Below are positions 1-64,000 of a stretch of 64,000 nt of DNA, one piece after another. The notes beneath the pieces are model-generated. The model ran no database searches. It had not been told where the DNA came from and saw only the letters and a list, made by a program, of their open reading frames with translations. This DNA is from Candidatus Methylacidiphilales bacterium (lineage in GTDB: Bacteria; Verrucomicrobiota; Verrucomicrobiia; Methylacidiphilales; CAZTYG01). The stretch spans positions 1 through 64,000 of the forward strand of contig JANRJG010000040.1 of assembly GCA_033875315.1 (NCBI GenBank). The letters run 5' to 3'. How positions within the stretch are numbered: the stretch's first letter is position 1; every line of letters starts with the position of its first letter. The translations under genes and the position numbers were made by a program.

Positions 1-188
1 GGGTGATGGCGGCACCTGCCCACCCCCTTCGTCGTCTCTTCCTTGCGTATCTCGTCCCGATATGCGCGGTCGCTCCTCCTCGGGCCCGGGCAGGTGGCAC
101 TCATCACGCGGGCCACGGGGGTTATCCGGATAGGCTCTAAGCCTATGGGGTCGAACCCGAGCTTGCTGCATTCGGTTTGGTCTGACGT
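1..188. other. Intergenic stretch with a tRNA-like hairpin cluster
   Basis: No convincing gene. It lies downstream of the minus-strand GH38 gene. A perfect 7-bp hairpin (ATAGGCT, CTA loop, AGCCTAT) sits at 130-146 and is followed by a short GGG/CCC stem at 148-158. Together with 108-128 this can be drawn as an incomplete cloverleaf with a CTA anticodon, discussed under findings. There is no T-run after the hairpin on either strand, so it does not look like a terminator. Confidence 0.4.
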
Positions 189-3100
189 CTATCCCTTTTT
201 GCGGAAGATTTTCAGGCTGAGCAGCTCGTAGGGTTTGAACGAAATGCGGGTGACCGGCCTGTTCCCTTGGGTGGGCTCTTCGGACAGGTTGACCGGGAGT
301 GCGGTCCAGCCGGGGGCCAGTCGGATGTCGGCGATCCCACGCTGGCCACTGACTTCATTGAGCCGGAGGATCCAACTCCGGGCATCGATCGGTTTGGCCC
401 AGGTGGGAAGGAGGGAGGCGCCACCTTCCAGCCCAAGGAACGGACTGGAGATATTGCCGCCCCGATACGCAATCGGGGGTGTGAAGAGGATGTCGGCCAG
501 TGCGGCGGCGCTTTCCTCGCGCGGATTGAGAAGCGAATGGAAACCCAGGGCCAGCCGGATCGTTTGGGGGCCCAAATCCGAATGGGTGTCGGTTTTGACC
601 GGCCGCCGGATGCTCGCCTTGAAGAGGCGGGCATGTCCGGGATCCTCCCCGGTGATCAGGGCGCTCCGCAGGAGGGATACGCCCAGCACGCCCTCGCGAC
701 AGGAAAAGCCATATTTGCTCTCGGTGATGACCGCAAGTCCCTGGAGTTCGGAATCATCGGAGACGGCGGCATAGCGGCTGCCGGCGACCTCGAATTGGGC
801 CTCGTCCCGGGGTTTGCCGGGATGTTGCCCGCGGAGCACGGAACCGAAGGGCGCGCCATAACGAACGTTCTGACCATAGTAGGCGGTGGGAAAGAGCGCC
901 TTGACCAGCTTCGAGGGATCCTGCCAGTCGAAATCATACTGCACGTGCAAGACGGGCAGGTGGGCTTCAAGACGGTAACAGATGGTCACGCGGCTCTTGC
1001 TTGATACTGCCCTCTCAAAAATGACGGTGGCCTCGTCGCCGGATACAACCACGTCGATCAGCTTGGCTTTGGCGTTTACCTTCTTGCCGTTGCTGAGTGA
1101 CTGGCGGTCTATTTCCCAGGCATCGAAGAGATGCGGTTGGTCGGGATAGACAGCGAGGCTGTTGAGCGGGCCTCTCTGTGCAATTTCACGACCGTCGACG
1201 ACCAGACGGGTGATCTGTCCCTGGGGGTCGAAACGCGCCTCGACGCGCTCCGAGCGGAGGTACTGGGCCGAGGCTTCAAGCGGGACACGGGTCTCCCGGC
1301 GGGCCAGGTTGCCGGGGGCGGCGCCAGACAACGGGGGCAACACCACGGTATACGGGGTCTTGCCCGAACGCAGGAGATGGGTTCGGGTGTAGGGCAGCGG
1401 GTTGAAGAGGCAGGACGAACCGCCTTTCGTTCCCATTTTTTTTCCTAGCTCGCGCGTGCTTGTGGTTAGGCATGTGTGGGTGATCCGGGAGAGTTCGGCC
1501 AGGCCCTCCTCGTAGACTTCAGCGATGGAGCTGCCGGGGATGTAGTCGTGGAATTGGGCGAAGATGACGCGCTCCCATGCTCTGGGGTCAATGGCCCGGC
1601 CCCCGGTGGCGCAGCGCACGGCCTCCCAAACTTGGAGGGCCCGTTCGGCCCCGCGGAAAACGGCCTTGAGATTCCCGTGGGTGGTGAGGATGCCGCGGTG
1701 GTATTCCAGATACAGCTCGCCCTGGTAAGCGGGCAGTTTGTCCCGGCACTCATTGAGGCGGTCGAAGAATTCATCAATACGGCCCCAGCGGACCTTGGGC
1801 ATGGAAGCGATGTCCGCCAGACGGCGGGCACGTTCGCACATTTCCTCGGTGACACCGCCACCGCCGTCGCCATAACCGGTCGGGCAGAGGTATTCGTCAT
1901 GCACATCGGACTGCCGGTAGGCGAGTGCGCCGGTTTTGACTTCCTTGGTGCTGACGGCCTGGTTGTAGCCATTGTCCTGCGTGACATGGACCAGCACTTC
2001 CGATCCGTCGATTCCGCGCCAGAGGAAGCTGCTGTAGGGGAATTTGTTGATGTTCGACCAGGTGAGCTTGGTGGTGAAGAAATAGTCGACCCCGGTTTGC
2101 CGCATGATCTGGGGAAGACAGCCGGAGTAACCGAAGACATCCGGGATCCAGAGGACCCGCGAGCGCTGGCCTTGGATCTGGCGGTAATGCTCCTGGCCGA
2201 CGAGGAAGCTGCGGGCAAGGGCTTCGCCGCAGGCCAGCAGGGTGTCGGATTCCACCTCGGTGGCACCCACGGGCTCCCAGGTCTTCCGGGCGATGCGGGA
2301 TTTGACCTGTTTCATCAATGCGGGGGAACGCCGTTCCACGGCGGCGTAGCTGGCGGGCTGGCTGTAGCCGAAACGGAATTCGGGGTAGAGATCCATCAGT
2401 CGGTTCATGGTGGAGAACGTGTGCACCGCTTTGTATTCGCCTGCGCGTTCGGGCCAGAGCCACACAAGGTCGATGTGGGCGTGGCCGGTGAGGGTGGCGG
2501 TGATGGGCAGGCCCTGCCCCCGGAAAGAGGCATAGGTTGTGGTGAGGGCCCGGTCCAAGGCCTTCAGGCCACCGGAGTCGAATGCGTTCACCGCATCGTC
2601 CAACAGCCGGAGGAGGCGGCGGTAGAACGGGGTGAGGTTCTCCGTCGCCGGTTGGAATCCGACGCCCCAGGCAGTGGGTTTGGTTTGCGGGAAGTTGGTC
2701 TTCATTTCCTCTTCGAGGAGATCGATGAGCACGACGAAATCATGCCATACCTTCCAGGCCAGATCATCGCGGTTGTATAGCGCGGCCTCGCTCAAGACGG
2801 ATCCTTGGTCCGACATCCCGGTGGCGGAGGGGTGCCAGATGGCGCTCTGGAGGGCGAGGGACTCCACCAGGAGTTTTTTGCCGCGGACCGAATCCGGAAG
2901 TCGGCAGTAGCGGTGGGCCACATCGAAGCCGTAGTAGGGGATGCCATCGATGTGCAAGGTTCCTTCACCTTGGTCGTTCCAGTGGAGGTAGAGCGGGGTG
3001 CGTGCGGGCGGGAGTTCTTTGGGAAGCGAGATCTGGAACCATCCCTGGTCAAAAAGTTTGCCCCAGGTGAAGGGGAGGGTGATGGGTTTGAATTTTAGCT

Positions 3101-3254
3101 TCGGGGTGATGGTGACGTTCTGGTGGTCCCTGGTGTTTCCCGCATATGCCAGGGTCAAGTCGGCCACCTTGGTCCAGATGAGTTTTTGCAGGCGTTTTTC
3201 GGCGGATTTGACGCGGGGATAAGTCAGTTGGAGCAAAGGATTGGAGGGCAGCAT
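189..3254 (-). CDS. GH38 alpha-mannosidase
   Basis: Probable cytoplasmic alpha-mannosidase that releases terminal alpha-linked mannose from glycans or oligosaccharides. About 1021 aa, the usual size for long bacterial GH38 enzymes. The family signature GHAHIDLVWLWP is at residues 257-268, and WIPDVFGYSG near 369 holds the Asp (about residue 372) expected to be the nucleophile. The rest is the long mannosidase middle and beta-sandwich C-terminal part. There is no signal peptide. The frame is open to a TTG at 3314; I chose the ATG at 3254 because family-like sequence starts there, and an ATG at 3296 is an alternative. It is divergent from the AraC gene at 3339, a likely local regulator. Family assignment is firm; the exact linkage specificity is not visible. 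Confidence 0.93.
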   Translation of the reverse strand: MLPSNPLLQLTYPRVKSAEKRLQKLIWTKVADLTLAYAGNTRDHQNVTITPKLKFKPITLPFTWGKLFDQGWFQISLPKELPPARTPLYLHWNDQGEGTLHIDGIPYYGFDVAHRYCRLPDSVRGKKLLVESLALQSAIWHPSATGMSDQGSVLSEAALYNRDDLAWKVWHDFVVLIDLLEEEMKTNFPQTKPTAWGVGFQPATENLTPFYRRLLRLLDDAVNAFDSGGLKALDRALTTTYASFRGQGLPITATLTGHAHIDLVWLWPERAGEYKAVHTFSTMNRLMDLYPEFRFGYSQPASYAAVERRSPALMKQVKSRIARKTWEPVGATEVESDTLLACGEALARSFLVGQEHYRQIQGQRSRVLWIPDVFGYSGCLPQIMRQTGVDYFFTTKLTWSNINKFPYSSFLWRGIDGSEVLVHVTQDNGYNQAVSTKEVKTGALAYRQSDVHDEYLCPTGYGDGGGGVTEEMCERARRLADIASMPKVRWGRIDEFFDRLNECRDKLPAYQGELYLEYHRGILTTHGNLKAVFRGAERALQVWEAVRCATGGRAIDPRAWERVIFAQFHDYIPGSSIAEVYEEGLAELSRITHTCLTTSTRELGKKMGTKGGSSCLFNPLPYTRTHLLRSGKTPYTVVLPPLSGAAPGNLARRETRVPLEASAQYLRSERVEARFDPQGQITRLVVDGREIAQRGPLNSLAVYPDQPHLFDAWEIDRQSLSNGKKVNAKAKLIDVVVSGDEATVIFERAVSSKSRVTICYRLEAHLPVLHVQYDFDWQDPSKLVKALFPTAYYGQNVRYGAPFGSVLRGQHPGKPRDEAQFEVAGSRYAAVSDDSELQGLAVITESKYGFSCREGVLGVSLLRSALITGEDPGHARLFKASIRRPVKTDTHSDLGPQTIRLALGFHSLLNPREESAAALADILFTPPIAYRGGNISSPFLGLEGGASLLPTWAKPIDARSWILRLNEVSGQRGIADIRLAPGWTALPVNLSEEPTQGNRPVTRISFKPYELLSLKIFRKKG

Positions 3255-3338
3255 GATTGGAGTAATGGGTTGATGAGATCTTAATCGATTTCCCATAGCT
3301 GGTCTTGCCAACAACTGACAAAATCATACGTTATATTG

Positions 3339-4193
3339 ATGCAAGTAATTACCCTCGACGAACTGCCCAAGGGGATTTTTTGCACATTCGCGCGATGGAA
3401 TTACGCCCGACAGACTCCCAACGCCGCGCACACCCATACGTTCCACGAGCTGTTTTGGATTGAAAGCGGCGAGGGCATCGAGCACATCAATGGTGGTTCG
3501 CGCCCCCTGCGCTCAGGTATGATGGTGCTGACGCGCGCAGAAGATCGCCACGCCTTCTCCGCTGCGCGCGAGGGCACTTCGGTCGACTTTGTCAACTTCG
3601 CCTTTCCGGTCTTTGTCTGGAGCCGTCTCAAGCGGCGTTTTCCCCGTTTGCGGGGGCACTACTTTGACCGCCGCCCCATTGACCAGCGGGTGCACTGGCT
3701 CAACCCTGCCGAACTCGCGCGCCTTCGCGTCCTCTCCCACGAATTACAGGCAGGCAATCAGGACGAGTTCAATACGGAAACGTTCCTGGCGGGAGTGATA
3801 TCGCTGCTGTCAGGCTGTGAACGGCAGAAACCCGCCTCCGTTATGCCTGCGTGGTTGGCCGGGGCCTGTAAAGGCATACGCGAGCCAGTGCGTTTCGCCG
3901 GTGGCACGCGGGCGTTCGCCACTCTGGCCGGCCGCAGTCCCGAACATTTGGCCCGTTCGTTAAAACGGCATCTAGGCCGCACGCCGACCGAGGTCGTCAA
4001 CGAGGCCCGTCTCGACCATGCGGCGCTCCTACTCTGCACAACGGGCCGGGGCATTCTGGATATCGCGGCCGAATGCGGATTTGAGAACGCTGGGCATTTT
4101 TACGCGCTCTTCCGCGCCAGATTCCAAATGACACCGCGTAGATACCGTTTGAACAACGCCTACCCGCCCCATGTGTTCAAAGGTCCCGTCTAG
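3339..4193 (+). CDS. AraC-family transcriptional regulator
   Basis: About 284 aa. The N-terminus is a cupin-like sensor segment with histidines (HTHTFHELFW near residue 32) and a GEGIEHINGG turn. The C-terminal 80 residues form the double helix-turn-helix, with the family pattern DIAAECGFENAGHFYALFR near residues 243-261. This architecture belongs to AraC activators that sense a sugar in the N-terminal domain. It is divergently transcribed from the GH38 mannosidase with about 85 bp between the start codons, so mannosidase control is the obvious inference. I start at the ATG; a TTG one codon upstream is also in frame. Confidence 0.92.
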   Translation: MQVITLDELPKGIFCTFARWNYARQTPNAAHTHTFHELFWIESGEGIEHINGGSRPLRSGMMVLTRAEDRHAFSAAREGTSVDFVNFAFPVFVWSRLKRRFPRLRGHYFDRRPIDQRVHWLNPAELARLRVLSHELQAGNQDEFNTETFLAGVISLLSGCERQKPASVMPAWLAGACKGIREPVRFAGGTRAFATLAGRSPEHLARSLKRHLGRTPTEVVNEARLDHAALLLCTTGRGILDIAAECGFENAGHFYALFRARFQMTPRRYRLNNAYPPHVFKGPV

Positions 4194-4508
4194 CGGGACT
4201 CGAATTGCTTTTTTGGAAAACCGGGCACATCCACGATCCTGCAGACCGAAGTGCTTGGTCCGCTAAGGACGGGTCGAATGGCCATTGGCGAAAAACAGCG
4301 TTCATCCTTGGTTTGCCAAGAGGTGAAGACGATGCTGGAGCGACGCACGCCCTGAGCCCGCACGCCAGCGGATGTCTGAAGTAACTCATGTCTCCGAGGT
4401 CGCCAAGGCTGGAGCAATGTGATAACAGACACCCGCTTGCTTCTATCGTCTTAAAAAAGCAAGCTAAACCATAGCAATCGGTCCGGCCCGGTTTGGAGAG
4501 CCGACGTC
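4194..4508. other. Intergenic region between convergent AraC genes
   Basis: 315 bp between the 3' ends of two convergent regulators. Short open frames on both strands carry no recognisable family. A 6-bp hairpin (GTCCCG/CGGGAC, 4183-4199) overlaps the upstream stop codon, but its T-run starts nine bases after the stem, so I do not call a terminator. I see nothing else. Confidence 0.4.
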
Positions 4509-5345
4509 TCAGATGGGGCGCGGGGGCTGGAGTTTCCGGTAACTCCCGGGAGCACAACCGTGGTGCCGGTGGAAGATCGTGTAAAAGTGCCCGAGACTGG
4601 CACAGCCGCACTCCAAGGCAATGTCCAACACTTTTCGGTCGGTTGCGGCCAGCAAGTGTGCGGCGTGTTGCATGCGATGGCGGTTGAGCAGATCCGTCGG
4701 GCTGCAGCCGACCCACCTACGCACGACACGCGCCACATGCTCCTCGCTTCTCCCGGCCAAGCGGGCTAGGGCACGCGTGCCTCCGCTCCAATGCCGCGGG
4801 TCCTCCCACTCTTGCAAGGCCCGGCCCAGCCAGACAGGAGCCCTATCCTGCAAACGCCACCGGTCCGGTTCATCCATTGCGGCCACGTGCAGCAGGTTGA
4901 GCAGAAATCGCTCGGCATCGCGTGGCTTCCCTGTTGATCGAGCCAAAGCGGCGAACTCAAGGGCCAGTCGCTCGATCTGCATCCGGCTCAGATGCCGGTG
5001 TACGGGCCTGCCGCCCCGTCCGCTCCATGGCCAGTCCTTCCCTGGATAATGCCTTCGGCGGAAGGATTCCAGCCACTGCGGGTCAAACGCGATGTTGTGG
5101 AGTAGGAACCCATCCCCTTCGGATTCATAACCATGGGCATCCGCCGCCCGGATAAATCCCAGAAATCCCGGCTCAAGATCTTGGCTTCCAATCGCAAGCC
5201 GGTGGACTCCCCGTCCGCGGCTGACCCAGAACACCTCCGCAAAGTCATGCCGGTGGAACGGAAAGGCACCTACTCCGCGCAGACGCATCGCGTGCTGCTG
5301 TTTGACCTCTCCACGCAGGATTTCTCGGGCAGTGAGAATGATCAC
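4509..5345 (-). CDS. AraC-family transcriptional regulator
   Basis: 278 aa with a GTG start. The N-terminal cupin-like part contains FPFHRHDFAEVFWVSRGRG (near residues 28-46). The C-terminal AraC DNA-binding domain includes LARLAGRSEEHVARVVRR and DIALECGCASLGHFYTIFH. It resembles the neighbouring AraC protein at 3339 in layout (GGTRALARLAGRSEEHVAR against GGTRAFATLAGRSPEHLAR), which suggests duplication. It is divergent from the isomerase/oxidoreductase pair starting at 5423, its likely target. No SD is visible before the GTG, so the start is uncertain. Confidence 0.9.
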   Translation of the reverse strand: MIILTAREILRGEVKQQHAMRLRGVGAFPFHRHDFAEVFWVSRGRGVHRLAIGSQDLEPGFLGFIRAADAHGYESEGDGFLLHNIAFDPQWLESFRRRHYPGKDWPWSGRGGRPVHRHLSRMQIERLALEFAALARSTGKPRDAERFLLNLLHVAAMDEPDRWRLQDRAPVWLGRALQEWEDPRHWSGGTRALARLAGRSEEHVARVVRRWVGCSPTDLLNRHRMQHAAHLLAATDRKVLDIALECGCASLGHFYTIFHRHHGCAPGSYRKLQPPRPI

Positions 5346-5422
5346 AAAATATCAATAAAGAAGAATGATTCGCGTTAAAAGGAAAGAATCCTTCTGTTAC
5401 TTAACCCATTCTTGTCCCACCA

Positions 5423-6265
5423 ATGAAACCCACGAATCCTCTCTCCTACATGACCGCCAACCTTGTCTCCAAACCCCTCGGCTTCCAGATGACGCGGGGC
5501 TGGATGCAGGGCGACCGCGCCACCAACGACCTCCACCGCGCGGCGGAACATTTTGCGGAGCGCTTCGAGGTGCTCGTCTCCAGCATCAGCAAACTCGGCT
5601 TTTCCAGTTTGGACCTCTGGTGCGCCCACCTCCACCCGGAATGGGCCACCGCACGTCACCTTGAGATCGCCTCTGCCACCCTCAAGCGCCACGGCATGCG
5701 GGTCAGCGCATATCTTTGGTACGGCGGCTCAAGCACCGAAGATCTTCGCGTCTGTGCGCGAGTTATGAGCGCCCTCGAAACGGATCTCATTAGCGGCTCG
5801 CACGGCCTTCTGGATTCCGACCGCAAATCCCTGGTTTCGGAACTACGGAACCTCAGACTTCGTTTAGCCTACGAAAACCATCCCGAAACCTCTGGAGCTG
5901 AGATCCTTGCCAAAATCGGCCAAGGCGATGAGGATGTGCTTGGTGTCGCCTACGACACCGGATGGGCGGGCACCAAGGGTTTTGATGCCGCCGCTGAACT
6001 GCCCCGCCTCCTTCCGCGGCTCTTCCATTTCCACGCCAAGGACGTAAAGGCCCGGCGCAAGGAGCCCACTGGCTACGACCTCATCGATTCCGGCCACGAA
6101 ACCTGCACCCTGGGCGATGGTATCGTGGGCATCGAAAAGGTCCTGCGTGCCGCCGTGGCGGGTGGCTTCACCGGACCCATCGGCATTGAACACGAACCCG
6201 AAACGCACAATCCGGACGAAGAGTGCCGCGAGAGCCTCCGTCGTGTCCGTTCCTGGCTGGCCTGA
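5423..6265 (+). CDS. Sugar phosphate isomerase/epimerase-like TIM-barrel protein
   Basis: 280 aa of the xylose-isomerase-like TIM-barrel (AP endonuclease 2) superfamily, which isomerises or epimerises sugars with a divalent metal. Candidate metal or substrate residues fall where the family has them: Glu in AYENHPE (about 151), Asp in AYDTGW (178), HFHAKD (202-207) and Glu in GIEHEPE (about 256). No signal peptide. It is followed after 34 bp by a Gfo/Idh/MocA oxidoreductase, a very common partner, so the two probably handle the same sugar or sugar acid. Substrate unknown. A half-match to the TTAACGCGTTAA operator (CGCGTTAA at 5371-5378) lies upstream. Confidence 0.87.
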   Translation: MKPTNPLSYMTANLVSKPLGFQMTRGWMQGDRATNDLHRAAEHFAERFEVLVSSISKLGFSSLDLWCAHLHPEWATARHLEIASATLKRHGMRVSAYLWYGGSSTEDLRVCARVMSALETDLISGSHGLLDSDRKSLVSELRNLRLRLAYENHPETSGAEILAKIGQGDEDVLGVAYDTGWAGTKGFDAAAELPRLLPRLFHFHAKDVKARRKEPTGYDLIDSGHETCTLGDGIVGIEKVLRAAVAGGFTGPIGIEHEPETHNPDEECRESLRRVRSWLA

Positions 6266-6299
6266 TTCGCACAGACTTCATTTGACCTTCCCAACCTTT

Positions 6300-7364
6300 A
6301 TGCCCCTGAACACCGTTATCGTTGGCTGCGGCCACATCGCCAAGGCCTATGCCTCCAACCTGCTGACCTATCCGGGAATCAAACTCACCGGATTCTTCGA
6401 CCTCGATCTTCCGCGCGCGGATGCTTTCGCCAACGAGTTCGGAGGCCGCAGCTATCCAACGTTGGACGCAGTGCTCGCCGATACGGCCGTGGATCTGGTG
6501 GTCAACCTGACCATTCATCATGCCCACGAAGAAGTGGTGGCCCGTTGCCTTGGCGCCGGAAAGCATGTCCACACCGAGAAACCCCTCGCCCTCAGCGCAG
6601 CTGCCGCGCAGAGGCTCGCCGCCCAAGCAGACAAACACGGCCTGAGGCTTTCTTCCGCCCCTTCCACTTGGCTCGGTGAGGCCCAGCAGTCTGCCGCCGC
6701 TGTTCTTGCCTCGGGCGCACTCGGCCGCATCCGCCAAGTCTTCGCGGAAATAAACCACGGACGAATCGAATCTTGGCACCCGAACCCGTCCTGTTTTTAT
6801 GAAGTCGGAGTGCTGTGGGATGTCTGCATCTATCCGCTCACACTTCTGACGGCATTTTTCGGCCCGGTCCGCTCGGTACAATCCTTCCAACGCACTCTGC
6901 TGCCGGAACGCCGCACCCAGAACGGAACCCCGTTCGTTCTGCAAAAGCCGGAGTTCATCGTGGCAATGCTCGATTTCGAAAATGGTTGTGCTGCCAGGCT
7001 GTCAGGCAATTTCTACAACCTCGGCACACAGCAGGGCAGCGCGGTCGAGTTCCACGGCGACGCCGGTTCGCTTATTCTCGGCAGCAGCTTCCTTTTCAAC
7101 GCGCGAGTTGAATCCTGCCAAGCCGGTCAACCGCTGACTGCAGTCGAGCGCCCGGACCCTGGCGTCGACGGCATTGAGTTCGGACGTGGTGTGCGTGAAC
7201 TTGCCCGCGCCATTGAAGCTGGTGTTCCCCACCCCTGCTCGGCTCACCAAGCGGCCCACGTCATTGAAATCATGGAAGCCATCGACGCTTCCGCCTCAGA
7301 TCAGGGGCGGCCCTACCCGGTTCATTCCGCATTCCCCCACCCACGCTTTTCCTGGCCAAGCTAA
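6300..7364 (+). CDS. Gfo/Idh/MocA-family NAD(P)-dependent oxidoreductase
   Basis: 354 aa. The N-terminal Rossmann fold begins with VIVGCGHIAKAY (residues 6-17), and the family motif HTEKPLAL with the catalytic-region Lys is at 91-98. The C-terminal half matches the alpha/beta substrate domain of the family. It oxidises or reduces a sugar, inositol or derivative in the cytoplasm. I chose the ATG at 6300 because the Rossmann fold begins there; the frame is open further upstream, into the isomerase gene. Probably co-transcribed with the isomerase at 5423. The substrate cannot be read from sequence. Confidence 0.9.
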   Translation: MPLNTVIVGCGHIAKAYASNLLTYPGIKLTGFFDLDLPRADAFANEFGGRSYPTLDAVLADTAVDLVVNLTIHHAHEEVVARCLGAGKHVHTEKPLALSAAAAQRLAAQADKHGLRLSSAPSTWLGEAQQSAAAVLASGALGRIRQVFAEINHGRIESWHPNPSCFYEVGVLWDVCIYPLTLLTAFFGPVRSVQSFQRTLLPERRTQNGTPFVLQKPEFIVAMLDFENGCAARLSGNFYNLGTQQGSAVEFHGDAGSLILGSSFLFNARVESCQAGQPLTAVERPDPGVDGIEFGRGVRELARAIEAGVPHPCSAHQAAHVIEIMEAIDASASDQGRPYPVHSAFPHPRFSWPS

Positions 7365-7622
7365 TCATTCAATTCGCCTACTCCTAGTAATAAAGGTATT
7401 GCCAGCGGCAGTTTGGAGGGGGGGCGGGGCTCATACATCATCAGTAAGAAACTGGTCATGCATAATTAGTTTATTTATCATGTCGAAGAACTTGCACAGA
7501 TCTATTCGAGAAGCTTTTTCTAGATATCCCATCCCGATTGCACAAAACTGCGGTTTTCAAGTCCAAGGATAAGTCGGAGGCCGAGATTGCACTTGACCAG
7601 CCAAGGAACGAGGGTCTAAGCG

Positions 7623-8667
7623 ATGTCCATGAACCCGAGGGTGCGGCTGGTAGACGTCGCGCGCCAAGCCGGCGTGAGCCTGGCCGCTGCCAGCATGGCC
7701 TTGCACGAGCCACCGCGGGGCATCTCCGCAGCAACGGCCGCTAAGGTCAGAACGGCCGCCAAGACACTGGGCTACGTGCCCGACTCGGCCGCACGCGCAC
7801 TCTCGATACAGTCTTCAGTCCAAAGGACCCCCTTCCGTGGGACAGTAGCCTACCTCATCAACCATAGCGGCCATGCTGGACGGCTGACCATCGAAGCCCA
7901 GACATCAGACCACCCCGAGGGATCCAATCTCAAATCACATCTCCGCGAACTGGGCTATCATATGGAGGGATATGTCCTTCCCGGGACCCAAAAAGAGGCC
8001 GACCAGCTCGCACGCATCCTTTATCAAAAAGGAACCGTTGAACTTCTCGTCGATTTCTACAACTGGCACTACGAGATCCGGTTCCCTTGGGAGGACTACG
8101 CGGTGGTCGCATCCTCGCCCCACCCTTTGCAGGCACGATTCGATTCGGTCATCGCCCATTCGTACAGCGATGTCATCCTTGCTGTCCGCGAATGCCGGCG
8201 GAGATCCTACAACAGGATCGGCCTTGCCGTTTCCTCAAAATGGTTCCCTGATTGGAAAATGGGGTTTGCTTACGCATCTGAGTGTTTCGGTGGCACTCTG
8301 GCCGACAAACCTCTTTTCTTGGATGACTGGAACATCGACCAATTTCTCCGTTGGTATGACAAGGCCAAGCCCGACGCTGTCATCGCCAATGAGGGATCGA
8401 GACTGCCCGAAGATCTTGCCGCCCGGGGCATCCATGTCTCTGAGGATCTCGGCTATTGCTGCCTGCATGTGCCCCCCCACCGGCAACGGCCTGACCGGGA
8501 TTCTTCAGAAGAACGATGAGGCCGATCGTCAAGCAGTCGCACTCCTCCACAACTCCGTGCTCTCCGGCCGTAAAGGCACAACCCTCACACCGATCCGTGT
8601 CGAGGTGATTGGCCAGTGGCACGAGGGGTCCACCATGCGCCCGGCCCCGGCTGAAGCGCTTCAGTAA
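7623..8667 (+). pseudogene. LacI-family regulator interrupted by a frameshift at a C7 tract
   Basis: The N-terminal helix-turn-helix is intact (VRLVDVARQAGVSLAAASMA) and the ligand-binding domain runs to DLGYCCLHVPP. At a run of seven C (8472-8478) the frame shifts: the first frame stops at 8519, while the missing C-terminus (GLTGILQKNDEADRQAVALL to the end) continues one base later, to 8667. Removing one C restores a 348-residue protein that aligns end to end with the LacI protein at 23098 (LGYCCLHV, LTGIYQ, WHEGETLRP). It may be a true mutation, a phase-variable tract or a homopolymer error in the assembly. A PEP-CTERM gene follows after 45 bp. Confidence 0.85.
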
Positions 8668-8712
8668 TCAACCACGTTGCCGCCATAGCTTGGTCCGCTT
8701 TAGCGTCGATGC

Positions 8713-9522
8713 ATGAGAGCCATTCATCGCTGCATTAAAGCCTTTTCTCTTGTTGTTGCCCTTGCGGCCCTGCCACAAGCCGGTCGTGCACAAATCCTCG
8801 TGAATGTGGATTTCAATGTCGGCAACACGGTCACTTTTATGGATAAGCTCGGCGGCTCTGCAGCCAGCCCCGCTCCCGGGTCCGGCGCCTACTGGAATGG
8901 GGTCAGCGTCACCGGCGGAACCCAATTTTCGCCGGGCTCTTACACCAGCAACGGCACCCTGCTGGCATCTGATGGGGTCACCGCCACTTCTGTCGGATTT
9001 TCCCTGACCTTCAGCGGTGCCTATCAGGAAATGCGCTTCCCGGGCAATGCCAATTACACCACATCCTTGCTCGATGACTATGCCTATGCCACAGGGACAC
9101 AGACCTTTACGTTGACTGGTCTCGCCGCCAACACGCAGTACGACCTCTATGTCTTCGGGATCAATACACAATACGGTAGCGACCGCACCACGTTCAGTGC
9201 GAACTCCACCTACTCGGGAAGCGGGATTGGTGTCGCCAAAACCATCATCAATGCTGGCAACAACACATCCTTCGTGCTCGGTCAGACATACAACGCATTC
9301 ACCTATGCGACGTCCAGTTCGCTGAAAAGCGACGGCAGCGGCACCATTGTTCTTTCGTGGTACAATGACGGAGCTAGCGAGGGAGCGTTCAATGGCTTTC
9401 AGCTGAGCGCCAGCCCGGTTCCCGAACCAAGTGCCTACGCCATGCTTGGCTTGGGTATTTTATTCTGCGCTGTGGTGACCCGTCGCCGTCGTAAAGACCA
9501 TACATCCCCTTGTGGCATTTGA
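8713..9522 (+). CDS. PEP-CTERM sorting-domain secreted protein
   Basis: 269 aa. N-terminal signal peptide (hydrophobic AFSLVVALAALPQAGRA), a Gly/Ser/Thr-rich beta-type middle with no enzyme motif I recognise, and a C-terminal sorting signal: VPEPSAYAML, a hydrophobic helix and RRRRK. Such proteins are exported, cleaved by an exosortase/archaeosortase-type enzyme (none in this window) and kept at the surface or in extracellular polymer. It sits 45 bp downstream of the frameshifted LacI gene. The middle segment LTGLAANTQYDLYVFG resembles LQNLTPGQSYDLYFYS in the PEP-CTERM protein at 24232, so the two are probably related. Function unknown. Confidence 0.9.
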   Translation: MRAIHRCIKAFSLVVALAALPQAGRAQILVNVDFNVGNTVTFMDKLGGSAASPAPGSGAYWNGVSVTGGTQFSPGSYTSNGTLLASDGVTATSVGFSLTFSGAYQEMRFPGNANYTTSLLDDYAYATGTQTFTLTGLAANTQYDLYVFGINTQYGSDRTTFSANSTYSGSGIGVAKTIINAGNNTSFVLGQTYNAFTYATSSSLKSDGSGTIVLSWYNDGASEGAFNGFQLSASPVPEPSAYAMLGLGILFCAVVTRRRRKDHTSPCGI

Positions 9523-9644
9523 TGTGCCACCACACTCATGTGGAAGCCGTGTTGCATTTGATTCCCCGGAGTTGAGTTGTGCTGCTGAATCTTGCAGTTA
9601 ATTAGCCATTGGTAGTGGCTGCCCTAGAAATGGATCCGGATTAG

Positions 9645-9935
9645 CCCTGGACTGCTCCCGCTGAAGGTCTCCGCAAAGTGCGCGACCACGTGGTTCACAT
9701 TCATGCCAAAGACATCAGCATGGCGCAGAGTTCTGCGGAACGTGGCAAGGTCACGGGCACGCCGGTGGGTTGCGCCTGTGGGGAAGGCGTGGTGGATTGG
9801 AAGCGGGTGGCCGAGATTCTTGGGCCGGTGGACCGTGAGATCTTCCTGAGCGTGGAATGCGGCACGGTCGAACAGGCCAAACGCTCCCTGGTTTTCCTGC
9901 GGAAGGAGCTTGGCGCATACTTGGCCCCGGACTGA
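9645..9935 (+). pseudogene. Remnant of a sugar phosphate isomerase/epimerase
   Basis: An open frame from 9645 encodes roughly the last 97 residues of a TIM-barrel sugar isomerase: HIHAKDIS (metal-site His), GCACGEGVVDWKRVAEIL and EIFLSVECGTVEQAKRSL are typical of the family's C-terminus. The frame is closed by TAG at 9642, there is no plausible start (only an internal GTG at 9678), and nothing of the N-terminal two thirds is found upstream. It is best read as a 5'-truncated gene. It lies between a PEP-CTERM gene and the convergent gene ending at 9977. Confidence 0.75.
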
Positions 9936-9976
9936 TCCCTGGTTGCTGCGAACCAAGAATCGATGCTCGGGCAGGA

Positions 9977-12253
9977 TCAAAGAAGATAATCACGGCTGCT
10001 GTGCGGGAGAATCTGAACCTGCGGGAGATCCGATCCGAAGTTGGTTGGCAGTGGGTGCCGGCGGGCCCCTTCTGCTGTTTCTGCGAGGATTTTTACCCGG
10101 GCGGGAAAATCCGTCGGATTGGTCAAGCGCAGCGAATGGCGGCCAGAATCCATCCATTCCGCCAGGATATGGTCCAGGCAGCAGATCAGACCCGTGTCGG
10201 ATTGCGCGTACACGCCCGGAAGATCGGACCACGTCAGCATCAGGGCCACTTCGCACCAGCACGAATAGGCCGCCTGTTCGCCCAGAGGCTCGTTCCAGGA
10301 TGGCGTGACATTGACCCGTTCGCAGATCCAGCCGGGCGGAAGGAAGGATTTTCCGGGATGACCCCAGGTGATATTTGCGGCAATCGGCCTGTCCTCTCTT
10401 GAGACGAACTGGGGGAGCGAGTGGGCGATTTCGCGCAATACCTCGAGAACCCTGTGGTCTCCGCTGGCGCGGAAGGCACGCAACAGACCCACGCCGGAAA
10501 GCGTGCAGATTCCGGGCACGCCGCACTTGTTCTGGGCGTTGGCCAGCATGGTCCCGCGGGCGTCGATGCCGAGTTTGGCAAAGGTGGATTGTTCAGGAAA
10601 CCGATGGCGGTAAGAAATGACCCAGGATGAGGCCTGGGCAATCGCGTCGAGTGAGGCTTGCAGCCAGCGGGCTTCGCCCGTGGCCTCGTACAAGGCGATG
10701 AAGCTTTCCACCAAAGAAAAGGCGGATTCACAGTCCGGCGCCTGCGCAGCGTCTCCCGGTCCGCCAGTGGTGACTGCCCGCGCCAAATCTTCTTTGGCGT
10801 AATGTTCCGCGCTTTCCCCCGCAACCCGCAGAAACCCCTGATCTTGAAAATAATCCCCGGCCATGACGAGGGCGGCGGGAATGAGGGCTCCCGATGTGGA
10901 TCCGCCAATCACCACCCTGCCTGTTTCATAATCAATCAAGTAGCCAAAGTCTGCTTCCTGGTGCCAAATCTCGCAGAGGGCCGAGGCGGATTTCCGCAGG
11001 GTTGACTCCCAAGAGGGGGGGATGGGCTCGTTCCGGCGTCGCATCTGATGAAGCATGCGAAGCGCGAAGAGCAGGCAATCACCGTTCCGTCTGCTGAGAG
11101 TGTGGGGCTCGGGGCCTCCGTCCCAGTCGGCATAGCCGTCGCCATACCATGTTCCCGAAGGGGACATGATGGCCTTGAAAAGACCCCGTTCGGACACGCC
11201 CTCACGGAGCAAAAAATCCATGTTCCTTTTGGATCTTTCCCTGCTGCTGGCGTCGCCCTCCAAGTAGAGAGGAAGAGTGGCCAGTCCGCCACCAATCCAA
11301 CCGTTTTGCCAGAATTGGGAATCCTGACGTGGAAGCCAGGGGAGACCGACCTGGTAGATCCCTCGATCCTCGTTCCAGTTTTGCGCGTTTTGTTTTGAAT
11401 GGATGAGATCGGATGCGGCTGAAATAGGAAGGATGTTGGGCAGTGGGGGGTCATCTGGAAAACAGGCCTTCCGGCGGTCCATCAGCAGACTGAACAGGGC
11501 CTGCGGAGTATCCGCGTCAAACTCGTGCAGCTCCGCTTCCAGCAAAACTTCCGCTCCAGCAGCCCAATCAACAGGGTACCCGTTTTCGGGATGAAGATGG
11601 GCTGCCGCGAGATCGCCGATGGCCGGCTTGATTCCTGTCTCATGGGCTAGGGGATGCAGAAATCCGGGGGTGAGCCAGAGAAGATCCGCCCGGCTTCGGT
11701 CTCCATTTTCGATGACCTCCAAGCCATAAGCGCCAAGCGATGTCATCTGCCCGGTCAGTAGTAGCCAGCCACGTTTCCGCTCCGGGAAGAAAACACCCAT
11801 TCCTGGAATGGAGGCATCCACCGACAGTTGGTCGATGTGCGAGGGTCCCGGCAGATTCGAGAGCCTGGGAATATCCCCGATATCGAGCCGCTGTTTGTCA
11901 TCGCGCTGGCCCAGATCGCGGATTCCGGGTGGATAGCCCCGTTTGAGGGCGTCGAAACGGTTGCCTTGGTAGACCGAGCCGGGAATGAGGACGTAGTTTT
12001 CCTCAGACCAGGAATGATCCGTCCAGCACAGGCCGAGGCTGATTCCGCGCGCCGAACCCGCGGTGCAACGGACTTTCAGGCGGATTTTGTTTCCGGTTCC
12101 GTGATCCAGCGGGACCAAAGTAAGGGTGAAATCACAAGAAGCCCCCGCGGAAGTGATGGCGGTGGCTTGGCCCGGCGTCAGGCCGAAATGATGGATTTTC
12201 GTACGTGACCTGCCCTGATGCTCGGCGATGACGGCGGTAAGTTCCCAGTTCAA
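9977..12253 (-). CDS. Large protein with a probable six-hairpin (alpha/alpha toroid) domain, unknown function
   Basis: 758 aa, not assigned to a named family. The first about 250 residues look like a beta-rich domain. From about 300 on, repeated helical pairs with aromatic and acidic motifs (GDCLLFALRMLHQMRRRN, GPGDAAQAPDCESAFSLVES) resemble the toroid fold of glycosidases and lyases. No signal peptide and no certain catalytic pair. The start is TTG, preceded by a TGA codon and an AGGTAGA sequence about 8 bases upstream, so no longer form is possible. It begins 32 bp after the BNR-repeat gene and is very probably in its operon. Inferred role: processing of oligosaccharides released by secreted enzymes. 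A hydrolase or a lyase is possible. Confidence 0.72.
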   Translation of the reverse strand: MNWELTAVIAEHQGRSRTKIHHFGLTPGQATAITSAGASCDFTLTLVPLDHGTGNKIRLKVRCTAGSARGISLGLCWTDHSWSEENYVLIPGSVYQGNRFDALKRGYPPGIRDLGQRDDKQRLDIGDIPRLSNLPGPSHIDQLSVDASIPGMGVFFPERKRGWLLLTGQMTSLGAYGLEVIENGDRSRADLLWLTPGFLHPLAHETGIKPAIGDLAAAHLHPENGYPVDWAAGAEVLLEAELHEFDADTPQALFSLLMDRRKACFPDDPPLPNILPISAASDLIHSKQNAQNWNEDRGIYQVGLPWLPRQDSQFWQNGWIGGGLATLPLYLEGDASSRERSKRNMDFLLREGVSERGLFKAIMSPSGTWYGDGYADWDGGPEPHTLSRRNGDCLLFALRMLHQMRRRNEPIPPSWESTLRKSASALCEIWHQEADFGYLIDYETGRVVIGGSTSGALIPAALVMAGDYFQDQGFLRVAGESAEHYAKEDLARAVTTGGPGDAAQAPDCESAFSLVESFIALYEATGEARWLQASLDAIAQASSWVISYRHRFPEQSTFAKLGIDARGTMLANAQNKCGVPGICTLSGVGLLRAFRASGDHRVLEVLREIAHSLPQFVSREDRPIAANITWGHPGKSFLPPGWICERVNVTPSWNEPLGEQAAYSCWCEVALMLTWSDLPGVYAQSDTGLICCLDHILAEWMDSGRHSLRLTNPTDFPARVKILAETAEGARRHPLPTNFGSDLPQVQILPHSSRDYLL

Positions 12254-12285
12254 TCAATCTACCTGACAGGTGGCGTGCGCATGAA

Positions 12286-15255
12286 TCACGGTTGCTCGAT
12301 GCGCAGTCGGATGAACCGTTTTGTGGCGGAAGACATGGGCACCGTATCGCGGTAGGTCAGCGTTTCCGTCCCGTTTCCATTGTCCTGCGCGGGGCCGGTC
12401 AAAAGGGCGTCCGACCAGGTGCCGAGATTGCCCGAGACCTCCACCCGGTAGTTGATGTCGAGAAGTGATTTGGGTCTGCGCATGGTGAATGAGAGGAAAC
12501 CAGATCCAGAGTCTGGTATCTGCCATGCGGGAAGACCGTTGGCAAGTCCGGTGTGAGTCTTGGCATCCGGTAGCGAAGGATTCATGCCCAGTGCGAATTC
12601 GGTCAAATTGGAAACTCCATCACCGTCCGGATCTGCGTTTGGGATGAGCAGTGCCGGGTTGGTTCCTTCCGGGAATGCTTCTTGAATGAAGTCCGCAAAG
12701 ACCGCGGAGTTGGGCGAGACCGTGATGGTCAATTCGTTGTTGGTTTCGGCCTGGGTGTCCGAGGCGGAGAGACGCAGGCGGTACGAACCGGCCCGGCTGA
12801 AGGTCGCGGAGCTGGAGGCGCCCGTTGCGTTGCCGAAGACCACGGTTCCCGGTCCGCTGACCAATTCCCAGAAAGAGGTGAGTGCGCCGCCCCGGCCATC
12901 ATCGGATACCGAGCCCGACAGGTTGGCCGGAACCGCGCTGGTGGCCGCGGGGGGCGTGCCGGTGGAAACAAGAGGGGCGATATTGAGGGTGCCGGCCAGG
13001 CTGGAAATCTCGGAATCGGTCAGGGCGCGCTGAAAGAAACGGATATCGTCCACGGCCCCGTCGAACCAAGTCGAAGCGCCTGCGTGGGTGAGGCCGATTT
13101 TGATGGCCGAGGGATAATCCGGAACCGAGGTGAAAGGTTCGCTGGCGGTTGCGTCAAGCAATCCGTTGACATAGAGTCTGGCCCTCTGTGCGGCGGGCTG
13201 CGTTCCGTCGTAAACGACGGTGACATGATACCAGGTTCCCAAGGCGAACTGGGTGCTGCTTGTAAAGCGGCTGGTATTGCCGTTGATATCCACGCTGATT
13301 TTTTTGTAGGCGGCGTCCAAGGGGTTTCCTTGGAGGAAGGTGGTGAAGGAGTTGTTGGTCGTCGGTGCATCCCGCTTGGAAACCAAGCCGGCCCCCGCGG
13401 TGTTGTAAGAATTCGCCTTGAACCAGTAACTGAGTGAAAAGGCGCTGCCCGGCTCGAGTGTCGCCGCGTCGGGAATGTTGAGGTAACTGTTGGACCCGTT
13501 GAGTCTTAAGGCTCGTCCTGCAACCGCGTCGGTCTGCCAGCTTGCACTCCCGGTGAGGGTGCCATGGTTGCTGTTTCCTGAGATGTCCGTCGCGGCTGTG
13601 CCGGAGCTTTCATCCAGTTTGAGCCAGAGTGCGGGGCTTGTCGGGTCCGCGTTTCCGACATGCACCGTCACATCCTTGGTGGTGGTCAGCTCGGAGTCGC
13701 TGGCGGTCAATCGTAGAATGTATTTCCCCGTCTGGATGAAGGTGGCGCGGGTGTCGCGGTCGGTGGCGTTGTCGAAGGTGACGGCGGCCGGGCCGCTGAG
13801 CAAATTCCATTGGGTGGTGACGGGGGAAGGCTGTCCGTCGTCGGATACATCCGCCCTCAGGCGCATACGCCCGGAGGTTCCCGGTAGGACGGCGCTGCCC
13901 GTGGCCGGGGAGAGCAGGGAAATGACGGGGGCCTTGTTCAAAAACGAGTTGCTGAAATAGCCCTGCACCGACGTCGACCAGCTGAGATAACTGGAATAGG
14001 TTCCCCGCATCCAAAGCAGGGCGTAGTTGTATCCGCTGTGGTCACGGGGCACGTAGGGACGCAGATTGTCGGCGGTCGAATTGGAGGTCACGGCCTGCCA
14101 GGAAAAAGTGAGGCCGCCGTCGGTCGTCACGCCCCGGTAGATTTCGTAGCGTTCATTGGTGTTGAGGGGGACATTGGTGAGGGTGGAGAGATCGAAGGGA
14201 TTGGCCGCGTTGGTGGACAGGTAGACCACATTGGGATCGGCCGGATCGATGCTGATACCGCCGGCATAATCGTCTTCGGATCCGTACAGAGGCCGGCCGG
14301 CATGCGCGATGAAACGTTTTTGCCACCCACTGCCCGGCACCCAACGGGCGTAGTAGTAATAGATCCTGTCATTGTACCAATTCGGGCCGGTGACAAAGTC
14401 CGATTGGACCGAGAAGACGCACACGGGGCTGCCCCCGGATCCGTAGGTGATGTCCCAGCACCAGGCCCGCCCTCCAGGGATATGATTGTTGGGGTCCGTG
14501 GTGGCCGCATCGCTGTATTGATAGATGACGGATCCGCGTTCCCCGGCGTCGTGAAGCAAGGGAAGGGCCGATGCCGTTTTCAAAAGACTGCCGTCGGTCT
14601 TGTAGACCGCGTTGCCCGAGTAATAGGCGTGATACAGGGAGTTGGCCACGTCCCGCGGGTGTCCGTCGGTGTAGAGGAAGTCGATCCGTCCGGCGGCATC
14701 CGAACAGTATTTGACATAGGGCCTGACGGAGCTGGCGTTTCCGGTGAGGATCAGCATCTTAGCCGGGGACCAGGAGGCCCCACCATCATCGCTGGTGATG
14801 AAGGTGGGGTTGAAATTGAGGTTGCGCATGAAGTGGTAGATCCGGCCGTTCTCGAGCGATAATTGGTAGGGGTTGGCGTAGCTGATCCGCTCGCTGCTGT
14901 TGTAGGCCTGCTCGCCGCCCCAGTTCGAGGGCAGTGACGGATTGTTGTTGGAAGCCCTGTATTCCAGGCTGGTGGAGGTTCCGGCATGCCGGGCATAGAA
15001 GGCCATCAGCGTTCCGTCCTGCCGCTTCAAGAGCGCGGGGTTGTCGTGGTCATCGATTTCATTCCAGGAACTTGTCCACAGCTCGACGGGGCTGCCGCTG
15101 CCCGGAGTGTAAGAAGAAAGGACCGACTTGCCGTCGCTGTTCCGCATGTAGCCGAAGTAAAGCACGCCGTCCTTGAAAAGGGCGCGTGGGTCATTGAACC
15201 AGGTCCAGGCCCCGTCGGGAGCGAGCGTTACCGGCACTTGGGGGAAGCTGGTCAT
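12286..15255 (-). CDS. BNR-repeat, PKD and LamG multidomain protein
   Basis: About 989 aa. The first ~430 residues are a beta-propeller of the BNR_4 type (AWTWFNDPRALFKDGVLYFG; TSDDGGASW; TTDGGLTFSW). A PKD-like domain follows (LRADVSDDGQPSPVTTQWNL), then a concanavalin-like LamG domain (LWLKLDESSGTAATDISGNS to VDDIRFFQRALTDSEI), a second PKD-like domain, and a tail with DPDGDGVSNLTEFALG, a calcium-binding-type repeat. This combination is typical of secreted polysaccharide-binding or lyase-related proteins. The frame is open to a TTG at 15390 inside a terminator hairpin, so I start at the ATG at 15255. No clear signal peptide follows that ATG, which is odd for such a protein; the true N-terminus may lie upstream. 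Confidence 0.82.
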   Translation of the reverse strand: MTSFPQVPVTLAPDGAWTWFNDPRALFKDGVLYFGYMRNSDGKSVLSSYTPGSGSPVELWTSSWNEIDDHDNPALLKRQDGTLMAFYARHAGTSTSLEYRASNNNPSLPSNWGGEQAYNSSERISYANPYQLSLENGRIYHFMRNLNFNPTFITSDDGGASWSPAKMLILTGNASSVRPYVKYCSDAAGRIDFLYTDGHPRDVANSLYHAYYSGNAVYKTDGSLLKTASALPLLHDAGERGSVIYQYSDAATTDPNNHIPGGRAWCWDITYGSGGSPVCVFSVQSDFVTGPNWYNDRIYYYYARWVPGSGWQKRFIAHAGRPLYGSEDDYAGGISIDPADPNVVYLSTNAANPFDLSTLTNVPLNTNERYEIYRGVTTDGGLTFSWQAVTSNSTADNLRPYVPRDHSGYNYALLWMRGTYSSYLSWSTSVQGYFSNSFLNKAPVISLLSPATGSAVLPGTSGRMRLRADVSDDGQPSPVTTQWNLLSGPAAVTFDNATDRDTRATFIQTGKYILRLTASDSELTTTKDVTVHVGNADPTSPALWLKLDESSGTAATDISGNSNHGTLTGSASWQTDAVAGRALRLNGSNSYLNIPDAATLEPGSAFSLSYWFKANSYNTAGAGLVSKRDAPTTNNSFTTFLQGNPLDAAYKKISVDINGNTSRFTSSTQFALGTWYHVTVVYDGTQPAAQRARLYVNGLLDATASEPFTSVPDYPSAIKIGLTHAGASTWFDGAVDDIRFFQRALTDSEISSLAGTLNIAPLVSTGTPPAATSAVPANLSGSVSDDGRGGALTSFWELVSGPGTVVFGNATGASSSATFSRAGSYRLRLSASDTQAETNNELTITVSPNSAVFADFIQEAFPEGTNPALLIPNADPDGDGVSNLTEFALGMNPSLPDAKTHTGLANGLPAWQIPDSGSGFLSFTMRRPKSLLDINYRVEVSGNLGTWSDALLTGPAQDNGNGTETLTYRDTVPMSSATKRFIRLRIEQP

Positions 15256-15364
15256 GGGGAAAAGGAAGGGGGCATGGGTCAGGGTGGCGACTCGAACCAG
15301 TGCATTCTTCAATGAAACCGGCGCAGAAAGGGATGTCGGGATAGGCACATGGCTGGACTTCAAG

Positions 15365-15397
15365 AAAAACCCCCTTGGAGCAGCTTCCAAGGGGGTT
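15365..15397 (-). terminator. Intrinsic terminator after the PEP-CTERM gene at 15421
   Basis: On the minus strand a 10-bp perfect stem, CCCCCTTGGA paired with TCCAAGGGGG (15370-15379 and 15386-15395), with a 6-base loop is followed directly by TTTTT (15365-15369). It lies 24 bp past the stop codon of the gene ending at 15421 and about 110 bp before the BNR-gene ATG. It may fully separate the two genes or act as a partial, attenuating stop. Confidence 0.85.
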
Positions 15398-15420
15398 GGA
15401 GTTACGATCTGTGAGTTTTC

Positions 15421-16323
15421 TCAGGGGTTCTTTTTCATCCGCCGCAAGGCCAAAAGTGAAATCAGGCCCCCCGCCACCAGGGCATAGGAGGAGGGTTCGG
15501 GGATGACCGTCACCACATCGGCATATGTGGTGCCCAAAGTGAAGTTGTCGAAGCGGACGACGTCGCTCGGGGGCGTCTGGGTGTCATATTGGGCTGAACT
15601 GGCCCCGGCAAACATGGTGAAGGCATTGATATTGTTGAGGCCGGTGTTGGCCCCGCTCGCGGTGGCGGTGGCAAGGTATTGAGAGGAAAGAGTCGGTTCG
15701 GTTCCCACATTGGGATTCACCCACAGGTCGATCTGGTTGTAGGCACTGCCGTCCCAAGTCAGCTTGCCCACAACCATGTAGGTCTGACCACTGGTCAATG
15801 CCGAGCCAGCTGCGACAGCGCTGGGTGCAGACGCCCCACGAACGCGGGCATTGATCTGATTGTTCGAGTATTGCATCGCGAGATAATTGCTGGAACCCGC
15901 ATTACCGGCGGCATTGTTGAACTGGAAACGCATGAAATCATCCGTGTCCCCGTTTGGGTTGGTGTAATTGAAGAGGTAGCTGAAATACAGATTCTGGGCG
16001 GTTTGGCTGGTGAAAGAGATGTTGGCCACGGCTGTCGGGTTCCAGCCCCGGAGCGACGCATTCTGGCTTCCCCCGTTGTTGGTGACGGTGCCATTAGAGT
16101 AGGTCAGCGGACTTGTGTTGTACACAACCCAGTCACCTGCGCTGCTCCAAGAGCCCTGGCCGCTCAGTGCTGTTCCCCCGCCAGAACCTGTAAACGTAGG
16201 AGACTCGAAATTCGATGTGATGATGACGGCGGACTGGAGAGGTGTGATTGCGCCAGAGATCAAGACAAGTCCCAAGGCGATCGAGAAGACCGAGAGTTTT
16301 TTCGTTTTCATAGCATTTTTCAT
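15421..16323 (-). CDS. PEP-CTERM sorting-domain secreted protein
   Basis: 300 aa. Signal peptide (Lys-rich start, then LSVFSIALGLVLISGA), a Ser/Thr/Asn-rich beta-sandwich-like body that may bind carbohydrate, and a C-terminal VIPEPSSYALVAGG, hydrophobic helix and RRMKK tail. The family signal directs exosortase-dependent surface sorting. It starts at the ATG at 16323; a second in-frame ATG is four codons later. Divergent from the LacI gene at 16417 with 93 bp between starts, and closed by a strong terminator downstream. Confidence 0.9.
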   Translation of the reverse strand: MKNAMKTKKLSVFSIALGLVLISGAITPLQSAVIITSNFESPTFTGSGGGTALSGQGSWSSAGDWVVYNTSPLTYSNGTVTNNGGSQNASLRGWNPTAVANISFTSQTAQNLYFSYLFNYTNPNGDTDDFMRFQFNNAAGNAGSSNYLAMQYSNNQINARVRGASAPSAVAAGSALTSGQTYMVVGKLTWDGSAYNQIDLWVNPNVGTEPTLSSQYLATATASGANTGLNNINAFTMFAGASSAQYDTQTPPSDVVRFDNFTLGTTYADVVTVIPEPSSYALVAGGLISLLALRRMKKNP

Positions 16324-16416
16324 AGTTTGGGCTTCGCTGGATTACATTCCTTCGATTGGTGTGATTGTTACTTATGAGCTTGTTTCCTTCCATTCACTTT
16401 TTATGCTTATTGGTGC

Positions 16417-17469
16417 ATGAAGAAAAGCCGAATCAGTCTGCGTGAGTTGGCAAAAATGGCGAATTGTCATTATACGACCGTGTCCCGGGCCCTGAAGGGG
16501 CATCCGGGGATACCGCAGGAGACCCGGGAACGGATCGAGAAGCTGGCCCAAACGCACCACTATCGTCCCGATCCCGCCCTCGGGGCCCTTAACGCCTACC
16601 GTAACAGCAAGCGCAAGAAACACTTCCAAGGGACGCTGGCCTGGTTGGATTTTTTCCCGGGCCGTGCCCAAACTATGGAAGTGTATCCGCGGACCTGGCG
16701 GGGCTGCGTGGCCCATGCCGATACCTTGGGTTATCAAGTGGAGATGTTCTGGGGTGGGGACCCCGCCATGAAAGGCAACCGGCTCAGCCGCATCCTGCGG
16801 CAACGGGGTATTCAAGGACTGCTGTTTGCTCCCCTGCCAAATCCGGGCCTCAAGCTCGAGATGGAATGGGAGTGGTTTTCCTGCGTGTCCCTCAGCCCCT
16901 CGCTCCTCCAGCCCCAGATGCATGCTGCCTACTGCAATCAGTTCGAATCCATGCGCATGATGGTGCGCGAACTTTACCTGATGGGTTACCGACGCCTGGC
17001 CCTGGCGATGGAAGAGGCACATGATGAACGGGTGCGTTTTTCCTGGACGGCAGGGTTCATTGCCGGAACCCACCATCTGGGGATCGAGCGGAAGGACGCC
17101 ATCCTTCGCACGGCTGGATACCGGACATGGGATTTATCGGTTTTTGAGTCCTGGGTCCGGAAGACGAGGCCCGACGTGATCATAGCCGCCGATTATGATT
17201 TCCGCCCGGTCTTGGCCGAGATGGGACTGCGGGTGCCGGAGGATATCGGGTGTGTCTGGACGGATCCCCGGGGCTTCGGACCGGAGGCGGGCGGCCTGGA
17301 CCAGCAATTTGGTTTGATGGCGCAATCGGCGGTGAACTTTGTCGTGGCCATGATCCAGCGGGCGGAAACGGGGCTGCCGACCGAACCCCTCCAAGTCATG
17401 AACAGCTCGCTTTGGGTGCCCGGCTCCACGGTTCGCCAGCAAGAAGTTAATTCTTCCCACAGAATCTGA
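16417..17469 (+). CDS. LacI-family transcriptional regulator
   Basis: 350 aa. An N-terminal helix-turn-helix (ISLRELAKMANCHYTTVSRA, residues 6-25) is followed by a periplasmic-binding-protein-like ligand domain (RGIQGLLFAPLP; TRPDVIIAADYD). The hinge reads YRPDPALGALNAYR. Close paralogue of the LacI protein at 29284 (both have RLSKILR or RLSRILR, RGIQG and LIAPLP or LFAPLP). Divergent from a PEP-CTERM gene and followed on the same strand by the sialate esterase and GH63-like genes, so either side could be its target. Confidence 0.93.
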   Translation: MKKSRISLRELAKMANCHYTTVSRALKGHPGIPQETRERIEKLAQTHHYRPDPALGALNAYRNSKRKKHFQGTLAWLDFFPGRAQTMEVYPRTWRGCVAHADTLGYQVEMFWGGDPAMKGNRLSRILRQRGIQGLLFAPLPNPGLKLEMEWEWFSCVSLSPSLLQPQMHAAYCNQFESMRMMVRELYLMGYRRLALAMEEAHDERVRFSWTAGFIAGTHHLGIERKDAILRTAGYRTWDLSVFESWVRKTRPDVIIAADYDFRPVLAEMGLRVPEDIGCVWTDPRGFGPEAGGLDQQFGLMAQSAVNFVVAMIQRAETGLPTEPLQVMNSSLWVPGSTVRQQEVNSSHRI

Positions 17470-17483
17470 CAGCGAGACTGGCC

Positions 17484-17495
17484 TTAACGCATTCA
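17484..17495. promoter_or_regulatory. Weak candidate LacI operator before the esterase gene
   Basis: TTAACGCATTCA matches TTAACGTATTAA (the site at 61278) at 10 of 12 positions and lies 48 bp before the sialate O-acetylesterase gene. It has one more deviation than the five stronger sites, so it is only a candidate. Confidence 0.3.
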
Positions 17496-17542
17496 GCAAG
17501 GCCCGGCTTTGCTGTGATCGTCCCAGGGCGAGACTTTTTATC

Positions 17543-19039
17543 GTGCCACCTCCATATACTTTTGGGTTGATCCTGGGTGGGCTCCTGGGTGCCGGGTTGT
17601 GCGCCATGCCCTGTGAGGCGGTGGCGGCACCACGGCCGTCCGCGTTGTTTGCGCCCGGCTGCGTGCTACCGAGGGAATGCGGTGCGGTGGTGTTTGGCGA
17701 CCAGGCCGTGGCGGGCGAGGAAGTGAGAGTGGGATGCAACAACCAATGGGGCAGTGTCATGGCCGATGCTAACGGGAGGTGGGAGGTGTCTCTTCCGCCC
17801 TTGCAGGCCGGCGGTCCCTACGTGCTGGTGATTGAGGCTGCCTCGGGAACGGTGAGAGTCGAGGACGTGCTTGTGGGTGACGTGTGGTTATGTGCGGGGC
17901 AATCCAACATGGCCAACGGGATGAAAGACTCCCTGGCATCGGAGTGGAAAGAGGCGCAACAACAGGCCCCGGATCACCAATTGCGCTGGCTGAATGTTCC
18001 TCTGGGGCGCAGTCCACAACCGGAAACCCGGATCAAGGGGGATGCGCGCTGGATGGTTTCGCAGCCGGGGACCCTGGGTGGGTGTTCGGCTGTGGGGTGG
18101 CAGTTTGGCCGCCATCTGAGGCAGGAACTGGATGTGCCTGTAGGCTTGGTGGTGGCCGCCTGGGGAGGGACCCAGGCCCAGGGTTGGATTCCCCGGGAGG
18201 CCTTGCAGGTTTACGACACCCCTTTGGTGGCCAAGTATGATGCTTGGCGTCTTGCTCAGGCAAAGGAAACAGAGAAAGAAAACGACCCCTCCGGCACGGA
18301 AAGCAAACCTCCTTTTGGACACAGCGATACACCGATGGAAATTTACCATGCGGTGATTCATCCACTTGTGCCTGCGAGATTTACCGGGGTGCTCTGGTAT
18401 CAGGGTGAACAAGATGCGGGTCGGGGTCGGGCTTATGTCCAATCCTTGCGGGCGCTGGTGGAAGGATGGCGCTCGGTGTTCCGGCAACCGGATCTTCCCT
18501 TCCTGATCGTTCAACTGCCGGCTTATGGCGGCCAGTACTCTGGCGGTTTTGTCGGCATCCGCGATGCCCAAGCCGAAGCCGTCCGTTTGATTCCCCGGAC
18601 GGCGTTGGTGGTGACCATTGACCAAGGGGACCCCGAGGACATCCACCCGAAAGCCAAAGCGGAAGTCGGTCGGCGGGCGGCACTGGCCGCGCGGGGTGGG
18701 GTTCATGGGCAGAAAGTGGCCTGGAAGTCCCCTGAAGTGATTGGGGTGGTTGCGGAAGGTTCCTCAGTGCTCCGCGTTCAATTCGATACCATGAACCAGG
18801 CATTGAAGAGCTTGGATGACCAACCCCTGCGCAGCTTTGAAGTGGTGGGGGCAGGGGGAGAATTCAAATCCGCCCGGGCTGAGATCGATGCGCGCCAACG
18901 GGACGTGGTATGGGTATGGTCCAGTGAAGTGGATCATCCGACGGTCGTTCGCTATGCCGTCGCACCCGATCCCCGGGCCAATTTGGAGACCGGTGATGGA
19001 TTGGCCGTTGGTCCCTTCAAGCGACGTGTATCTGAATGA
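17543..19039 (+). CDS. Sialate O-acetylesterase-like SGNH hydrolase
   Basis: 498 aa with a GTG start and an N-terminal signal peptide (FGLILGGLLGAGLCAMPCEA). The SASA-family block GQSNM is at 119-123 with Ser121 as the likely nucleophile; WYQGEQD at 285-291 and DIHPKAK (Asp366, His368) complete a plausible triad. A small beta domain precedes the catalytic part, as in the family. Members remove O-acetyl groups from sialic acid or from plant-type polysaccharides; the substrate here is more likely an acetylated polysaccharide, by context. The GH63-like gene follows with 13 bp between stop and start. Confidence 0.88.
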   Translation: MPPPYTFGLILGGLLGAGLCAMPCEAVAAPRPSALFAPGCVLPRECGAVVFGDQAVAGEEVRVGCNNQWGSVMADANGRWEVSLPPLQAGGPYVLVIEAASGTVRVEDVLVGDVWLCAGQSNMANGMKDSLASEWKEAQQQAPDHQLRWLNVPLGRSPQPETRIKGDARWMVSQPGTLGGCSAVGWQFGRHLRQELDVPVGLVVAAWGGTQAQGWIPREALQVYDTPLVAKYDAWRLAQAKETEKENDPSGTESKPPFGHSDTPMEIYHAVIHPLVPARFTGVLWYQGEQDAGRGRAYVQSLRALVEGWRSVFRQPDLPFLIVQLPAYGGQYSGGFVGIRDAQAEAVRLIPRTALVVTIDQGDPEDIHPKAKAEVGRRAALAARGGVHGQKVAWKSPEVIGVVAEGSSVLRVQFDTMNQALKSLDDQPLRSFEVVGAGGEFKSARAEIDARQRDVVWVWSSEVDHPTVVRYAVAPDPRANLETGDGLAVGPFKRRVSE

Positions 19040-19052
19040 GAGGGATCGTGCG

Positions 19053-20762
19053 ATGAAGCTTCCCTTATCCGAGATCAATTTTTCCGTCCCGGGTGCCTAC
19101 CTTGGCCTCGGTCCGGATCGCCGGATTGATCCTCTCGCGGTCAATCTGCGCCGGCTTCACGATTTCTCCGATCCCCGGGATGTGCTAGGGTTCCACCTTT
19201 TGCGCCCGGAGGATGGAACTGAAATTCCGTTCGAAGCCCACGCCGTGCCCGGTTGCCTGCGATTGCAGGCCCGTGGGGAAGAGGGAAGGGCGGAGGTCCG
19301 GTTTACCTTCGCGTCCGAGCGGGAGATTCGTGTTTGGGGGCGGGCTTGTGTGTTGCGCGCAAGACATCTCGGGCAAGACATGGAGCCGTTGCCGGGACTG
19401 GAGCCATGGACCCGGCGCCGATTCCATCCGTCAGGGTTGACGGTGGGCTTCGGGGTCCACCTGGGGACCCTCCATGCGGGTGAGGGCGAGATGCTGTTTC
19501 AACCGGACAGCGCGGGCGGGTTTGAGGGGGGGCTTTGGGAGGATGCCGGGGAAAGTGCCGGGCCGGCGATGACACGGGCCCGGGAGTTCGAAGACCTGCG
19601 TGAGTGCTGGAAAAATGATTTCGAGACATGGTCGGCACCCCTGTTGGAGGGGGATATCCCGGAGGAGTTTGCGGAAGCCGCCCGCAAGGCGGCCTACATC
19701 CTCTGGTCATTCCAAGTGGAACCGCGGGGATACATCCGGCGACCGGCGCTTTACATGTCGAAGAACTGGATGACTTCGGTCTGGAGCTGGGACAATTGTT
19801 TCAATGCCCTGGCGCTGGCCCCCCACCATCCGGAACTGGCGTGGGACCAATTTATGTTGTTCTTCGACCACCAGAGGGAAGATGGCCAGTGTCCGGACTT
19901 CCTCTCCCCACGCCAGCAATCCTGGGGCATGACCAAGCCGCCGCTCTATGGCTGGGTGCTGGCCCGTTTGCGCGCCCTCCATCCGTTCTTCCGTAGCACG
20001 GAGATCAGCCGGGAGATCTATCCCCATTTGAAGAAACAAGTGGAATGGTGGTTCAAGCACCGGGATGCCGATCAGGATGGGCTGCCAGAGTACCACCACG
20101 GTTGTGAGTGCGGGTGGGACAATGCCACCTGTTTCGATGATTCCAACCTCGTCGGCTCGCCCGATTTGTTGGCGTGGATGGTGGCACAGATGCGCATGCT
20201 GGCGGTGCTGGCAGACGAATTGGGATTGGCCGGCGACGGAGCGCAGCACTGGAACGCGCGGGCCGAAGCGCTGAAATCGGCCTGCCTGGAGCATTTCTGG
20301 GTGGACGGAGCCTGGCGGACGCGGACCTGTTTCACCCGTGAGTTACCGACCCAGGGTGATTCTCTTCTGCCCCACCTGGCCATCTTGCTGGCGGACGAAT
20401 GGCCCGAGGCGGTCAACCGTGGAACCCTGGCCTCCCTTTCCGATCCGGAGCGGTTTCTCAGTCCGTGTGGATTTGCCACCGAAAGCCGGGCCAGTGCTCT
20501 TTATCAAGCGGACAGCTACTGGCGGGGGCCGGTATGGGCGCCCGTCATGGACATCCTGGTGTACAGTCTGCGCCAAATCGGTGACCGGCAGACCGCCGAT
20601 CGGGCGGCGCTGGGTTACTGCCGGGCCTGCGCCACTCATGGTTTCGCCGAGAACCACGATGCGGTGGACGGGCGGGGGTGGCGGGATCCGGCCTATACCT
20701 GGACGGCCAGTGTCTTTCTCATCCTCCTCCGTAATCTGCTTGGTTCGTCCAAAAGAAGTTAG
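19053..20762 (+). CDS. GH63-like (alpha/alpha)6 glycoside hydrolase
   Basis: 569 aa. The family-typical segments are SWDNCFNALALAPHHPELAW, a long helical-barrel region with DADQDGLPEY and WDNATCFDD, and YWRGPVWAPVMDILVYSLRQ near the end. These match the GH63 / mannosylglycerate-hydrolase type of alpha-glycosidase. No signal peptide, so probably cytoplasmic. GAGAGGG 9 bases upstream supports the ATG at 19053; a longer frame overlaps the esterase gene in another phase. Probably co-transcribed with the esterase. Substrate could be an alpha-glucoside or an alpha-mannoside. Confidence 0.85.
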   Translation: MKLPLSEINFSVPGAYLGLGPDRRIDPLAVNLRRLHDFSDPRDVLGFHLLRPEDGTEIPFEAHAVPGCLRLQARGEEGRAEVRFTFASEREIRVWGRACVLRARHLGQDMEPLPGLEPWTRRRFHPSGLTVGFGVHLGTLHAGEGEMLFQPDSAGGFEGGLWEDAGESAGPAMTRAREFEDLRECWKNDFETWSAPLLEGDIPEEFAEAARKAAYILWSFQVEPRGYIRRPALYMSKNWMTSVWSWDNCFNALALAPHHPELAWDQFMLFFDHQREDGQCPDFLSPRQQSWGMTKPPLYGWVLARLRALHPFFRSTEISREIYPHLKKQVEWWFKHRDADQDGLPEYHHGCECGWDNATCFDDSNLVGSPDLLAWMVAQMRMLAVLADELGLAGDGAQHWNARAEALKSACLEHFWVDGAWRTRTCFTRELPTQGDSLLPHLAILLADEWPEAVNRGTLASLSDPERFLSPCGFATESRASALYQADSYWRGPVWAPVMDILVYSLRQIGDRQTADRAALGYCRACATHGFAENHDAVDGRGWRDPAYTWTASVFLILLRNLLGSSKRS

Positions 20763-20763
20763 G

Positions 20764-21672
20764 TCAGGAGCGGCTCTTTTTTTCGACGACAGTGGCCGGG
20801 TGGAGGTTGTTTTTCCGGTAATCCCGGGGGGTGCATAGGTTGGCCCGGACGAAGGCCTCGTTGAAACGGCTGAGGGATCCAAAGCCACTTTCCAGCGCCA
20901 CGTCCAGGATCTTCATCGGCGTGGTTACGAGCAGACGACGTGCATGGAAGATCCGGTGTTGAATGAGGTAGTCCAGCAGGCTCATGGCGCAGGTGCGGCG
21001 GAAGAGTGTCATGGCGTAGTGGGGATTCAATCCCGTGGGACGGACGATCTCGGCGATCGTTAGAGGCTCCCGGTAGCGCCGGGCGATTTCCTCCGCCATC
21101 TGGCGGACAGCGGAAAGGGGACCGGGGTTTCCGACCCGCTCGGGTGTGGATGGGGTGCGACGGCCGAGGACGAAGCGTCGCAGCCTGGCTTCCAGCTCCA
21201 GTTCCACAATTCGCAGACGCTCGGGGTGCGCCGTCCGCATATCCCGGTGCCAACGTGGGATCTGCAGCGCATCGCAGGGATCTTCCACCGCATCGATCAT
21301 GAAACGGCCGCCGAGCAGGGCTTCGGTGAAATTCCGGGGAATGCCCCACTGGAGGAACCAGGCAAAGGGGAGGGTGAACCAGTAGAAAGGTTCCGGCGTG
21401 TGGACCTCGATCACTTGGTGTGGGGCGGCCGCCCAAAAGACGGTGAGACGACGCTCGGGAACGCGCACCCATCTTCCCCCGGCCAGATACACCAGGCTGC
21501 CGCGGGGAAGGTAGTTCCATTCCAGCTCCTGGTGCATATGGGGTTTGTGCATCGGCTGCGCCAAGTGTCGTCCACTGCAGAAACCCATGACAACTTGCTT
21601 GGCTTCCGCGCCCCGCGTAAGGCCCGGATCGGCCTTTCGAAGTGTGGAACGGTCAGATGCGGTCGTTTTCAT
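20764..21672 (-). CDS. AraC-family transcriptional regulator
   Basis: 302 aa. A cupin-like N-terminal domain (KPHMHQELEWNYLPRGSLVY) is followed by a C-terminal double helix-turn-helix (IAEIVRPTGLNPHYAMTLFR; DVALESGFGSLSRFNEAFVR). The stop codons of this gene and the convergent GH63-like gene are almost adjacent. It is divergent from the oxidoreductase at 21804, with an inverted repeat in the shared promoter region. Likely a sugar-responsive activator of that gene. Confidence 0.92.
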   Translation of the reverse strand: MKTTASDRSTLRKADPGLTRGAEAKQVVMGFCSGRHLAQPMHKPHMHQELEWNYLPRGSLVYLAGGRWVRVPERRLTVFWAAAPHQVIEVHTPEPFYWFTLPFAWFLQWGIPRNFTEALLGGRFMIDAVEDPCDALQIPRWHRDMRTAHPERLRIVELELEARLRRFVLGRRTPSTPERVGNPGPLSAVRQMAEEIARRYREPLTIAEIVRPTGLNPHYAMTLFRRTCAMSLLDYLIQHRIFHARRLLVTTPMKILDVALESGFGSLSRFNEAFVRANLCTPRDYRKNNLHPATVVEKKSRS

Positions 21673-21675
21673 ACC

Positions 21676-21728
21676 TGAGGATACTGGAAGAATTAGCCTA
21701 AAAAGCGGTAGAATTATTCATATCCTCA
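21676..21728. promoter_or_regulatory. Inverted repeat in a divergent AraC/oxidoreductase promoter
   Basis: Two perfect 8-bp arms, TGAGGATA (21676-21683) and TATCCTCA (21721-21728), face each other across 37 bp between the start of the AraC gene and the oxidoreductase gene. The spacing would suit two bound regulator protomers. Function is inferred. Confidence 0.4.
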
Positions 21729-21803
21729 TGGAAAGTTGGGTTATGTAGCACGTGGCGCGTTTTCTGGGGTCCGGGGGGCAGCGCTCGACTATTGGATGAA
21801 ATC

Positions 21804-23018
21804 ATGAAAAGGCTCAAAGTTTGCATCGTCGGGGCGGGACAATTTTCCCCCTGCTTCATACCGCTCTACCAAGCCCACCCGTGGGTGGGGGAGGTGGCCT
21901 TGTGCGAATCCCATCCGGGCCGGTTGTCCGAAGTGGGGGATTTGTTCGGACTGACGATGCGTTACCGGGATTTCGGGGAGGTCTTGCGGAGTGACATTGA
22001 TGCCGTGGCCCTCTTTACATCCCGCTGGAGCCATGCCCCTCTGGCCCTCCAAGCGTTGCAGGAGGGCAAGCATGTGTATTCCGCCGTTCCTGCGGCGACG
22101 ACCCTGGAGGAATTGCAGGCTCTGATCGAGGCGGTCCGGCGGACGGGGCTGATTTACATGCTGGGCGAAACCTCCCATTACTACGGCAACCGGCTTTACT
22201 GCAAGGAACAGTGGGATGCCGGGAAATTTGGCCACTTCGTCTATGGCGAGGGCGAGTATTACCACGACATGTCGCACGGGTTTTACGAAGCCTTCCAATT
22301 CGCCGGCGGGGACCATTGGAAATCCCAGGCGAGTTTTCCGCCGATGCTCTACCCCACCCACTCGGTAGCGATGGTGCTTTCGGTCACGGGAGCCCGCATG
22401 ACCCATGTCTCGTGCCTGGGCTACACCGACCGCCACGAGGATGGAATTTTCCGGGCCGAGGTCAGTCGGTGGGGCAATTGTTTTTCGAACCAATCCGCGC
22501 TTTTTCGCACGAGCGATGGCGGGATGGCGCGCATCAATGAATTCCGCCGTGTCGGCCAGAGCGGGGGACGCTCCGTGCGGCTGAGCCTCTATGGCACGGA
22601 GGGCTCTTTCGAGGAACAAAGCAACGGGGCAATCTGGACCGACCGCACCTCTCACAAGCCGGTAGCTATCGAAGACGAGGTGCGTTGCGGGGGGGTGCAC
22701 AGCCATGCGGAGTGGACCCAGATCCAGGTGAATGTGGCTTTGGAAAATGACTTCCGCAGCGGCTTCGGCCGGATCCATCAAAAATACCGCAGCCGCCTCC
22801 CCGAGAGTTACCGCATCCAACCGAACGGCCATGAGGGGTCGCACCAGTTCCTTACGGATGATTTCATCACCGCGGTGGTGCGGGGGGTGCAGCCGGATTT
22901 GAACATCTGGACGGCGGCGCGATACAACGCGCCCGGCATCGTGGCCCACCAATCTTCCCAGAAGGATGGGGAGCAATGCGTCATTCCGGATTTTGGGAAT
23001 CTTCCGGGGAGGGTTTGA
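21804..23018 (+). CDS. Gfo/Idh/MocA-family oxidoreductase
   Basis: 404 aa. Rossmann N-terminus LKVCIVGAGQFSPCFIPLYQ (residues 4-23). The usual EKP motif is replaced by YSAVPAATTLEEL at the corresponding place, so the catalytic Lys position is unusual. The C-terminal half has the long alpha/beta domain with GETSHYYGNR and DMSHGFYEAF. Soluble and cytoplasmic; acts on an unknown sugar derivative. I use the ATG at 21804; a TTG four codons upstream is in frame. Divergent from the AraC gene, its probable regulator. Confidence 0.86.
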   Translation: MKRLKVCIVGAGQFSPCFIPLYQAHPWVGEVALCESHPGRLSEVGDLFGLTMRYRDFGEVLRSDIDAVALFTSRWSHAPLALQALQEGKHVYSAVPAATTLEELQALIEAVRRTGLIYMLGETSHYYGNRLYCKEQWDAGKFGHFVYGEGEYYHDMSHGFYEAFQFAGGDHWKSQASFPPMLYPTHSVAMVLSVTGARMTHVSCLGYTDRHEDGIFRAEVSRWGNCFSNQSALFRTSDGGMARINEFRRVGQSGGRSVRLSLYGTEGSFEEQSNGAIWTDRTSHKPVAIEDEVRCGGVHSHAEWTQIQVNVALENDFRSGFGRIHQKYRSRLPESYRIQPNGHEGSHQFLTDDFITAVVRGVQPDLNIWTAARYNAPGIVAHQSSQKDGEQCVIPDFGNLPGRV

Positions 23019-23097
23019 CCTGAACGACCGGGGCGTTGCGTTTGACCCGGTGTGGCGAATCCGTTAAGCAGGAAGGGACCCCCAAGGGTGAACTGGA

Positions 23098-24123
23098 GTG
23101 AAACCACGCATCCGATTGATTGATGTGGCCCGGGCGTCCGGTGTCAGTGTATCCACTGCGAGCACCGCGCTCCATGGCAGTGGCCGGGGTGTGGCCGTGT
23201 CCACGTTGGAACGGGTGCGCCAGGTGGCGCGGGATTTGGGTTACGTCCCCGATCCCATCGGTCGGGCCTTGGTCAAACAGGCACCCGCGTCGTCCGGGAT
23301 TTTCCGCGGCACGGTGGCCCTGTTGGTCCATGACCGGACAGACAAAGGGCGCCAGTATCTGGACTGGCACACCTCCAGACTTGCGGGACGGCAGAACCTG
23401 CGACATTTATTGGCGGAAGAGGGCTACCAGTTGGAGGCCTTCATCCTGCCCGCGGAACAGAAGGCCCTCACCGCCCTGGCTCGTGTCCTCCGGGCCCGTG
23501 GCATCTGTGGCTTGCTGGTGGAATTGAACAACACCCTCTTCGAGTTGGAGTTTCCTTGGGACGATTACCCCGTAGCGGCCCTGTCCCGTCATCCCTTGGA
23601 GCGGGAATTTCCCTCGGTCATCAGCCACACCGCCCAAGACGCCATCCTCTGTTGGAAGCAATGCCACGACCGGGGGTATCAAAAAATCGGGTTGGTGATT
23701 GAGCCCCGCTGGTTTGCCTCCTGGCAGCATGGCTTTGAAGTGGCGGTGGAAGCCTATGGCGGGGGATTCAAAAACAACATCCTGCGCGTGGAGGAATGGG
23801 ATGAGTCGATTTTCATGAAGTGGCTGGACCGGGTGCAGCCCGATGTGGTCATGGCCAACGAGGGATTTCACTTGGTGCGCGCGCTGGCCGCGCGGGGAAT
23901 CTCCGTGCCGCAAGACCTGGGCTACTGCTGCCTGCATGTTCGCGAGGGCTTCGAAACCCTGACTGGCATTTACCAACGCGAAACCGAATCCAGCCGCCGG
24001 GTGGTGGAATTGCTCCACCAGCAGATCCAGGCGGGTGAAACCTGGCGCACCAGCTCCCAGCTGAATATAGACGTCATGGGCCTCTGGCACGAGGGCGAAA
24101 CCCTGCGCCCACTCAAAAAGTAA
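23098..24123 (+). CDS. LacI-family transcriptional regulator
   Basis: 341 aa with a GTG start. Helix-turn-helix at the N-terminus (IRLIDVARASGVSVSTASTA) and a ligand-binding domain ending in WHEGETLRPLKK. It is the intact paralogue of the frameshifted gene at 7623; both share FRGTVA, the DLGYCCLHV block and the same C-terminus. Immediately downstream are a 16-bp perfect palindrome and a PEP-CTERM gene, the likely target. Confidence 0.93.
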   Translation: MKPRIRLIDVARASGVSVSTASTALHGSGRGVAVSTLERVRQVARDLGYVPDPIGRALVKQAPASSGIFRGTVALLVHDRTDKGRQYLDWHTSRLAGRQNLRHLLAEEGYQLEAFILPAEQKALTALARVLRARGICGLLVELNNTLFELEFPWDDYPVAALSRHPLEREFPSVISHTAQDAILCWKQCHDRGYQKIGLVIEPRWFASWQHGFEVAVEAYGGGFKNNILRVEEWDESIFMKWLDRVQPDVVMANEGFHLVRALAARGISVPQDLGYCCLHVREGFETLTGIYQRETESSRRVVELLHQQIQAGETWRTSSQLNIDVMGLWHEGETLRPLKK

Positions 24124-24168
24124 GGCCCAGTTCCGGGGAAGATGGGAGGAATGACCCTCTACCGGCTT

Positions 24169-24184
24169 TCCGAAACGTTTCGGA
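24169..24184. promoter_or_regulatory. 16-bp perfect palindrome, candidate LacI operator
   Basis: TCCGAAACGTTTCGGA is a perfect palindrome with a central CG, the form typical of LacI-family operators. It lies between the LacI gene (ends 24123) and the ATG of the PEP-CTERM gene (24232), so it is well placed to control the latter. Confidence 0.7.
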
Positions 24185-24231
24185 TATCGTCATGGTTGCT
24201 AATTTTGGAAGCCCAAGCCATTAGTCCTTCC

Positions 24232-24936
24232 ATGAGAGAAAACTTCCTACGCCGTGTCTCGCTGTTGGTTTTGTCCATGATCTTGATGGGGGCGGGGCTG
24301 ACCCGGCTCCAAGGAGCGATCATCAACATCGACTTCAATGCCTACTCCGCCTCCACCAACAGCTTTCCGGGTGGGGTAGAAAATTATACCGGGCAGGGTG
24401 CGGTCTCCGATCCCGGGAACAACGGCTGGAACTATTTTTTGATCAATGGACTGGCCACTCCGGCCACGCTCACCGACCTCACGACCTCGACGGGGGCGGG
24501 CACGGGGATCAGCCTGACGGTCAATGCAGCCAGTGCCTACAATGAGGGCTATTCCAACGATCTCTTCCAGGAATACATCATCGCGGCTGGTGGCGGAAGC
24601 AGTTGGACCTTGCAGAATCTCACTCCCGGGCAATCGTATGACCTCTACTTTTATTCCCAGCCCGCGCAGTATTCCGGCTCGGCGAGCTTTACTGTCGGCG
24701 CGAATACGGTGAACGTCAATTCCGTCAGCAACAACACCGGTTTCAATCTAGGTACTAGTTACAATACCCTCACGGCGGTGGCGGATGGTACCGGCCAAAT
24801 CACCGGAAGTTATACCGGAAACTGGAATGGTCTGACCATTGCCACCATTCCCGAGCCGGGCACTTATGTTTTGCTCGCAGCGGGGTTGGTAGGAGTGTTC
24901 GTGCTACGCCGTCGGCTCAAGGCAACAGCGGCCTGA
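24232..24936 (+). CDS. PEP-CTERM sorting-domain secreted protein
   Basis: 234 aa. Signal peptide (LRRVSLLVLSMILMGAG), an Asn/Ser/Thr-rich beta body and the sorting tail TIPEPGTYVLLAAG, hydrophobic helix and RRRLK. I start at the ATG at 24232; the frame stays open upstream to 24142, but that part is not signal-like and covers the palindrome. Probably related to the PEP-CTERM protein at 8713. It sits between LacI genes. Function unknown beyond surface sorting. Confidence 0.9.
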   Translation: MRENFLRRVSLLVLSMILMGAGLTRLQGAIINIDFNAYSASTNSFPGGVENYTGQGAVSDPGNNGWNYFLINGLATPATLTDLTTSTGAGTGISLTVNAASAYNEGYSNDLFQEYIIAAGGGSSWTLQNLTPGQSYDLYFYSQPAQYSGSASFTVGANTVNVNSVSNNTGFNLGTSYNTLTAVADGTGQITGSYTGNWNGLTIATIPEPGTYVLLAAGLVGVFVLRRRLKATAA

Positions 24937-25472
24937 AGTTTCCGATTACGCTGTGCCGCACGGGTAGTTGCAGGGCCACACACCCATTGGTGATATTCCA
25001 GGGTGGTGGCCCTTCAGTTTTATAGGGGGCACGTGCCGATGTCATTCCTTGTTCATCTGTCAGAAGTGATGTGGGCCCCATGGGATGGACAAGAAGGCGG
25101 CATGAAGTCAACCGCAGCTTGCATAATTTCCCGCTCACCAACTCCAAGCGAACTCATTCATCCCGCATGCGTCCGGGAGTCTAGCGATCTCCTTGGTGCG
25201 TAATAGAAGATCGCTCACAACCCTAAGATGGGAGCGGCCCCCGCAGGAGACACATGCGTATTATCTGCCCACCCTGATAAGGACGGGGGTGGGTTGTGAA
25301 GTGGAGTGTGTGACCTGGTGCCGCCGCCATGGATTCCTCCTTTATTCACCGATTCGGGCTTCAGGGAGGGCAAGAATCATGCCTCTGATTCCCCACCCGG
25401 GAACCGTCCAGCCGGCGAGTTCGACGCGTGGAGGCGACGTCGGTCGATTGTCCAGGGGGGAATACCGGGTCT
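24937..25472. other. Intergenic region between convergent PEP-CTERM genes
   Basis: 536 bp without a gene I can support. Short frames on both strands look random and I see no tRNA, mobile element or clear terminator. The sequence is less GC-rich and less codon-like than its flanks; it may be degraded DNA. Confidence 0.45.
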
Positions 25473-26174
25473 TTATCCCGCAGAACGTCGAAGGCTGCGC
25501 CGACGCAGGACAACCAACACCGCCCCACCCAGGGTTAGCAGCGCCCAGGTGCTGGGTTCGGGAACCGCCACAAAGCGCACTTCCGAAGCCCCGCGGATGT
25601 AAAACTCCGGGTTGTCCCCCGCGTAGGAAGAAATGTTTTCAAAACGCACATGGGTCACGCCGGTCAGGTTGGTCCCTGACAAGGTGGTGTAGATCCCCGT
25701 GTAGGTAGAGACGCCGGGGGCTTGGGGTAAATTGGCGGAAGTGAGGGTGATTCCGGTGGAGTTGAAATTCACGCCGTCGGTGGAGGTGGAAATGGAGAAA
25801 CCATTGAAACTGCGGACCGTATAGCCGGTTTCATTGTATTGCCAGAGGTTGAAGCCCTGCAGGGTGTAGGCTCCCCCCAGGGTGAAGGTCATGGAGTTGG
25901 TGCCATTGGGATAAAATGCAGAGATCCAGGCATCGCCGCCACCGCCGGTGCTGTGGGTGCTCCACGTGCCGGTATAGGCGTCACCCGTATTCATCGCAGC
26001 CGAAAGCCCGCTGCCATCGATGATGTTGACCAGAGATCCCCCGGCCGTGCCCAGACCGGTTTCGCTGACTGCAGTGGGCCGGACGATGATCTGGGCCGAT
26101 GCCGTGCCGAGCATGGCCAGCAGGACTATGGCTGAGACGAGGGATTTCAGGGGGATTGTTTCGAGGTTTTTCAT
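25473..26174 (-). CDS. PEP-CTERM sorting-domain secreted protein
   Basis: 233 aa. Signal peptide (LKSLVSAIVLLAMLGTASA), then a discoidin-like beta-sandwich pattern (FTLGGAYTLQGFNLWQYNET; GVTHVRFENISSY), which suggests carbohydrate or surface binding, and the tail VPEPSTWALLTLGG, hydrophobic helix and RRRSLRR. Divergent from the LacI gene at 26248, separated by 73 bp. The binding role is inferred from fold-like features only. Confidence 0.9.
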   Translation of the reverse strand: MKNLETIPLKSLVSAIVLLAMLGTASAQIIVRPTAVSETGLGTAGGSLVNIIDGSGLSAAMNTGDAYTGTWSTHSTGGGGDAWISAFYPNGTNSMTFTLGGAYTLQGFNLWQYNETGYTVRSFNGFSISTSTDGVNFNSTGITLTSANLPQAPGVSTYTGIYTTLSGTNLTGVTHVRFENISSYAGDNPEFYIRGASEVRFVAVPEPSTWALLTLGGAVLVVLRRRSLRRSAG

Positions 26175-26243
26175 AGGGACTCCGTTCTTTGGTTGTGTCG
26201 CTGAGGATCACAACTTATCCGTCACCAGGCGAGAGGGCTGAGC

Positions 26244-26259
26244 ATTCATGCGCATGAAT
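26244..26259. promoter_or_regulatory. 16-bp perfect palindrome over the LacI start
   Basis: ATTCATGCGCATGAAT is a perfect palindrome with a central CG and covers two possible ATG codons (26248, 26254) of the LacI gene. It resembles the element at 30401, also at a LacI start. Probable autoregulatory operator that could also control the divergent PEP-CTERM gene. Confidence 0.6.
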
Positions 26260-27348
26260 CAGGCTGGGCGCCGGCACCAGCCTCTGATAAATTCAGGGGA
26301 TGAGGATTCTGGATCAAGCATGAGCCGGCCGCTGCAGACGGAGGTTGCGGCGAGACTGGGCATGAGCCAGTCCACGGTTTCCCTGGCATTGCGGGGGAGT
26401 CCCCGTTTGCCTTTAGGAACCCGGAAGCGGGTGGAAGAGGCGGCCCGCAGCCTGGGCTACCAGCCGGATCCGATGGCCGCGGCACTTGCCCGCCACCGCC
26501 ACGATTCGAGTCCCCATGGATACCTCGGTCACATGGCCATGATTTCCTCCTCTCCAATGCGCCTCCGGATGGTGCCATCACCGAACAAAGACAGCTTCCG
26601 TGAGTTTGACTTCATGACCCAGCAGGCCGCCCGCCGGGGTTACCAACTGGAGAGAGTCTGCATTGGCACCGACTCCGGGGAGCAAAAGAAGTGGTCCCGC
26701 CAGCTGTCCGCCCGCGGGTTCATGGGCTTGTTCCTCGTCGAGGGGGAAACGCCGGCAGAGTCCTGGGCCATCGATTGGGATCATTTTTGCGTCGTCGACA
26801 TTGATGGCTTGGCCGGTTCGCGTTTGTTCCCCTCTGTCTTCAGCCACCACTTCCAATCGATGATGGAAGTCATGCGGCAATTGAAACTCCGGGGTTACCG
26901 TCGTCCGGGTCTGTGGTTGGATGAATTGTATAATCAAGTCGAGGCATGGGATTCGTGGAGAGGTGCTTTTGCCGTCAAATCACCCGAGTATTTCGGAACC
27001 GCATTGATGCAGACCGATCCGGAAGAATCGCTGAATGTCTGGTTACGAAAGCACAAGCCGGATGTGGTCATTACGTTCGGAGACGGGTTTCAATCGGCCC
27101 GTTGGCAGGAAAAGGGATATCACCTGCCCAAGCGGGTCGGTTTGTGCGGACTCGATGTGGATCCTCAAAGAAACCCACAAGTTTCCGGTATCTATCAGGA
27201 CAAGCAACGCGAGGTCCTGGCCGCCCTGCAATTGATGGAAAGTCTGATCCGCAACCGTAGTCGTGGATGCCAGCCCCTCGTCGCGGGAACCTGCCTGATG
27301 GGGGAATGGCAGGAAGGGACAACCCTTCGGCCAGCGCGTTCTACGTGA
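26248..27348 (+). CDS. LacI-family transcriptional regulator
   Basis: Up to 366 aa. The DNA-binding part is LQTEVAARLGMSQSTVSLAL, with hinge YQPDPMAAALARHR, then a sugar-sensing domain (GYHLPKRVGLCGLD) and a C-terminal WQEGTTLRP motif shared with the LacI protein at 23098. Start options are ATG 26248 (GAGAGGG about 10 bases before it), 26254 or 26320 (first residues of the conserved domain). A 16-bp palindrome overlaps the first two. Divergent from a PEP-CTERM gene and upstream of the GH36 gene. Confidence 0.92.
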   Translation: MRMNQAGRRHQPLINSGDEDSGSSMSRPLQTEVAARLGMSQSTVSLALRGSPRLPLGTRKRVEEAARSLGYQPDPMAAALARHRHDSSPHGYLGHMAMISSSPMRLRMVPSPNKDSFREFDFMTQQAARRGYQLERVCIGTDSGEQKKWSRQLSARGFMGLFLVEGETPAESWAIDWDHFCVVDIDGLAGSRLFPSVFSHHFQSMMEVMRQLKLRGYRRPGLWLDELYNQVEAWDSWRGAFAVKSPEYFGTALMQTDPEESLNVWLRKHKPDVVITFGDGFQSARWQEKGYHLPKRVGLCGLDVDPQRNPQVSGIYQDKQREVLAALQLMESLIRNRSRGCQPLVAGTCLMGEWQEGTTLRPARST

Positions 27349-27419
27349 CACGCCATGCGGAAGAATCCAGAGGGCAGCGGGGCAACCTCGGACGGGAACA
27401 ACAAACGCCCACTGCCATG

Positions 27420-27431
27420 TTGACGTGTTAA
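27420..27431. promoter_or_regulatory. LacI-type operator before the GH36 gene
   Basis: TTGACGTGTTAA, a near-palindrome that matches the shared pattern TTRACGYRTTWA, 33 bp before the GH36 ATG. The same pattern precedes the GH2/GH31 pair, the prepilin operon and the GH39 gene. Confidence 0.6.
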
Positions 27432-27464
27432 TGGTTTTCTTCGGCACGTAGGCGGGACAAACCC

Positions 27465-29360
27465 ATGGAAGTGTGGTGTCCTTGCTGCTGCATGAATGTT
27501 GTTTTGTCGTCGGTCGAAGTCCATATCGAAGGCGTTGGGGCTGGCGGCCTGCCGGGCGCGGAGTTGTGCCGCACCGTGCTTACGGAGCGAGTTTCCACCT
27601 GGGTGGTTCACTTCGAGGCCGCGAACGCCCGGGATATGGCCCGCTACAGGGCGGTGTTCCGCTTGGCGTTCCCCGACATCCTGCCGTTGCGAGTGCATCA
27701 TCACTCTTTTCCTCGCCTGCACCGGGAGATGACACTGCCAGTAGACCGTGGCTTGGGAAGCGAGGGATTGCCGCGCACGGGATTCGCTTCTCCGGGTGCG
27801 TATGATCTACTCCCCGGGCACCAGGACATGGCACTGCACAATGCCTTCGTGGTTTTCCAACCCGGCGGGGCCGGTGTGCTTTTCGGACCCCTGACCGAGT
27901 CGCGCTCCAAAGCGGGGTACTCATGGAAGCGGATCGGCGACCGGGTCGTCGAGGTGGCGGTCGAGTATGATTTTCCCGGCCTTTCAGACTGGCCGTTGGC
28001 CGCGGGACGATCCTTTGTCGGGGAATCGCTCTACTTGGAAATCCTCCCCGATCCGGTCACTTTTGGCACGGAAGTCTTTGCAAACTATCACGCTGCCCTG
28101 CGTGAACGCGGCCTGGCCGGGAGAATCCATCTTGGACCGAACGCGCGGCATGAACTCTTTTGGGGCACATGGAATGAAGGGATTGAACGCCAGGTCGATG
28201 AAGCCTTGATTCTCCGGGAAGCGTGCTGGTTGGCACAGAATATCCCCCAAGTCCGTTGGATACAGATCGATGACGGTTATGAAACGGACGCTGATACGCA
28301 CTCCACCCCAGCAGCCAATCTCGGGGGGCATTGGCGCGAGGAGGATGCCTGGTGCCGCCGTCGCTTCCCACGGGGGATGCGTGCCTTGGCGGAGGATATC
28401 CGCGCCCTCGGACTGCGTCCGATGATCTGGTTTTCTCCCTCCTGTTCCGTCCACAGTGCGTTGTATCAAAGCCATCCGGAGTACTTCATTCCCAACTCGG
28501 TCCTGCATTTCGAGACAAACCTGGTGTTTGCCGATTATTCACGGCAGGAGGTGCGGGACATCACCCGGCGCGCGCTCGATCGGTTGTTTGTCGAATGGGG
28601 GTTCGAGGGAATCAAACTGGATTTCTGGACCTACGGTTTCGACCAGACGCGGATGACCTTGTCCGGCCGCCAGGCCACCAACGTCGAATGGATGCAATGG
28701 CTCGAGACGGAGATCCGTCAGCGTTTGCCTGCCGATGGGTTGATGCTGAGTTGTTTGGAACCTGCGAATGGCAATCCCTTCCGCAGCCGGGTTTGGGACC
28801 AACACCGCATCGGTCCCGACATCGGGGGCGTGGGACCGGAGCTGATGGAAGAAATCGCGGTGTGGACGGCGGCTCTGGTCGGTTTGAAAGAAACCCAGCG
28901 GCACTTCTGGATTCCCGAGGCTGATGGGCTTTCGCTTTTCCGGCACAAGGATGTTCCCGACGCCACCTTCCGCCTGTTCACGGCCTTCATGGTGGCCACG
29001 GGCACGGCGACCGAACTGGCCGGGAAGTTGAGTGAACAAACCCACGATCCCCGCATGCCGTCGTTTTTGGATGCGGTTGCGCTGGTGCGCTTCGGCCAGC
29101 GTGTGAACTGTCCGGGTTACGACTGGACGGAGAATCGGGGTCGTGCACCGCACACGTGGGTGCGGCATGCCGAGGATCTCCAGCGCGTGGTGGCCTTGAC
29201 GAACTGGGATGCCTGCCCGCGCACGGTCCAAGTCACGGCGGCGGATTTGGATTGCCATCCCGGTGCGGCACTGCGGGAAGTTTTCAGTGGGGCGACTGCT
29301 TCTTTGCCGCTCGGGCGGACGATTGGCCCGCACGATGCCGAGCTGTGGACCCTGGTTTGA
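27465..29360 (+). CDS. GH36 alpha-galactosidase-like enzyme
   Basis: 631 aa, cytoplasmic. N-terminal beta-sandwich, then the TIM barrel: WIQIDDGYE (265-273), WFSPSCSVHSALY, and GIKLDFWTYGFDQ with Asp386 as the expected nucleophile; the acid/base Asp probably lies in IGPDIGG. This is the GH36 (melibiase-type) layout. It would release alpha-galactose or a related alpha-linked sugar. The N-terminus begins with an unusual CPCCC stretch; a second ATG at 27492 could be the real start. A LacI-type operator lies upstream. Its last 77 bp overlap the convergent LacI gene. Confidence 0.88.
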   Translation: MEVWCPCCCMNVVLSSVEVHIEGVGAGGLPGAELCRTVLTERVSTWVVHFEAANARDMARYRAVFRLAFPDILPLRVHHHSFPRLHREMTLPVDRGLGSEGLPRTGFASPGAYDLLPGHQDMALHNAFVVFQPGGAGVLFGPLTESRSKAGYSWKRIGDRVVEVAVEYDFPGLSDWPLAAGRSFVGESLYLEILPDPVTFGTEVFANYHAALRERGLAGRIHLGPNARHELFWGTWNEGIERQVDEALILREACWLAQNIPQVRWIQIDDGYETDADTHSTPAANLGGHWREEDAWCRRRFPRGMRALAEDIRALGLRPMIWFSPSCSVHSALYQSHPEYFIPNSVLHFETNLVFADYSRQEVRDITRRALDRLFVEWGFEGIKLDFWTYGFDQTRMTLSGRQATNVEWMQWLETEIRQRLPADGLMLSCLEPANGNPFRSRVWDQHRIGPDIGGVGPELMEEIAVWTAALVGLKETQRHFWIPEADGLSLFRHKDVPDATFRLFTAFMVATGTATELAGKLSEQTHDPRMPSFLDAVALVRFGQRVNCPGYDWTENRGRAPHTWVRHAEDLQRVVALTNWDACPRTVQVTAADLDCHPGAALREVFSGATASLPLGRTIGPHDAELWTLV

Positions 29361-30405
29361 GTGAGGGTTCGTTTTTTTTATGCGGGCGGATCGTCCGGCC
29401 GGGAAAAAAGACGGATGAGACGAGGACGCGCAGTTGGGTATCGGGCAGGCCACGCTCACCCCGGAGGATGGCGGAGGTCAGGAGATCAATGGCCGCCGCG
29501 CCGATTTTTACTTCCTGTTGTCTGAGCCCCGAAGCCTCCGGGCCGATCAGCCGGGCGAGGGTCCAGACCACGCCCAGGTCTTGGGGAACCCGCCATCCTG
29601 CGTTTTTCAATATCGGTCGGACATCGGTGTAATTGCACACCAGGACATCTGGCCTGAATCGCGCAAGCCACGAAAGAAAGGCGGATTCCTCGAAGGCGCT
29701 GTCCGTCTCAAAGCAGATGAGCTGGTTTGGGTTGGCAAGTTTCAAATTCCTGGTCTGGGAAATAAATCCGGCACTCCAGGCCTGGCGCACGCGCCGGTCG
29801 TGCTCTTCGATTACCAGCATGCCCGGTCGTTGGTATCCAATACGGTGCAAACATTGGATCATTTCACGCATGGATTCATACTGGGCGTTGTGGACCAGGT
29901 GGACTTTCGGGTCCCTAACCGTGGGGCTGATGCCGACCACGGTAAACCATTCCCATTCCAGGCGCACCGGATCACAACCATCGGGCAGAGGGGCAATGAG
30001 CACACCCTGGATGCCGCGGTCTCGCAGGATTTTGCTCAGGCGCAAGGGCGTGAGGCCAGGTTCATGGAGCCAGAAATCTTCCAGTCGGTAGCCCAGCTCG
30101 GCGCAGCGTCGGGCCGCCCCGAGTCGTTCCTGGTCAAAAAGCTGTGAGGCCTTTCCGCGTGTGGGATAGGCATCCAACCAGGCGATGACCCCGTGGAACT
30201 TGGGGGGTCTTTTTTTGAGACGATAGGCCGTCAGGGCCTGCAGGACGGGATCGGGCGTGTAGCCCATCTGGCGGGCTTTTTGGTTGATGCGATTGCGGGT
30301 GGCCACCGGGAGGCCGGGATGGTGGTTGAGCGCCCGGGCCACGGTGGTTCGGTGCACTCCCAACTCACGGGCGATGTCGACAAGCGTGACACGTTCAAGA
30401 CTCAT
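29284..30405 (-). CDS. LacI-family transcriptional regulator
   Basis: About 373 aa from the ATG at 30405. Helix-turn-helix VTLVDIARELGVHRTTVARA, hinge YTPDPVLQALTAYR, then a ligand domain (RGIQGVLIAPLPDG; RFRPDVLVCNYTD). Paralogue of the LacI protein at 16417. A GTG at 30429 and an ATG at 30411 are other starts; both ATG codons lie inside an operator-like palindrome. The C-terminal tail is about 25 residues longer than expected and overlaps the GH36 gene on the other strand. Divergent from a PEP-CTERM gene. Confidence 0.92.
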   Translation of the reverse strand: MSLERVTLVDIARELGVHRTTVARALNHHPGLPVATRNRINQKARQMGYTPDPVLQALTAYRLKKRPPKFHGVIAWLDAYPTRGKASQLFDQERLGAARRCAELGYRLEDFWLHEPGLTPLRLSKILRDRGIQGVLIAPLPDGCDPVRLEWEWFTVVGISPTVRDPKVHLVHNAQYESMREMIQCLHRIGYQRPGMLVIEEHDRRVRQAWSAGFISQTRNLKLANPNQLICFETDSAFEESAFLSWLARFRPDVLVCNYTDVRPILKNAGWRVPQDLGVVWTLARLIGPEASGLRQQEVKIGAAAIDLLTSAILRGERGLPDTQLRVLVSSVFFPGRTIRPHKKNEPSLKPGSTARHRAGQSSARAAKKQSPH

Positions 30406-30414
30406 GCACATGAG
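30401..30414. promoter_or_regulatory. Near-palindrome over the LacI start
   Basis: CTCATGCACATGAG has two 6-bp inverted arms (CTCATG and CATGAG) around a central CA. It overlaps the start codon of the LacI gene at 29284-30405 and resembles ATTCATGCGCATGAAT at 26244. Probable autoregulatory site, also in the promoter zone of the divergent PEP-CTERM gene. Confidence 0.5.
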
Positions 30415-30463
30415 AGCATAAAATATCACTGGCCGTATACAAGTCTGGATTCAGCATGGTTGC

Positions 30464-31303
30464 ATGAGCAAAAAACATGACGTTAGCCATTTGTCTCGGT
30501 GCGTGCTTGGGGCAGTCACCCTTCTTGTGCTTTTGCCGTTTTCTTCCGGGGCGGTCACCATCTACACGCAGACCTTCGATAACACCAGTGCGGCCAACGG
30601 GGGCAATGCCAATACCAGTACAGTCAACTGGTTTGGCATATCCAATGTCGGAGCGGCATCGAGCGCGGTGAATTTGAGTACCAGTTCCGTAGATCCCAAC
30701 TCGGTCACCCCGCTCCTGTCCAACGCCCAGGGAAAAGATGCCACAGCGGGGTTGCTCGCCTTCAACTTTGCTCAAAATACATCCTCAACGAAGCGTGCCC
30801 TAATTTATACCGCATCGAGTAATTTCATTTCCGGCTACAGTGCCGCTGCCTTCTCCAGCATGAACACAGCCAGCTGGTGGCAGGGCAATACCAGCAACAG
30901 CCCCACCACGGCCCTGGCTGTGCAGCTGGGCAGTGACTGGTATATATCAGACACGACGTTCACCAGTCCGGCCATTCAGTTTGGAAGTGGTTTTGCCACC
31001 GGAGCGGAGCAAAAAACCGTCACCTTCTCCACCACCACCTGGACCAAGCTGAATTTCACCCTCAACACCACGGGCTTCACCCTGGGAACAGGAGGCGACG
31101 CCGGTATCGCGGCGGCCTCGCTGGGCTCCTTAAGCGTCCAGGGCATAGGATTCTTCAGCACCGACACGACCGGGGCGCGCATGCGCTACGACAGTTTGGT
31201 GTTGGATGCGGCCGCCATTCCCGAACCGGGTACCTACACCCTTTTGGCGGGGGGGCTTTTGACTCTGACTTTCCTGCGTCGGCGGAATCCGCCCGCGTCC
31301 TGA
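30464..31303 (+). CDS. PEP-CTERM sorting-domain secreted protein
   Basis: 279 aa. Signal peptide (RCVLGAVTLLVLLPFSSGA), a Ser/Thr-rich beta body starting VTIYTQTFDNTS (compare IITSNFESPT in the PEP-CTERM protein at 15421), and the tail AIPEPGTYTLLAGG, hydrophobic helix and RRRN. It is divergent from the LacI gene at 29284, and its last 70 bp overlap the convergent AraC gene. Role unknown beyond surface sorting. Confidence 0.9.
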   Translation: MSKKHDVSHLSRCVLGAVTLLVLLPFSSGAVTIYTQTFDNTSAANGGNANTSTVNWFGISNVGAASSAVNLSTSSVDPNSVTPLLSNAQGKDATAGLLAFNFAQNTSSTKRALIYTASSNFISGYSAAAFSSMNTASWWQGNTSNSPTTALAVQLGSDWYISDTTFTSPAIQFGSGFATGAEQKTVTFSTTTWTKLNFTLNTTGFTLGTGGDAGIAAASLGSLSVQGIGFFSTDTTGARMRYDSLVLDAAAIPEPGTYTLLAGGLLTLTFLRRRNPPAS

Positions 31304-32193
31304 TCCCGGGCCGATTCACCGTTCGGTTTGCCGCCCCGTCGCCATGCGGAAGGGTGGGTGTGGTAAATTTGGCGGAATTGACGGTTGAAACTGGACAGGC
31401 TCTCGAAGCCCACGTCCTGGCTGATTTCCAGAATCGAGCGGCTGGTGTTCCGCAACAGGGAGGTGGCCATGCGCAGCCGGAGATCGTGGCGGTAGGCCAG
31501 AGGAGTCGTGCCGATCGATGCGCGGAAGAGCCGCCGGAAGTGCGGCTCGCTCAAGCCACAGGCCCGGGCCAGTTCGCCGATGGGTTGGTCCAAGCTGTAA
31601 TTCTGGGCCAGCAATTGAAGCGCCGGGGCCAAACGGTCGAAATGCCATCGAGACACCGCAGCGCGAGCCGACCGTTTGGGAGCCAGGCGCTGGATGCGCA
31701 CCATCCATTCCCAGACCAGGGCCTGCAGGGCTTGGCGGTGGTGCGGTCCGGCCTGCTTCTTTTCCGCGATGATCCTTCGCAGGCCGTCAAACAATTCTGG
31801 ATGCTTCCCGGCTGGGAGAATGTTGATGAAGCGAGGCCCGGCCAGTGGCGTGGGATCGAGCACGGCCCGGGCGGCGGGATGATCGACCAGCAGGATAGGA
31901 TCGAGGTACACCCAGGTCCAACGGCTTTTGCTACCCGGCGCACTCTGGGCCAGATGGACTTCGGTCGAGTTGATGAAGACAACATCGCCGGTGGAGAAGG
32001 GGAGGATCTTTTCCCCCACCATAAAGATACCCTCGCCCTGGTGGCACAGGCCCAACTCAAGGCAGTCGTGCACGTGTAGGAAAGTGATCGGTCGATCCTC
32101 CTGGATGTAGTGCTCTTGCAACACGAGCGGGAGCAGTGGATCCAGCGGGATGGGGGAGTAGTGGATTTCCAATGCGGATGAGCGATTCGGCAT
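31234..32193 (-). CDS. AraC-family transcriptional regulator
   Basis: 319 aa. N-terminal cupin-like arm (FLHVHDCLELGLCHQGEG; FSTGDVVFINSTEVH) and C-terminal double helix-turn-helix (IGELARACGLSEPHFRRLFR; EISQDVGFESLSSFNRQFRQ). A basic tail of about 35 residues follows the domain and is encoded over the 3' end of the convergent PEP-CTERM gene; this tail may have arisen by stop-codon loss. Divergent from the GH5 gene at 32396, the likely target. Confidence 0.92.
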   Translation of the reverse strand: MPNRSSALEIHYSPIPLDPLLPLVLQEHYIQEDRPITFLHVHDCLELGLCHQGEGIFMVGEKILPFSTGDVVFINSTEVHLAQSAPGSKSRWTWVYLDPILLVDHPAARAVLDPTPLAGPRFINILPAGKHPELFDGLRRIIAEKKQAGPHHRQALQALVWEWMVRIQRLAPKRSARAAVSRWHFDRLAPALQLLAQNYSLDQPIGELARACGLSEPHFRRLFRASIGTTPLAYRHDLRLRMATSLLRNTSRSILEISQDVGFESLSSFNRQFRQIYHTHPSAWRRGGKPNGESARDQDAGGFRRRRKVRVKSPPAKRV

Positions 32194-32395
32194 GGTTTAT
32201 GACCAATTTGAGCAGGATATGAAGGAATACAATCGAATAGAATGGTTTCGACTCAGCCATGTCTCACGATATAGACAATGAACTATTATTGTGCCTCTTG
32301 GGAACCCCCAGGGTGATCCGGTCCATGAAGAATCTGAAGCAAGCCTGTCAGGCTCCGGCCCGCCGTGCCCGCGGCGGGAGAAAGGGACTCGCGGT

Positions 32396-33433
32396 ATGAC
32401 CGCACCGGGCCGTCCCCCCGCCACTTGGCGGGGCTTCAATCTTTGTGAGATGTTCCTCGTGGAGCACGATCCCCGCTGGCAGGAGATGACACCCTCGGGC
32501 CGGGGAAAGTTTTTCCGCGAGGATTTTTGTTGGATCGCTGATTTTGGATTCAACTACGTGAGGTTGCCCCTCTGTTATCATTGGTGGGGCGACCCCAAGC
32601 ATCCAAAGACCCTGCGGGAGGAAGCCCTCGAGCCGGTGGATCGGGCGGTGGAATGGGCGGCCGAAAATGGATTGGACCTTTCGATCAATTTTCACCATGT
32701 GCCGGGGTTTTGTGTCAACCAAGGCCTGCGGGACGAGCATCTGCCGCCGGAACCTTGGGACCTTTGGACCCATCCCGAGGGTGCGGAGGTCCTTGCGCAT
32801 CATTGGGAGACCTTTGCCCGCCGCTATGCCGCAGCCGGACCGTATTTGTCCTTCAACATTCTGAACGAGCCGGCGCGATGCTCCCGTTCCGATCATGAGC
32901 GGGTGATCCGCCGGGCGGTCCAGGCCATCCGTCACGTCGATGCGGATCGCAGGATCGTCGTGGAAGGATTCAATGTCGGGGCGGATCCCTGTCCCGAGCT
33001 CTCCGACCTGGGGTGTATTCAAAGTTGCCGGGGCTATTGGCCGGGAGAAATCACCCATCACAGACTCTGGTGGTCATGGGCATCGGATGCACCGGTTCCG
33101 GAATGGCCCGACCCCGGGCGCTCCAGCGGGGACGGCACGTTCACCCGTGAGGGTTTGGACCAGCGGTATACCGCGTGGAAGGCCTTTGCCCGGCAGGGTC
33201 ACGCGGTGATTTGCGGGGAGTTGGGTTGCTCACATTTGCTTCCCCACCCGGTGGCGCTCCGTTGGCTGGAGGACGAACTCGACGTCTTGAACGCCGCCGG
33301 ATTCGGTTGGTGTTTGTGGAATTTCCGGGGCTCCTTCGGCATCATCGATTCGGGCCGTGAGGACGTCCCATACGCGGACTTTCACGGTCACCGGCTTGAC
33401 ACGGCGTTTTTGGAGATCCTGAAACGGCATTAA
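32396..33433 (+). CDS. GH5-type endoglycanase (cellulase family)
   Basis: 345 aa, TIM barrel of glycoside hydrolase family 5. Motifs in order: WRGFNLCEMF, FGFNYVRLPLCYHWW, LDLSINFHHVPG, FNILNEP with Glu158 as acid/base, and VICGELGC with Glu275 as nucleophile. No signal peptide from the chosen ATG (32396); the frame is open upstream to 32291, but that segment looks non-coding. Acts on beta-linked glucan, mannan or a derived oligosaccharide. Divergent from an AraC gene. Confidence 0.88.
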   Translation: MTAPGRPPATWRGFNLCEMFLVEHDPRWQEMTPSGRGKFFREDFCWIADFGFNYVRLPLCYHWWGDPKHPKTLREEALEPVDRAVEWAAENGLDLSINFHHVPGFCVNQGLRDEHLPPEPWDLWTHPEGAEVLAHHWETFARRYAAAGPYLSFNILNEPARCSRSDHERVIRRAVQAIRHVDADRRIVVEGFNVGADPCPELSDLGCIQSCRGYWPGEITHHRLWWSWASDAPVPEWPDPGRSSGDGTFTREGLDQRYTAWKAFARQGHAVICGELGCSHLLPHPVALRWLEDELDVLNAAGFGWCLWNFRGSFGIIDSGREDVPYADFHGHRLDTAFLEILKRH

Positions 33434-33456
33434 GCACTCATCCTGCGAGAAATACC

Positions 33457-33903
33457 ATGGCTGAGCGATCACCCACCTCCTTGCGTCTGAGCGACATCGA
33501 CTCGGTTGCCGGACTTTCAACCAGCGGGGTGTCGTGCGCATAGAACAATGATCCCACGATGTCGATCCAGACCCGGAAGCGTGCCCAGGATTTGGCGAAA
33601 AAAATATGTTATCACCCCAACGCTGCCGCCAGATCGCTGCACGAATCCGGCACCTCCCGCCGCCCGCCCATGTTTCACGGCAAACTGGCCTACATCCTCT
33701 CGCCCCACGAGGATCTGCAGATGCGGCAGCGGGGCGGACAAGAGACCTACCCCTGGCATGCCGATATTTCCCTACGCCCTACAGAAAGACATCGGATTCA
33801 ATCCTCGAATAGAAGTGCGGTTGCCTCCGTAGGTCGGCAGAAGGCCGTTGCACACCAGCTGGAAGATGAAGGGCGGATCCTCCTGGGGGTCATTCTGATG
33901 TAA
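33457..33903 (+). pseudogene. Decayed LacI-family regulator with an in-frame TAG
   Basis: From the ATG at 33457 the frame reads SLRLSDIDSVAGLSTSG, the LacI helix-turn-helix, then TAG (33541-33543) at a position where relatives have Leu, and resumes in the same frame with NNDPTMSIQTRKRAQDLAKK and YHPNAAARSL. After about 140 residues homology fades through a frameshift (near DISLRPTERH), with later traces such as GRQKAVAHQLEDEG, and the ligand domain is missing. At least three lesions make it a pseudogene. It lies between the GH5 and ADP-ribosylglycohydrolase genes. Confidence 0.85.
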
Positions 33904-34030
33904 CGCGCGTAGGATTGGCAGTTCCAGTGTGGATGATCGAATTTGCATGCTCTTTGAGCGTTTCGAAGAGGATCGAAGCATTAATAATCATATAAAGTGC
34001 GGGCTGGCAAGCAACAAGGAAAGTGAACAT

Positions 34031-35446
34031 ATGCCCGGTTGGGATCATCTCGGTAGTCTAGTGAATGAAGAATTCAAACAAGGCCGCGAGGAGGGCAAGG
34101 ACCCCGCCGCACTTGAAGCCTTCCGCCCTGCCTTTGAGGCCGCCGGCAAGAATCCCGAGGCGCTGCGCGACCTGCTCGCACGCATGCAGGCACTGCCAGT
34201 GCGGCCCGACTTTCCCTATCAAGAACCCGATGAGCTTGAGTCCATTCGCGCCCAGCGTCCCCCCGCCGGTCCGGCTCTCCCCCCCCTGACGCAGGATGCC
34301 GACGAACTGTACGACCGGCTGCATGGCGCGTGGCTGGGACGCTGTGCCGGGTGTGCACTAGGGAAACCCTTCGAGGGAATGGGGATGCGCGGAGTGGACC
34401 ACGATGGCCGGCAGCCCTGGCAACGACTCAAGGCCTACCTCACAGCGGTCTCTCCAGAGGAATGGCCCCTGCGGGATTTCGTGCCCGAGCATTCCCCGGC
34501 CGAGAGCGACCCGTCGATCGGCAGAGTGATCTGCCGATCCTCCACACGGGAGCACATCGCTTTCATGGAGAGCGATGACGACATCCGCTACACCGTGCTG
34601 GGCCTCGTGTTGATGCGTGAAAAAGGCCGGGACTTCACCAGTTGGGATGTGGCCTGCAACTGGATCCGGCGATTGCCTTATCATTCAGTATGCACCGCTG
34701 AAACCCAGGCCTACCTCAATCTCGTCACCGGCTACGAATTCCACGCCGGTTCGGACTGGGGCAAGAAGCCGCCCGAAGTCGACTGGGCCTGGGTGCGGAA
34801 TCATCTCAATCCCTACCGCGAGTGGATCGGGGCCCAGATCCGCGTGGATGCGTATGGCTACGCGGCCGCGGGTAATCCGGAGTGGGCCGCCGAGCTGGCC
34901 TGGCGCGATGCGCGCATCAGTCATGTGAAGAATGGCATCTACGGAGCCATGTTCTGTGCCGCCATGATTGCGGCATCCTTTGTGACCACCGATCCCCGCC
35001 GCATTGTCCAAGCCGGACTCGAACAGATCCCCGTCCGATGCCGCTTGGCGGAGGTCATCCGACGTACAATAGAGATCGTCGAACTTCATGGTTGCGATGC
35101 CTCCCGGTTCGAGGTCCTTTTGGGCGATGTTCACACAGCTTTTGAGTCCTATTCCACCGTACACACCCTTACCAATGCCGCGCTTTGCGCCATGGCCGTG
35201 CTCCTGGCCAGAGGTGACTTCCACCAGGGCATTACCCTGGCGGTGATGGGGGCCTGGGACACCGACTGCAACGGGGCCACGGTTGGATCCATCGTCGGTG
35301 CCGTCACCGGTGCCTCCCGCGTGCCGGAACATTGGAAGGGAAGGCTGAACGACACCCTGCGCTCAGAGATTTTCGACTACCATCCTATCCCAATCTCCAC
35401 TTGTGCACGCCAGACTTTTGATCTGGTTCAAAGTTTCCGGAGTTGA
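34031..35446 (+). CDS. ADP-ribosylglycohydrolase-family protein
   Basis: 471 aa. The core matches ADP-ribosylglycohydrolases: DRLHGAWLGRCAGCALGKPF at the start of the helical domain, ESDDDIRYTVLGL (metal-binding Asp cluster) and MGAWDTDCNGATVGSIVGAV (second metal motif, DTDCNGA for the usual DTDTxA). Members cleave ADP-ribose N-glycosidic links; divergent ones may act on other ribosides. An N-terminal extension of about 95 residues precedes the core. The ribokinase gene overlaps its stop codon, so the reaction may feed ribose to that kinase. The exact substrate is unknown. Confidence 0.85.
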   Translation: MPGWDHLGSLVNEEFKQGREEGKDPAALEAFRPAFEAAGKNPEALRDLLARMQALPVRPDFPYQEPDELESIRAQRPPAGPALPPLTQDADELYDRLHGAWLGRCAGCALGKPFEGMGMRGVDHDGRQPWQRLKAYLTAVSPEEWPLRDFVPEHSPAESDPSIGRVICRSSTREHIAFMESDDDIRYTVLGLVLMREKGRDFTSWDVACNWIRRLPYHSVCTAETQAYLNLVTGYEFHAGSDWGKKPPEVDWAWVRNHLNPYREWIGAQIRVDAYGYAAAGNPEWAAELAWRDARISHVKNGIYGAMFCAAMIAASFVTTDPRRIVQAGLEQIPVRCRLAEVIRRTIEIVELHGCDASRFEVLLGDVHTAFESYSTVHTLTNAALCAMAVLLARGDFHQGITLAVMGAWDTDCNGATVGSIVGAVTGASRVPEHWKGRLNDTLRSEIFDYHPIPISTCARQTFDLVQSFRS

Positions 35447-36372
35447 ATACCGCGATATCCTTGAAAAGGTCCGTTAATCCTTCTGTGGTCGTACTCGGCA
35501 GTGCCAACACCGACTTGGTGCTCGAGTGTCCGCGCCTGCCCCGGCCGGGAGAGACGCTCTTGGGGGGAGTATTCCGTCAGGTGCCCGGGGGCAAAGGGGC
35601 GAACCAAGCGGTGGCTGCCGCCCGTGCCGGGGCGCGCGTGTCCCTCATCGGCGCACTGGGCGACGACGACTATGGTCGCCATCTGCGGCGGGGACTTAAA
35701 AAGGATGGGGTAGATCTGAGTCATCTCCGCACGCTTCGGGGTGAGAACAGCGGCATTGCCCTCATCCTGATCGGGGGCGAAGACCGGCAGAATCTCATCG
35801 GAGTCGCGCAATCAGCCAACGACAAGGTGTCGGTGGCGCAGGTGCGTTCCGCTGCGTCTGTGATCCGGGGGGCTGGATGCGTGGTGGCTCAACTGGAAGT
35901 GCCGTTGGCCGCGGTGCAGGCCGCCGCCGTGCTTTCGCGCAAGTTCGGTGTCCCCTTCCTACTCAATCCTGCCCCCGCCCCTGATGGGGCACTGCCCTCC
36001 ACTTTGCTCAAACGGGTCGATGCGCTCGTGCCCAATGAACACGAGGCCCGTCTGCTCACAGGCAGGTCAAGCCCCGAGGCCGCCGCCCGTGACCTCCTGG
36101 CCCAGGGTTGCCGCTGGGTGGTGATCACGCTCGGACGTCACGGTGCCTTCCTTGCAGGTCCCTTGGGCGTGATGCGGCTGAGGGCCCCGCGTGTGCGCCC
36201 GATCGATACCGTGGGCGCGGGTGATTGTTTCTGTGGATGGCTGGCGGCCGGAGTGGCGGAGGGCCTGTCATGGGAGGATAATGCCCGTCGTGCCATCCGT
36301 GCCGCCTCGATCAGCGTCACGCGGGCCGGAGCCCAGGATGCGATGCCGAAGCGGAACGAGGTTGAAGTGTAA
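35443..36372 (+). CDS. rbsK: Ribokinase (PfkB family)
   Basis: 309 aa. Family motifs: GSANTDLVLECPRLPRPGE near the N-terminus, GGKGANQAVAAARAGA (sugar-binding turn), NPAPAP, VPNEHEARLLTG and DTVGAGDCFCGW with the catalytic Asp. Converts ribose and ATP to ribose 5-phosphate in the cytoplasm. Start TTG overlaps the previous gene's stop in a TTGA arrangement, giving translational coupling with the ADP-ribosylglycohydrolase-like gene. Assignment to ribokinase is good, though other PfkB sugar kinases are possible. Confidence 0.85.
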   Translation: MNTAISLKRSVNPSVVVLGSANTDLVLECPRLPRPGETLLGGVFRQVPGGKGANQAVAAARAGARVSLIGALGDDDYGRHLRRGLKKDGVDLSHLRTLRGENSGIALILIGGEDRQNLIGVAQSANDKVSVAQVRSAASVIRGAGCVVAQLEVPLAAVQAAAVLSRKFGVPFLLNPAPAPDGALPSTLLKRVDALVPNEHEARLLTGRSSPEAAARDLLAQGCRWVVITLGRHGAFLAGPLGVMRLRAPRVRPIDTVGAGDCFCGWLAAGVAEGLSWEDNARRAIRAASISVTRAGAQDAMPKRNEVEV

Positions 36373-36420
36373 TGGGGCCGAAGATGGGGGAAATGCGGTG
36401 AAAGTTTGTCGCACAGCGAC

Positions 36421-39400
36421 CTAGGGCACGGTCAATTCCCACCAGACAGATTCCTCCTGGCCGAGCGTGTAGGGGGCGGCGTTGTGGGGCGGGGCGTAGA
36501 AGGTGACAAATTCGGGATAAACCGCATAACTTTGGAACCAGTAGCGGTAACGGGAATCAAAACTCAAGGTGGCCAGTCCGGCGGGTGTGGTGATGCGGAG
36601 CGGATTTTCGTTTGGCTTGCTGTTGTCGGCCTTGGCACCGTTCAACCAGCCAAGGCCGAAGTGCACGCGGGCATCGCCCCCTTCAAGGGTCGTTCCCCTG
36701 AGGGGGGTGAAGTTGAGTTCGTAGCGAAGTCCGCCGGGTGTGGCGGTGAGTCGGCCCTGCCACTTCAAGGGCCCGGAGGCGCCTTCTTTCCCGGTGATGA
36801 CGTAGGTCCGGCGTGTGCCCTCGACCGATGAGGTGAGGGTGGGTTGTTGTCCCTCTTGGCGACCGAGGTCCTCATAGACAGGCTTCTGTCCTGGCCGTGG
36901 GGCCGATCCCTGGACCGACCATCCACGGGAGGTGGCAAAGACCCGGCCTTGGTCGTCGTAGACCGAGGCGAGGCCGCCGTCCTTGAGCAGAACAGCACCG
37001 TAGCGTTTGAACTGGATCTGTTCCTGCACATCACTCGTTTTCACACCGGCGGGCAGGACTTTCTTCAAGGGCGGCTTGGCCGGTGTGGCGTCCCCGGTCG
37101 CACGGGAGGCGGCGGTGATGGCAAGGATGTAGGCATTTCCTTCGCCGGGCCGGCCCGTGGAGAGGATGTCAATGGATTCGATGGTCTTGTCAGGGTGTGG
37201 ATTGTCCCAGATCATTTGATAGACTCCGAAGCGGGTGCTGCCGCGGCGCGTGGTGGGGTTGTCCCCCAACCAGGCCACGGTGGCACCGGGGAGGAACATC
37301 GAGCCGTTGTCGACCGCGGAGCCGAACCACCAGTCGTGGATGTTTTCCTTGGGCTTGACCACGACATCGACAAAGGGATCGGGCTTGCCGGGGATCCAAG
37401 CCCTGCGCTCCTCAAGATAATAGACGCGGTAGACAAACTCGGGAATGCCCCAGGCACTGTTGTGCAGGAAATAGAGGCGCTCGGCCTTGCGGTTCACCGG
37501 GATGCCTTTGACTTCGCGCGGCAGCTCGGGGATTTTGGGGTTGGCTCCCGAGATGCCGATGGCGCCATTGCCTTTTGCACTGGTCGGATCGGTCAGCAGG
37601 TATTCGATGCCCCGAAAGTTCTGGCGGCCGGAGGGCAGGGAACGCATGTCATTGTCGGAACCACCGAGATGCCAGCCACGGCGTTGGTTCGGCCCGTCGT
37701 TGTCCGAGAGCGGCCAATTGACATGCCGGCCCAGGTCGACCGGATCAAAAGCCCAGACCGTGGTGTCTGCCTCGGCCGCGCCACCCGGATTGAGCGGGGC
37801 GCCGATGTTGGAGAGGACCGTGGAGAGGATCCGGATGAGTGCGGGCACGGGGTACTCCAATGACTGCACGAGCAAGACGACGATCCGGCCACGGCCGACA
37901 GGAATCTCGCTGAGGACTCCGGGCTGGGTCAGGGCGCGCACGGAGGAGCCGCTCAAGCGTGCGAGCGCCAGGGTATTGTCCCCGGGCTTGACGGTGAACG
38001 GGGCATCCACGTCAAAACCATCGCCGAAGCCACTGGGAAAGAAATCGCCATGGCCGAGACCGGCGGTCAGGGGGTTGCCGCCCCGGAGGAGGGCGCCGCG
38101 ACTGGCCACGGGTTCCAGTTTCAGCTCGGTCCCGGCGATTTCGGAAAGCCAACGGGCTCCGGCGGCATCCAGGCCGTAAACAAACAGCGTGCCGCCGCGA
38201 TCGAACAGACGGGCTAATCCGGTGTGGGAGCCAAGCGCGCCGGCACGGCTGGTCGCCTCGGTGCCGGAGACCACGACCAATTCCGCGGTGGCGGCATCCT
38301 CCGCCGAAAGAACAGGTTTTACAGGTGTGTTCAAACCGAGGCGGTTCTGTAATGGAGAGACGAGCATGTTATTGCTTGAAACCAGGAGGGTCTTTTTATC
38401 TGGAAAAACGGACGGTTCACCGGACCACTGAAGGAGATTGGCCATCAAGCGGGTGGAGGCTGGCTCGAGGCCGAGCGTATCTTGAAGGTTCAATTGGACA
38501 AAGACGACCCGGCCTTTGCCTTCCTGCAATTCCAATAAGGGTGAACCATTTCCTGAGGTCAGATGGACGCGGAAGCGTCCGGTGGCGGGGATCTCCAACG
38601 CCCCCCAGCTGACCAACTGGTCCCGTTCGCGGCTGTGCCAGAATCGGAGATCCTCATTGAGCAGACCGCGGGTGAGCACGGAGGGTCCTTCGAGCCGTGC
38701 GACCATGTTCAAGAGCTGACTAGTCTGCGCGAGCGGACGGGCTAGAAAGCGAGGAAGGCTCCGGTGGTCGAGCACGATGACGCGTCCTCCGGCCTCGATT
38801 TTTTTGCCCAGACCGGCCCGGTCCTCGTCTCCGCACCTGTTCAAGCCTTCTGAGCCGATGAGGAGGAATCCGTCCGGTGCGACCTCCCAATCGGCCAGTT
38901 TCTTGAGTGTGGTGAAAGGAATGTTGTGTGCCCGAAGAAACGCGGCTGCTCCGCCCTGGGGATCGTACAGCGCGAGGGACTGGCCCGCAGGCAGGGCAAG
39001 TCTGTCCGTGGCATATACCGTGATCGGCACATCATCGTAGAACCAGCGACCTGTGGCTTCCATGGAAAGGCGCACTTCCAGACGGAGACGCCGGTCTTCT
39101 TCCACCCGGGGAAGCGGAAACTCGAGATCTACGTAGTTTCGCGAGCCGGGTTGGCAGAGCTGGGTGAAGGATTTTTCGCCGAGCAGGGTTTCCCCGTCGA
39201 AGAGACGGTAGCGGGCATGGACTTCGCCGGGATTCGAGAGGTCGTAGAAGATCCCGTAACGGCTCTGGAATTTCTCACCGGACGAGAAACGGGTGCGCCG
39301 GTCGTGCGAGAAACTCACCAGAGGGAGGATGAAACGCCCGATGCCGCGGTCGACGTGGATCATCGAGGAGGCGAAGCCGGCATCGCGCACATTTTGGATG

Positions 39401-42105
39401 GAGAGCGTTCGGGTGGCTAGCAAGTTCAGTCCGTGGTAGCTGAGGTAGCGGTCCAGGCCTTGCTCGGTTCCCTCGCGTTTCAAGCGGAGATAGGCCAAAT
39501 GGCCGAGAAGCGGGATGGGAAGCTGGCTTTCGTAATAATGCCCCTCGGAGAAGATGACGGGTTTGCCCTCGATATGGTGGAGCTTGTTGTTGTCATTGGG
39601 ACGGACGAGGGAGGATTCTCCCATGTTTTTCAGATCCACCGACCAGTCTTTCTCGGGGTCTTGAGCGGGACGGTGTGAGTAGAACCCGGATTTGCGAAGG
39701 TAACTTGGGCGCTCCTCCGGATGGTAGAATAGGTAGTCTGAACGGTTTGACCAGCTTCCCCAGCCGTGCATATCGAGCGCAATCGCTCCGGGCGGGAAGG
39801 GGGCGGAGCCCCCGACGGTGGGCACCCGCGACGGATCCATGCTGCGGATTCGGGCCAGCTGGTCGGCCATCATCTGACTTTCGCCGGGTCCTTTGAAAAT
39901 GATTTCGTTGCCGATGTCCCAGACAGCAATCGATGGATGGTTGCCCTGGGCATCGATGAGGGCTTGCATTTGGGAGGTGGCGCGTTCCCAGAGAAGCGGG
40001 TCCTGCCAGGCATAGTTGTCCATGTGATGGGCATTCAGGTTGCTGTTTTCGTTTTTGACCAGATAGCCCATCTCATCGGCGAGATGAAGCACGGCGCGAC
40101 CCGTGAGGAAGCCGCTGGGCTGGTGGTTGCCAAAGTGGCGCAGGAAAATGAATGGCTGGTGCCGCACCGGCCAAGTGAGGGATTGCAGGACCACGTGGCT
40201 GCCCCCGAGCAGGTTGACGCGATGACCGTTGAGGGTGAAGTGGTCGTCTTTGATGCCAAATTCCCGGAACCCGAAGCGCTCGCGCCGGGTGTCGAGGACC
40301 ACGCCTGTAGCGTCCTTAATTTCGGTGCGAAGTTCATACAACCACGGGTCCTCAAGGGTCCAGAGGCGAGGTTTTGGGTCGTTCCAATCTCTCTTCAAGT
40401 CGACGGGGACGGTTTTTCCGGCGGGCACGGCGACGGTGAGGGTGGGGAAGCGGAAGACGGGTGTGCCTTTCTCGAGGACCGAGGCTTCCACGGTGTAGGT
40501 GCCGTCTTGGGACGAATTGTTGTTGAGCTTTAACTTTGCCTCAATCTGCGGACGGCCACCCGAGAGGGTCGTACGGACGGTGGCCTGATCGGTTCGAACG
40601 GCGGGCACGGAGATCAACTCCGGGATATTCTGCATGCCAATTTCGAGCCGGGTGGTGGAGGCGATGGGTGCGATCAAGCCGCGGCCGGGAGGATTCATCG
40701 GACCACCGGCGGGTGGGGTGATTCCCGGGGCGAGGGCGACGATGTAGTCGGTCACACCAATCATCAATTCGTGGGTCGATCCGGGGGTGAAGGTCCCGGG
40801 CAGCAGGATCATTTTGGGGAGTTCCCAGTTGGGGAACTCGCCCACGAGTTGGCCGTCAAGCACCACACGCGATTGCAGGAGGATGCGGCTGGGGAGCATG
40901 AGCTGGATGCGTTGTTCCTTCCAATTCGCAGGCACCGTGAAGCGGGTGCGATACCACATCCAATGGCTGGAATAGGTATCGTCTGGGATACGGTGGGGTA
41001 TGGTGGCTGGTTTCCACTGGGCCGCGGAGGCCGGTGCGGGGTGCTGCGCGTGCGGTCCCGGAACAAAGCAGAACTCCCAGCCCCGTTCGAGCCGGAGCAC
41101 CTGTGGGCGCACCCGTTCATCCCGGGCGGCATCCTGGATGTCCCAATATTCCAGGGTCTTGCGGGATCCAACACTGGCCCAGAAGCGGGTTTTATACAGG
41201 TCGGTGGATTTGTCCGGTTCCGGTTGGCCGGCAGGGATGACGGTGCTGGCGCCGGGTGCAAGGGTCAGCGGAAGGTCATTCACAACAAGGGCCACACCAA
41301 AGTAATCTTCATGACGGACGTGCAAGGTGATCACCATCGGAAGAGGTCCCCGGTTGGTTACGCGCACGGAACCTTTTTCTGCCCGCTCCAGGCGAATGAG
41401 CTCGTCAAGCGTGGCGGGACGGAGGCGTAACTGGCCGAAGCCGTTTTCATACAAATGCGGCATGTCCTGGGACTTGAGGAGAACCTCCCCGGAAATCCGC
41501 CCCGGGGTTAGTGGAAGGAGCAGAGAACCTTCGCCACTTGACCATAGGCTGCCACGCTCCCGGGTATCGAATCCGGGCAGGGCAACGCTACCCTCGCCAC
41601 TGACGATCCGGCCGCTTTGGTCTTTTCCCTCGAATCCGGCAAAGGGTTGACCATCTATCCAGGCTCCGGCGATGACGCGGGCTTCATCGGCGTCGAGCAC
41701 GGCCGGCCAGGGCTCGCCGGTGGCGGCTTCAGGTGGTAGTGTAACCTGTACACGCCACCAAACAGAACGGCCTTGATGGTCAAGTCGGGTTTCACGGGCG
41801 CGTCGGCTCATGGCCTGGGCGTAAGGCATGCCTGGTGCGCGGCGGGCGGCTTCCAGTGAATCGAGCGAATCGCCGAGCCACTCCAAGTGCGGGGTGAGGG
41901 TGACTTCCCAGGCGGGCTTTTCCGGCATGCGCAGGGAAAGAGGTGGAACATTGGGGGCGGGCTCTTTCTTTACGCAGCCACTCATCAGCACCAGGACACA
42001 CAAGACGAGAGCAAAGGACAGCAGCAAGGACAGTAAACTTGGAAGCCGGAGTTGCGAGGAAAGTTGTGAATGCATGAAAAGGGAATCTAGATTCAACGGA
42101 AGCAT
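36421..42105 (-). CDS. Giant GH2-type glycosidase lipoprotein with fused C-terminal domain
   Basis: 1894 aa, exported. Lipoprotein signal LVLCVLVLMSGC suggests membrane anchoring. After a long N-terminal region comes a GH2 sugar-binding and immunoglobulin-like part and a TIM barrel with DIGNEIIF (Asn733-Glu734, acid/base) and VIFSEGHYYES (Glu854, nucleophile). Then come a glutamine-amidotransferase-like segment, a module with FRGIEYLLTDP, and a last ~200 residues (YGAVLLKDGGLASVYDDQGR to the end) that match the separate protein at 44572. It is paralogous along its length to the protein at 45312. GGA 8 bases upstream supports the ATG at 42105; ATG 42075 is another option. Two operators lie upstream. 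The sugar removed is unknown. Confidence 0.85.
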   Translation of the reverse strand: MLPLNLDSLFMHSQLSSQLRLPSLLSLLLSFALVLCVLVLMSGCVKKEPAPNVPPLSLRMPEKPAWEVTLTPHLEWLGDSLDSLEAARRAPGMPYAQAMSRRARETRLDHQGRSVWWRVQVTLPPEAATGEPWPAVLDADEARVIAGAWIDGQPFAGFEGKDQSGRIVSGEGSVALPGFDTRERGSLWSSGEGSLLLPLTPGRISGEVLLKSQDMPHLYENGFGQLRLRPATLDELIRLERAEKGSVRVTNRGPLPMVITLHVRHEDYFGVALVVNDLPLTLAPGASTVIPAGQPEPDKSTDLYKTRFWASVGSRKTLEYWDIQDAARDERVRPQVLRLERGWEFCFVPGPHAQHPAPASAAQWKPATIPHRIPDDTYSSHWMWYRTRFTVPANWKEQRIQLMLPSRILLQSRVVLDGQLVGEFPNWELPKMILLPGTFTPGSTHELMIGVTDYIVALAPGITPPAGGPMNPPGRGLIAPIASTTRLEIGMQNIPELISVPAVRTDQATVRTTLSGGRPQIEAKLKLNNNSSQDGTYTVEASVLEKGTPVFRFPTLTVAVPAGKTVPVDLKRDWNDPKPRLWTLEDPWLYELRTEIKDATGVVLDTRRERFGFREFGIKDDHFTLNGHRVNLLGGSHVVLQSLTWPVRHQPFIFLRHFGNHQPSGFLTGRAVLHLADEMGYLVKNENSNLNAHHMDNYAWQDPLLWERATSQMQALIDAQGNHPSIAVWDIGNEIIFKGPGESQMMADQLARIRSMDPSRVPTVGGSAPFPPGAIALDMHGWGSWSNRSDYLFYHPEERPSYLRKSGFYSHRPAQDPEKDWSVDLKNMGESSLVRPNDNNKLHHIEGKPVIFSEGHYYESQLPIPLLGHLAYLRLKREGTEQGLDRYLSYHGLNLLATRTLSIQNVRDAGFASSMIHVDRGIGRFILPLVSFSHDRRTRFSSGEKFQSRYGIFYDLSNPGEVHARYRLFDGETLLGEKSFTQLCQPGSRNYVDLEFPLPRVEEDRRLRLEVRLSMEATGRWFYDDVPITVYATDRLALPAGQSLALYDPQGGAAAFLRAHNIPFTTLKKLADWEVAPDGFLLIGSEGLNRCGDEDRAGLGKKIEAGGRVIVLDHRSLPRFLARPLAQTSQLLNMVARLEGPSVLTRGLLNEDLRFWHSRERDQLVSWGALEIPATGRFRVHLTSGNGSPLLELQEGKGRVVFVQLNLQDTLGLEPASTRLMANLLQWSGEPSVFPDKKTLLVSSNNMLVSPLQNRLGLNTPVKPVLSAEDAATAELVVVSGTEATSRAGALGSHTGLARLFDRGGTLFVYGLDAAGARWLSEIAGTELKLEPVASRGALLRGGNPLTAGLGHGDFFPSGFGDGFDVDAPFTVKPGDNTLALARLSGSSVRALTQPGVLSEIPVGRGRIVVLLVQSLEYPVPALIRILSTVLSNIGAPLNPGGAAEADTTVWAFDPVDLGRHVNWPLSDNDGPNQRRGWHLGGSDNDMRSLPSGRQNFRGIEYLLTDPTSAKGNGAIGISGANPKIPELPREVKGIPVNRKAERLYFLHNSAWGIPEFVYRVYYLEERRAWIPGKPDPFVDVVVKPKENIHDWWFGSAVDNGSMFLPGATVAWLGDNPTTRRGSTRFGVYQMIWDNPHPDKTIESIDILSTGRPGEGNAYILAITAASRATGDATPAKPPLKKVLPAGVKTSDVQEQIQFKRYGAVLLKDGGLASVYDDQGRVFATSRGWSVQGSAPRPGQKPVYEDLGRQEGQQPTLTSSVEGTRRTYVITGKEGASGPLKWQGRLTATPGGLRYELNFTPLRGTTLEGGDARVHFGLGWLNGAKADNSKPNENPLRITTPAGLATLSFDSRYRYWFQSYAVYPEFVTFYAPPHNAAPYTLGQEESVWWELTVP

Positions 42106-42134
42106 TCGTCCAATCGGTCTGACTAGTCAAACGC

Positions 42135-42146
42135 TTGACGCGTTAA
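42135..42146. promoter_or_regulatory. LacI-type operator before the giant GH2 gene
   Basis: TTGACGCGTTAA fits TTRACGYRTTWA and differs from the perfect palindrome TTAACGCGTTAA by one base. It lies 30 bp before the divergent GH2 gene and 89 bp, centre to centre, from the second site, a distance that would allow looping by a tetrameric or paired regulator. Confidence 0.65.
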
Positions 42147-42223
42147 CAAATGCTTCAAGAGAAAAGGATCATGACTTTCAGGTTAATATACGAAGGGCCG
42201 GACAATGGGTGGGGTATCGAAAA

Positions 42224-42235
42224 TTAACGCGTTTA
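42224..42235. promoter_or_regulatory. LacI-type operator before the GH31 gene
   Basis: TTAACGCGTTTA fits TTRACGYRTTWA. It lies about 110 bp before the GH31 ATG, in the intergenic region shared with the giant GH2 gene. Confidence 0.65.
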
Positions 42236-42345
42236 GTCGCCTGTCGCTTGGCAGCACGCGTCCCGGTCCGATGATGGACACCTGACGAAACCGGGTCCTG
42301 CTGGGCCAGAGACATTGATAACTATCCTCCCCGAATACGCTGCTG

Positions 42346-44523
42346 ATGATCTCGAATGTTGATTGCCATGAATTGGCGGGGTTAGTGGATTTCGGCAAGG
42401 AGACGCTGGACCCTGCCCGTTCTGTTTGGACATTGGTGGCACCCGGAGTGTGGAAGATCACCCTGGGGAAGCCGGAAGAAATCACTCCGGTTTCTGTCCG
42501 TTGTTCCAACTCCGCCAAACAGGAGGCCTATCATCTGCTGCCTGAATGGGGCATGCAGGTTCCGTTTGAAGTGGAGAAGATCAACTTTCGCCGTCATCGT
42601 CGCGGGTGCACATTGGAACTGCCTTACGACCGGAGCGAGGGCATCTTTGGGCTGGGTCTGCAGTTGAAGAGCCATCTGCAATCGGGCAAGAAAAAACAGC
42701 TCCGAGTCAATGCCGATCCGACGGTGGACACGGGTGATTCCCACGCCCCGGTGCCCTTTTTTGTCTCGACCCATGGTTATGGGATTTTCGTCGATACGGC
42801 ACGTTATGCTTCCTTTTACTTCGGAACCCACGCCAAGGTCGAAGAGTTGAAGCGGAGGGTAGATGAAAAATGGGGATCGAATCCCGTGCCCCACACCAGC
42901 ACCGAGGAACTCTACGCGGCCCATTCCATCGGGAACACAACGGTCATCGACATCCCGGCGGCGGCGGGGGTGGATATCTATTTCTTTGCCGGGCCTGACA
43001 TGAAATCGGCCGTGAGCCGCTATGTGCTTTTTTCCGGGGGCGGCTTCCTGCCGCCGATTTGGGGTTTGGGGAATTGGTACCGGGCCTGCGGAACACACAA
43101 TGCCCGCGATGTGCTCAATCTGGTAAGGCAGTTTCAGAAGGATAAAATGCCTTTCAGTGTCATCGGATTGGAACCCGGATGGCACACTCATTTTTATCCG
43201 AATTCCTTTGTCTGGAGTGAGCGGTTTCCGGATCCGCGCAAGTTCACCGAAGACATGCATGAACGGGGTTACCGCCTCAACCTGTGGGAAAATGCTTTTG
43301 TCCATCCCGCCGCCCCTTTTGCCGAGGAGATCAAGCCCTTCTGTGGTGACGAACTCAGTACCGATGGTCTGGCTCCGGATTTTCTGGACCCCCGCGCCAA
43401 GAAAATTTTCTCCGACCACCACGACCAATTGATCAAGGACGGAGCCGATGGATTCAAATTGGACGAGTGCGACAACGGCGATTTTTTACCCTTCGCTTGG
43501 TCGTTCCCGGAACACACCCAGTTTCCGAGCGGTGCGGATGGTGAACAGATGCATTCACTCTACGGGGTGCACTACCAGCATACCCTGGCGGAGAATTTCC
43601 AACGGCTCGGACGCAGGCAGTATGATCTCGTGCGTTCCTCCGGGGCCTTGGCGGCCCCGCTGCCCTATGTGCTCTACAGTGATCTGTATGGCCACGACGA
43701 TTTCATCCGCGGCTTGGTCAACGCCGGTTTTTCCGGTTTACTTTGGACTCCGGAAGTCCGGCACGCCGACAGCATCGAGGATCTGGTGCGACGGGTGCAG
43801 TGCGTGGCCCTTTCGCCCCTCAGTCTCATCAACGGCTGGTACATTCCCAACCCGCCTTGGAAACAAGTCGAGCGTTCACTCAATGAGATGAATATTTTTA
43901 TGGCAGAATCGGAAGAAATCTCCGGCTTGCTGCGGGGGGTCCTGAATTTGCGCATGCGTCTGTTGCCTTACCTGTACACGGCATTTGCCACCTATGCCCG
44001 GGAAGGGACGCCGCCGTTCCGTGCCCTGGTGATGGACTATCCCGGGGATCGGAATACCTGGCGGTGCGACCGACAGTTTCTCGTTGGCCATGATCTGCTG
44101 ATGGCTCCTCTGCTGGCCAATGAAAAGAACCTTGATGTATACCTGCCTCAAGGGGTATGGCGTAATTTCTTCACGGGCAAGTCCTACCAAGGTGGGGAAA
44201 AGGTTCACTTTGCCGATGTTCCCCTCTCCGAAATGCTTCTCTTTGTGCGCGATGGGGCCATTCTGCCGCTGGCCAGCCCCGGGTACGCCTTCGATGGAAA
44301 AAAACCAATCCAGGTCGTGCCCCACATTTACAGTGAGACCAAGGCCAAAGGGTGTTTTTATGATGATGATGGGAACTCGCTCTCCTATCTATCGGGGGAA
44401 TGTGTTTGGCATGATTGGAGATGGAGTTCTTCCACCGGATTTCAGAAAATGACCCGGGGGTGCAAGAAGTCAGGCGCATTCCAACCCTTTGTACTGGGCG
44501 AACCCGTCCAGGTTGTTTCTTAA
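42346..44523 (+). CDS. GH31 alpha-glycosidase
   Basis: 725 aa, no signal peptide. N-terminal beta domain (SEGIFGLGLQLKSH), TIM barrel beginning WGLGNWYRACG, then GLEPGWHTHFYPNSFVWS, GADGFKLDECDNGDF with Asp373 as the nucleophile, a segment with DLYGHDDFIRG, and a C-terminal beta part (DGAILPLASPG). Family members hydrolyse terminal alpha-glucosidic or alpha-xylosidic bonds. First gene of a probable operon with the 247-aa protein and the second GH2 protein; a 48-bp gap follows. Controlled by the shared operators upstream, by inference. Confidence 0.9.
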   Translation: MISNVDCHELAGLVDFGKETLDPARSVWTLVAPGVWKITLGKPEEITPVSVRCSNSAKQEAYHLLPEWGMQVPFEVEKINFRRHRRGCTLELPYDRSEGIFGLGLQLKSHLQSGKKKQLRVNADPTVDTGDSHAPVPFFVSTHGYGIFVDTARYASFYFGTHAKVEELKRRVDEKWGSNPVPHTSTEELYAAHSIGNTTVIDIPAAAGVDIYFFAGPDMKSAVSRYVLFSGGGFLPPIWGLGNWYRACGTHNARDVLNLVRQFQKDKMPFSVIGLEPGWHTHFYPNSFVWSERFPDPRKFTEDMHERGYRLNLWENAFVHPAAPFAEEIKPFCGDELSTDGLAPDFLDPRAKKIFSDHHDQLIKDGADGFKLDECDNGDFLPFAWSFPEHTQFPSGADGEQMHSLYGVHYQHTLAENFQRLGRRQYDLVRSSGALAAPLPYVLYSDLYGHDDFIRGLVNAGFSGLLWTPEVRHADSIEDLVRRVQCVALSPLSLINGWYIPNPPWKQVERSLNEMNIFMAESEEISGLLRGVLNLRMRLLPYLYTAFATYAREGTPPFRALVMDYPGDRNTWRCDRQFLVGHDLLMAPLLANEKNLDVYLPQGVWRNFFTGKSYQGGEKVHFADVPLSEMLLFVRDGAILPLASPGYAFDGKKPIQVVPHIYSETKAKGCFYDDDGNSLSYLSGECVWHDWRWSSSTGFQKMTRGCKKSGAFQPFVLGEPVQVVS

Positions 44524-44571
44524 CTCATCGATTAACCGTGTGCAGAACAAACTTATGAACGGACAATTGTT

Positions 44572-45315
44572 ATGAAATACATTCGCTTATGTACTATTTT
44601 GAAGTTTCTCCCCATCATTCTACTCGGTTTTTTTCTACTGCCATTGGTCCCGTCCAGGGCGGCTGTAGATTTGAATACGATCCTTCCGAATGATTTTGAC
44701 CCCTCCTTGTTGCAGGAACATTTCCAAAACGACCACTACGGGTTCCTTCTGGACAAACGGGGCTGTCTGCGTTCGATCCACAATGCGGGTGGGGTTGTGT
44801 TGTTCCGCAAAGTGGGGGAATGGATCATCCAAGGCACTCCAAAGGAAGGACCTGATAAATTTACGTATGATGGGGGTATTCCCACCGGCCCTGAGTTGAC
44901 GGTAGTCAAGACTAAAGACGAGGCTGGCAATCCCGTATTCAACTATGTCAATGCCAACATGAGCAACTTTGTGCTTTGGGGCCTCAAGGTCACCTGTCTG
45001 CCGACAAAGATCGTGCTGGAGTACAATATGAAGATCACTCAGGATCTGCCACACGGGGTCGACACTAATTTTATCCTTCCCATCGATACCAACAAGGAAA
45101 TGATGGAAGACGGATTCAATGCCGAGCCGGGCAATCCCCTCGTTTTCAATTTCAAATCCGGCACGGCCACGGTCGCGTTTGACCAGAAGTTTGTCTGGTA
45201 CGGAACGCCAGGCTACAATGCCAGTGCCGGCGGTGCCACGTTCTATCTTGATTTTGGGGGCACGAAAACTGTCGGCGGCAGCGAAACGCTTCGTTTTGAA
45301 ATTGAAGTGCCATGA
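44572..45315 (+). CDS. Secreted single-domain protein matching the giant GH2 C-terminus
   Basis: 247 aa. Signal peptide (FLPIILLGFFLLPLVPSRAA), then one domain. The mature part (YGFLLDKRGCLRSIHNAGGV, later TATVAFDQKFVWYGTPGYNA) follows, in order, the last ~200 residues of the protein at 36421-42105 (YGAVLLKDGGLASVYDDQGR, ATLSFDSRYRYWFQSY). That paralogue carries the domain fused; here it is separate, and its stop overlaps the start of the GH2 gene by 4 bp (ATGA). I infer that it forms a complex with that enzyme. No catalytic motif is recognised. Confidence 0.8.
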   Translation: MKYIRLCTILKFLPIILLGFFLLPLVPSRAAVDLNTILPNDFDPSLLQEHFQNDHYGFLLDKRGCLRSIHNAGGVVLFRKVGEWIIQGTPKEGPDKFTYDGGIPTGPELTVVKTKDEAGNPVFNYVNANMSNFVLWGLKVTCLPTKIVLEYNMKITQDLPHGVDTNFILPIDTNKEMMEDGFNAEPGNPLVFNFKSGTATVAFDQKFVWYGTPGYNASAGGATFYLDFGGTKTVGGSETLRFEIEVP

Positions 45316-48300
45316 TCGGATGGATGGCGCGCTTATCTGTCGGGCTCGGTGTGCTTATCCCTTTTCTGCTGACAGGGGAAGTTGCGCCGCCGCCGGCAAC
45401 GGTTGTTCCTGATCCCGGGGTAACGGCGCAAGATCCGGCACCTGCGATGACACCGGAAGAGGTTCCGGATGTGGTGCGTTTGCCCACTGCCATGCCGCCC
45501 AAACCGGATTGGTGTCGTGATGTTTCTCACCAACTATATCTTCTGCCTCGGGACATCCGGAGCGAAAAGGATCTGGAAGGCAGGAATGGGGTGGATGCCC
45601 TGTCGATGGCCCAGGTTTTTGACCGGGCCTTTCTTTCGGCACACAACATCCTCATTGGTGAGACGCGGGCTTGGATGGCGGACCTGAAGATCCCCGAGGA
45701 TGCCCCACAGGATCGGGGCTTGGTCTTGGAGTTGGATGAAACCCGTGCCATCGCAGACGCCACCCTGTTGGGCAATCCCGTTTTTTTTGACCGCTCCCTT
45801 GCCGCCCGTCGCTGGGCGGGGGGGGAGGGCGTGGTCTTTTTGCCCGTGAGCAAACCGGGCCAAACGGTCCGCTTGTTTTTTCGCGCCAAACATCTCACCC
45901 AACTTTACCCGAACGGGTTCGGACGGTTGCGTCTAAGGACGGCGGATTTGAATGAGACCATCCGTATTTCCCAACCCACCGGCGGTACGGTCAGTGTTCA
46001 GAACGCTTCCCCTTTTCCGGTGCGATTGAAGCTCCAAGTAAGCCATGAAGATTTTTTCGGAACCCCATTGGCTGAAATGGGTGAAAATTTGGAAATAGGG
46101 GGGGGAAGCGCGCTCCCGCTCGATTTGAAGATTCCTAAGAAACCGGATCTTTACAAAACGCGCGTCCAGGCCGTCAGCGCCGGACAGGCAACATTTGATT
46201 ATTCCCAATACTACGGTCGGGAGCATATCCACCATCTTGAGCGGGAAGGGGCTTTCCGCCTCGGAGAGGGCTGGGAGTACTCCGTGCCCAAGGGACCGGA
46301 AAAATCTCCCGGCACCCAGCCCAGGGAAGGATGGAAAAAAGTCACCCTCCCGCATGAAGTGCCGATTGCCGAGTTCAAGTCCAACACGGTCTGGTATCGG
46401 AAGAAGTTCGCCATTCCGGAAGGATGGGGCCCGCAAAGGATTTTTCTGCTTCTCCCCCGCGTGCAATATCGGGCTGAGTTTTTCATCGATGGTGCCCCTG
46501 CTGGGGTTAAGCCAAACTACGAGCTGCCCGGTTCGATTGAGATAACGTCGCACTTAAAAAATGCCAAGGAGCACGAGCTGGCCATACGGGTCACCAATTA
46601 CACGGCCAATTTGGCGCCGGGGCTTCCGGTGACCGCACCCGGTACCGCCTCCGCACCCTCCCGGGGCTTGATCGCGGCCACTTCACATCTCAATCAGGGA
46701 AATAGTTACACGGGATTGGACAGTATCCCGGAAATTTTTGCCGCACCTGCGCTGCGGACGGATTGGGTGGCGGTGGATACTCGCATAGACCCCAGCGAGA
46801 TCCAGGGTCGCTTTGAATTGGTCAACCAGGCCGGGGTGGCCCGCAGTGTCGTTCTGGAACCAGTGGTTTATGACAGGGGCAAAAAAGTTCTGGAATTCCC
46901 CTCTCGAACCGTCGTGGTTTCGCCGGCGAAAACGCAGGTGCTCGAAATGAGGATCCCGTGGGAAAAGCCCGTCATGTGGAATCCGGAGAAACCGCATCTT
47001 TATGAGTTGAGGACGCGCCTGCTCGACAACACCGGTAGCGTGCTGGATGAGCGCCGGGACCGCTTCGGCTTCCGTCAGATCGGCATTTCCGGAGACCATT
47101 TCACCCTCAATGGTGCCCGTTTCAACCTTTACGGGACAGGCCACCTGATGACCAATGGCAACACTTGGCCGGTGATTCCCTGGTCGCCCCGTATCCTGCG
47201 CTACAACTTCAAGGGTGAAAATGGATTCATGCAGGGTCTGTCCGGAAGCCGTCTCGCGGATGAACAGGGAATCTTCATCAAAAATGAAATGTTGGAGCAC
47301 AACGCCCATCATGGGGACCGCTTTGCCTATCAATTGCCTGAGACATGGGAAAACCTCTACAAGGAAATGCAGGCCGTCTACCGGGTGCGGCCGAACGAAC
47401 CCTCCAACTTCATGTGGGATGTGGGCAACGAGGTAAAATTCGACGGTCCGGGGGAGGGAAAGAAAATGGAATCCCTCTTCCAGCGCATCCGCCAAATGGA
47501 TCCCACCCGGCTGGTCACGGTGAGTGGATCTGTGCCCCATCCGCCGGGCTTTGAGATCGTCGACTTCCATGGCTTCGACAGCCCGAGGGACCGGTTTCTC
47601 TATTTTTTTTTCCACCCCGAGCAAAGGCCTGCCCTCTTTCGCAACGTTGGCATCTACTCCCAAAAACCCGCCAGGGAAACGGCACCACCCTGGACCGTTT
47701 TCGAGGACAAAAGCTTCTATCAGGGCCTGGCCCATTTGGGGGGGAGGCCTTTTCTCCTGTCCGAGTCTTTATACTGCCTCAATCCTGGTGCCGAACTGAA
47801 CGGTTTGAGCACCTACCATCCCCTGTCCTGGTCATCTGACTGGGACCGGGGCAACGCCCACAACTACCTCAATTGGGCCACCCAGCGGCGGAACTATCTC
47901 CAATTCGACCGGCAGGCCGGCGTGGCCGGTTTCCTCATCCATGTTGACCGCGCATACACCAGGGCGTTCAGTCCCCTGGCGGCCTTCCCCCTCGACCGGA
48001 AGACACGTTTCTACTCCGGAGAAAAAGCCCGCATGGTCTATTCGTTGCACAACGACATGCTGGAAGAAAAAGATGTGACGGTGAAGTGGACGGTGATGAA
48101 CGGGCCGGTCGTTGTGGCCACGCAGCAATTGGAAATCCGGCTCAAGCCGGCGGTCTATGCCCCCGCCACCGTGTCGTTGGAACTGCCGGCGGAACCGGGT
48201 AAAGACTATGCCTTGTTGACAGAAATGTGGGCCTCCGACGGAACGGCCTATTTCACGGACAGCCAGGTTCTTTCCGTCTTCGACCGCGCACCGATCAAGT

Positions 48301-50246
48301 TGACGGGGGCGGCGCGTTTGGAAATCTTTGATCCTGCCGGGGAAATGGTGGAGTACCTGAAAAAGGCAATGCTGGATTGCGTCGTCCGGAAAAACCTCGA
48401 CAGCTTGGATCCGAATCGGGCCCGGGGCGCTTTTATTCTGATTGGGCCGGAGGCATTGGCGGGTGTCGCACCCGATGGGTTGAAAAAATTGCGCGACATG
48501 GTCAATGCCGGCGCCGATGTTGTGGTGCTGGCCCATCGTCAGCTCCCGAAGTTCCTCCATTTCCCGATCACCCAGACCCAGGCTTCCGAGTACAACCGCA
48601 ACACCAGCGTGGTAGCGGTCGTTCCCGACCGTTTTTCTTCCCTCACGCGCGACTTGCAGGATGATGATTTCCGATTTTGGACCACTCGTGACGCTGACTG
48701 GATGGTGCAATACAATGCCATCGAATTGCCCGACCGCGGCAATTTCCGCCCCCATCTTCTGGCTGGCACCCAGATGCTCACGGAATCCCCGCTTTTGGAG
48801 GTGCGGGAAGGTGCGGGGCGTGTGTTGTTCTGTCAATTGAACATTGAGGGGGCGATTGAAAGTGACCCCATGGCGCATGAGATGTTGTCGCGCATCCTCG
48901 GCTGGCCCGGGGCGGAATCACCTCTTCGTGACATCCGTCCCACTCTCGTGCTGGCTTTTCCCCAATCCAAGGGGGAGAGCATGCGGGCCCGCTTTGGTAT
49001 TTCCGGGGAGGTCATCCAAAAACCCGGGGATCCTTTGGTCCTGGAAAACTACGGAGTGCTGGTGGCTCCGGCGGATGATGCGGAGACCATGGCCTACCTT
49101 CAGAAGCACGAGTCCGTTCTTCTGCCCTGGCTGCGGCAGGGCAACCGCCTTTTCTTGCAAGGACTGGGTAGTGAGGGGGAAGCATGGTTGTCCTCCCTGA
49201 CAGGCAGGACAGTGAAGTTGGAGGACTTTCGCATGGACCGCGGCTACCCTTCGGAAAAAAGTCGCTGGATGCAGGGATTGAGCCCGAGTGATTTTTTTTG
49301 GCAGGGGAACCTGGAAGAGGGGGCCCGAAATATCACCGTCTCCATGAAAGAAAACAGCCGCGCCCTTCTGGGTAAAAAGCGATTGACCGGGGACGGGCTG
49401 ACACCGTTGATCGATCCCGCTTACGCAGGGGTTTGGGAAGTGGGCAACGGGGCGGTCATTGTCAATCTCACCAATGCCTTGGGATATCCCTTGCCTGCCC
49501 CGTTGCGCACCCTCTCGATGATGCTGACCAATGCCGGTGTTTCTCTTGGGGGCAAAGGGGCCGCGCAAGCGGCGACGACCAGAATCCCGGCCGAACGCTA
49601 CTTCACCCTCGATTTGCGTGCCCAGGCCAACCGTCCATTCGCCGATGACCCCGCGAACACGCTGAGGGGTTGGTCGGGACAGGGCCCCGACAACGATTTG
49701 CGGAACATGCCCCTGGGTGCCCAAACCTTCAAGGATATCCCGTTCGACATCATCGACCCGGCAAAAAACGGAGGCAAATCGATCATCGCACTTTCCGGCA
49801 CGCGTGAAATTGGCGTGCTCCCCGCAGAGGTGAAAAACATCCAGGTGGGAAGGAAGGTGGAAGAGTTGTACTTCCTCCACAGTGCCAGCTGGGGATCGCC
49901 GGGTTTCACCTATCGGGTTTATTATGAGGACCGAAAGACTTGGATTCCTGGCATGCCCGATCCTTTTGTCGATGTATTGGTCAAGCCAGAGGAATCGATT
50001 ACTGATTGGTATTCGGCCGGAGCGGTTGAGGCGGGCAAAGTTTTCCTCCCTGACGCGGAGGTGGCCTGGACCACCATGACCCCCGAGTCCGCGAAGGGGA
50101 ACGTGAAGGTGGGTATCTACCTCATGCGTTGGAAAAATCCAAAACCGGACAAAAGTGTCGATAGCATCGACATCCTCTCGCCGGGTAAAGTGGGGAATGG
50201 CCAGCCATTCGTCTTAGGCATCAGCGGTCTCAAAGCGGACCCCTGA
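45312..50246 (+). CDS. Giant GH2-type glycosidase lacking the C-terminal domain
   Basis: 1644 aa, with an N-terminal signal-like segment (MARLSVGLGVLIPFLLTG). A GH2 core follows a long N-terminal region: WDVGNEVKFDG (Asn706-Glu707, acid/base), LLSESLYC (Glu818, nucleophile). Downstream lie an amidotransferase-like part and the module with FKDIPFDIIDP. The protein ends ...FVLGISGLKADP, just where the paralogue at 36421 continues into its last domain; that domain is the gene immediately upstream (44572). Start ATGA overlaps that gene. Target glycan unknown. Confidence 0.87.
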   Translation: MIGWMARLSVGLGVLIPFLLTGEVAPPPATVVPDPGVTAQDPAPAMTPEEVPDVVRLPTAMPPKPDWCRDVSHQLYLLPRDIRSEKDLEGRNGVDALSMAQVFDRAFLSAHNILIGETRAWMADLKIPEDAPQDRGLVLELDETRAIADATLLGNPVFFDRSLAARRWAGGEGVVFLPVSKPGQTVRLFFRAKHLTQLYPNGFGRLRLRTADLNETIRISQPTGGTVSVQNASPFPVRLKLQVSHEDFFGTPLAEMGENLEIGGGSALPLDLKIPKKPDLYKTRVQAVSAGQATFDYSQYYGREHIHHLEREGAFRLGEGWEYSVPKGPEKSPGTQPREGWKKVTLPHEVPIAEFKSNTVWYRKKFAIPEGWGPQRIFLLLPRVQYRAEFFIDGAPAGVKPNYELPGSIEITSHLKNAKEHELAIRVTNYTANLAPGLPVTAPGTASAPSRGLIAATSHLNQGNSYTGLDSIPEIFAAPALRTDWVAVDTRIDPSEIQGRFELVNQAGVARSVVLEPVVYDRGKKVLEFPSRTVVVSPAKTQVLEMRIPWEKPVMWNPEKPHLYELRTRLLDNTGSVLDERRDRFGFRQIGISGDHFTLNGARFNLYGTGHLMTNGNTWPVIPWSPRILRYNFKGENGFMQGLSGSRLADEQGIFIKNEMLEHNAHHGDRFAYQLPETWENLYKEMQAVYRVRPNEPSNFMWDVGNEVKFDGPGEGKKMESLFQRIRQMDPTRLVTVSGSVPHPPGFEIVDFHGFDSPRDRFLYFFFHPEQRPALFRNVGIYSQKPARETAPPWTVFEDKSFYQGLAHLGGRPFLLSESLYCLNPGAELNGLSTYHPLSWSSDWDRGNAHNYLNWATQRRNYLQFDRQAGVAGFLIHVDRAYTRAFSPLAAFPLDRKTRFYSGEKARMVYSLHNDMLEEKDVTVKWTVMNGPVVVATQQLEIRLKPAVYAPATVSLELPAEPGKDYALLTEMWASDGTAYFTDSQVLSVFDRAPIKLTGAARLEIFDPAGEMVEYLKKAMLDCVVRKNLDSLDPNRARGAFILIGPEALAGVAPDGLKKLRDMVNAGADVVVLAHRQLPKFLHFPITQTQASEYNRNTSVVAVVPDRFSSLTRDLQDDDFRFWTTRDADWMVQYNAIELPDRGNFRPHLLAGTQMLTESPLLEVREGAGRVLFCQLNIEGAIESDPMAHEMLSRILGWPGAESPLRDIRPTLVLAFPQSKGESMRARFGISGEVIQKPGDPLVLENYGVLVAPADDAETMAYLQKHESVLLPWLRQGNRLFLQGLGSEGEAWLSSLTGRTVKLEDFRMDRGYPSEKSRWMQGLSPSDFFWQGNLEEGARNITVSMKENSRALLGKKRLTGDGLTPLIDPAYAGVWEVGNGAVIVNLTNALGYPLPAPLRTLSMMLTNAGVSLGGKGAAQAATTRIPAERYFTLDLRAQANRPFADDPANTLRGWSGQGPDNDLRNMPLGAQTFKDIPFDIIDPAKNGGKSIIALSGTREIGVLPAEVKNIQVGRKVEELYFLHSASWGSPGFTYRVYYEDRKTWIPGMPDPFVDVLVKPEESITDWYSAGAVEAGKVFLPDAEVAWTTMTPESAKGNVKVGIYLMRWKNPKPDKSVDSIDILSPGKVGNGQPFVLGISGLKADP

Positions 50247-50327
50247 TTCCACTCGGAAGGCCCAGGCATAACTGGAAGGTCCCACAGGCAAGTTGGGTCG
50301 CGTCCGTTCGATCAATCGGGCCGAATC

Positions 50328-51398
50328 TCAAGCGTCACCGAGGGGACGGATACTTGGCCCATCCACCCAACGGCCCTCGATCATGGTCACGTGGGGCACC
50401 TGCGGAATGCCGTATTGGTTGCGGTTGATCCGGCTGACCACCAATTCCACCGCAGCCGAGCCGGTGTCAAAACTGTTCTGCTCTATTCCGGCGATGTGGT
50501 TCCAGCGGTAGTCACGGTCGAGGTGAATGAAGGAGATATCTTTGGGAATGCGGTAGCCGCCTTTCTCCAGCCAATGGTACACCAAATGGTCAGCACAGAT
50601 GACCACAGTGGTTTTGTTTTCTCGCACATGTTCCAACACCTGCTCCGGGGTGATCTTGTCCGCAAGCAGTGGAGGAATTCTGGCCAGTTTGGGGAGGAAA
50701 CTCGGGGCTCCGGTGTAGGCCGAAAGGTAACGGTATTCCTGCAGGCGCTGGGCTTCTTTATCCAAAACGAGCGTGACCCTGCGGTGGCCCATCGCATGAA
50801 CATGACGCAGGGCCATTTGCAGGCCGCTGAAGTGATCATGGGTCGCGGCATCAAGCTCGGGCAGATGGATGACGTTGCCCACCGAGGCCACCGCGTAGTT
50901 TTCCCATTCCGGTTTGAACCAGGCGGGGGGTGGTTCGCTCAAATGGATCAGCAGTCCGACCATCCGTCGCGTATACAAAGCCCTCTGGAATGAGCGCATG
51001 TCGGCGTGCAAATCTTTCCAATCGAATTGTTCCAGGGCGTAGCCGTGTTCTGAGGCCGCGGCCGTGGCACCACGGAGGTATTCCGATTTGCCGTAGTGTT
51101 CGCGATAGCTTTCCGGTGAGTCGAGAGGTCCGTGACTGAGGATTCCCATGATGGCTCTGACCCCGTTTTTGCGACGTTGTCGTGTTTCGACCATGAGGGC
51201 AGTGACAAGGGGGTTGACGCGGTAGTTTTCGTCTTTGGCCAACTGGAGAATGCGCGCACGCGTTTTCTCCGAGACGCCGGGTCGGTTGCGGAGAGCCATG
51301 CTCACGGCAGCAACACTGACCCCGGCCTTGCGGGCCAAATCCCGGTAGGTGGGGGGACCGGCGTGGTCGCCTTTCGACTTGTTTTTTTCTACTTTCAT
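50328..51398 (-). CDS. LacI-family transcriptional regulator, candidate for TTRACGYRTTWA
   Basis: 356 aa. Helix-turn-helix PTYRDLARKAGVSVAAVSMA, hinge YRVNPLVTALMVETR, ligand domain with GLLIHLSEPPPAW and GYRIPKDISFIHLD. AGG about 8 bases before the ATG at 51398 supports this start; the frame is open to 51428. Divergent from the prepilin operon, with an operator (51515) between them. As the only complete LacI gene beside one of these sites' operons apart from that at 26248, it is my best guess for the regulator of the set; this is inference. Confidence 0.92.
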   Translation of the reverse strand: MKVEKNKSKGDHAGPPTYRDLARKAGVSVAAVSMALRNRPGVSEKTRARILQLAKDENYRVNPLVTALMVETRQRRKNGVRAIMGILSHGPLDSPESYREHYGKSEYLRGATAAASEHGYALEQFDWKDLHADMRSFQRALYTRRMVGLLIHLSEPPPAWFKPEWENYAVASVGNVIHLPELDAATHDHFSGLQMALRHVHAMGHRRVTLVLDKEAQRLQEYRYLSAYTGAPSFLPKLARIPPLLADKITPEQVLEHVRENKTTVVICADHLVYHWLEKGGYRIPKDISFIHLDRDYRWNHIAGIEQNSFDTGSAAVELVVSRINRNQYGIPQVPHVTMIEGRWVDGPSIRPLGDA

Positions 51399-51514
51399 AC
51401 ACCTATAGTTGAGTGAATAAACGCGCACCCGCAGGTAATCGCCTGCCCTGCGATGGTTTTCTTCAGGTCTTGATTGGGTCCATTGAAGCGATTATGGGAA
51501 AGGTAGCAACTCAA

Positions 51515-51526
51515 TTAACGTGTTTA
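51515..51526. promoter_or_regulatory. LacI-type operator before the prepilin operon
   Basis: TTAACGTGTTTA fits TTRACGYRTTWA and lies between the LacI gene and the prepilin operon, 63 bp before the latter's ATG. Confidence 0.65.
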
Positions 51527-51588
51527 GTATTCCACCCCTTGCTATGCGGCCCCAATAGTTGAAACTGTAACAAACAAGCAAACAAACA

Positions 51589-52248
51589 ATGGCCAATATG
51601 CATACAATATATGTACATAAACCGATACGGCTGACCTCCCCAAGTGGGTTCAGCTTGGTGGAATTGCTCGCGGTTTTGGCTGTGATATCCGTGCTTTCCG
51701 CACTCTCGGTCATGGGGTTGAGCTCGCTCTACCCGGCAGGCAAATTCACGCGGTCCCTTTCCGACCTCAACGGCATCATTGAGCAGGCCAAAATCACCGC
51801 CACGTCCCAGAACACCTATGTCTGGCTGGGCTTGCTCGATGATGGCGGCAAAGACGGGATCTATGTTTCGGTGGTATCCTCGCTCAGTGGTGAAAACGAT
51901 CTGACCGCTTCCAATCTGCGCCCGGTCATCCGCCCGACCCTGCTCTCGCAAGTGGGCCTGGAAAATGACGTGGCCCGGAACAACTCCCTGGCCAACTCGA
52001 TTGATCCGAGCCTTCTCGAACAATTGACAACCAATACCAACGGCACGTTCAGCACCAAGTTCGCCGGGCAAACCAAGACCTTCACCCTGGTCCTGCGGTT
52101 CACGCCCCAGGGGGAAGTCAGTTGTCAGCCCAACACGTCCTCGCGTTGGATTGAAATCGGCTTGAAAAATCTTCAGGGCACATCCCCGAACGTGGCTTCC
52201 TTGCAGGTCAGCGGACTCGGAGGAAATGTGCGATTGGTTCGGCCCTGA
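51589..52248 (+). CDS. Prepilin-like protein (resembles Verru_Chthon cassette D)
   Basis: 219 aa. A short basic leader, then the prepilin peptidase site SG/FSLVELLAVLAVISVLSALS (residues 19-38): cleavage before Phe and a Glu at position 5 of the mature protein, as in type IV pilins and type II secretion pseudopilins. The rest is a small beta-type domain. Based on order and motif it matches the D protein of the Verru_Chthon cassette. First gene of the operon; operator 63 bp upstream. Membrane inserted, then assembled into a pseudopilus-like structure, by family knowledge. Confidence 0.83.
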   Translation: MANMHTIYVHKPIRLTSPSGFSLVELLAVLAVISVLSALSVMGLSSLYPAGKFTRSLSDLNGIIEQAKITATSQNTYVWLGLLDDGGKDGIYVSVVSSLSGENDLTASNLRPVIRPTLLSQVGLENDVARNNSLANSIDPSLLEQLTTNTNGTFSTKFAGQTKTFTLVLRFTPQGEVSCQPNTSSRWIEIGLKNLQGTSPNVASLQVSGLGGNVRLVRP

Positions 52249-52272
52249 ACGTCGGATTACGTTCAGGTAAAA

Positions 52273-52743
52273 ATGCGGATTCGATTTATGCTGGAACGCA
52301 AGCCATCGGCTTTCACGCTGGTCGAAGTGGCCCTAGCCCTCGGTATCGCCGCATTTTGTCTCATCACCCTGGTCGGTTTGTTGCCGGTCGGTATGCAGTC
52401 TGAAAAGGCGAGCAATGAGGAAACACGGGCGGTCAATTTGGTCGGTGCCGTTATCGATGATTTGAGATTCTCGCCGCTCGGCGGACCCAGTAAGCGTTTT
52501 GCCCTGCCGGATTTGCCCGCTGCCGCAGGAACGTCTTTGTTAACACGTCAGTATTTTATTTCCGAAAATGAAATGCTCTCCGCCCAGGCGGGCTCCAGAT
52601 ACGCCCTGAAGATTACCCAGTATCCCGTTTCTTCAGCCGATGCACGTGAGCCGGTGGGCTGCTTGGTCGAGGTGGCGTGGCCTGCCTCCGCTCCGGAGGC
52701 CCAACGCAACCGGGTGGAAACCTACGCCACCTTCCTACGTTGA
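52273..52743 (+). CDS. Prepilin-like protein (resembles Verru_Chthon cassette B)
   Basis: 156 aa. Basic start, then SA/FTLVEVALALGIAAFCLITL, a prepilin-type cleavage and helix with Glu5. The remainder (RAVNLVGAVIDDLRF and VEVAWPASAPEAQRN) resembles the PilV/GspI-like B protein of the Verru_Chthon cassette. 24 bp after the D-like gene. Confidence 0.83.
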   Translation: MRIRFMLERKPSAFTLVEVALALGIAAFCLITLVGLLPVGMQSEKASNEETRAVNLVGAVIDDLRFSPLGGPSKRFALPDLPAAAGTSLLTRQYFISENEMLSAQAGSRYALKITQYPVSSADAREPVGCLVEVAWPASAPEAQRNRVETYATFLR

Positions 52744-52796
52744 AAACAGCCTCCATCCCTTCTGGTCCCCGCATCCACAACTTTCGGAAGAGCGGG

Positions 52797-53567
52797 ATGA
52801 GAAAACGCGCGCTTGGCTTTACCCTGATCGAGCTGATGGTGGCGGTCGTTGTTTTTGTTGTCCTTGGCATGATCATCGCCCAGGTGACCGCACTGACCGG
52901 CAGTGCCATCCGGGAGAGCAACCGACGCATGGACGCCGTCAACCAGGCCCGTGTCGCCCTTGATCGCTTCACCCTTGATCTGCTCCAGATGAGCCGCGAC
53001 CCGCGCAGTCTTTACCAAGTTGACAAACTGCCGGGAAATGACGGGCTTTCATTTTATGCCGAAGTGCCGGCTTACTCCGGACGTCGACGGGTTTCGTTTG
53101 TCAATTACCGGGTCCAAACCGATGCCGCCACTTCACGCTTACGACTCGAGAGGGGCTTGACGGGAACGGATTGGGAAGCCACTGGCGGCAGCAAACCCCT
53201 CAATGTCTCCTCTGTGGAAACAGTTGGGGCCAATGACTTCGGTATTCTCGGCGAGAGCGTGTTCCGGGTCGAGTACGCCTTTGTCATGAAGGCGGATGGG
53301 TCGCTGGTGGCTTCACCCGGACCGAACTTCGCCCAAGTGGGCGCCATGATTGTGACCGTGGCGGCGATGGATCCGGAAAGTGCCAAGCTGGTCACTCCGG
53401 CCCAGTGGAATTCCCTTGTCGCCGCACTGACGGACGCTGTGGACGGCCAGTTTCCTCTCAAGGCCTGGACCGACCAGGTGGGAACCGCGGGATTTCTCGC
53501 CTTGGCGGCGAAAAACGCCACCGCTTCCGTCCGGATCTTTCAACGCAGCATTGTTCTCAATCCATGA
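52797..53567 (+). CDS. Prepilin-like protein (resembles Verru_Chthon cassette C)
   Basis: 256 aa. Prepilin signal LG/FTLIELMVAVVVFVVLGMI right at the start (ATG 52797; the frame is longer but this ATG sits just before the signal). GspJ/PilW-like body: VNQARVALDRFTLDLLQMSR. Its stop overlaps the next gene by 4 bp (ATGA). By position it matches the C protein of the Verru_Chthon cassette. Confidence 0.83.
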   Translation: MRKRALGFTLIELMVAVVVFVVLGMIIAQVTALTGSAIRESNRRMDAVNQARVALDRFTLDLLQMSRDPRSLYQVDKLPGNDGLSFYAEVPAYSGRRRVSFVNYRVQTDAATSRLRLERGLTGTDWEATGGSKPLNVSSVETVGANDFGILGESVFRVEYAFVMKADGSLVASPGPNFAQVGAMIVTVAAMDPESAKLVTPAQWNSLVAALTDAVDGQFPLKAWTDQVGTAGFLALAAKNATASVRIFQRSIVLNP

Positions 53568-56500
53568 ATGCCAGACAGCCATCGGGTTGGACAAGATTTT
53601 GCCGCGGCAGGGACGGGATCGCCCTGCTCTTCACCCTCGCCGCCGTGGCCCTCTTGAGTGTGTTGATCGTGGCCTATTTGAGTAAAACCCTCATTGGACG
53701 ACGGATTTCCTTCGGCAGTGCGGGCCAGGCGCGCGCGGATTTTCTTTCTCGCAGCGCCATGGATCTGATTCTGGGGGACCTGCGGGAAGAAATCCGGGCC
53801 GGCTCAGACGCCGGCACGACTTACCAGGATGCCGCCTCAGGAATCTGGATTTACAAGCCGATCAACAACAAGGCTGCCATGCCCATCCGGACGGGGACGT
53901 CGGATACCCTGCCCAACTTGATCAAAAGGAGTGTTTCCGCCACGGCTTTCTGGAATGAAAGCACCTTCAACGCCACCCCCACCGCACCCATCCGTGCCGT
54001 GGCCGTGAACAGCGAGACCGACCCAGCCTCCAACGGACAATACATCAGCAAAAAACGCTGGAACAAAAGCTACCTTCTCGGGGAAACGGTCCCCCCCGCA
54101 TTCGTCGCTCCTGACTGGGTCTTGATCACACGGCAGGGACCTTTCCGTGACACGACCACTGCACTGCCTGGCTTGGCGGTCTTGGGGGACGATACTGTGG
54201 GGAATGCCAACTACGTCATTGGACGTTTTTCCTACCTGATCTTTGATCAAGGGGGTCTTCTCGATATCAACCAGGCGGGCAACGGTCTGACTGCCTCGGA
54301 AAACAGCCGTCGAGGATTGATCCACCAAGCTGCCTTGGCGGCCATTCCGGGCTTGGGTGACCCGTCGGCCTTCGTCAATTGGCGGGACCCGGTTACCAGG
54401 GTCAACACCAGTTATTTGTTTTCCGGCCTGAATTCGTTCCTCATTCCGGCCGCTGGCAACCAGCGGCTCCTCGGCCGCCAGGACCTGTTGCGTTATGCCA
54501 GGGACAATCCCTCGGTCGTCGGCACGCAGGCCCTCCCCTACCTTGGGACCTTCAGCCGAGAATGGAACGCCCCCAGTTGGGTCCCGGCAACTCCCACCGG
54601 ATCCACCATCGATTATGCGGCCCAGGCAAATTCTACCGCAGCGGTGAACCGTGCGGTGGCCAATGTCCGCTTTCCCTCCGCCACGCCGGCCAACAAAACC
54701 ATCACCGGTTACAAATCAGATGGAACTTCCTTCAGTTATACCGTCAATCCTGGAGAGTCATTGGTGCAGCGACGTTTTCCACTGGCCCGCCTGGCCTGGT
54801 TGGGAACCAACGGCCCGGCCGCCGGGATCAGCGATGCGGCCATACAGGCCTGCTTTGGGTTAAAGTGGAACGCATCGAACCTGCGCTGGGACTACGTGGG
54901 CGCGGCGGGTTCGACCCCGCAAAGCAGCATCAAGACCTTGAACCAGGTGGCCGACGAACAGCGCGAGCCGAACTACTTCGAATTGCTCAAGGCGGCCATC
55001 TTGGAAGGTTCCACCGGCCTGGTTGTTCCTTCCTACCCGCAACCTGACAGCAATGGGTATGCGCTTTCGGTCAGCGATTGGGACCCATTCAATGCCACTA
55101 ACCGCAGTTACAATTCCGGGGCGGTGACCACCGCAGTGCTGCGCGACCGGCATATCCTGCAAATCGGAATGAACATCATCGATCAATCGGATGCCGACAG
55201 CTTCCCCATCCGGGTGTTTTTCAGTAATTTTGAATTTTATGGTTCGGAAAACTTGCCCTACCTCTACCGCATGAGCCTGACGGCCTACCGGCCCTTGGCT
55301 TCGAGCGGAAATGTTGACGGGGATCCCAGCCGGAATGTCCTCAGTGTTTGGTGGGAACCCACCTTCTGGAATCCTTTACAAACCACCTCAACCTATAACG
55401 GCCCGACCCAGTTCCGTTTGCGGCGTGTCTCTGGCACGGTTTATTCAGAAGCCATTTTAAATCCAGGAACGACATACAAGTCGGGGTCAGTTCCCGGTGG
55501 CACCAGTTCCTATCTGCAAATGGATTATGCCGATTGGTCATCTGTCGCGGCCAATCCCATCCTCTTGGGAGGGCTGAAGTCTTCCGGAGCAACCCTGTCC
55601 AGCGATTCCAACCAAGTGGAAAATTTCTACACGGGAGACGGCCTGAATTACGCCGGATTCTGGGCGGGCTCGATTTTCATCAGCTCCGGCGAGGAAGTGA
55701 ACAATGTCATTTATTCCCTGCCGGGCAACCAAGGGACGCGGCAGGGTCCACGTTACGCGTTGGAGGCCAACTATTCCGGGCAATGGAAGGAAGTCCAGCG
55801 TTTCGGCTATGGGGCCAATGGGGGACTCTGGGAAAGTTTCACCGCGACGGACAACCGGGCACGGGCCAGCAACCGACGCATCGGCACCACCTTGATTTCT
55901 GACCCCAGAACGTTCCGTTTTGGCATTCAAAAACCCGATCTGAATAGTGATGGTTTCGCCAATTTCATCAGCAAGACGGCCTTTTGGGATGCATCCAATC
56001 GATTGGAGACATTCTGGCAGCCGCAGTTTATTGCGGCGGACAATCACACCAATGCCTGGTGGATGAACAAAGGGCGGACCTACCGGCTTGCGGACAATAG
56101 CGGCGCACGCACTAACTCCAATGATCCCAACTACCCGGACCCTGACGGGGTGGTCCGGCCCGGGGATGGATGGTATTCCTCCGATGCAAGCAATACGCTC
56201 CCTATGCAAAACGGGAGCAAATACCGCCCGGTTCAACTCAACCGCCCGTTCCGGTCCGTCGCGGAAATGGGTTACACCTTCCGGGACATGCCCTGGCGCT
56301 CCCTGGATTTCTCCAATGACAAAAGCGCCGATGCCGCCTTGCTCGACTTCTTCTGTATGAATGATGCGGATGGCTCCACTGGCTTGGTCGCAGGCAAGGT
56401 CAATCTCAACACCCGGAATCCGGAAGTGTTGAAGGCCATGATATTGGGTGCGGCCCGGCAGGAAACCAACCTTGCCGGAAGTCAGATCAACAATTCCGAA

Positions 56501-56872
56501 GCCCAATCCTTTGCCGACGCCTTGACAGCCTTAACCAGGGGATCGGGAGCTGGACAGGGACCGCTGCTGAACAAATCCGAACTGGTCACGCGCTTTGGCA
56601 ACAACGCCCTATTCAGCGCCACCTCGGACGCCAACAAAATCAAAACCCAAAAGGAGGCGGTCATCCGGGCGCTGGCTGAGTCCGGCCAGACCCGCACGTG
56701 GAACCTGCTGATCGATGTCGTGGCCCAGGCGGGGCGATATCCAGCCAACCGCCCTGGAGCCACGCTGAAAGATTTTATGGTCGAAGGGGAACGCCGTTAT
56801 TGGCTCCATGTCGCCGTTGACCGCTATACCGGCAAGGTGGTGGATCGGCAGATGGAAATGGTATCCGAATGA
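53564..56872 (+). CDS. Large GspK-like prepilin protein (resembles Verru_Chthon cassette A)
   Basis: 1102 aa. One N-terminal helix, GIALLFTLAAVALLSVLIVA (residues 18-37), preceded by Arg/Gly, without the Glu5 of other prepilins, as in GspK-type tip pseudopilins. Then a very long extracellular body rich in Asn/Ser/Thr. C-terminal AGKVNLNTRNPEVLKAMI resembles the GspK-type helical region, then DRYTGKVVDRQMEMVSE. Size, position and composition match protein A of the Verru_Chthon cassette. ATGA start coupling with the C-like gene. Inference: tip or surface scaffold of a pseudopilus. Confidence 0.83.
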   Translation: MNARQPSGWTRFCRGRDGIALLFTLAAVALLSVLIVAYLSKTLIGRRISFGSAGQARADFLSRSAMDLILGDLREEIRAGSDAGTTYQDAASGIWIYKPINNKAAMPIRTGTSDTLPNLIKRSVSATAFWNESTFNATPTAPIRAVAVNSETDPASNGQYISKKRWNKSYLLGETVPPAFVAPDWVLITRQGPFRDTTTALPGLAVLGDDTVGNANYVIGRFSYLIFDQGGLLDINQAGNGLTASENSRRGLIHQAALAAIPGLGDPSAFVNWRDPVTRVNTSYLFSGLNSFLIPAAGNQRLLGRQDLLRYARDNPSVVGTQALPYLGTFSREWNAPSWVPATPTGSTIDYAAQANSTAAVNRAVANVRFPSATPANKTITGYKSDGTSFSYTVNPGESLVQRRFPLARLAWLGTNGPAAGISDAAIQACFGLKWNASNLRWDYVGAAGSTPQSSIKTLNQVADEQREPNYFELLKAAILEGSTGLVVPSYPQPDSNGYALSVSDWDPFNATNRSYNSGAVTTAVLRDRHILQIGMNIIDQSDADSFPIRVFFSNFEFYGSENLPYLYRMSLTAYRPLASSGNVDGDPSRNVLSVWWEPTFWNPLQTTSTYNGPTQFRLRRVSGTVYSEAILNPGTTYKSGSVPGGTSSYLQMDYADWSSVAANPILLGGLKSSGATLSSDSNQVENFYTGDGLNYAGFWAGSIFISSGEEVNNVIYSLPGNQGTRQGPRYALEANYSGQWKEVQRFGYGANGGLWESFTATDNRARASNRRIGTTLISDPRTFRFGIQKPDLNSDGFANFISKTAFWDASNRLETFWQPQFIAADNHTNAWWMNKGRTYRLADNSGARTNSNDPNYPDPDGVVRPGDGWYSSDASNTLPMQNGSKYRPVQLNRPFRSVAEMGYTFRDMPWRSLDFSNDKSADAALLDFFCMNDADGSTGLVAGKVNLNTRNPEVLKAMILGAARQETNLAGSQINNSEAQSFADALTALTRGSGAGQGPLLNKSELVTRFGNNALFSATSDANKIKTQKEAVIRALAESGQTRTWNLLIDVVAQAGRYPANRPGATLKDFMVEGERRYWLHVAVDRYTGKVVDRQMEMVSE

Positions 56873-56888
56873 AGAGAAAGGAATCGTG

Positions 56889-57677
56889 ATGCAAGTGGAA
56901 CGTTTTTTCAGTGGAAGGCGTGGGGGTTGTGTGGATGTGCTTTTTTGCCTGTTCACTTTGCTCGCCATGACATGTTCCGGGCAGGAAAAAGAAAAAGCAC
57001 CTTCCGATATTCCGGATCCGTTGGTCTTGAGGATTCCGGAAGGGTGCGCCATGACCTACCAAGCCCAACGCCTGCGTCCGCTGCCTGAGGAGGAGCGGAC
57101 GAACCAGAACCGGCTCAAGTGGCAACCCGATCCCGTGAGCGCCGTATATGCACGGGAGAACGGTCAACTCGCGATGCAGGCCCGCTGGGAAGGGGGCAAG
57201 GTTTCAGAATTCTACGTCAGGGGGGGCTATCTCATTTTCCAGGGTTCCCTGCGTTTCCCGAGCGACATCAGGATCGTGGAAGTCCATGCGGGCGACCGAT
57301 CCGCGCCCGATCTCAGCAAAGGGGATTTTCCGGAAATCCCCGCATTACGACGTGCGGATTACGTGCGGACGGAAAATATCCAGGGCAAAAAAATATACGT
57401 GTTCGAATGTTCATCCGCTGATGCGACAGGGCTGACGGCCCAATCCAAGGGGCTTTCCGAGGCCGCCACCCGGGCCTTGGCGGAACAAACAGAAGCTCCA
57501 GCCCAACAACATGTGTTGTGGCTTGATGCCAAAACCCTTCTGCCCGTGCAATACCGGAACAAGGACTTTGTCTATGATTACACACTGGACAAGTCCGCTT
57601 CTGCCCTGAGTCCGACGACAGAAGCGTTCAAAAAAGCAGTCCGAGAAGTCGAAACCAAAAAAACCTCCAAACCCTGA
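56889..57677 (+). CDS. Secreted protein of unknown function in the prepilin operon
   Basis: 262 aa. GAAAGGAA just upstream supports the ATG at 56889. Signal peptide (VDVLFCLFTLLAMTCSG), then a single globular domain with VLRIPEGCAMTYQAQRLRPL, MQARWEGGKVSEFYVRGGYL and LWLDAKTLLPVQYRNKDFVY, which recalls the sandwich folds of lipoprotein-carrier-like proteins. I cannot name it. The cysteine after the signal does not fit a standard lipobox. In the operon between the A-like protein and the MFS carrier. Confidence 0.72.
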   Translation: MQVERFFSGRRGGCVDVLFCLFTLLAMTCSGQEKEKAPSDIPDPLVLRIPEGCAMTYQAQRLRPLPEEERTNQNRLKWQPDPVSAVYARENGQLAMQARWEGGKVSEFYVRGGYLIFQGSLRFPSDIRIVEVHAGDRSAPDLSKGDFPEIPALRRADYVRTENIQGKKIYVFECSSADATGLTAQSKGLSEAATRALAEQTEAPAQQHVLWLDAKTLLPVQYRNKDFVYDYTLDKSASALSPTTEAFKKAVREVETKKTSKP

Positions 57678-57690
57678 GTTCAGAGGACAA

Positions 57691-59058
57691 TTGAATCCGT
57701 CCATGATGATCCTGGAAACCCAACATAAGAGGATTCCGTGGCGTTGGGTGGTACTGCTCGCTTTTGTCGGACAGGCCCATCTCTTTGTCATGGCCGCCTC
57801 GGGAAGCATGACCTTCACCATGCGGAAGTTCATCGAGTCACCGGTTTTGATCAACGGAATCAGCAGCCTGGATGTGTTGTTCAATGTGCTGGTGGCCGCT
57901 CCCTGCTTGTATTACAGCGACCGCATCTGGACACGCTATGGACGGCGCCTGCCTTTCGTCCTCACGGCTTGGTCCGTCATGGCAGTGGTGATGTTCCTGC
58001 TCCCGCTCGCGGGCCATGCCGTCCCGGTCGGGATTCTAGTCGTGCTATGGTTGATCTTCTGCGATGTTGGTTCGACTTTCCAGACGCTGCAGATGGAAAT
58101 CATTCCCCCGGAACAGCGTGGACGCGCCTCGGCGATTTCCGGTTGGTTTGGCAATATTGGAAACATGCTTTTTCTGGTCATCATCAGTGGCCGGTTTGAC
58201 GATGCCATCCATCTGGGTTCGTTCAAATTGGACGGCGAGCAATTGATTTACTGGTTTGCCGCATGTTGTGCGTGCTTCTGCGTGGTTTTTTCCATGTTAT
58301 TCATCCGGGAGCGTCCTCCGTTGGATGTTGCAAGGGAGGCGGACCAGCATTCAGGCCGCCTGGTGGGGGCGTTGCGTGAGTTGTTTGCCGAGCGTTCCCT
58401 GTGGCCCGTATACTTGCTGGCCTTTTCGACGATCTTGATGGGGACTGGTCTGGGCTCGCTGGGGGATCTCCTGGTCACCGAGCAGTGGGGATACTCAAAA
58501 CAAGAGATGGGTACAAATATCCTTTTTGGTGGGATCATCAACATGGTGGTGGTGATTCCGTTCATCGGCCTGATCGTGGACCGATTCCCCAAACTTCGTT
58601 TGGTGATGATCGGAGTGGTGTGTTTCTTCTTGGTGCGACTGGCCTATTATTTCTTCGTCCAGTACGTGCTACCTGATCATCGCCCCACGATAGGCCACAT
58701 GATTTTCTTCGGACAACTGATGTCAATATGTGGGGTCACTACAACCATTGCCCTGCAACCGTTGATCTTCGAGTACATTCCGCGGGGTAGGATGGGCACG
58801 GCCCAAGCGGGCCTTAACTTTGTCCGCAGCATCACCCGGTTGGTCACGCTCAACGGAGTCGGACTCTGGGTGGCCCTTTATTCGCAGTGGTTCCTGCCCC
58901 AAGGCCAGTACGATTACTTCAGCGGCACGTTGTTTTTGTTGCTGTTGGATGCGGCCAGCTTTGGTTTCCTTCTTTATTTTGCCCACTTGGTGCGTTTAGG
59001 GCGGATCCAGCCCGTGGGATTGGAAGGGTATTCAGAACGGGATGTGAAGATTCCATGA
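57691..59058 (+). CDS. MFS-type sugar transporter
   Basis: 455 aa with about 12 hydrophobic helices. Family features: DRIWTRYGRRLPFVLTA between helices 2 and 3 and EIIPPEQRGRASAISGW between 4 and 5, typical of the GPH/MFS carriers for sugars. Inner-membrane import of released oligosaccharides is likely. Start TTG at 57691 (AGAGGA just upstream); ATG at 57703 is possible. Its stop overlaps the next gene by 4 bp (ATGA). Confidence 0.88.
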   Translation: MNPSMMILETQHKRIPWRWVVLLAFVGQAHLFVMAASGSMTFTMRKFIESPVLINGISSLDVLFNVLVAAPCLYYSDRIWTRYGRRLPFVLTAWSVMAVVMFLLPLAGHAVPVGILVVLWLIFCDVGSTFQTLQMEIIPPEQRGRASAISGWFGNIGNMLFLVIISGRFDDAIHLGSFKLDGEQLIYWFAACCACFCVVFSMLFIRERPPLDVAREADQHSGRLVGALRELFAERSLWPVYLLAFSTILMGTGLGSLGDLLVTEQWGYSKQEMGTNILFGGIINMVVVIPFIGLIVDRFPKLRLVMIGVVCFFLVRLAYYFFVQYVLPDHRPTIGHMIFFGQLMSICGVTTTIALQPLIFEYIPRGRMGTAQAGLNFVRSITRLVTLNGVGLWVALYSQWFLPQGQYDYFSGTLFLLLLDAASFGFLLYFAHLVRLGRIQPVGLEGYSERDVKIP

Positions 59059-60140
59059 AAAGCTTTTTCAAAGTTGTCTTGGTGCCGGGTTTGGGATTGC
59101 TTCTCGTCGTGCTGGCCTTGATCTGGTGCGGACGCGAGTTGCGTCTTGTTTTCTTCGGGGAACATACAGAAGCCCGGGTGGTGGCGATGTTGTTGGTCCG
59201 CTCTACGGGAACCGACCTCATGCGATCGACCGTAACCGATATCACCATGCAAACTCCCGATGGCAGAAGGGTATTCGCCCGTTTCAAGGATGACCAAGCC
59301 ATCGAAGGATGGGTCGATCTATCAGGGACTGTCTCTTCTTCACCGGATCGGACTGGTGAAATGGCTGGTTTGCAGCAAATGAAGCCCGATTGGCAACAGA
59401 TGGTCACTCAGGCTTCCAAAGGCGATGCATCTGTATTGCGGGGTATCTTGAAGCGTGAGGGCCGCAGAAGCGGAGATCCGGATCGGATTGTGGCTATCGG
59501 CCGAACGGACCGGGTGGAAGGGTGGTTCGGTCTGGCCGATCTGCCAGAAGGGTTTGATGTGGACCATGGTGGATTGGTCCCCAAGGGGCCAGCCATGACC
59601 TCGGGTTTGGGGTGGATCCAAATCAGTGCACGCTTCGATCGATCAGACCTGGCAGCCTTGGACGCAAGTCGGGGCGAATTGATGAAGGACTACCGATACG
59701 TAAAGGAAGGTTACGATGTCCAAACGACAAAAAGAGATTTTTATCTCTACGCCGAGCCACGGTCCACGGAGTTTCGTCCGGTTTTTCAATACAGCGCCGG
59801 GGGGCGCATAATCACGCAGATATCGCATATCGGACGATATGGTGGTCCTACGCTGGCCCTCCAATTGTTCGGACCGGCGGATGTGTATTTTGATCCCAAG
59901 AAACCGGAGGATAGTGTGCTGCTCGCACATGTTGGTCCGCTGGAGGGTCGATTCTTGGATTGGTTCAGCCGGGTTTGCGAAGGACTTTTCGGCCAGTGGG
60001 GAGGCCCGGCCGTGGTGGCCTTTGTCGGGGTCTGTTTCCTGATTGCCGGATTGGTTCATGCCTCGCTTCTTTTTTTCCCGAGCCGCCATCTCGGAACATA
60101 TGTTGATCCCACAGCGGCTGGGAAAAGAGAGGGAGGATGA
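59055..60140 (+). CDS. Two-TM membrane protein of unknown function
   Basis: 361 aa. One helix at the N-terminus (VPGLGLLLVVLALIWC) and one near the C-terminus (AVVAFVGVCFLIAGLVH); about 300 residues in between form a soluble domain (ITMQTPDGRRVFARFKDDQA; GWVDLSGTVSSSPD). No family recognised; the repeated domains could be periplasmic. Coupled by ATGA overlaps to both neighbours (MFS carrier before, alginate-lyase-like gene after). Confidence 0.75.
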   Translation: MKSFFKVVLVPGLGLLLVVLALIWCGRELRLVFFGEHTEARVVAMLLVRSTGTDLMRSTVTDITMQTPDGRRVFARFKDDQAIEGWVDLSGTVSSSPDRTGEMAGLQQMKPDWQQMVTQASKGDASVLRGILKREGRRSGDPDRIVAIGRTDRVEGWFGLADLPEGFDVDHGGLVPKGPAMTSGLGWIQISARFDRSDLAALDASRGELMKDYRYVKEGYDVQTTKRDFYLYAEPRSTEFRPVFQYSAGGRIITQISHIGRYGGPTLALQLFGPADVYFDPKKPEDSVLLAHVGPLEGRFLDWFSRVCEGLFGQWGGPAVVAFVGVCFLIAGLVHASLLFFPSRHLGTYVDPTAAGKREGG

Positions 60141-61276
60141 GTTTCTTTAAATACGTTCTGAGTGCAGCAGTGGGAATGTGTGCTGCTTGGCCGCTACGTG
60201 GCATGGAGCCCGGTGAATTTGCCCTGCGCTCGGTGTTGCCTTTGGAGCGGAGGCAATACGAACGTTTGCGCGCTCTGGTGGCCCAAGACCGAGAGGCTGC
60301 CCGCCAGCTTCAGGCTCTCCGTTTTGAAACGGCCCCTTGGATCGCTTCCAAGCCAAACCCCCTGCGGGTGATCCGGTATGAAGGGCTGGTCGATACCGAC
60401 CCCGGTCGCCGCGCGGATGTCGAGAATTTGCGGACCCTGGACCATGTCGCTGCGCTCTTGCTGCTCTGGCAGGCGACCGGGGACGAGGCGGCGGCGCGGA
60501 CGGTGATGGATCATGTCCGCGCCTGGTCGGCCACGTACGTTCCCACAGGGAACGACGTCAATGAAAACAAGCTGGCCCCACTTTTGGTGGCGGCCCTGAC
60601 TTTCCGCAGTTCGTTCTCCCGGGATGATCTGGCCCGCATCGACACGTGGATTCATGACATCGGCAGGTTGCACGCGGAAGGTTTGGGCGGGGCTCCGGAC
60701 CGCGGGAACCGCTTTGCGAAACGACTCAGGCTTCTGGCCCTGTGCGCGGCCTGGAGTGGTAACGACGTCTGGTGGCAGGATTGCCGGAGGGGATTTACGG
60801 CGTTTGTCGACAAGAGTTTGTTTGAAGACGGCGGGAGCTATGATCTGCAAATGCGGGATAGCCTGACCTACCATTTAAGTGGTCTCTTGAGTGTGATCGA
60901 ATTGTTGCATTCCCTGGGTCCGGATGCAGGGCGGCTTTATCATTCGGTTTCGGCGCGCGGTTCATCGGTGAGAAAATCGGTCCATTACCTCATCCCCTAT
61001 GTCCTTGGAGAAAAACAACGACAGGAATGGGTTCATTCCAAAGTGGGATTGGACCACGCGCGTGCGGCGGCGGGGTTGGAAGCCTACCGGCCTGGCAGAT
61101 ACTACAATGGACGTGATGCCCTGCCTTTGTTGGAGATGGCGGCGCGGTTTGATGAAGAGCTGCGAATGCGACTACCGGAACTTCGTACCATCCACAAGAT
61201 GGAGATGCCCGATTGGGCCTGTCTCATCACCACTGCTTGCGACCGGGGTAACCCCGTACGCCCGGGCTTCCGCTGA
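60137..61276 (+). CDS. Alginate-lyase-like protein
   Basis: 379 aa with an N-terminal signal peptide (KYVLSAAVGMCAAWPLRG). Family pattern of the PL5-type alpha/alpha-barrel lyase: RVIRYEGLVDTDPG, LDHVAALLLLWQATGD, WSATYVPTGNDVNENKLAPL, FEDGGSYDLQMRDSLTYHLS. It would cleave uronic-acid-containing polysaccharide by beta-elimination, probably outside the cytoplasm. Last gene of the operon, with ATGA overlap with the preceding gene. An operator follows two bases after its stop. Confidence 0.85.
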   Translation: MSFFKYVLSAAVGMCAAWPLRGMEPGEFALRSVLPLERRQYERLRALVAQDREAARQLQALRFETAPWIASKPNPLRVIRYEGLVDTDPGRRADVENLRTLDHVAALLLLWQATGDEAAARTVMDHVRAWSATYVPTGNDVNENKLAPLLVAALTFRSSFSRDDLARIDTWIHDIGRLHAEGLGGAPDRGNRFAKRLRLLALCAAWSGNDVWWQDCRRGFTAFVDKSLFEDGGSYDLQMRDSLTYHLSGLLSVIELLHSLGPDAGRLYHSVSARGSSVRKSVHYLIPYVLGEKQRQEWVHSKVGLDHARAAAGLEAYRPGRYYNGRDALPLLEMAARFDEELRMRLPELRTIHKMEMPDWACLITTACDRGNPVRPGFR

Positions 61277-61277
61277 G

Positions 61278-61289
61278 TTAACGTATTAA
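61278..61289. promoter_or_regulatory. LacI-type operator before the GH39 gene
   Basis: TTAACGTATTAA fits TTRACGYRTTWA. It begins two bases after the alginate-lyase-like gene's stop and lies 38 bp before the GH39 GTG (77 bp before the alternative TTG). The GH39 gene is therefore probably a separate transcription unit under the same control. Confidence 0.6.
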
Positions 61290-61326
61290 GTTTCTGGGTG
61301 GAGTATCCATCTCGACTCCCTGTGGA

Positions 61327-62847
61327 GTGCTATTGGATGATCGTTCGTTCTTTGGAATCCTTATATTGAAAACGATCACGATCAAGCCGCAGTGGGGCGG
61401 TCCATGCAGCCCGCTCCGTCACACTTGGGAAGGAATGGTCAATGTGGACCAGTTCCGGTGGATGGTGCGCGCGGACATGCAGGAGCAATTGGCGATGGCG
61501 CACGCAGAAATTGGCGCGCGCCACGTCCGCGCCGTTGGGATGCTGGATGATGAAATGCGCGTGTTGACGAAGGATCCCGGGGTATGGCCGGAACAGCGCC
61601 TGCATGAGCGGCCCAACTGGCAGATCAATACCATGATCATCGAACGGTTGTTGGAGAGGGGAATCTTTCCCATGATCACGACAGCTTTCATGCCGGGGGT
61701 GCTGGCCTCCGGAACCCGCACCGTTTTTGAAACACGCTCCCGCATCAGCCTGCCCACGGACATGAAGGAGTGGCGCAAGCTTGTGGGCCATCTGGTGCGG
61801 CATCTCGTCGACCATTTTGGGATCGGGGTGGTGCGTGGACTTTATTTCGAAGTTTGGAACGAACCCAATCTGCGCAACGGATTTTTTGAAGGGGACCAGC
61901 GCGATTTCTTCGACCTCTATGAAAACACCCAGGCGGCGATCAAGGAGGTGGACGCCTCGTTCAAGGTGGGTGGTCCCTCGACGGCCCGTGCCGAATGGAT
62001 GCCTGAATTCATGAGCTTCTGTCGCTCCCGCAACATCGAACCCGAATACATCATCGGGCACGTCTACAACAACGACAGTGACAGCCAGCCGCTTTCCCCG
62101 TTCGATGGTCCCCAGGAGGACCGGGTTTCTCAGTCGCCGCATTTTGCCGCCGGAGTCATCCGCGGGACGCGCAAATTCCTCGACGAAATAGGTTATCGGG
62201 GTGAGGTGCATTGGAACGAGTGGGGTCGTTCCTGGTTTCCCTGCGAGCCTGTCCGGGAAAGTGCTAATGAGGCGGCCTTCATCGTCAAAACCATGGCGGA
62301 AGTTTCCCAGCTGGGGGACTATTTTGCCTATTGGTGTCTGAGCGACATATACGACCAAGTGGGCTATGGAAGCCGTGCCTTCCATGGGAATTACGGCATG
62401 CTCAATTTGCAAGGACTGCGGAAGCCCGCCTACCATGCCTTTCAATTGTTGTGTCGCCTGGGTGAGCGGCGGGTCGCGGTGGAGGGTGAGCATTTGGATT
62501 CGCTTCACCAAGCGCTGGCCACGGAGTCCAAGGAGGGTGGCGCGGTGCTTTTTTATGCCTACGACGCCTCGGGCAGCCATCCTCCCTGCGCAGAGTCCCT
62601 GAAGTTGCGCGTGCGTTTGCCGGAAGGAAGCGCGGTGCAATCGGTCACACGTTTGACGGAAGATGAAAACAACATCCTTCACACTTGGCGGGCATCCGGC
62701 AGTCCCCCGTACTTGAAGCGGGAGCTGCTCGAGGAGTTGCGTGCCGCAAACCGGCTTAAACCGTTCCATGGATACGATCAGATCGGATCAGAGATGAGTT
62801 TTGAATTTTCCGCTCCGGGCGTGGCCTTGATCGAGTTCCAATCCTGA
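61327..62847 (+). CDS. GH39-type glycosidase
   Basis: 506 aa from the GTG at 61327 (a TTG at 61366 is an alternative start nearer the conserved part). TIM barrel: FEVWNEPN with Glu179 as acid/base and GEVHWNEWG with Glu298 as nucleophile, then YFAYWCLSDIYDQVGYG and a C-terminal beta domain. GH39 enzymes release beta-xylose or act on uronic-acid-containing chains such as alpha-L-iduronides. The operator at 61278 suggests co-control with the prepilin operon. No signal peptide, so cytoplasmic. Confidence 0.88.
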   Translation: MLLDDRSFFGILILKTITIKPQWGGPCSPLRHTWEGMVNVDQFRWMVRADMQEQLAMAHAEIGARHVRAVGMLDDEMRVLTKDPGVWPEQRLHERPNWQINTMIIERLLERGIFPMITTAFMPGVLASGTRTVFETRSRISLPTDMKEWRKLVGHLVRHLVDHFGIGVVRGLYFEVWNEPNLRNGFFEGDQRDFFDLYENTQAAIKEVDASFKVGGPSTARAEWMPEFMSFCRSRNIEPEYIIGHVYNNDSDSQPLSPFDGPQEDRVSQSPHFAAGVIRGTRKFLDEIGYRGEVHWNEWGRSWFPCEPVRESANEAAFIVKTMAEVSQLGDYFAYWCLSDIYDQVGYGSRAFHGNYGMLNLQGLRKPAYHAFQLLCRLGERRVAVEGEHLDSLHQALATESKEGGAVLFYAYDASGSHPPCAESLKLRVRLPEGSAVQSVTRLTEDENNILHTWRASGSPPYLKRELLEELRAANRLKPFHGYDQIGSEMSFEFSAPGVALIEFQS

Positions 62848-63018
62848 CACAATGGCCCACCGCGTGACGTATCCTCATGAATTTGGGCCAGTGCTCTGAT
62901 GATGGCCTTTCCCGATGGGTGGGGCTGCGACGTCGCCTCTCGTTTGCAGGAAGCCTCCCGGGAGTTGCCCCAGCCTACTTTGGCATGCTGAATCGGCCTC
63001 GGTTGGAGGAGACACGGC

Positions 63019-63672
63019 TCAGCGGAACAACTCAGGAAGGTCTGTCCAGGTCACGGCGGGATCGGCGGTGATTCGGGCGATCTTGGCATCGAAGTTTTCC
63101 CACTCGGAATCTTCGATCATCTCGTAACTGTGGCCCCAGAAGTAAAAGACACCATCCTTGCCTTTCACCGCATCAAAAAGCTCCCAGAAATCCGGGTCCA
63201 AAAAATGGCAGGAGGGATGCAACGCCATGGCATTGGCGCAGGGAAAGACACTTTGAGTGCGTCCGGTGGTGCGTGCATAAACATGACCGGCGGATCGAAC
63301 CAGTTCCTCGACATCTGGGTTTGCGTCGCCGAACGGGTAGGCAAAGCCCGGCACCTCGGTTCCAAAAATCTGTTCCAACCTGTCTTTTCCCTGGCGGATT
63401 TCACGCTCCGCTTGTGCTAGAGGAATGCGGGTGAGAAACGGGTGGGTTGCCGTATGATTTGCGATGGTAAATCCCCGGTAGACCTCGACCAGCTCCCCTG
63501 CCGAGAGTTTCCAAACCGGTTTGATGTCTTTGTATTTCCAGCCACTGGTGCGTTTCGCAGTGTGTTGTGCCGCATTCAGGTTGAAGGAAGCCTTTGCCCC
63601 GTGTTTACGCAGGATTTCAATGAGGCGGACGTCGTCGTCGACTCCGTCATCCCAACATTGGACCACTTTCAT
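63019..63672 (-). CDS. Polysaccharide deacetylase-like (NodB) protein
   Basis: 217 aa, NodB/CE4-like fold. The first motif reads CWDDGVDDD (near residues 6-14) instead of the usual TFDDGP, and metal ligands appear in ANHTATHP. AGAAGGAA about 7 bases before the ATG at 63672 supports this start; the frame is open further to 63726. It may remove acetyl groups from amino sugars or glycan chains in the cytoplasm. No clear operon partner in the window. Confidence 0.83.
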   Translation of the reverse strand: MKVVQCWDDGVDDDVRLIEILRKHGAKASFNLNAAQHTAKRTSGWKYKDIKPVWKLSAGELVEVYRGFTIANHTATHPFLTRIPLAQAEREIRQGKDRLEQIFGTEVPGFAYPFGDANPDVEELVRSAGHVYARTTGRTQSVFPCANAMALHPSCHFLDPDFWELFDAVKGKDGVFYFWGHSYEMIEDSEWENFDAKIARITADPAVTWTDLPELFR

Positions 63673-64000
63673 AGTTGTATTTCCTTCTGTGAGGGATTCC
63701 GCTAATCCCGCCTTGGTTCGGTGCAACGCTTTTGGACAAGAATCGTCTTTCCGTCGGGTCAGGTCGAGGGGAAATGCGCTTTCCCGGATTCTCCGAAATC
63801 TCGTTAATGGAAGTACCGAAAGCGCGGGCGACCTCTAGGAGGTTGGAAATCAAGTGGTTTTCCCCACAAAGAGGACTGAATACATACCGATCGAACGACA
63901 GCCCCTGTTCTTGGAATGAGAAGTCACCTGCCCTGTCATCGTCCTCCGCTGTCACCATCCCTTGGCCCGACGGACCCATGAAAACGCCAAGGGCAACCAC
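63673..64000. other. Intergenic end region, no supported gene
   Basis: 328 bp to the window edge. A minus-strand frame is open to the right edge (63647-64000) but shows no recognisable family or codon pattern, and its start would lie outside. Nothing else is visible. Confidence 0.4.

Follow-up and report, generated by a model that had tools for sequence, protein, structure and literature searches.

The analysis covered a window of 64,000 nucleotides, the whole stretch of DNA presented here. The segment of interest within this window carries a gene for a LacI-family regulator, followed in the same orientation by a gene for a PEP-CTERM surface protein, with a palindromic sequence in the interval between the two:

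23098-24123, + strand: LacI-family regulator gene, 341 aa, GTG start; Pfam PF00356 and PF13377, hinge Leu58 present
24169-24184, no strand: candidate operator TCCGAAACGTTTCGGA, a perfect 16-bp palindrome, CG-centred
24200-24205, + strand: possible extended −10 element TGC-TAATTT (from 24197), weak, identified by eye
24232-24936, + strand: PEP-CTERM surface-protein gene, 234 aa; PF07589 and TIGR02595, signal-peptide-like N-terminus by eye

Pfam agrees with the first-pass annotation on the identity of both genes (23098-24123 and 24232-24936). The 23098 protein scored 43.2 bits against PF00356 (cut-off 27) and 34.7 bits against PF13377 (Peripla_BP_3; cut-off 26.5); the 24232 protein scored 27.4 bits against PF07589 (cut-off 20.7) and 24.1 bits against TIGR02595 (cut-off 16). 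Exosortase (PF09721) was found above cut-off at four loci in the genome (five matches, two within one gene), as expected for PEP-CTERM sorting. The C-terminal PEP-CTERM domain of the 24232 protein and the presence of exosortase in the genome together mark this protein as a PEP-CTERM/exosortase substrate. A single-sequence structure model of the protein was too poor (mean pLDDT 46.1). A Gfo/Idh/MocA-type oxidoreductase gene lies directly upstream, and the window also contains glycoside hydrolase-like genes and a total of seven LacI HTH matches. One of the seven, at 33487-33621 behind gene 32291-33433, is in a broken frame (26.5 bits, one internal TAG).

The sequence and coordinates of the perfect 16-bp palindrome with its central CG, as well as its spacing of 45 bp from the LacI stop (24123) and 47 bp to the PEP-CTERM ATG (24232), were all borne out as first annotated. 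The center of TCCGAAACGTTTCGGA lies 55.5 bp from the ATG and its near edge 48 bp from it. The PEP-CTERM reading frame is open from 24124 and includes an ATG at 24142; hence, the gap 24124-24231 is not free of open frames, and translation from 24142 would make the palindrome part of the coding sequence. The signal-peptide-like N-terminus at 24232 and the closure of the corresponding frame before 8704 in a paralogous unit (see below) speak for 24232 as the likely start. If the TGC-TAATTT sequence at 24197-24205 is an extended −10 element, the palindrome would cover the −35 region; a sigma-70 scan did not include this sequence among its promoters. No copy of the palindrome was found near the start of the LacI gene 23098, and there is thus no sign of autoregulation. 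Exact searching of the 3.15-Mb assembly for TCCGAAACGTTTCGGA, a check proposed with the first-pass annotation, returned a single copy, and the sequence remained single in the window even at up to three mismatches.

In all searches, the nearest relative of the 23098 LacI was encoded in the same window, at 7629-8474 (E 4e-80; runner-up 1e-33). This relative belongs to a second LacI/PEP-CTERM unit with the same layout:

7623-8519, + strand: paralogous LacI gene, product 45% identical over 282 aa to the 23098 LacI
8651-8664, no strand: paralogous candidate operator CTGAAGCGCTTCAG, a perfect 14-bp CG-centred palindrome
8713-9522, + strand: paralogous PEP-CTERM gene; TIGR02595 24.6 bits, PF07589 29.6 bits

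In this assembly the paralogous LacI gene is frame-broken close to a stretch of seven Cs (8472-8478); similar sequence continues in another frame up to a stop at 8667 (assessed by eye). The C7 run is compatible with an assembly error, a real loss or slippage. CTGAAGCGCTTCAG overlaps the final codons of this second LacI frame, which, like the broken frame, counts against the operator reading. The 8713 and 24232 PEP-CTERM proteins are 28% identical over 261 aligned positions (blastp E 8e-11 in a set of eight proteins).

Ungapped anchoring of the two units on their ATG codons causes the palindromes at 24169 and 8651 to superpose, with the center at −55.5 in each. Coincidence would produce the same exact offset with a probability of about 8e-5, if the two are independent (five such palindromes in 64,000 positions). 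Identity between the units amounts to 10/14 in the palindrome, as compared to 18/47 in the 47 bp on its 3′ side and 16/47 in the 47 bp on its 5′ side. Over 16 bp the identity is 10/16, the eighth base pair of the dyad not being kept in the paralogue. The four differences within the 14 bp form two mirrored pairs, at half-site positions 2 and 6. One pair (A-to-G with T-to-C) adjoins the central CG; the other (C-to-T with G-to-A) affects position 6. Symmetry has thus been kept through change, which goes beyond shared ancestry alone, as the latter would keep bases only. Judging from the two sequences, the gene pair was most likely duplicated, with the second copy (7623-9522) retaining the layout while both operator and regulator were altered.

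Camas 2010 (PMC2978694) links position 6 of the LacI half-site to residue AA-20 of the regulator, position 2 to the hinge residue AA-55 and then to AA-15 and AA-5, and the central CG to the hinge leucine AA-54. This leucine is present in both LacI proteins, in the 23098 protein within YVPDPIGRALV. The 23098 protein and its paralogue differ at AA-55 (V and S) and at AA-20 (T and M). Thus, the operator changes, at positions 2 and 6, affect the same two positions whose linked residues have changed. Residues AA-15/16 differ as well (VS and LA), while the bases usually linked to them, at positions 5 and 4, are unchanged. This argues against a simple code, and the Camas code for positions 5 and 4 leaves the GA of both units unexplained. 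The code is possibly inapplicable here, since neither LacI belongs to the TVSR set (TAST and AASM). Inspection by eye of the candidate palindromes at other LacI genes of the same genome showed no clear agreement with the link between an arginine at AA-20 and a G at position 6.

Even palindromic motifs are reported for 1251 of 1303 LacI-family regulators, with a central CG in 1173, and over 75% of the sites lie within 140-30 bp upstream of the start (Ravcheev 2014, PMC4052901). TCCGAAACGTTTCGGA agrees with these operators in length parity, CG center and distance: it is an even palindrome within the 16-22 bp range and lies 30-140 bp ahead of the start codon. The paralogous unit, with its identical center-to-ATG distance and mirrored substitutions, and this published anatomy of LacI operators both lend independent support to the proposal of the first-pass annotation that the PEP-CTERM gene is controlled by the LacI encoded next to it. 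We infer, as the best reading of the sequence, that TCCGAAACGTTTCGGA is a probable local operator of the PEP-CTERM gene, and have good though not full confidence that it serves the adjacent LacI, which most likely represses this gene until released by a sugar.

Alternatively, the operator might belong to another regulator, either a different LacI-family member or a Cra-like global one, with the neighbouring LacI controlling something else. The genome has 18 LacI HTH domains to choose from, and the core of the palindrome, GAAACGTTTC, also occurs within the consensus site for Cra (PMC11157272, Table 1). The 23098 LacI itself was rejected as a Cra protein (NF008452, 28.7 bits against a cut-off of 385). 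A global regulator should have more sites, but CYGAARCGYTTCRG occurs exactly at only three places in the genome: the 24169 site, the 8651 site and one within a short-chain dehydrogenase gene. At up to one mismatch, CYGAARCGYTTCRG was found at 8 genomic places and a reversed control pattern at 12; since the control matches more often, sites of this type do not represent an enriched regulon motif. The other six CYGAARCGYTTCRG places all fall within open frames, five of which have a Pfam family (L151 being without); for two of the places (L153 and L155) the Pfam match lies elsewhere in the same frame. By the same stop-to-stop criterion, the two candidate sites fall in open frames as well: 24169 within the PEP-CTERM frame as extended upstream, and 8651 where the second LacI frame ends. 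Open frames are easy to come by in the local DNA. Around 118 LacI genes from gathered loci, CG-centred palindromes with 6/7 pairs were not enriched (0.31/kb upstream and 0.30/kb downstream, versus 0.59/kb in coding sequence), which counts against our own reading of the site; at 7/7 pairs the same genes yielded 2 upstream, 3 downstream and 3 coding, counts too small to judge. K-mer enrichment did not find a shared operator motif. In the paralogous unit both operator and regulator changed, at positions linked in the literature, which also speaks against a regulator other than the neighbouring LacI. Altogether, we consider ownership by another regulator unlikely.

Still less probable is that the palindrome arose by chance and has no function. 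Its length by itself is no evidence of a role, as the observed counts of perfect even palindromes are close to those in first- to third-order Markov simulations of the 64-kb window: two of at least 16 bp were observed (1.3-1.4 expected), and five of at least 14 bp (5.2-5.7 expected). The five, which start at 8651, 24169, 26244, 46918 and 55994, are all CG-centred. Two of them (46918 and 55994) sit within long ORFs. The remaining three (8651, 24169 and 26244) lie in LacI/PEP-CTERM gaps, which make up 720 bp of the window; only 0.06 would be expected there, although this is a post hoc count. Such clustering argues against chance, as do the identical offset and the mirrored changes in the paralogous unit. 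The comparison with other genomes favours chance: CG-centred palindromes with at least 6/7 pairs were found in none of their 12 LacI/PEP-CTERM gaps. The full set of 19 gaps (2,005 bp), in which start codons and pairing were assigned by script and may be mis-set for L059 and L082 (convergent or divergent in two passes), contained four such palindromes, all in the genome under study (4/7 gaps) and three of them perfect. The same 19 gaps contained two GC-centred palindromes (one sequence in two genomes) and one AT-centred palindrome.

The third gap palindrome of the window is associated with a divergent gene pair:

26244-26259, no strand: perfect 16-bp CG-centred palindrome ATTCATGCGCATGAAT, between a PEP-CTERM gene (25473-26174, − strand) and a LacI gene (+ strand)

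The likely start of the LacI gene downstream of ATTCATGCGCATGAAT is at 26320 (+ strand); the first ATG of its frame, 26248, is inside the palindrome. ATTCATGCGCATGAAT is likely the operator of this adjoining PEP-CTERM/LacI pair. A further sequence, CTCATGCACATGAG, occurs at 30401-30414 in the gap of another divergent LacI/PEP-CTERM pair (29284/30464). Its center is CA rather than CG, and it has TCATGCRCATGA in common with the 26244 palindrome. Elsewhere in the genome, a near-perfect CG-centred palindrome, TAGTCTACGTAGACTG, is found at the start of another LacI gene (L036, 2367-3365, − strand), where it is a possible autoregulatory site.

The weakest alternative, that the palindrome acts as an RNA hairpin ending or tuning a LacI-PEP-CTERM transcript, is highly improbable: a 6-bp stem closed by a 4-nt loop is possible at the RNA level, but a terminator or attenuator was ruled out by the missing U run after the palindrome, by a terminator scan that was empty there and by folding scores no better, or hardly better, than those of shuffled sequences (z 0.57 for the 108-nt gap, −0.86 for a 41-nt piece and 0.57 for the paralogous 51 nt), and one of the two mirrored changes falls in the loop, where pairing is unneeded.

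We therefore return to TCCGAAACGTTTCGGA as the probable operator of the adjacent LacI. In the mechanism that we infer, a LacI dimer would contact each half-site, TCCGAAAC, through one of its recognition helices and insert its hinge leucine into the central CG. Bound 55 bp ahead of the PEP-CTERM start codon, probably over the −35 region, it would most likely block transcription. A sugar or sugar derivative bound by the Peripla_BP_3 domain would free the LacI protein from the DNA, and the surface protein would be made when the sugar is present. The LacI protein may instead activate the PEP-CTERM gene; Cra activates at some promoters. Should local control by the neighbouring LacI be true, the DNA-binding domain of the 23098 LacI should favour CCGAAACGTTTCGG and that of the 7623 LacI CTGAAGCGCTTCAG. 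PEP-CTERM proteins are numerous at the surface and their role is mostly unassigned. A LacI operator before such a gene predicts sugar-dependent production, which would provide a clue to the purpose of the protein. The duplicated unit, in turn, offers a natural test case, on a small scale, of joint change in a LacI protein and its operator.

The proximity of LacI and PEP-CTERM genes was analyzed beyond this locus. Of the 18 LacI HTH domains of the genome, eight, including one broken remnant, have a PEP-CTERM domain no more than 2.5 kb away, as compared to 0.6 for random placement; 22 PEP-CTERM domains were above cut-off, and none of 20,000 random placements reached eight. Inside the window the corresponding figure is 6/7, against 2.3 expected (58 of 20,000 trials). 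For 23 of the 118 LacI genes in the gathered loci, a PEP-CTERM frame lies no farther than 700 bp away, and 15 of these pairs are divergent. In four relatives, selected after inspection from 10 genomes, 14 of the 62 LacI genes among the matches listed are within 2.5 kb of a PEP-CTERM domain, with about 2.4 expected. Genome G024 yielded 31 LacI matches and none for PEP-CTERM at E 0.001. In the genome under study and in the relatives, LacI-PEP-CTERM adjacency exceeds random placement and is mostly divergent.

Searching 62 genomes of the order revealed no orthologue of the 23098 LacI; the sole outside match at E 1e-30 was a 33%-identical family member. In 384 genomes sampled from the class, the best five candidates of each among the matches listed included none at 1e-40 outside the genome under study. 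Given that no orthologue was found, there is no cross-species footprint of the palindrome. A search of genome contigs yielded one distant locus (L043), 36% identical in its best segment (residues 1-69), which was set aside. A broader reading for the order is that several sugar-sensing LacI proteins each govern one exosortase-sorted surface protein of their own; every such gene pair would form an independent unit, the units would multiply by duplication, and regulator and operator would diverge in concert. We put this forward tentatively, as a generalization that is somewhat less likely to hold than to fail; if true, it would mean sugar-responsive regulation of PEP-CTERM proteins.

Regulators of PEP-CTERM genes have been described in other bacteria. 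Proteobacterial PEP-CTERM genes are under sigma-54/PrsK-PrsR control (Haft 2006, PMC1569441; pepA, PMC9850573), and the table of Haft 2006 (PMC1569441) has no PrsK/PrsR/PrsT for Verrucomicrobium spinosum. These systems resemble the present one in having a dedicated regulatory site upstream of the PEP-CTERM gene. The sigma-54 signature GG-N10-GC is absent from the gap 24124-24231, and the best response-regulator match to PrsR in the genome (427.8 bits) falls below the cut-off of 502.6. On these grounds, sigma-54/PrsR control of gene 24232 was rejected. In the paralogous stretch 8600-8712, two GG-N10-GC sequences, at 8625 and 8627, occur ahead of the palindrome. In the papers covered by the literature search, no LacI regulators were tied to PEP-CTERM genes: the "LacI" text matches in PMC12078418 correspond to Lacipirellula, and the main text of PMC10957091 does not contain LacI as a whole word. 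The latter paper describes Zur control of zepA, a PEP-CTERM gene, through palindromic sites; these occur in several phyla, and Luteolibacter of the PVC superphylum is among the bacteria concerned. The Zur/zepA system (PMC10957091) is alike in that a PEP-CTERM gene near a repressor gene has a palindromic site in its promoter region; it is unlike in that Zur is a zinc sensor of the FUR family, not a LacI protein, and its target a zinc-uptake protein.

The Cra/FruR operator of E. coli (PMC11157272, Table 1) shares the GAAACGTTTC core and is the site of a LacI-family protein, but differs in its flanking bases, and here there is a single site and no regulon. The closest likeness is to the local LacI operators of Ravcheev 2014 (PMC4052901), which are also even, CG-centred, located 30-140 bp from a start codon and beside the regulator gene. 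The present locus differs from these systems in having no site ahead of the regulator gene 23098, autoregulation being reported for 72% of the LacI-family regulators in that study, and in its adjacent target, a PEP-CTERM protein, whereas 176 of the 182 groups with assigned pathways in Ravcheev 2014 (PMC4052901) serve carbohydrate metabolism. It is a familiar kind of switch, a local LacI-family operator, on a less usual target.

Follow-up and report, generated by a model that had tools for sequence, protein, structure and literature searches.

A split GH2 gene pair resembling LacL/LacM, with its pieces in reversed order, beside a fused paralogue in a Candidatus Methylacidiphilales genome

GH2 enzymes with a detached C-terminal piece have long been known from LacL/LacM, and in lacLM the gene for the large subunit stands first. 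The LacL and LacM chains come from overlapping genes and pair as a heterodimer, and their proposed origin is the disruption of a gene for a one-chain GH2 enzyme; GH2 is thereby a known case of a C-terminal supersandwich domain made as a separate chain (PMC5145203; PMC3155831). Here we describe a locus resembling that arrangement, with the pieces in reversed gene order, in a window of 64,000 nucleotides (the whole stretch of DNA that was analysed) from a Candidatus Methylacidiphilales bacterium. As with LacL/LacM of lactobacilli (GH2 domain architecture type 2), the C-terminal supersandwich domain, here a predicted fold, occupies a separate overlapping gene, and the pair appears to be derived from a one-chain ancestor. 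Unlike LacL/LacM, where the large gene comes first, the small gene is upstream, both chains carry signal peptides, the 1644-aa large chain is extended by about 800 residues that lie past the TIM barrel and ahead of the site of the detached domain, and the small chain has no sequence match to Bgal_small_N. The predicted C-terminal fold also matches domain 5 of the one-chain enzymes E. coli LacZ and K. lactis 3OB8, but no sequence relation to one-chain LacZ-type enzymes was detectable, and their intervening domains are different. PsGal31A (GH31, Pedobacter saltans, 4XPO) is the closest solved relative of the neighbouring GH31 protein and concerns that gene only. By analogy with these systems, the split pair is most likely a LacLM-like two-chain secreted GH2 enzyme encoded beside a PsGal31A-type GH31.

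The preliminary description had reported three open reading frames, for proteins of 1894, 247 and 1644 aa, with the gene for the separate domain directly upstream of the 1644-aa gene and overlapping it by 4 bp; all of this was found as described, the shared letters being ATGA (Table 1). If Met5 (45324) is the true start of the 1644-aa protein, the two genes would instead be separated by a gap of 8 bp. Between the two giant GH2 genes lie the GH31 gene and then the 247-aa gene, and the former is probably the first gene of an operon. The LacI-family gene is, from its position, a possible regulator of the locus. The G+C content of the 247-aa gene is 49.7%, against 55-61% in its neighbours. Two genes at 33929-36372, one for an ADP-ribosylglycohydrolase-family protein and one for a PfkB sugar kinase, overlap each other by 4 bp at 35443-35446 and are convergent with the fused GH2 gene.

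Table 1. Features of the locus, in positions of the window
Feature	Position	Strand	Basis
Fused GH2 protein, 1894 aa	36421..42105	(-)	ORF; PF00703 5e-11, PF02836 2e-6
C-terminal domain of the 1894-aa protein, homologue of the 247-aa protein	36424..37107	(-)	alignment and profile; model fold matches
GH31, PsGal31A-type alpha-galactosidase	42346..44523	(+)	4XPO E 1e-123; G024 ortholog 57%
Detached C-terminal domain, 247 aa, LacM-like	44572..45315	(+)	homology; fold matches
Split GH2 paralogue, 1644 aa, LacL-like, without C-terminal domain	45312..50246	(+)	alignment; Pfam; GH2 motifs
ATGA stop/start overlap of the two split genes	45312..45315	(+)	sequence
LacI-family regulator, convergent	50328..51428	(-)	PF00356 2e-11

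The 1894-aa protein had been said to end in a domain matching the 247-aa protein, and it does so: residues 32-247 of the small protein align with residues 1678-1894 of the large one (blastp E 2e-9, 25% identity over 220 columns; phmmer 2.5e-10). The aligned part is the whole of the 247-aa protein past its signal peptide, and everything in the 1894-aa protein past its penultimate domain. A profile alignment of the C-terminal regions, which had been named as the comparison on which the proposal should stand or fall, likewise gave a significant match; with a profile built from the fused C-terminal domains alone, the 247-aa protein being left out, that protein scores 81 bits (E 1.3e-24), compared with 11.6 bits (E 0.018) for the best of 2,000 shuffles, and even a profile of only three domains, all of another class, matches it at 2.4e-11. 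Its identity to the fused domains is no lower than that of fused domains between clades, about 0.20-0.25, so the small domain has not decayed and is still under constraint. A clear Sec signal peptide, identified by eye, precedes it, with cleavage between MKYIRLCTILKFLPIILLGFFLLPLVPSRA and A. The genome is a 42-contig assembly, and one may ask if a fused gene was simply broken by a sequence error or a misjoin; however, both reading frames are intact inside one 124-kb contig, and a frameshift can neither reverse the order of two parts nor add a signal peptide, which leaves such an artefact with next to no credibility.

The remainder of the composite is covered by the other split gene, as residues 7-1638 of the 1644-aa protein align with residues 20-1664 of the 1894-aa protein (34.6%, 872 bits). 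No match was found between the 1644-aa and 247-aa proteins (best E 0.27). The paralogue thus stops before the C-terminal domain, as had been noticed earlier, and the two split proteins, covering 20-1664 and 1678-1894 of the 1894-aa protein, make up the fusion/fission pair that had been proposed. The 1894-aa protein consists of an N-terminal region, the GH2 N, Ig and TIM-barrel domains, a GATase-like region, a CBM-like domain and the C-terminal domain (residues ~1670-1894). The three GH2 domains are above cut-off in the 1644-aa protein (PF02837, PF00703 and PF02836, respectively). Both giant proteins retain the catalytic GH2 motifs W-D-[IV]-G-N-E and [FL]-[SA]-E, with the E of WDIGNE and of IFSEG conserved in the 1894-aa protein. 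Conservation within the giant family is highest in the CBM-like domain, which has no Pfam name. In the genome G024, an 811-aa GH5/GH39-like protein encoded next to the fused gene (L021:5797-8232 (-)) ends in the CBM-like domain of residues ~1420-1640 of the 1644-aa protein (8e-26). The N-terminus of the 1894-aa protein resembles a lipoprotein signal (..LVLMSGC, lipobox read by eye). It appears from these N-termini that the fused protein is a membrane-anchored lipoprotein, whereas the split 1644-aa and 247-aa proteins, with ordinary signal peptides, are soluble.

The survey of relatives that had been suggested drew on overlapping samples: 60 genomes from the order, 384 from the class, 387 from the phylum, 197 from a second class and 78 from a second family. 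Outside this genome it brought up seven members of the family (two in G400 and one each in G024, G394, G504, G442 and G571), each of them one continuous protein of 1781-1843 aa that can be aligned with the domain at its C-terminal end. Together with the 1894-aa neighbour there are eight fused members in seven genomes against one split locus, and no further split form was present in any of the five samples. The search of genome contigs returned GH2 core relatives only; a 78-aa match with stops in G056 (E 6e-4) was taken as spurious. Three GH2 proteins of the class (L033, L034 and L035, 1368-1457 aa) share the GH2 core and the GATase-like region and end in other beta domains, not in the CBM-like and C-terminal domains.

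Separate trees were made for the body, including the 1644-aa protein, and for the C-terminal domain, including the 247-aa protein. The two have identical topology, also when the long outgroup is left out, and each of the split proteins falls, in its own tree, between the group of the 1894-aa protein and G024 and the group of G400, G394 and G504. Taken by itself, such agreement would be expected by chance about 1 time in 9, and the decisive branch of the domain tree is supported at only 85/84, so we regard the trees as good but not overwhelming evidence for one event common to both parts. That the small gene might be a recent copy of the neighbour's domain was considered as well and ruled out, since a tree with the 247-aa protein as sister of that domain was rejected (p-AU 0.0014).

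The direction of the event is supported by the same comparison. Because the most distant members, G442 and G571, are fused, the split form is best taken as derived, the outcome of a fission; eight fused members surround a single split one, the clades to either side of the split pair are both fused, and the 247-aa and 1644-aa proteins occupy matching branches of their respective trees. In Rosetta-stone terms, a composite exists along with parts that cover it, the parts are colocalised, and the split form is rare and nested among composites. The share of the split form, 1/9 in a small sample, narrowly misses the rarity cut-off of 0.1 used for fission (PMC11237513). Gene fusion is reported to be more frequent than fission in general (PMC4009401), which would favor an ancestral split state with the domain joined to the body in other lineages; here, however, that history would require repeated fusion to account for the eight fused members out of nine, distant ones and both flanking clades among them, and we hold it to be very improbable.

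What kind of domain was detached is hinted at by structure prediction on two sequences, the 247-aa protein (pLDDT 50) and the fused C-terminal domain (pLDDT 60, model mad0a725edafe). Both values are below normal trust; both models are all-beta and retrieve, almost without exception, the galactose-mutarotase-like supersandwich superfamily, with matches to mutarotases, GH65, GH97, GH38, PL33, heparinase-type lyases and domain 5 of GH2 beta-galactosidases. The best Foldseek match of the fused domain, at its pLDDT of 60, is the K. lactis GH2 beta-galactosidase (E 4e-4). With VIA-align the same model matches E. coli LacZ 742-1023 and K. lactis LacZ 744-1025 (Z about 10-11), and the model of the small protein, at pLDDT 50, independently matches the same superfamily (Z 9-10). 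The stretch 742-1023 of E. coli LacZ is domain 5, which in LacLM enzymes is contributed by LacM. The models thus point to a supersandwich like that of LacZ domain 5 and hence of LacM, and would give a likely fold to a domain missed by Pfam and NCBIfam. By sequence, the 247-aa protein has no Pfam match to Bgal_small_N (PF02929), a PF02929 search of the whole genome gave nothing at E<=0.01 while the controls were found, hhalign of the domain against Bgal_small_N returned 3% probability, and the C-terminal domain, run as a profile against solved structures, retrieved nothing. The domain therefore shares with LacZ domain 5 and LacM a probable fold and the C-terminal place, and falls outside Bgal_small_N as defined by sequence. 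A galactose mutarotase (aldose 1-epimerase) has a conserved catalytic His and Glu, and neither residue is invariant at any position of the nine domains.

We favor an interpretation in which fission of a fused ancestor gave rise to the 247-aa and 1644-aa proteins, exported apart and joined again as a two-chain enzyme, and we think this probable. The ancestor, a fused GH2 protein about 1,800 residues long, would have had its gene divided by fission in this lineage. Translation of the two genes would be coupled through the ATGA overlap, the small chain coming first, and each chain would leave by its own signal peptide. Outside the cytoplasm the chains would reassociate, the small one supplying the C-terminal supersandwich domain as LacM completes LacL, to give an enzyme with beta-galactosidase-type activity. 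Physical association of the two proteins, which the preliminary description had predicted, is itself a good bet by analogy, strengthened by the LacL/LacM precedent and by the fold match to LacZ domain 5. The split form is represented by one locus, without independent replication.

A different fate for the small chain deserves to be weighed here: though descended from the domain, it may have given up its association with the GH2 body, to which the domain would be dispensable, and become a sugar-binding or sugar-processing protein secreted in its own right. Few parts of the giant family are as poorly conserved as this domain, which does not suggest a tight catalytic role, and the 247-aa protein has a signal peptide of its own and no Pfam or NCBIfam match. 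However, the 247-aa gene has stayed beside the body gene with the ATGA overlap and in the same tree position, and the nine domains have no invariant His, Asp or Glu, which makes mutarotase-like catalysis unlikely. Independence seems to us rather unlikely on balance, and reassociation of the two chains the better reading.

The present gene order, as noted earlier, is the reverse of the domain order, the small C-terminal gene lying upstream of the body gene. A single gene break would leave the order A-B, and B-A needs a rearrangement. An economical route to B-A would be a tandem duplication followed by complementary loss. We put this forward as a hypothesis, since no relics of it are left: none were detected in the DNA downstream (3') of the 1644-aa gene, upstream (5') of the 247-aa gene or within the split locus, and none in the signal peptide of the small protein. 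An 11-residue likeness between the C-termini of the GH31 and 1644-aa proteins (E 0.24) and a 49-residue likeness in an unexpected place, inside the neighbouring regulator region (E 0.002, 1.3-kb search), were both taken as chance. In a more elaborate form, the fused gene would have been duplicated in tandem, the body of the first copy and the tail of the second lost, and the B-A order kept because making and exporting the small domain first aids the folding or assembly of the 1644-aa protein outside the cytoplasm, in effect a circular-permutation intermediate at the gene stage; this version strikes us as quite doubtful.

The locus carries a fused and a split version of one giant GH2 enzyme side by side in one genome and so constitutes a natural experiment. 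If the parts reassociate, a LacLM-type split would have arisen independently in a secreted and much larger GH2 family, and would work in reversed gene order and after separate export. In G024 the fused GH2 gene comes immediately after an ortholog of the GH31 gene (57%), with both on one strand, where here the GH31 gene is followed by the domain gene and then the body gene. The nearest match of the GH31 protein is PsGal31A (4XPO, E 1e-123), a GH31 alpha-galactosidase for which five residues around the substrate pocket have been named, Y274, E366, R418, Y432 and W486 (PMC9491548). Equivalents of all five are conserved in the alignment, with positions matched by hand and a shift of one. The GH31 protein has no signal peptide, and the gene content suggests a galactoside locus whose exported GH2 enzymes may work on the outside, with the GH31 enzyme on the inside. 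In L046 (G000:C3:167590-169176), a second GH31 relative in this genome, an in-frame stop (TAA) interrupts the match.

Follow-up and report, generated by a model that had tools for sequence, protein, structure and literature searches.

Four families of prepilin-type proteins, Verru_Chthon A, B, C and D (TIGR02600, TIGR02598, TIGR02599 and TIGR02596), are encoded in cassettes of four adjacent genes. To our knowledge, no function has been assigned to these cassette families, and a literature search yielded no paper that names them. A comparable set of four subunits is formed by the minor pseudopilins GspH-I-J-K (XcpU-V-W-X) of type II secretion systems (T2SSs). Among these, GspK has been proposed as the end of the pseudopilus that meets the T2SS substrates; like PilX, it contains no Glu at position +5 (PMC7541494). 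Alternative tips are represented by the minor pilin/PilY1 clusters 1-3 of Myxococcus, which provide one machine with several tip sets, each composed of four minor pilins and a fifth, non-pilin protein (PMC7541494). In Akkermansia, the MUL2 locus (Amuc_1098-1102) ties pilus-type machinery to the use of glycans (PMC13174399). Finally, a gene for a PulG-like pseudopilin is clustered with lyase genes and a transporter gene within an alginate-induced operon region of Verruconatronum (PMC13274419).

The locus studied here lies in a window of 64,000 nucleotides, which is the whole stretch of DNA analysed and lies on contig C40 of a verrucomicrobial assembly (3.15 Mb, 42 contigs). Of the 62 genomes compared within the order, this assembly alone represents its family. 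Four prepilin-type genes (D, B, C and A) span positions 51589-56872 and are followed by genes for a secreted protein (E), an MFS carrier (F), a two-TM protein (G), a lyase-like enzyme (H) and a GH39 glycoside hydrolase (Table 1). The open reading frames between 51589 and 61276 were confirmed as originally predicted, and so were, from coordinates and sequence, the three ATGA overlaps that join C to A (53564), F to G (59055) and G to H (60137). The intergenic distances within the run range from -4 to 53 bp. The gaps other than the overlaps amount to about 24 bp (D-B), 53 bp (B-C), about 13-16 bp (A-E) and about 13-25 bp (E-F); the start codons of B, E and F are uncertain. The GH39 gene begins about 50 bp after the lyase gene and extends the run, of which it is probably the last member. 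Its start was placed at the GTG because a conserved H-x-WEG motif precedes the later ATG, both in the window and in the homologue from genome G008. From D to GH39 the genes form one apparent operon, and we infer that they are co-transcribed. The divergently encoded LacI-family regulator probably places the cassette under sugar-responsive control. Both the GH39 gene and this regulator had been overlooked in the original prediction. An imperfect palindrome at 51394-51417 is a candidate LacI operator; promoter- and terminator-like sites at the locus occurred at a level near chance and were not used as evidence. Our preferred reading, to which we give reasonable though limited credence, is that these genes specify an alternative minor-pseudopilin tip, which is under the control of sugar and serves a polysaccharide-use locus.

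Table 1. Features of the locus and the matches that characterize them. Positions are those of the 64,000-nucleotide window.
Feature	Position	Strand	Description	Evidence
LacI	50328..51428	-	Regulator of the LacI family, encoded divergently to the cassette	PF00356 (2e-11), PF13377 (2e-7)
D	51589..52248	+	Prepilin, GspH-like minor pseudopilin; G/FSLVE cleavage motif, Glu+5	TIGR02596 (31 bits), TIGR01708 GspH (21 bits)
B	52273..52743	+	Prepilin, GspI/GspJ-like; start 52273 or 52288	TIGR02598 (45 bits)
C	52797..53567	+	Prepilin, GspJ-like	TIGR02599 (32 bits), GspJ model (21 bits)
A	53564..56872	+	GspK-like tip pseudopilin of giant size (1102 aa) with a large insert; Glu+5 absent	AlphaFold model, structure and profile matches
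E	56886..57677	+	Secreted protein; start GTG 56886 or ATG 56889	Position after A, fold prediction
F	57703..59058	+	MFS carrier, sugar-transport type; start uncertain (57691-57706)	PF07690 (3e-21), PF13347 (1e-16)
G	59055..60140	+	Two-TM protein	PF12158 (DUF3592-like; E 0.03), a weak match at best
H	60137..61276	+	PF05426 (alginate-lyase superfamily) enzyme; signal-peptide-like N-terminus	PF05426 (9e-11)
GH39	61327..62847	+	Glycoside hydrolase of family GH39; no evident signal peptide	PF01229 (1e-77)

The types of the prepilin subunits were derived from comparisons of sequences and structures. D, B and C matched TIGR02596, TIGR02598 and TIGR02599 with E-values of 2e-7 to 1e-11, all below the cut-offs (31 of 70, 45 of 51.4 and 32 of 256.5 bits, respectively). 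A reached 19 of 332 bits with TIGR02600, to which it is homologous at the N-terminus only, and it was absent from the hmmscan listing. Because the scores lie under the cut-offs and TIGR02600 matches A only at its N-terminus, the four proteins resemble the Verru_Chthon families without being members of them; the likeness expected originally was thus found, whereas membership was not. The locus further differs from these families in its gene order, which is D-B-C-A-E instead of B-C-D-A or C-A-D, and in the added gene E. With respect to the T2SS, the order D-B-C-A parallels H-I-J-K. In comparisons of family profiles, the best partner of D was GspH (probability 98.6) and that of C was GspJ (97.4 over 100 columns); B was nearly tied between GspJ (96.7) and GspI (95.8). 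The matches of all three profiles come mostly from the N-terminal helix. The Glu at position +5 is kept in D, B and C, with one Asp among the 78 residues counted. A sequence search of the PDB with the profile of B gave no match. Judged by these profiles, D, B, C and A appear to correspond to the minor pseudopilins GspH-I-J-K, with B standing between GspI and GspJ.

A is far larger than GspK (1102 versus about 300 residues). Comparison of its AlphaFold model (pTM 0.82, mean pLDDT 76) by VIA-align gave just three PDB chains with Z of at least 5, all of them GspK or XcpX, and the next match had a Z of 4.6. The three were XcpX in the XcpGHIJK filament model (Z 13.4, 269 of 295 residues), XcpX 5vtm (Z 13.3) and GspK 3ci0 (Z 12.8). 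Foldseek by itself listed GspK only at rank 10 (E 0.5). Structures of PilX and PilY1 were absent from the match lists, which is not counted as evidence against either. The only partner of the A-family profile was the GspK family as compiled from these genomes, and A was also matched weakly by the GspK model of NCBIfam. A Glu at position +5 occurs in none of the 34 aligned A proteins. Given the GspK-only structure matches, the profile pairing and the missing Glu, A looks like a GspK that carries a large insert. Residues ~546-890, inside the insert, are the least conserved part, with a mean pairwise identity of 23% compared to 35-47% elsewhere. Neither a search of PDB sequences with the profile of A nor a first scan of the genome's contigs with A alone yielded a match. 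Beta-sandwich proteins matched to the insert (PsaA, C2, a glucuronidase and the sugar-binding domain of Wzt) were rejected as too weak (Z about 3-4.6).

E had been described before as a secreted protein and had been overlooked as a part of the cassette. Sequence comparison established it as the conserved fifth gene: all 71 of its homologues lie directly 3' of an A gene. The predicted model (pLDDT 82) suggests a LolA/RseB/ependymin-like fold. Foldseek matched it to LprG and RseB (probability 1.00, E 1e-4), and the Z values for RseB (8.9), EPDR1 (9.7) and LolA (8.6) are borderline informative. None of 46 members of the E family had a Pfam match. An added gene with such a predicted LolA/RseB-like fold has no counterpart in the T2SS set, from which the cassette also departs in lying apart from the machine genes and next to genes for sugar use. 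In contrast to the Myxococcus clusters, the fifth protein is not PilY1-like, the fourth is a giant, GspK-like one, and the surroundings are those of sugar genes.

The cassette is a real and recurrent genetic unit. Among the 384 genomes of the class, TIGR02600 had matches in 239, and the profile of the A type found in the window had matches in 62 at E ≤1e-10, often with several copies each. Neighbourhoods were surveyed at 20 loci and, in a second round, at 80 named ones; the latter were drawn from 34 assemblies, which represent Chthoniobacterales/Spartobacteria, Methylacidiphilales, Akkermansiaceae and others. At these loci, 46 A genes had the order D-B-C-A. A downstream neighbour was called for 80 A genes; in 56 cases this next gene was E, coding for a small secreted protein, and in 25 it shared 4 or 8 bp with A. 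E was found at none of 30 canonical TIGR02600 loci, and many of the canonical loci are ordered C-A-D or B-C-D-A. Since these 30 loci are devoid of E and differ in gene order, two cassette types can be distinguished, and the window contains the E-bearing one. The arrangement is far beyond chance, because the order D-B-C-A-E recurs in dozens of genomes.

The genomic context of the cassettes, likewise established by comparison, consists of sugar regulators, glycoside hydrolases and carriers, beside which they recur in Verrucomicrobiota. Of 73 related cassettes, 39, or about half, have a LacI-, GntR- or AraC-type regulator no more than three genes away. Regulators account for 42 of 386 flanking genes (10.9%) and for 2 of 244 control genes (0.8%; Fisher p 1.6e-7); in this comparison, the loci are not independent, as the 80 were drawn from 34 assemblies, and a cassette with a regulator at most three genes away is present in 15 of these. 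The controls were stretches of class genomes chosen regardless of cassettes and partly from the same genomes; three of the 19 stretches held a cassette and were excluded. The 25 commonest Pfam families among 107 flanking genes included GH130 (three genes), GH36, GH35, GH38, GH5, GH43 and GH39 (two each), MFS (six), SASA esterases (four) and SSF (two). The corresponding 25 families of 110 control genes comprised no glycoside hydrolase and two MFS genes; in both tallies, families with a single member are incompletely counted. It could be argued that in a carbohydrate-rich genome a cassette of unrelated function would fall beside sugar genes by chance, and the rest of the window is indeed full of GH and LacI genes. 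However, the control stretches, some of them from the same genomes, are poor in such genes, and the tight gaps and the three ATGA junctions speak against a fortuitous neighbourhood, which we consider quite improbable.

The same genome contains five A-type genes, on contigs C3, C9, C15, C18 and C40. The cassette on C9 is nearest to that of the window: the A proteins are about 40% identical over the alignment, and BLAST pairs exist for D, B and C. It has its own E gene and an adjoining GntR-type regulator, and is flanked by genes for a GH29 enzyme and an ABC sugar-binding protein. The cassette on C3 is canonical, exceeding the cut-offs for A and B; a sulfatase gene is located in its surroundings and a GH16 gene farther away. 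GH43 and GH16 genes surround the cassette on C18. Among the neighbours examined on C15, which included a TonB-receptor plug and TPR proteins, there was no carbohydrate gene. This cassette, which favours a chance neighbourhood and to which the refutation named beforehand applies in part, is of a different subtype without E; the cassettes on C9, C3 and C18 do have carbohydrate genes nearby. The presence of related tip sets beside sugar-use genes throughout the phylum suggests interchangeable tips that are matched to particular sugars.

None of the machine genes is part of the cassette. The genes of the genome's one T2SS are split between two contigs, with GspE-F-G-H-I on C15 and GspJ-K-L-M-D on C38, where GspL was assigned from its position only. 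The housekeeping GspD, E, F, G, H, I, J, K and M thus form one set away from the window. As this T2SS is encoded elsewhere, the cassettes appear to be additional, exchangeable-looking tip sets. PF03934 (T2SSK) was dropped as a test for GspK, as it hit none of the cassette proteins and failed to detect the GspK of the T2SS encoded in this genome. A pilus locus of the Amuc_1098-1101 type is located on C9, and PilB/PilC-type genes on C42. With this machine encoded in the genome, the cassette might instead supply the tip of a type IVa pilus that attaches the cell to particles instead of handling soluble polymer. The match of A to GspK over 226-269 residues and the absence of a PilY1-like gene from the cassette make this rather unlikely. 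The locus also differs from MUL2, which comprises a machine (PilM, secretin) and one pilin, whereas the window encodes a tip cassette, and, compared on that gene alone, from the alginate operon of Verruconatronum, whose PulG-like pseudopilin is of the major type and not of the minor types found here.

According to our preferred reading, the LacI-controlled operon would make a dedicated tip, with a T2SS- or T4P-type pseudopilus capped by D, B, C and A. A would carry the large, variable surface domain, and E may be its periplasmic partner. The pseudopilus, driven by the shared machine of the genome, would thereby bear a tip suited to one polysaccharide. At the outer surface, this tip could hold the polymer or draw it in, or it could deliver an exported enzyme. 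A pseudopilus-like device tied to polysaccharide had been predicted, and the GspK fold of A, the pairing of D with GspH and of C with GspJ, and the recurring sugar context argue for it; binding or uptake, which had been added as its task, fits no better than enzyme delivery, and we regard capture or uptake of the polymer and export of enzymes as about equally likely.

One version of export assumes that a substrate-specific T2SS tip serves for the export or display of the lyase and further exoenzymes of its locus, with no binding of polymer for uptake. The T2SS in the genome, the signal-peptide-like N-terminus of H and the proposed role of GspK agree with it. Sequence alone cannot tell export from uptake, and known T2SSs handle many substrates through one tip, so that we find this version somewhat doubtful. 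Alternatively, a retractile tip could capture polysaccharide and help it to enter the periplasm, replacing the SusCD system of Bacteroidota. This tentative but quite conceivable alternative is in line with the variable insert of A, with the LacI/GntR-type regulators adjoining cassettes and with the operon itself, in which Pfam searches detected no gene for a TonB receptor or SusCD. Moreover, glycan uptake in Verrucomicrobiota is selfish and, in Akkermansia, needs the pilus-related mul genes (as reported in PMC13174399). On the other hand, Pfam searches and structure comparison found no carbohydrate-binding family or fold in A or E, and retraction and binding are purely hypothetical. More speculative, and in our estimate rather doubtful, is the generalization that many sugar-induced, interchangeable tips, which combine a giant variable GspK with a dedicated periplasmic partner E and capture or take up specific polysaccharides by way of a shared machine, constitute a pilus-based counterpart of SusCD in Verrucomicrobiota. 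The cassette is a candidate for the poorly understood handling of polysaccharides at the surface of Verrucomicrobiota without SusCD, and the GspHIJK-type reading, the fifth gene and the link to sugar genes make its role directly testable.

Downstream of the proposed tip, the lyase would cut the polymer, the oligosaccharides would enter via the MFS carrier, and the GH39 enzyme would finish them in the cytoplasm. The earlier designation of H as alginate-lyase-like holds at the level of the family, as its score for PF05426 (42.2 bits) exceeds the gathering score of 22.2 bits; "alginate lyase" is only a family label, putative as to the substrate. The motifs R240-D-x-L-x-Y245-H246 and N142-E-N-K of H are invariant in three homologues. 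Homologues of H were restricted to G008 and LW23 when 368 other genomes of the class were searched. In strain LW23, the gene has a pectate-lyase-like neighbour and is located two genes 3' of a D-B-C-A-E cassette; in G008, the homologues of H and GH39 are about 5 kb apart. No homologue of G was found in the 61 other genomes of the order. Homologues of the carrier F (35-39% identity) are encoded near the cassettes of loci L130 and L131, and a paralogue of 796 residues is encoded about 7 kb downstream on the same contig.

The 30 canonical Verru_Chthon (TIGR02600) loci contain cassettes with the gene order C-A-D and others, and the gene of the secreted protein E was found in none of them. The housekeeping T2SS genes are split, with E-F-G-H-I at one locus and J-K-L-M-D at the other. 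The MUL2-type locus (Akkermansia pilus type) on contig C9 additionally contains a tandem pair of secretins. Its presence here differs from a previous report, according to which MUL2 is undetected in Methylacidiphilales (PMC13174399).

Compared to the window carrier, the related 796-aa MFS protein has a long additional C-terminal part. At L131, an 840-aa relative is encoded near a cassette.

Between positions 7623 and 31303 of the window, five secreted proteins of 219–296 aa have PEP-CTERM-like C-termini, three of them above the Pfam cut-off. Each of the five genes adjoins a regulator-like gene (LacI family by Pfam in four cases); regulator and PEP-CTERM protein are a recurring pair. The LacI gene that is divergent from the window cassette has, at its start, an imperfect palindrome (positions 51394-51417, TTCATACACCTATAG/CTATAGTTGAGTGAA), which is possibly an operator.

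Coordinates of the features (pairs: PEP-CTERM-like protein/regulator-like gene, window positions)
Feature	Location	Remark
Housekeeping T2SS genes	L053 and L259 (contigs C15 and C38)	two loci far apart
Amuc_1098/1100/1101-like genes	L260:6105-13999 (contig C9)	MUL2 type
796-aa MFS protein	L021:5935-8325 (contig C40 65935-68325)	39% identity to window carrier
Pair 1	7623/8800	
Pair 2	16456/15421	
Pair 3	23125/24277	
Pair 4	26431/25473	
Pair 5	29284/30503
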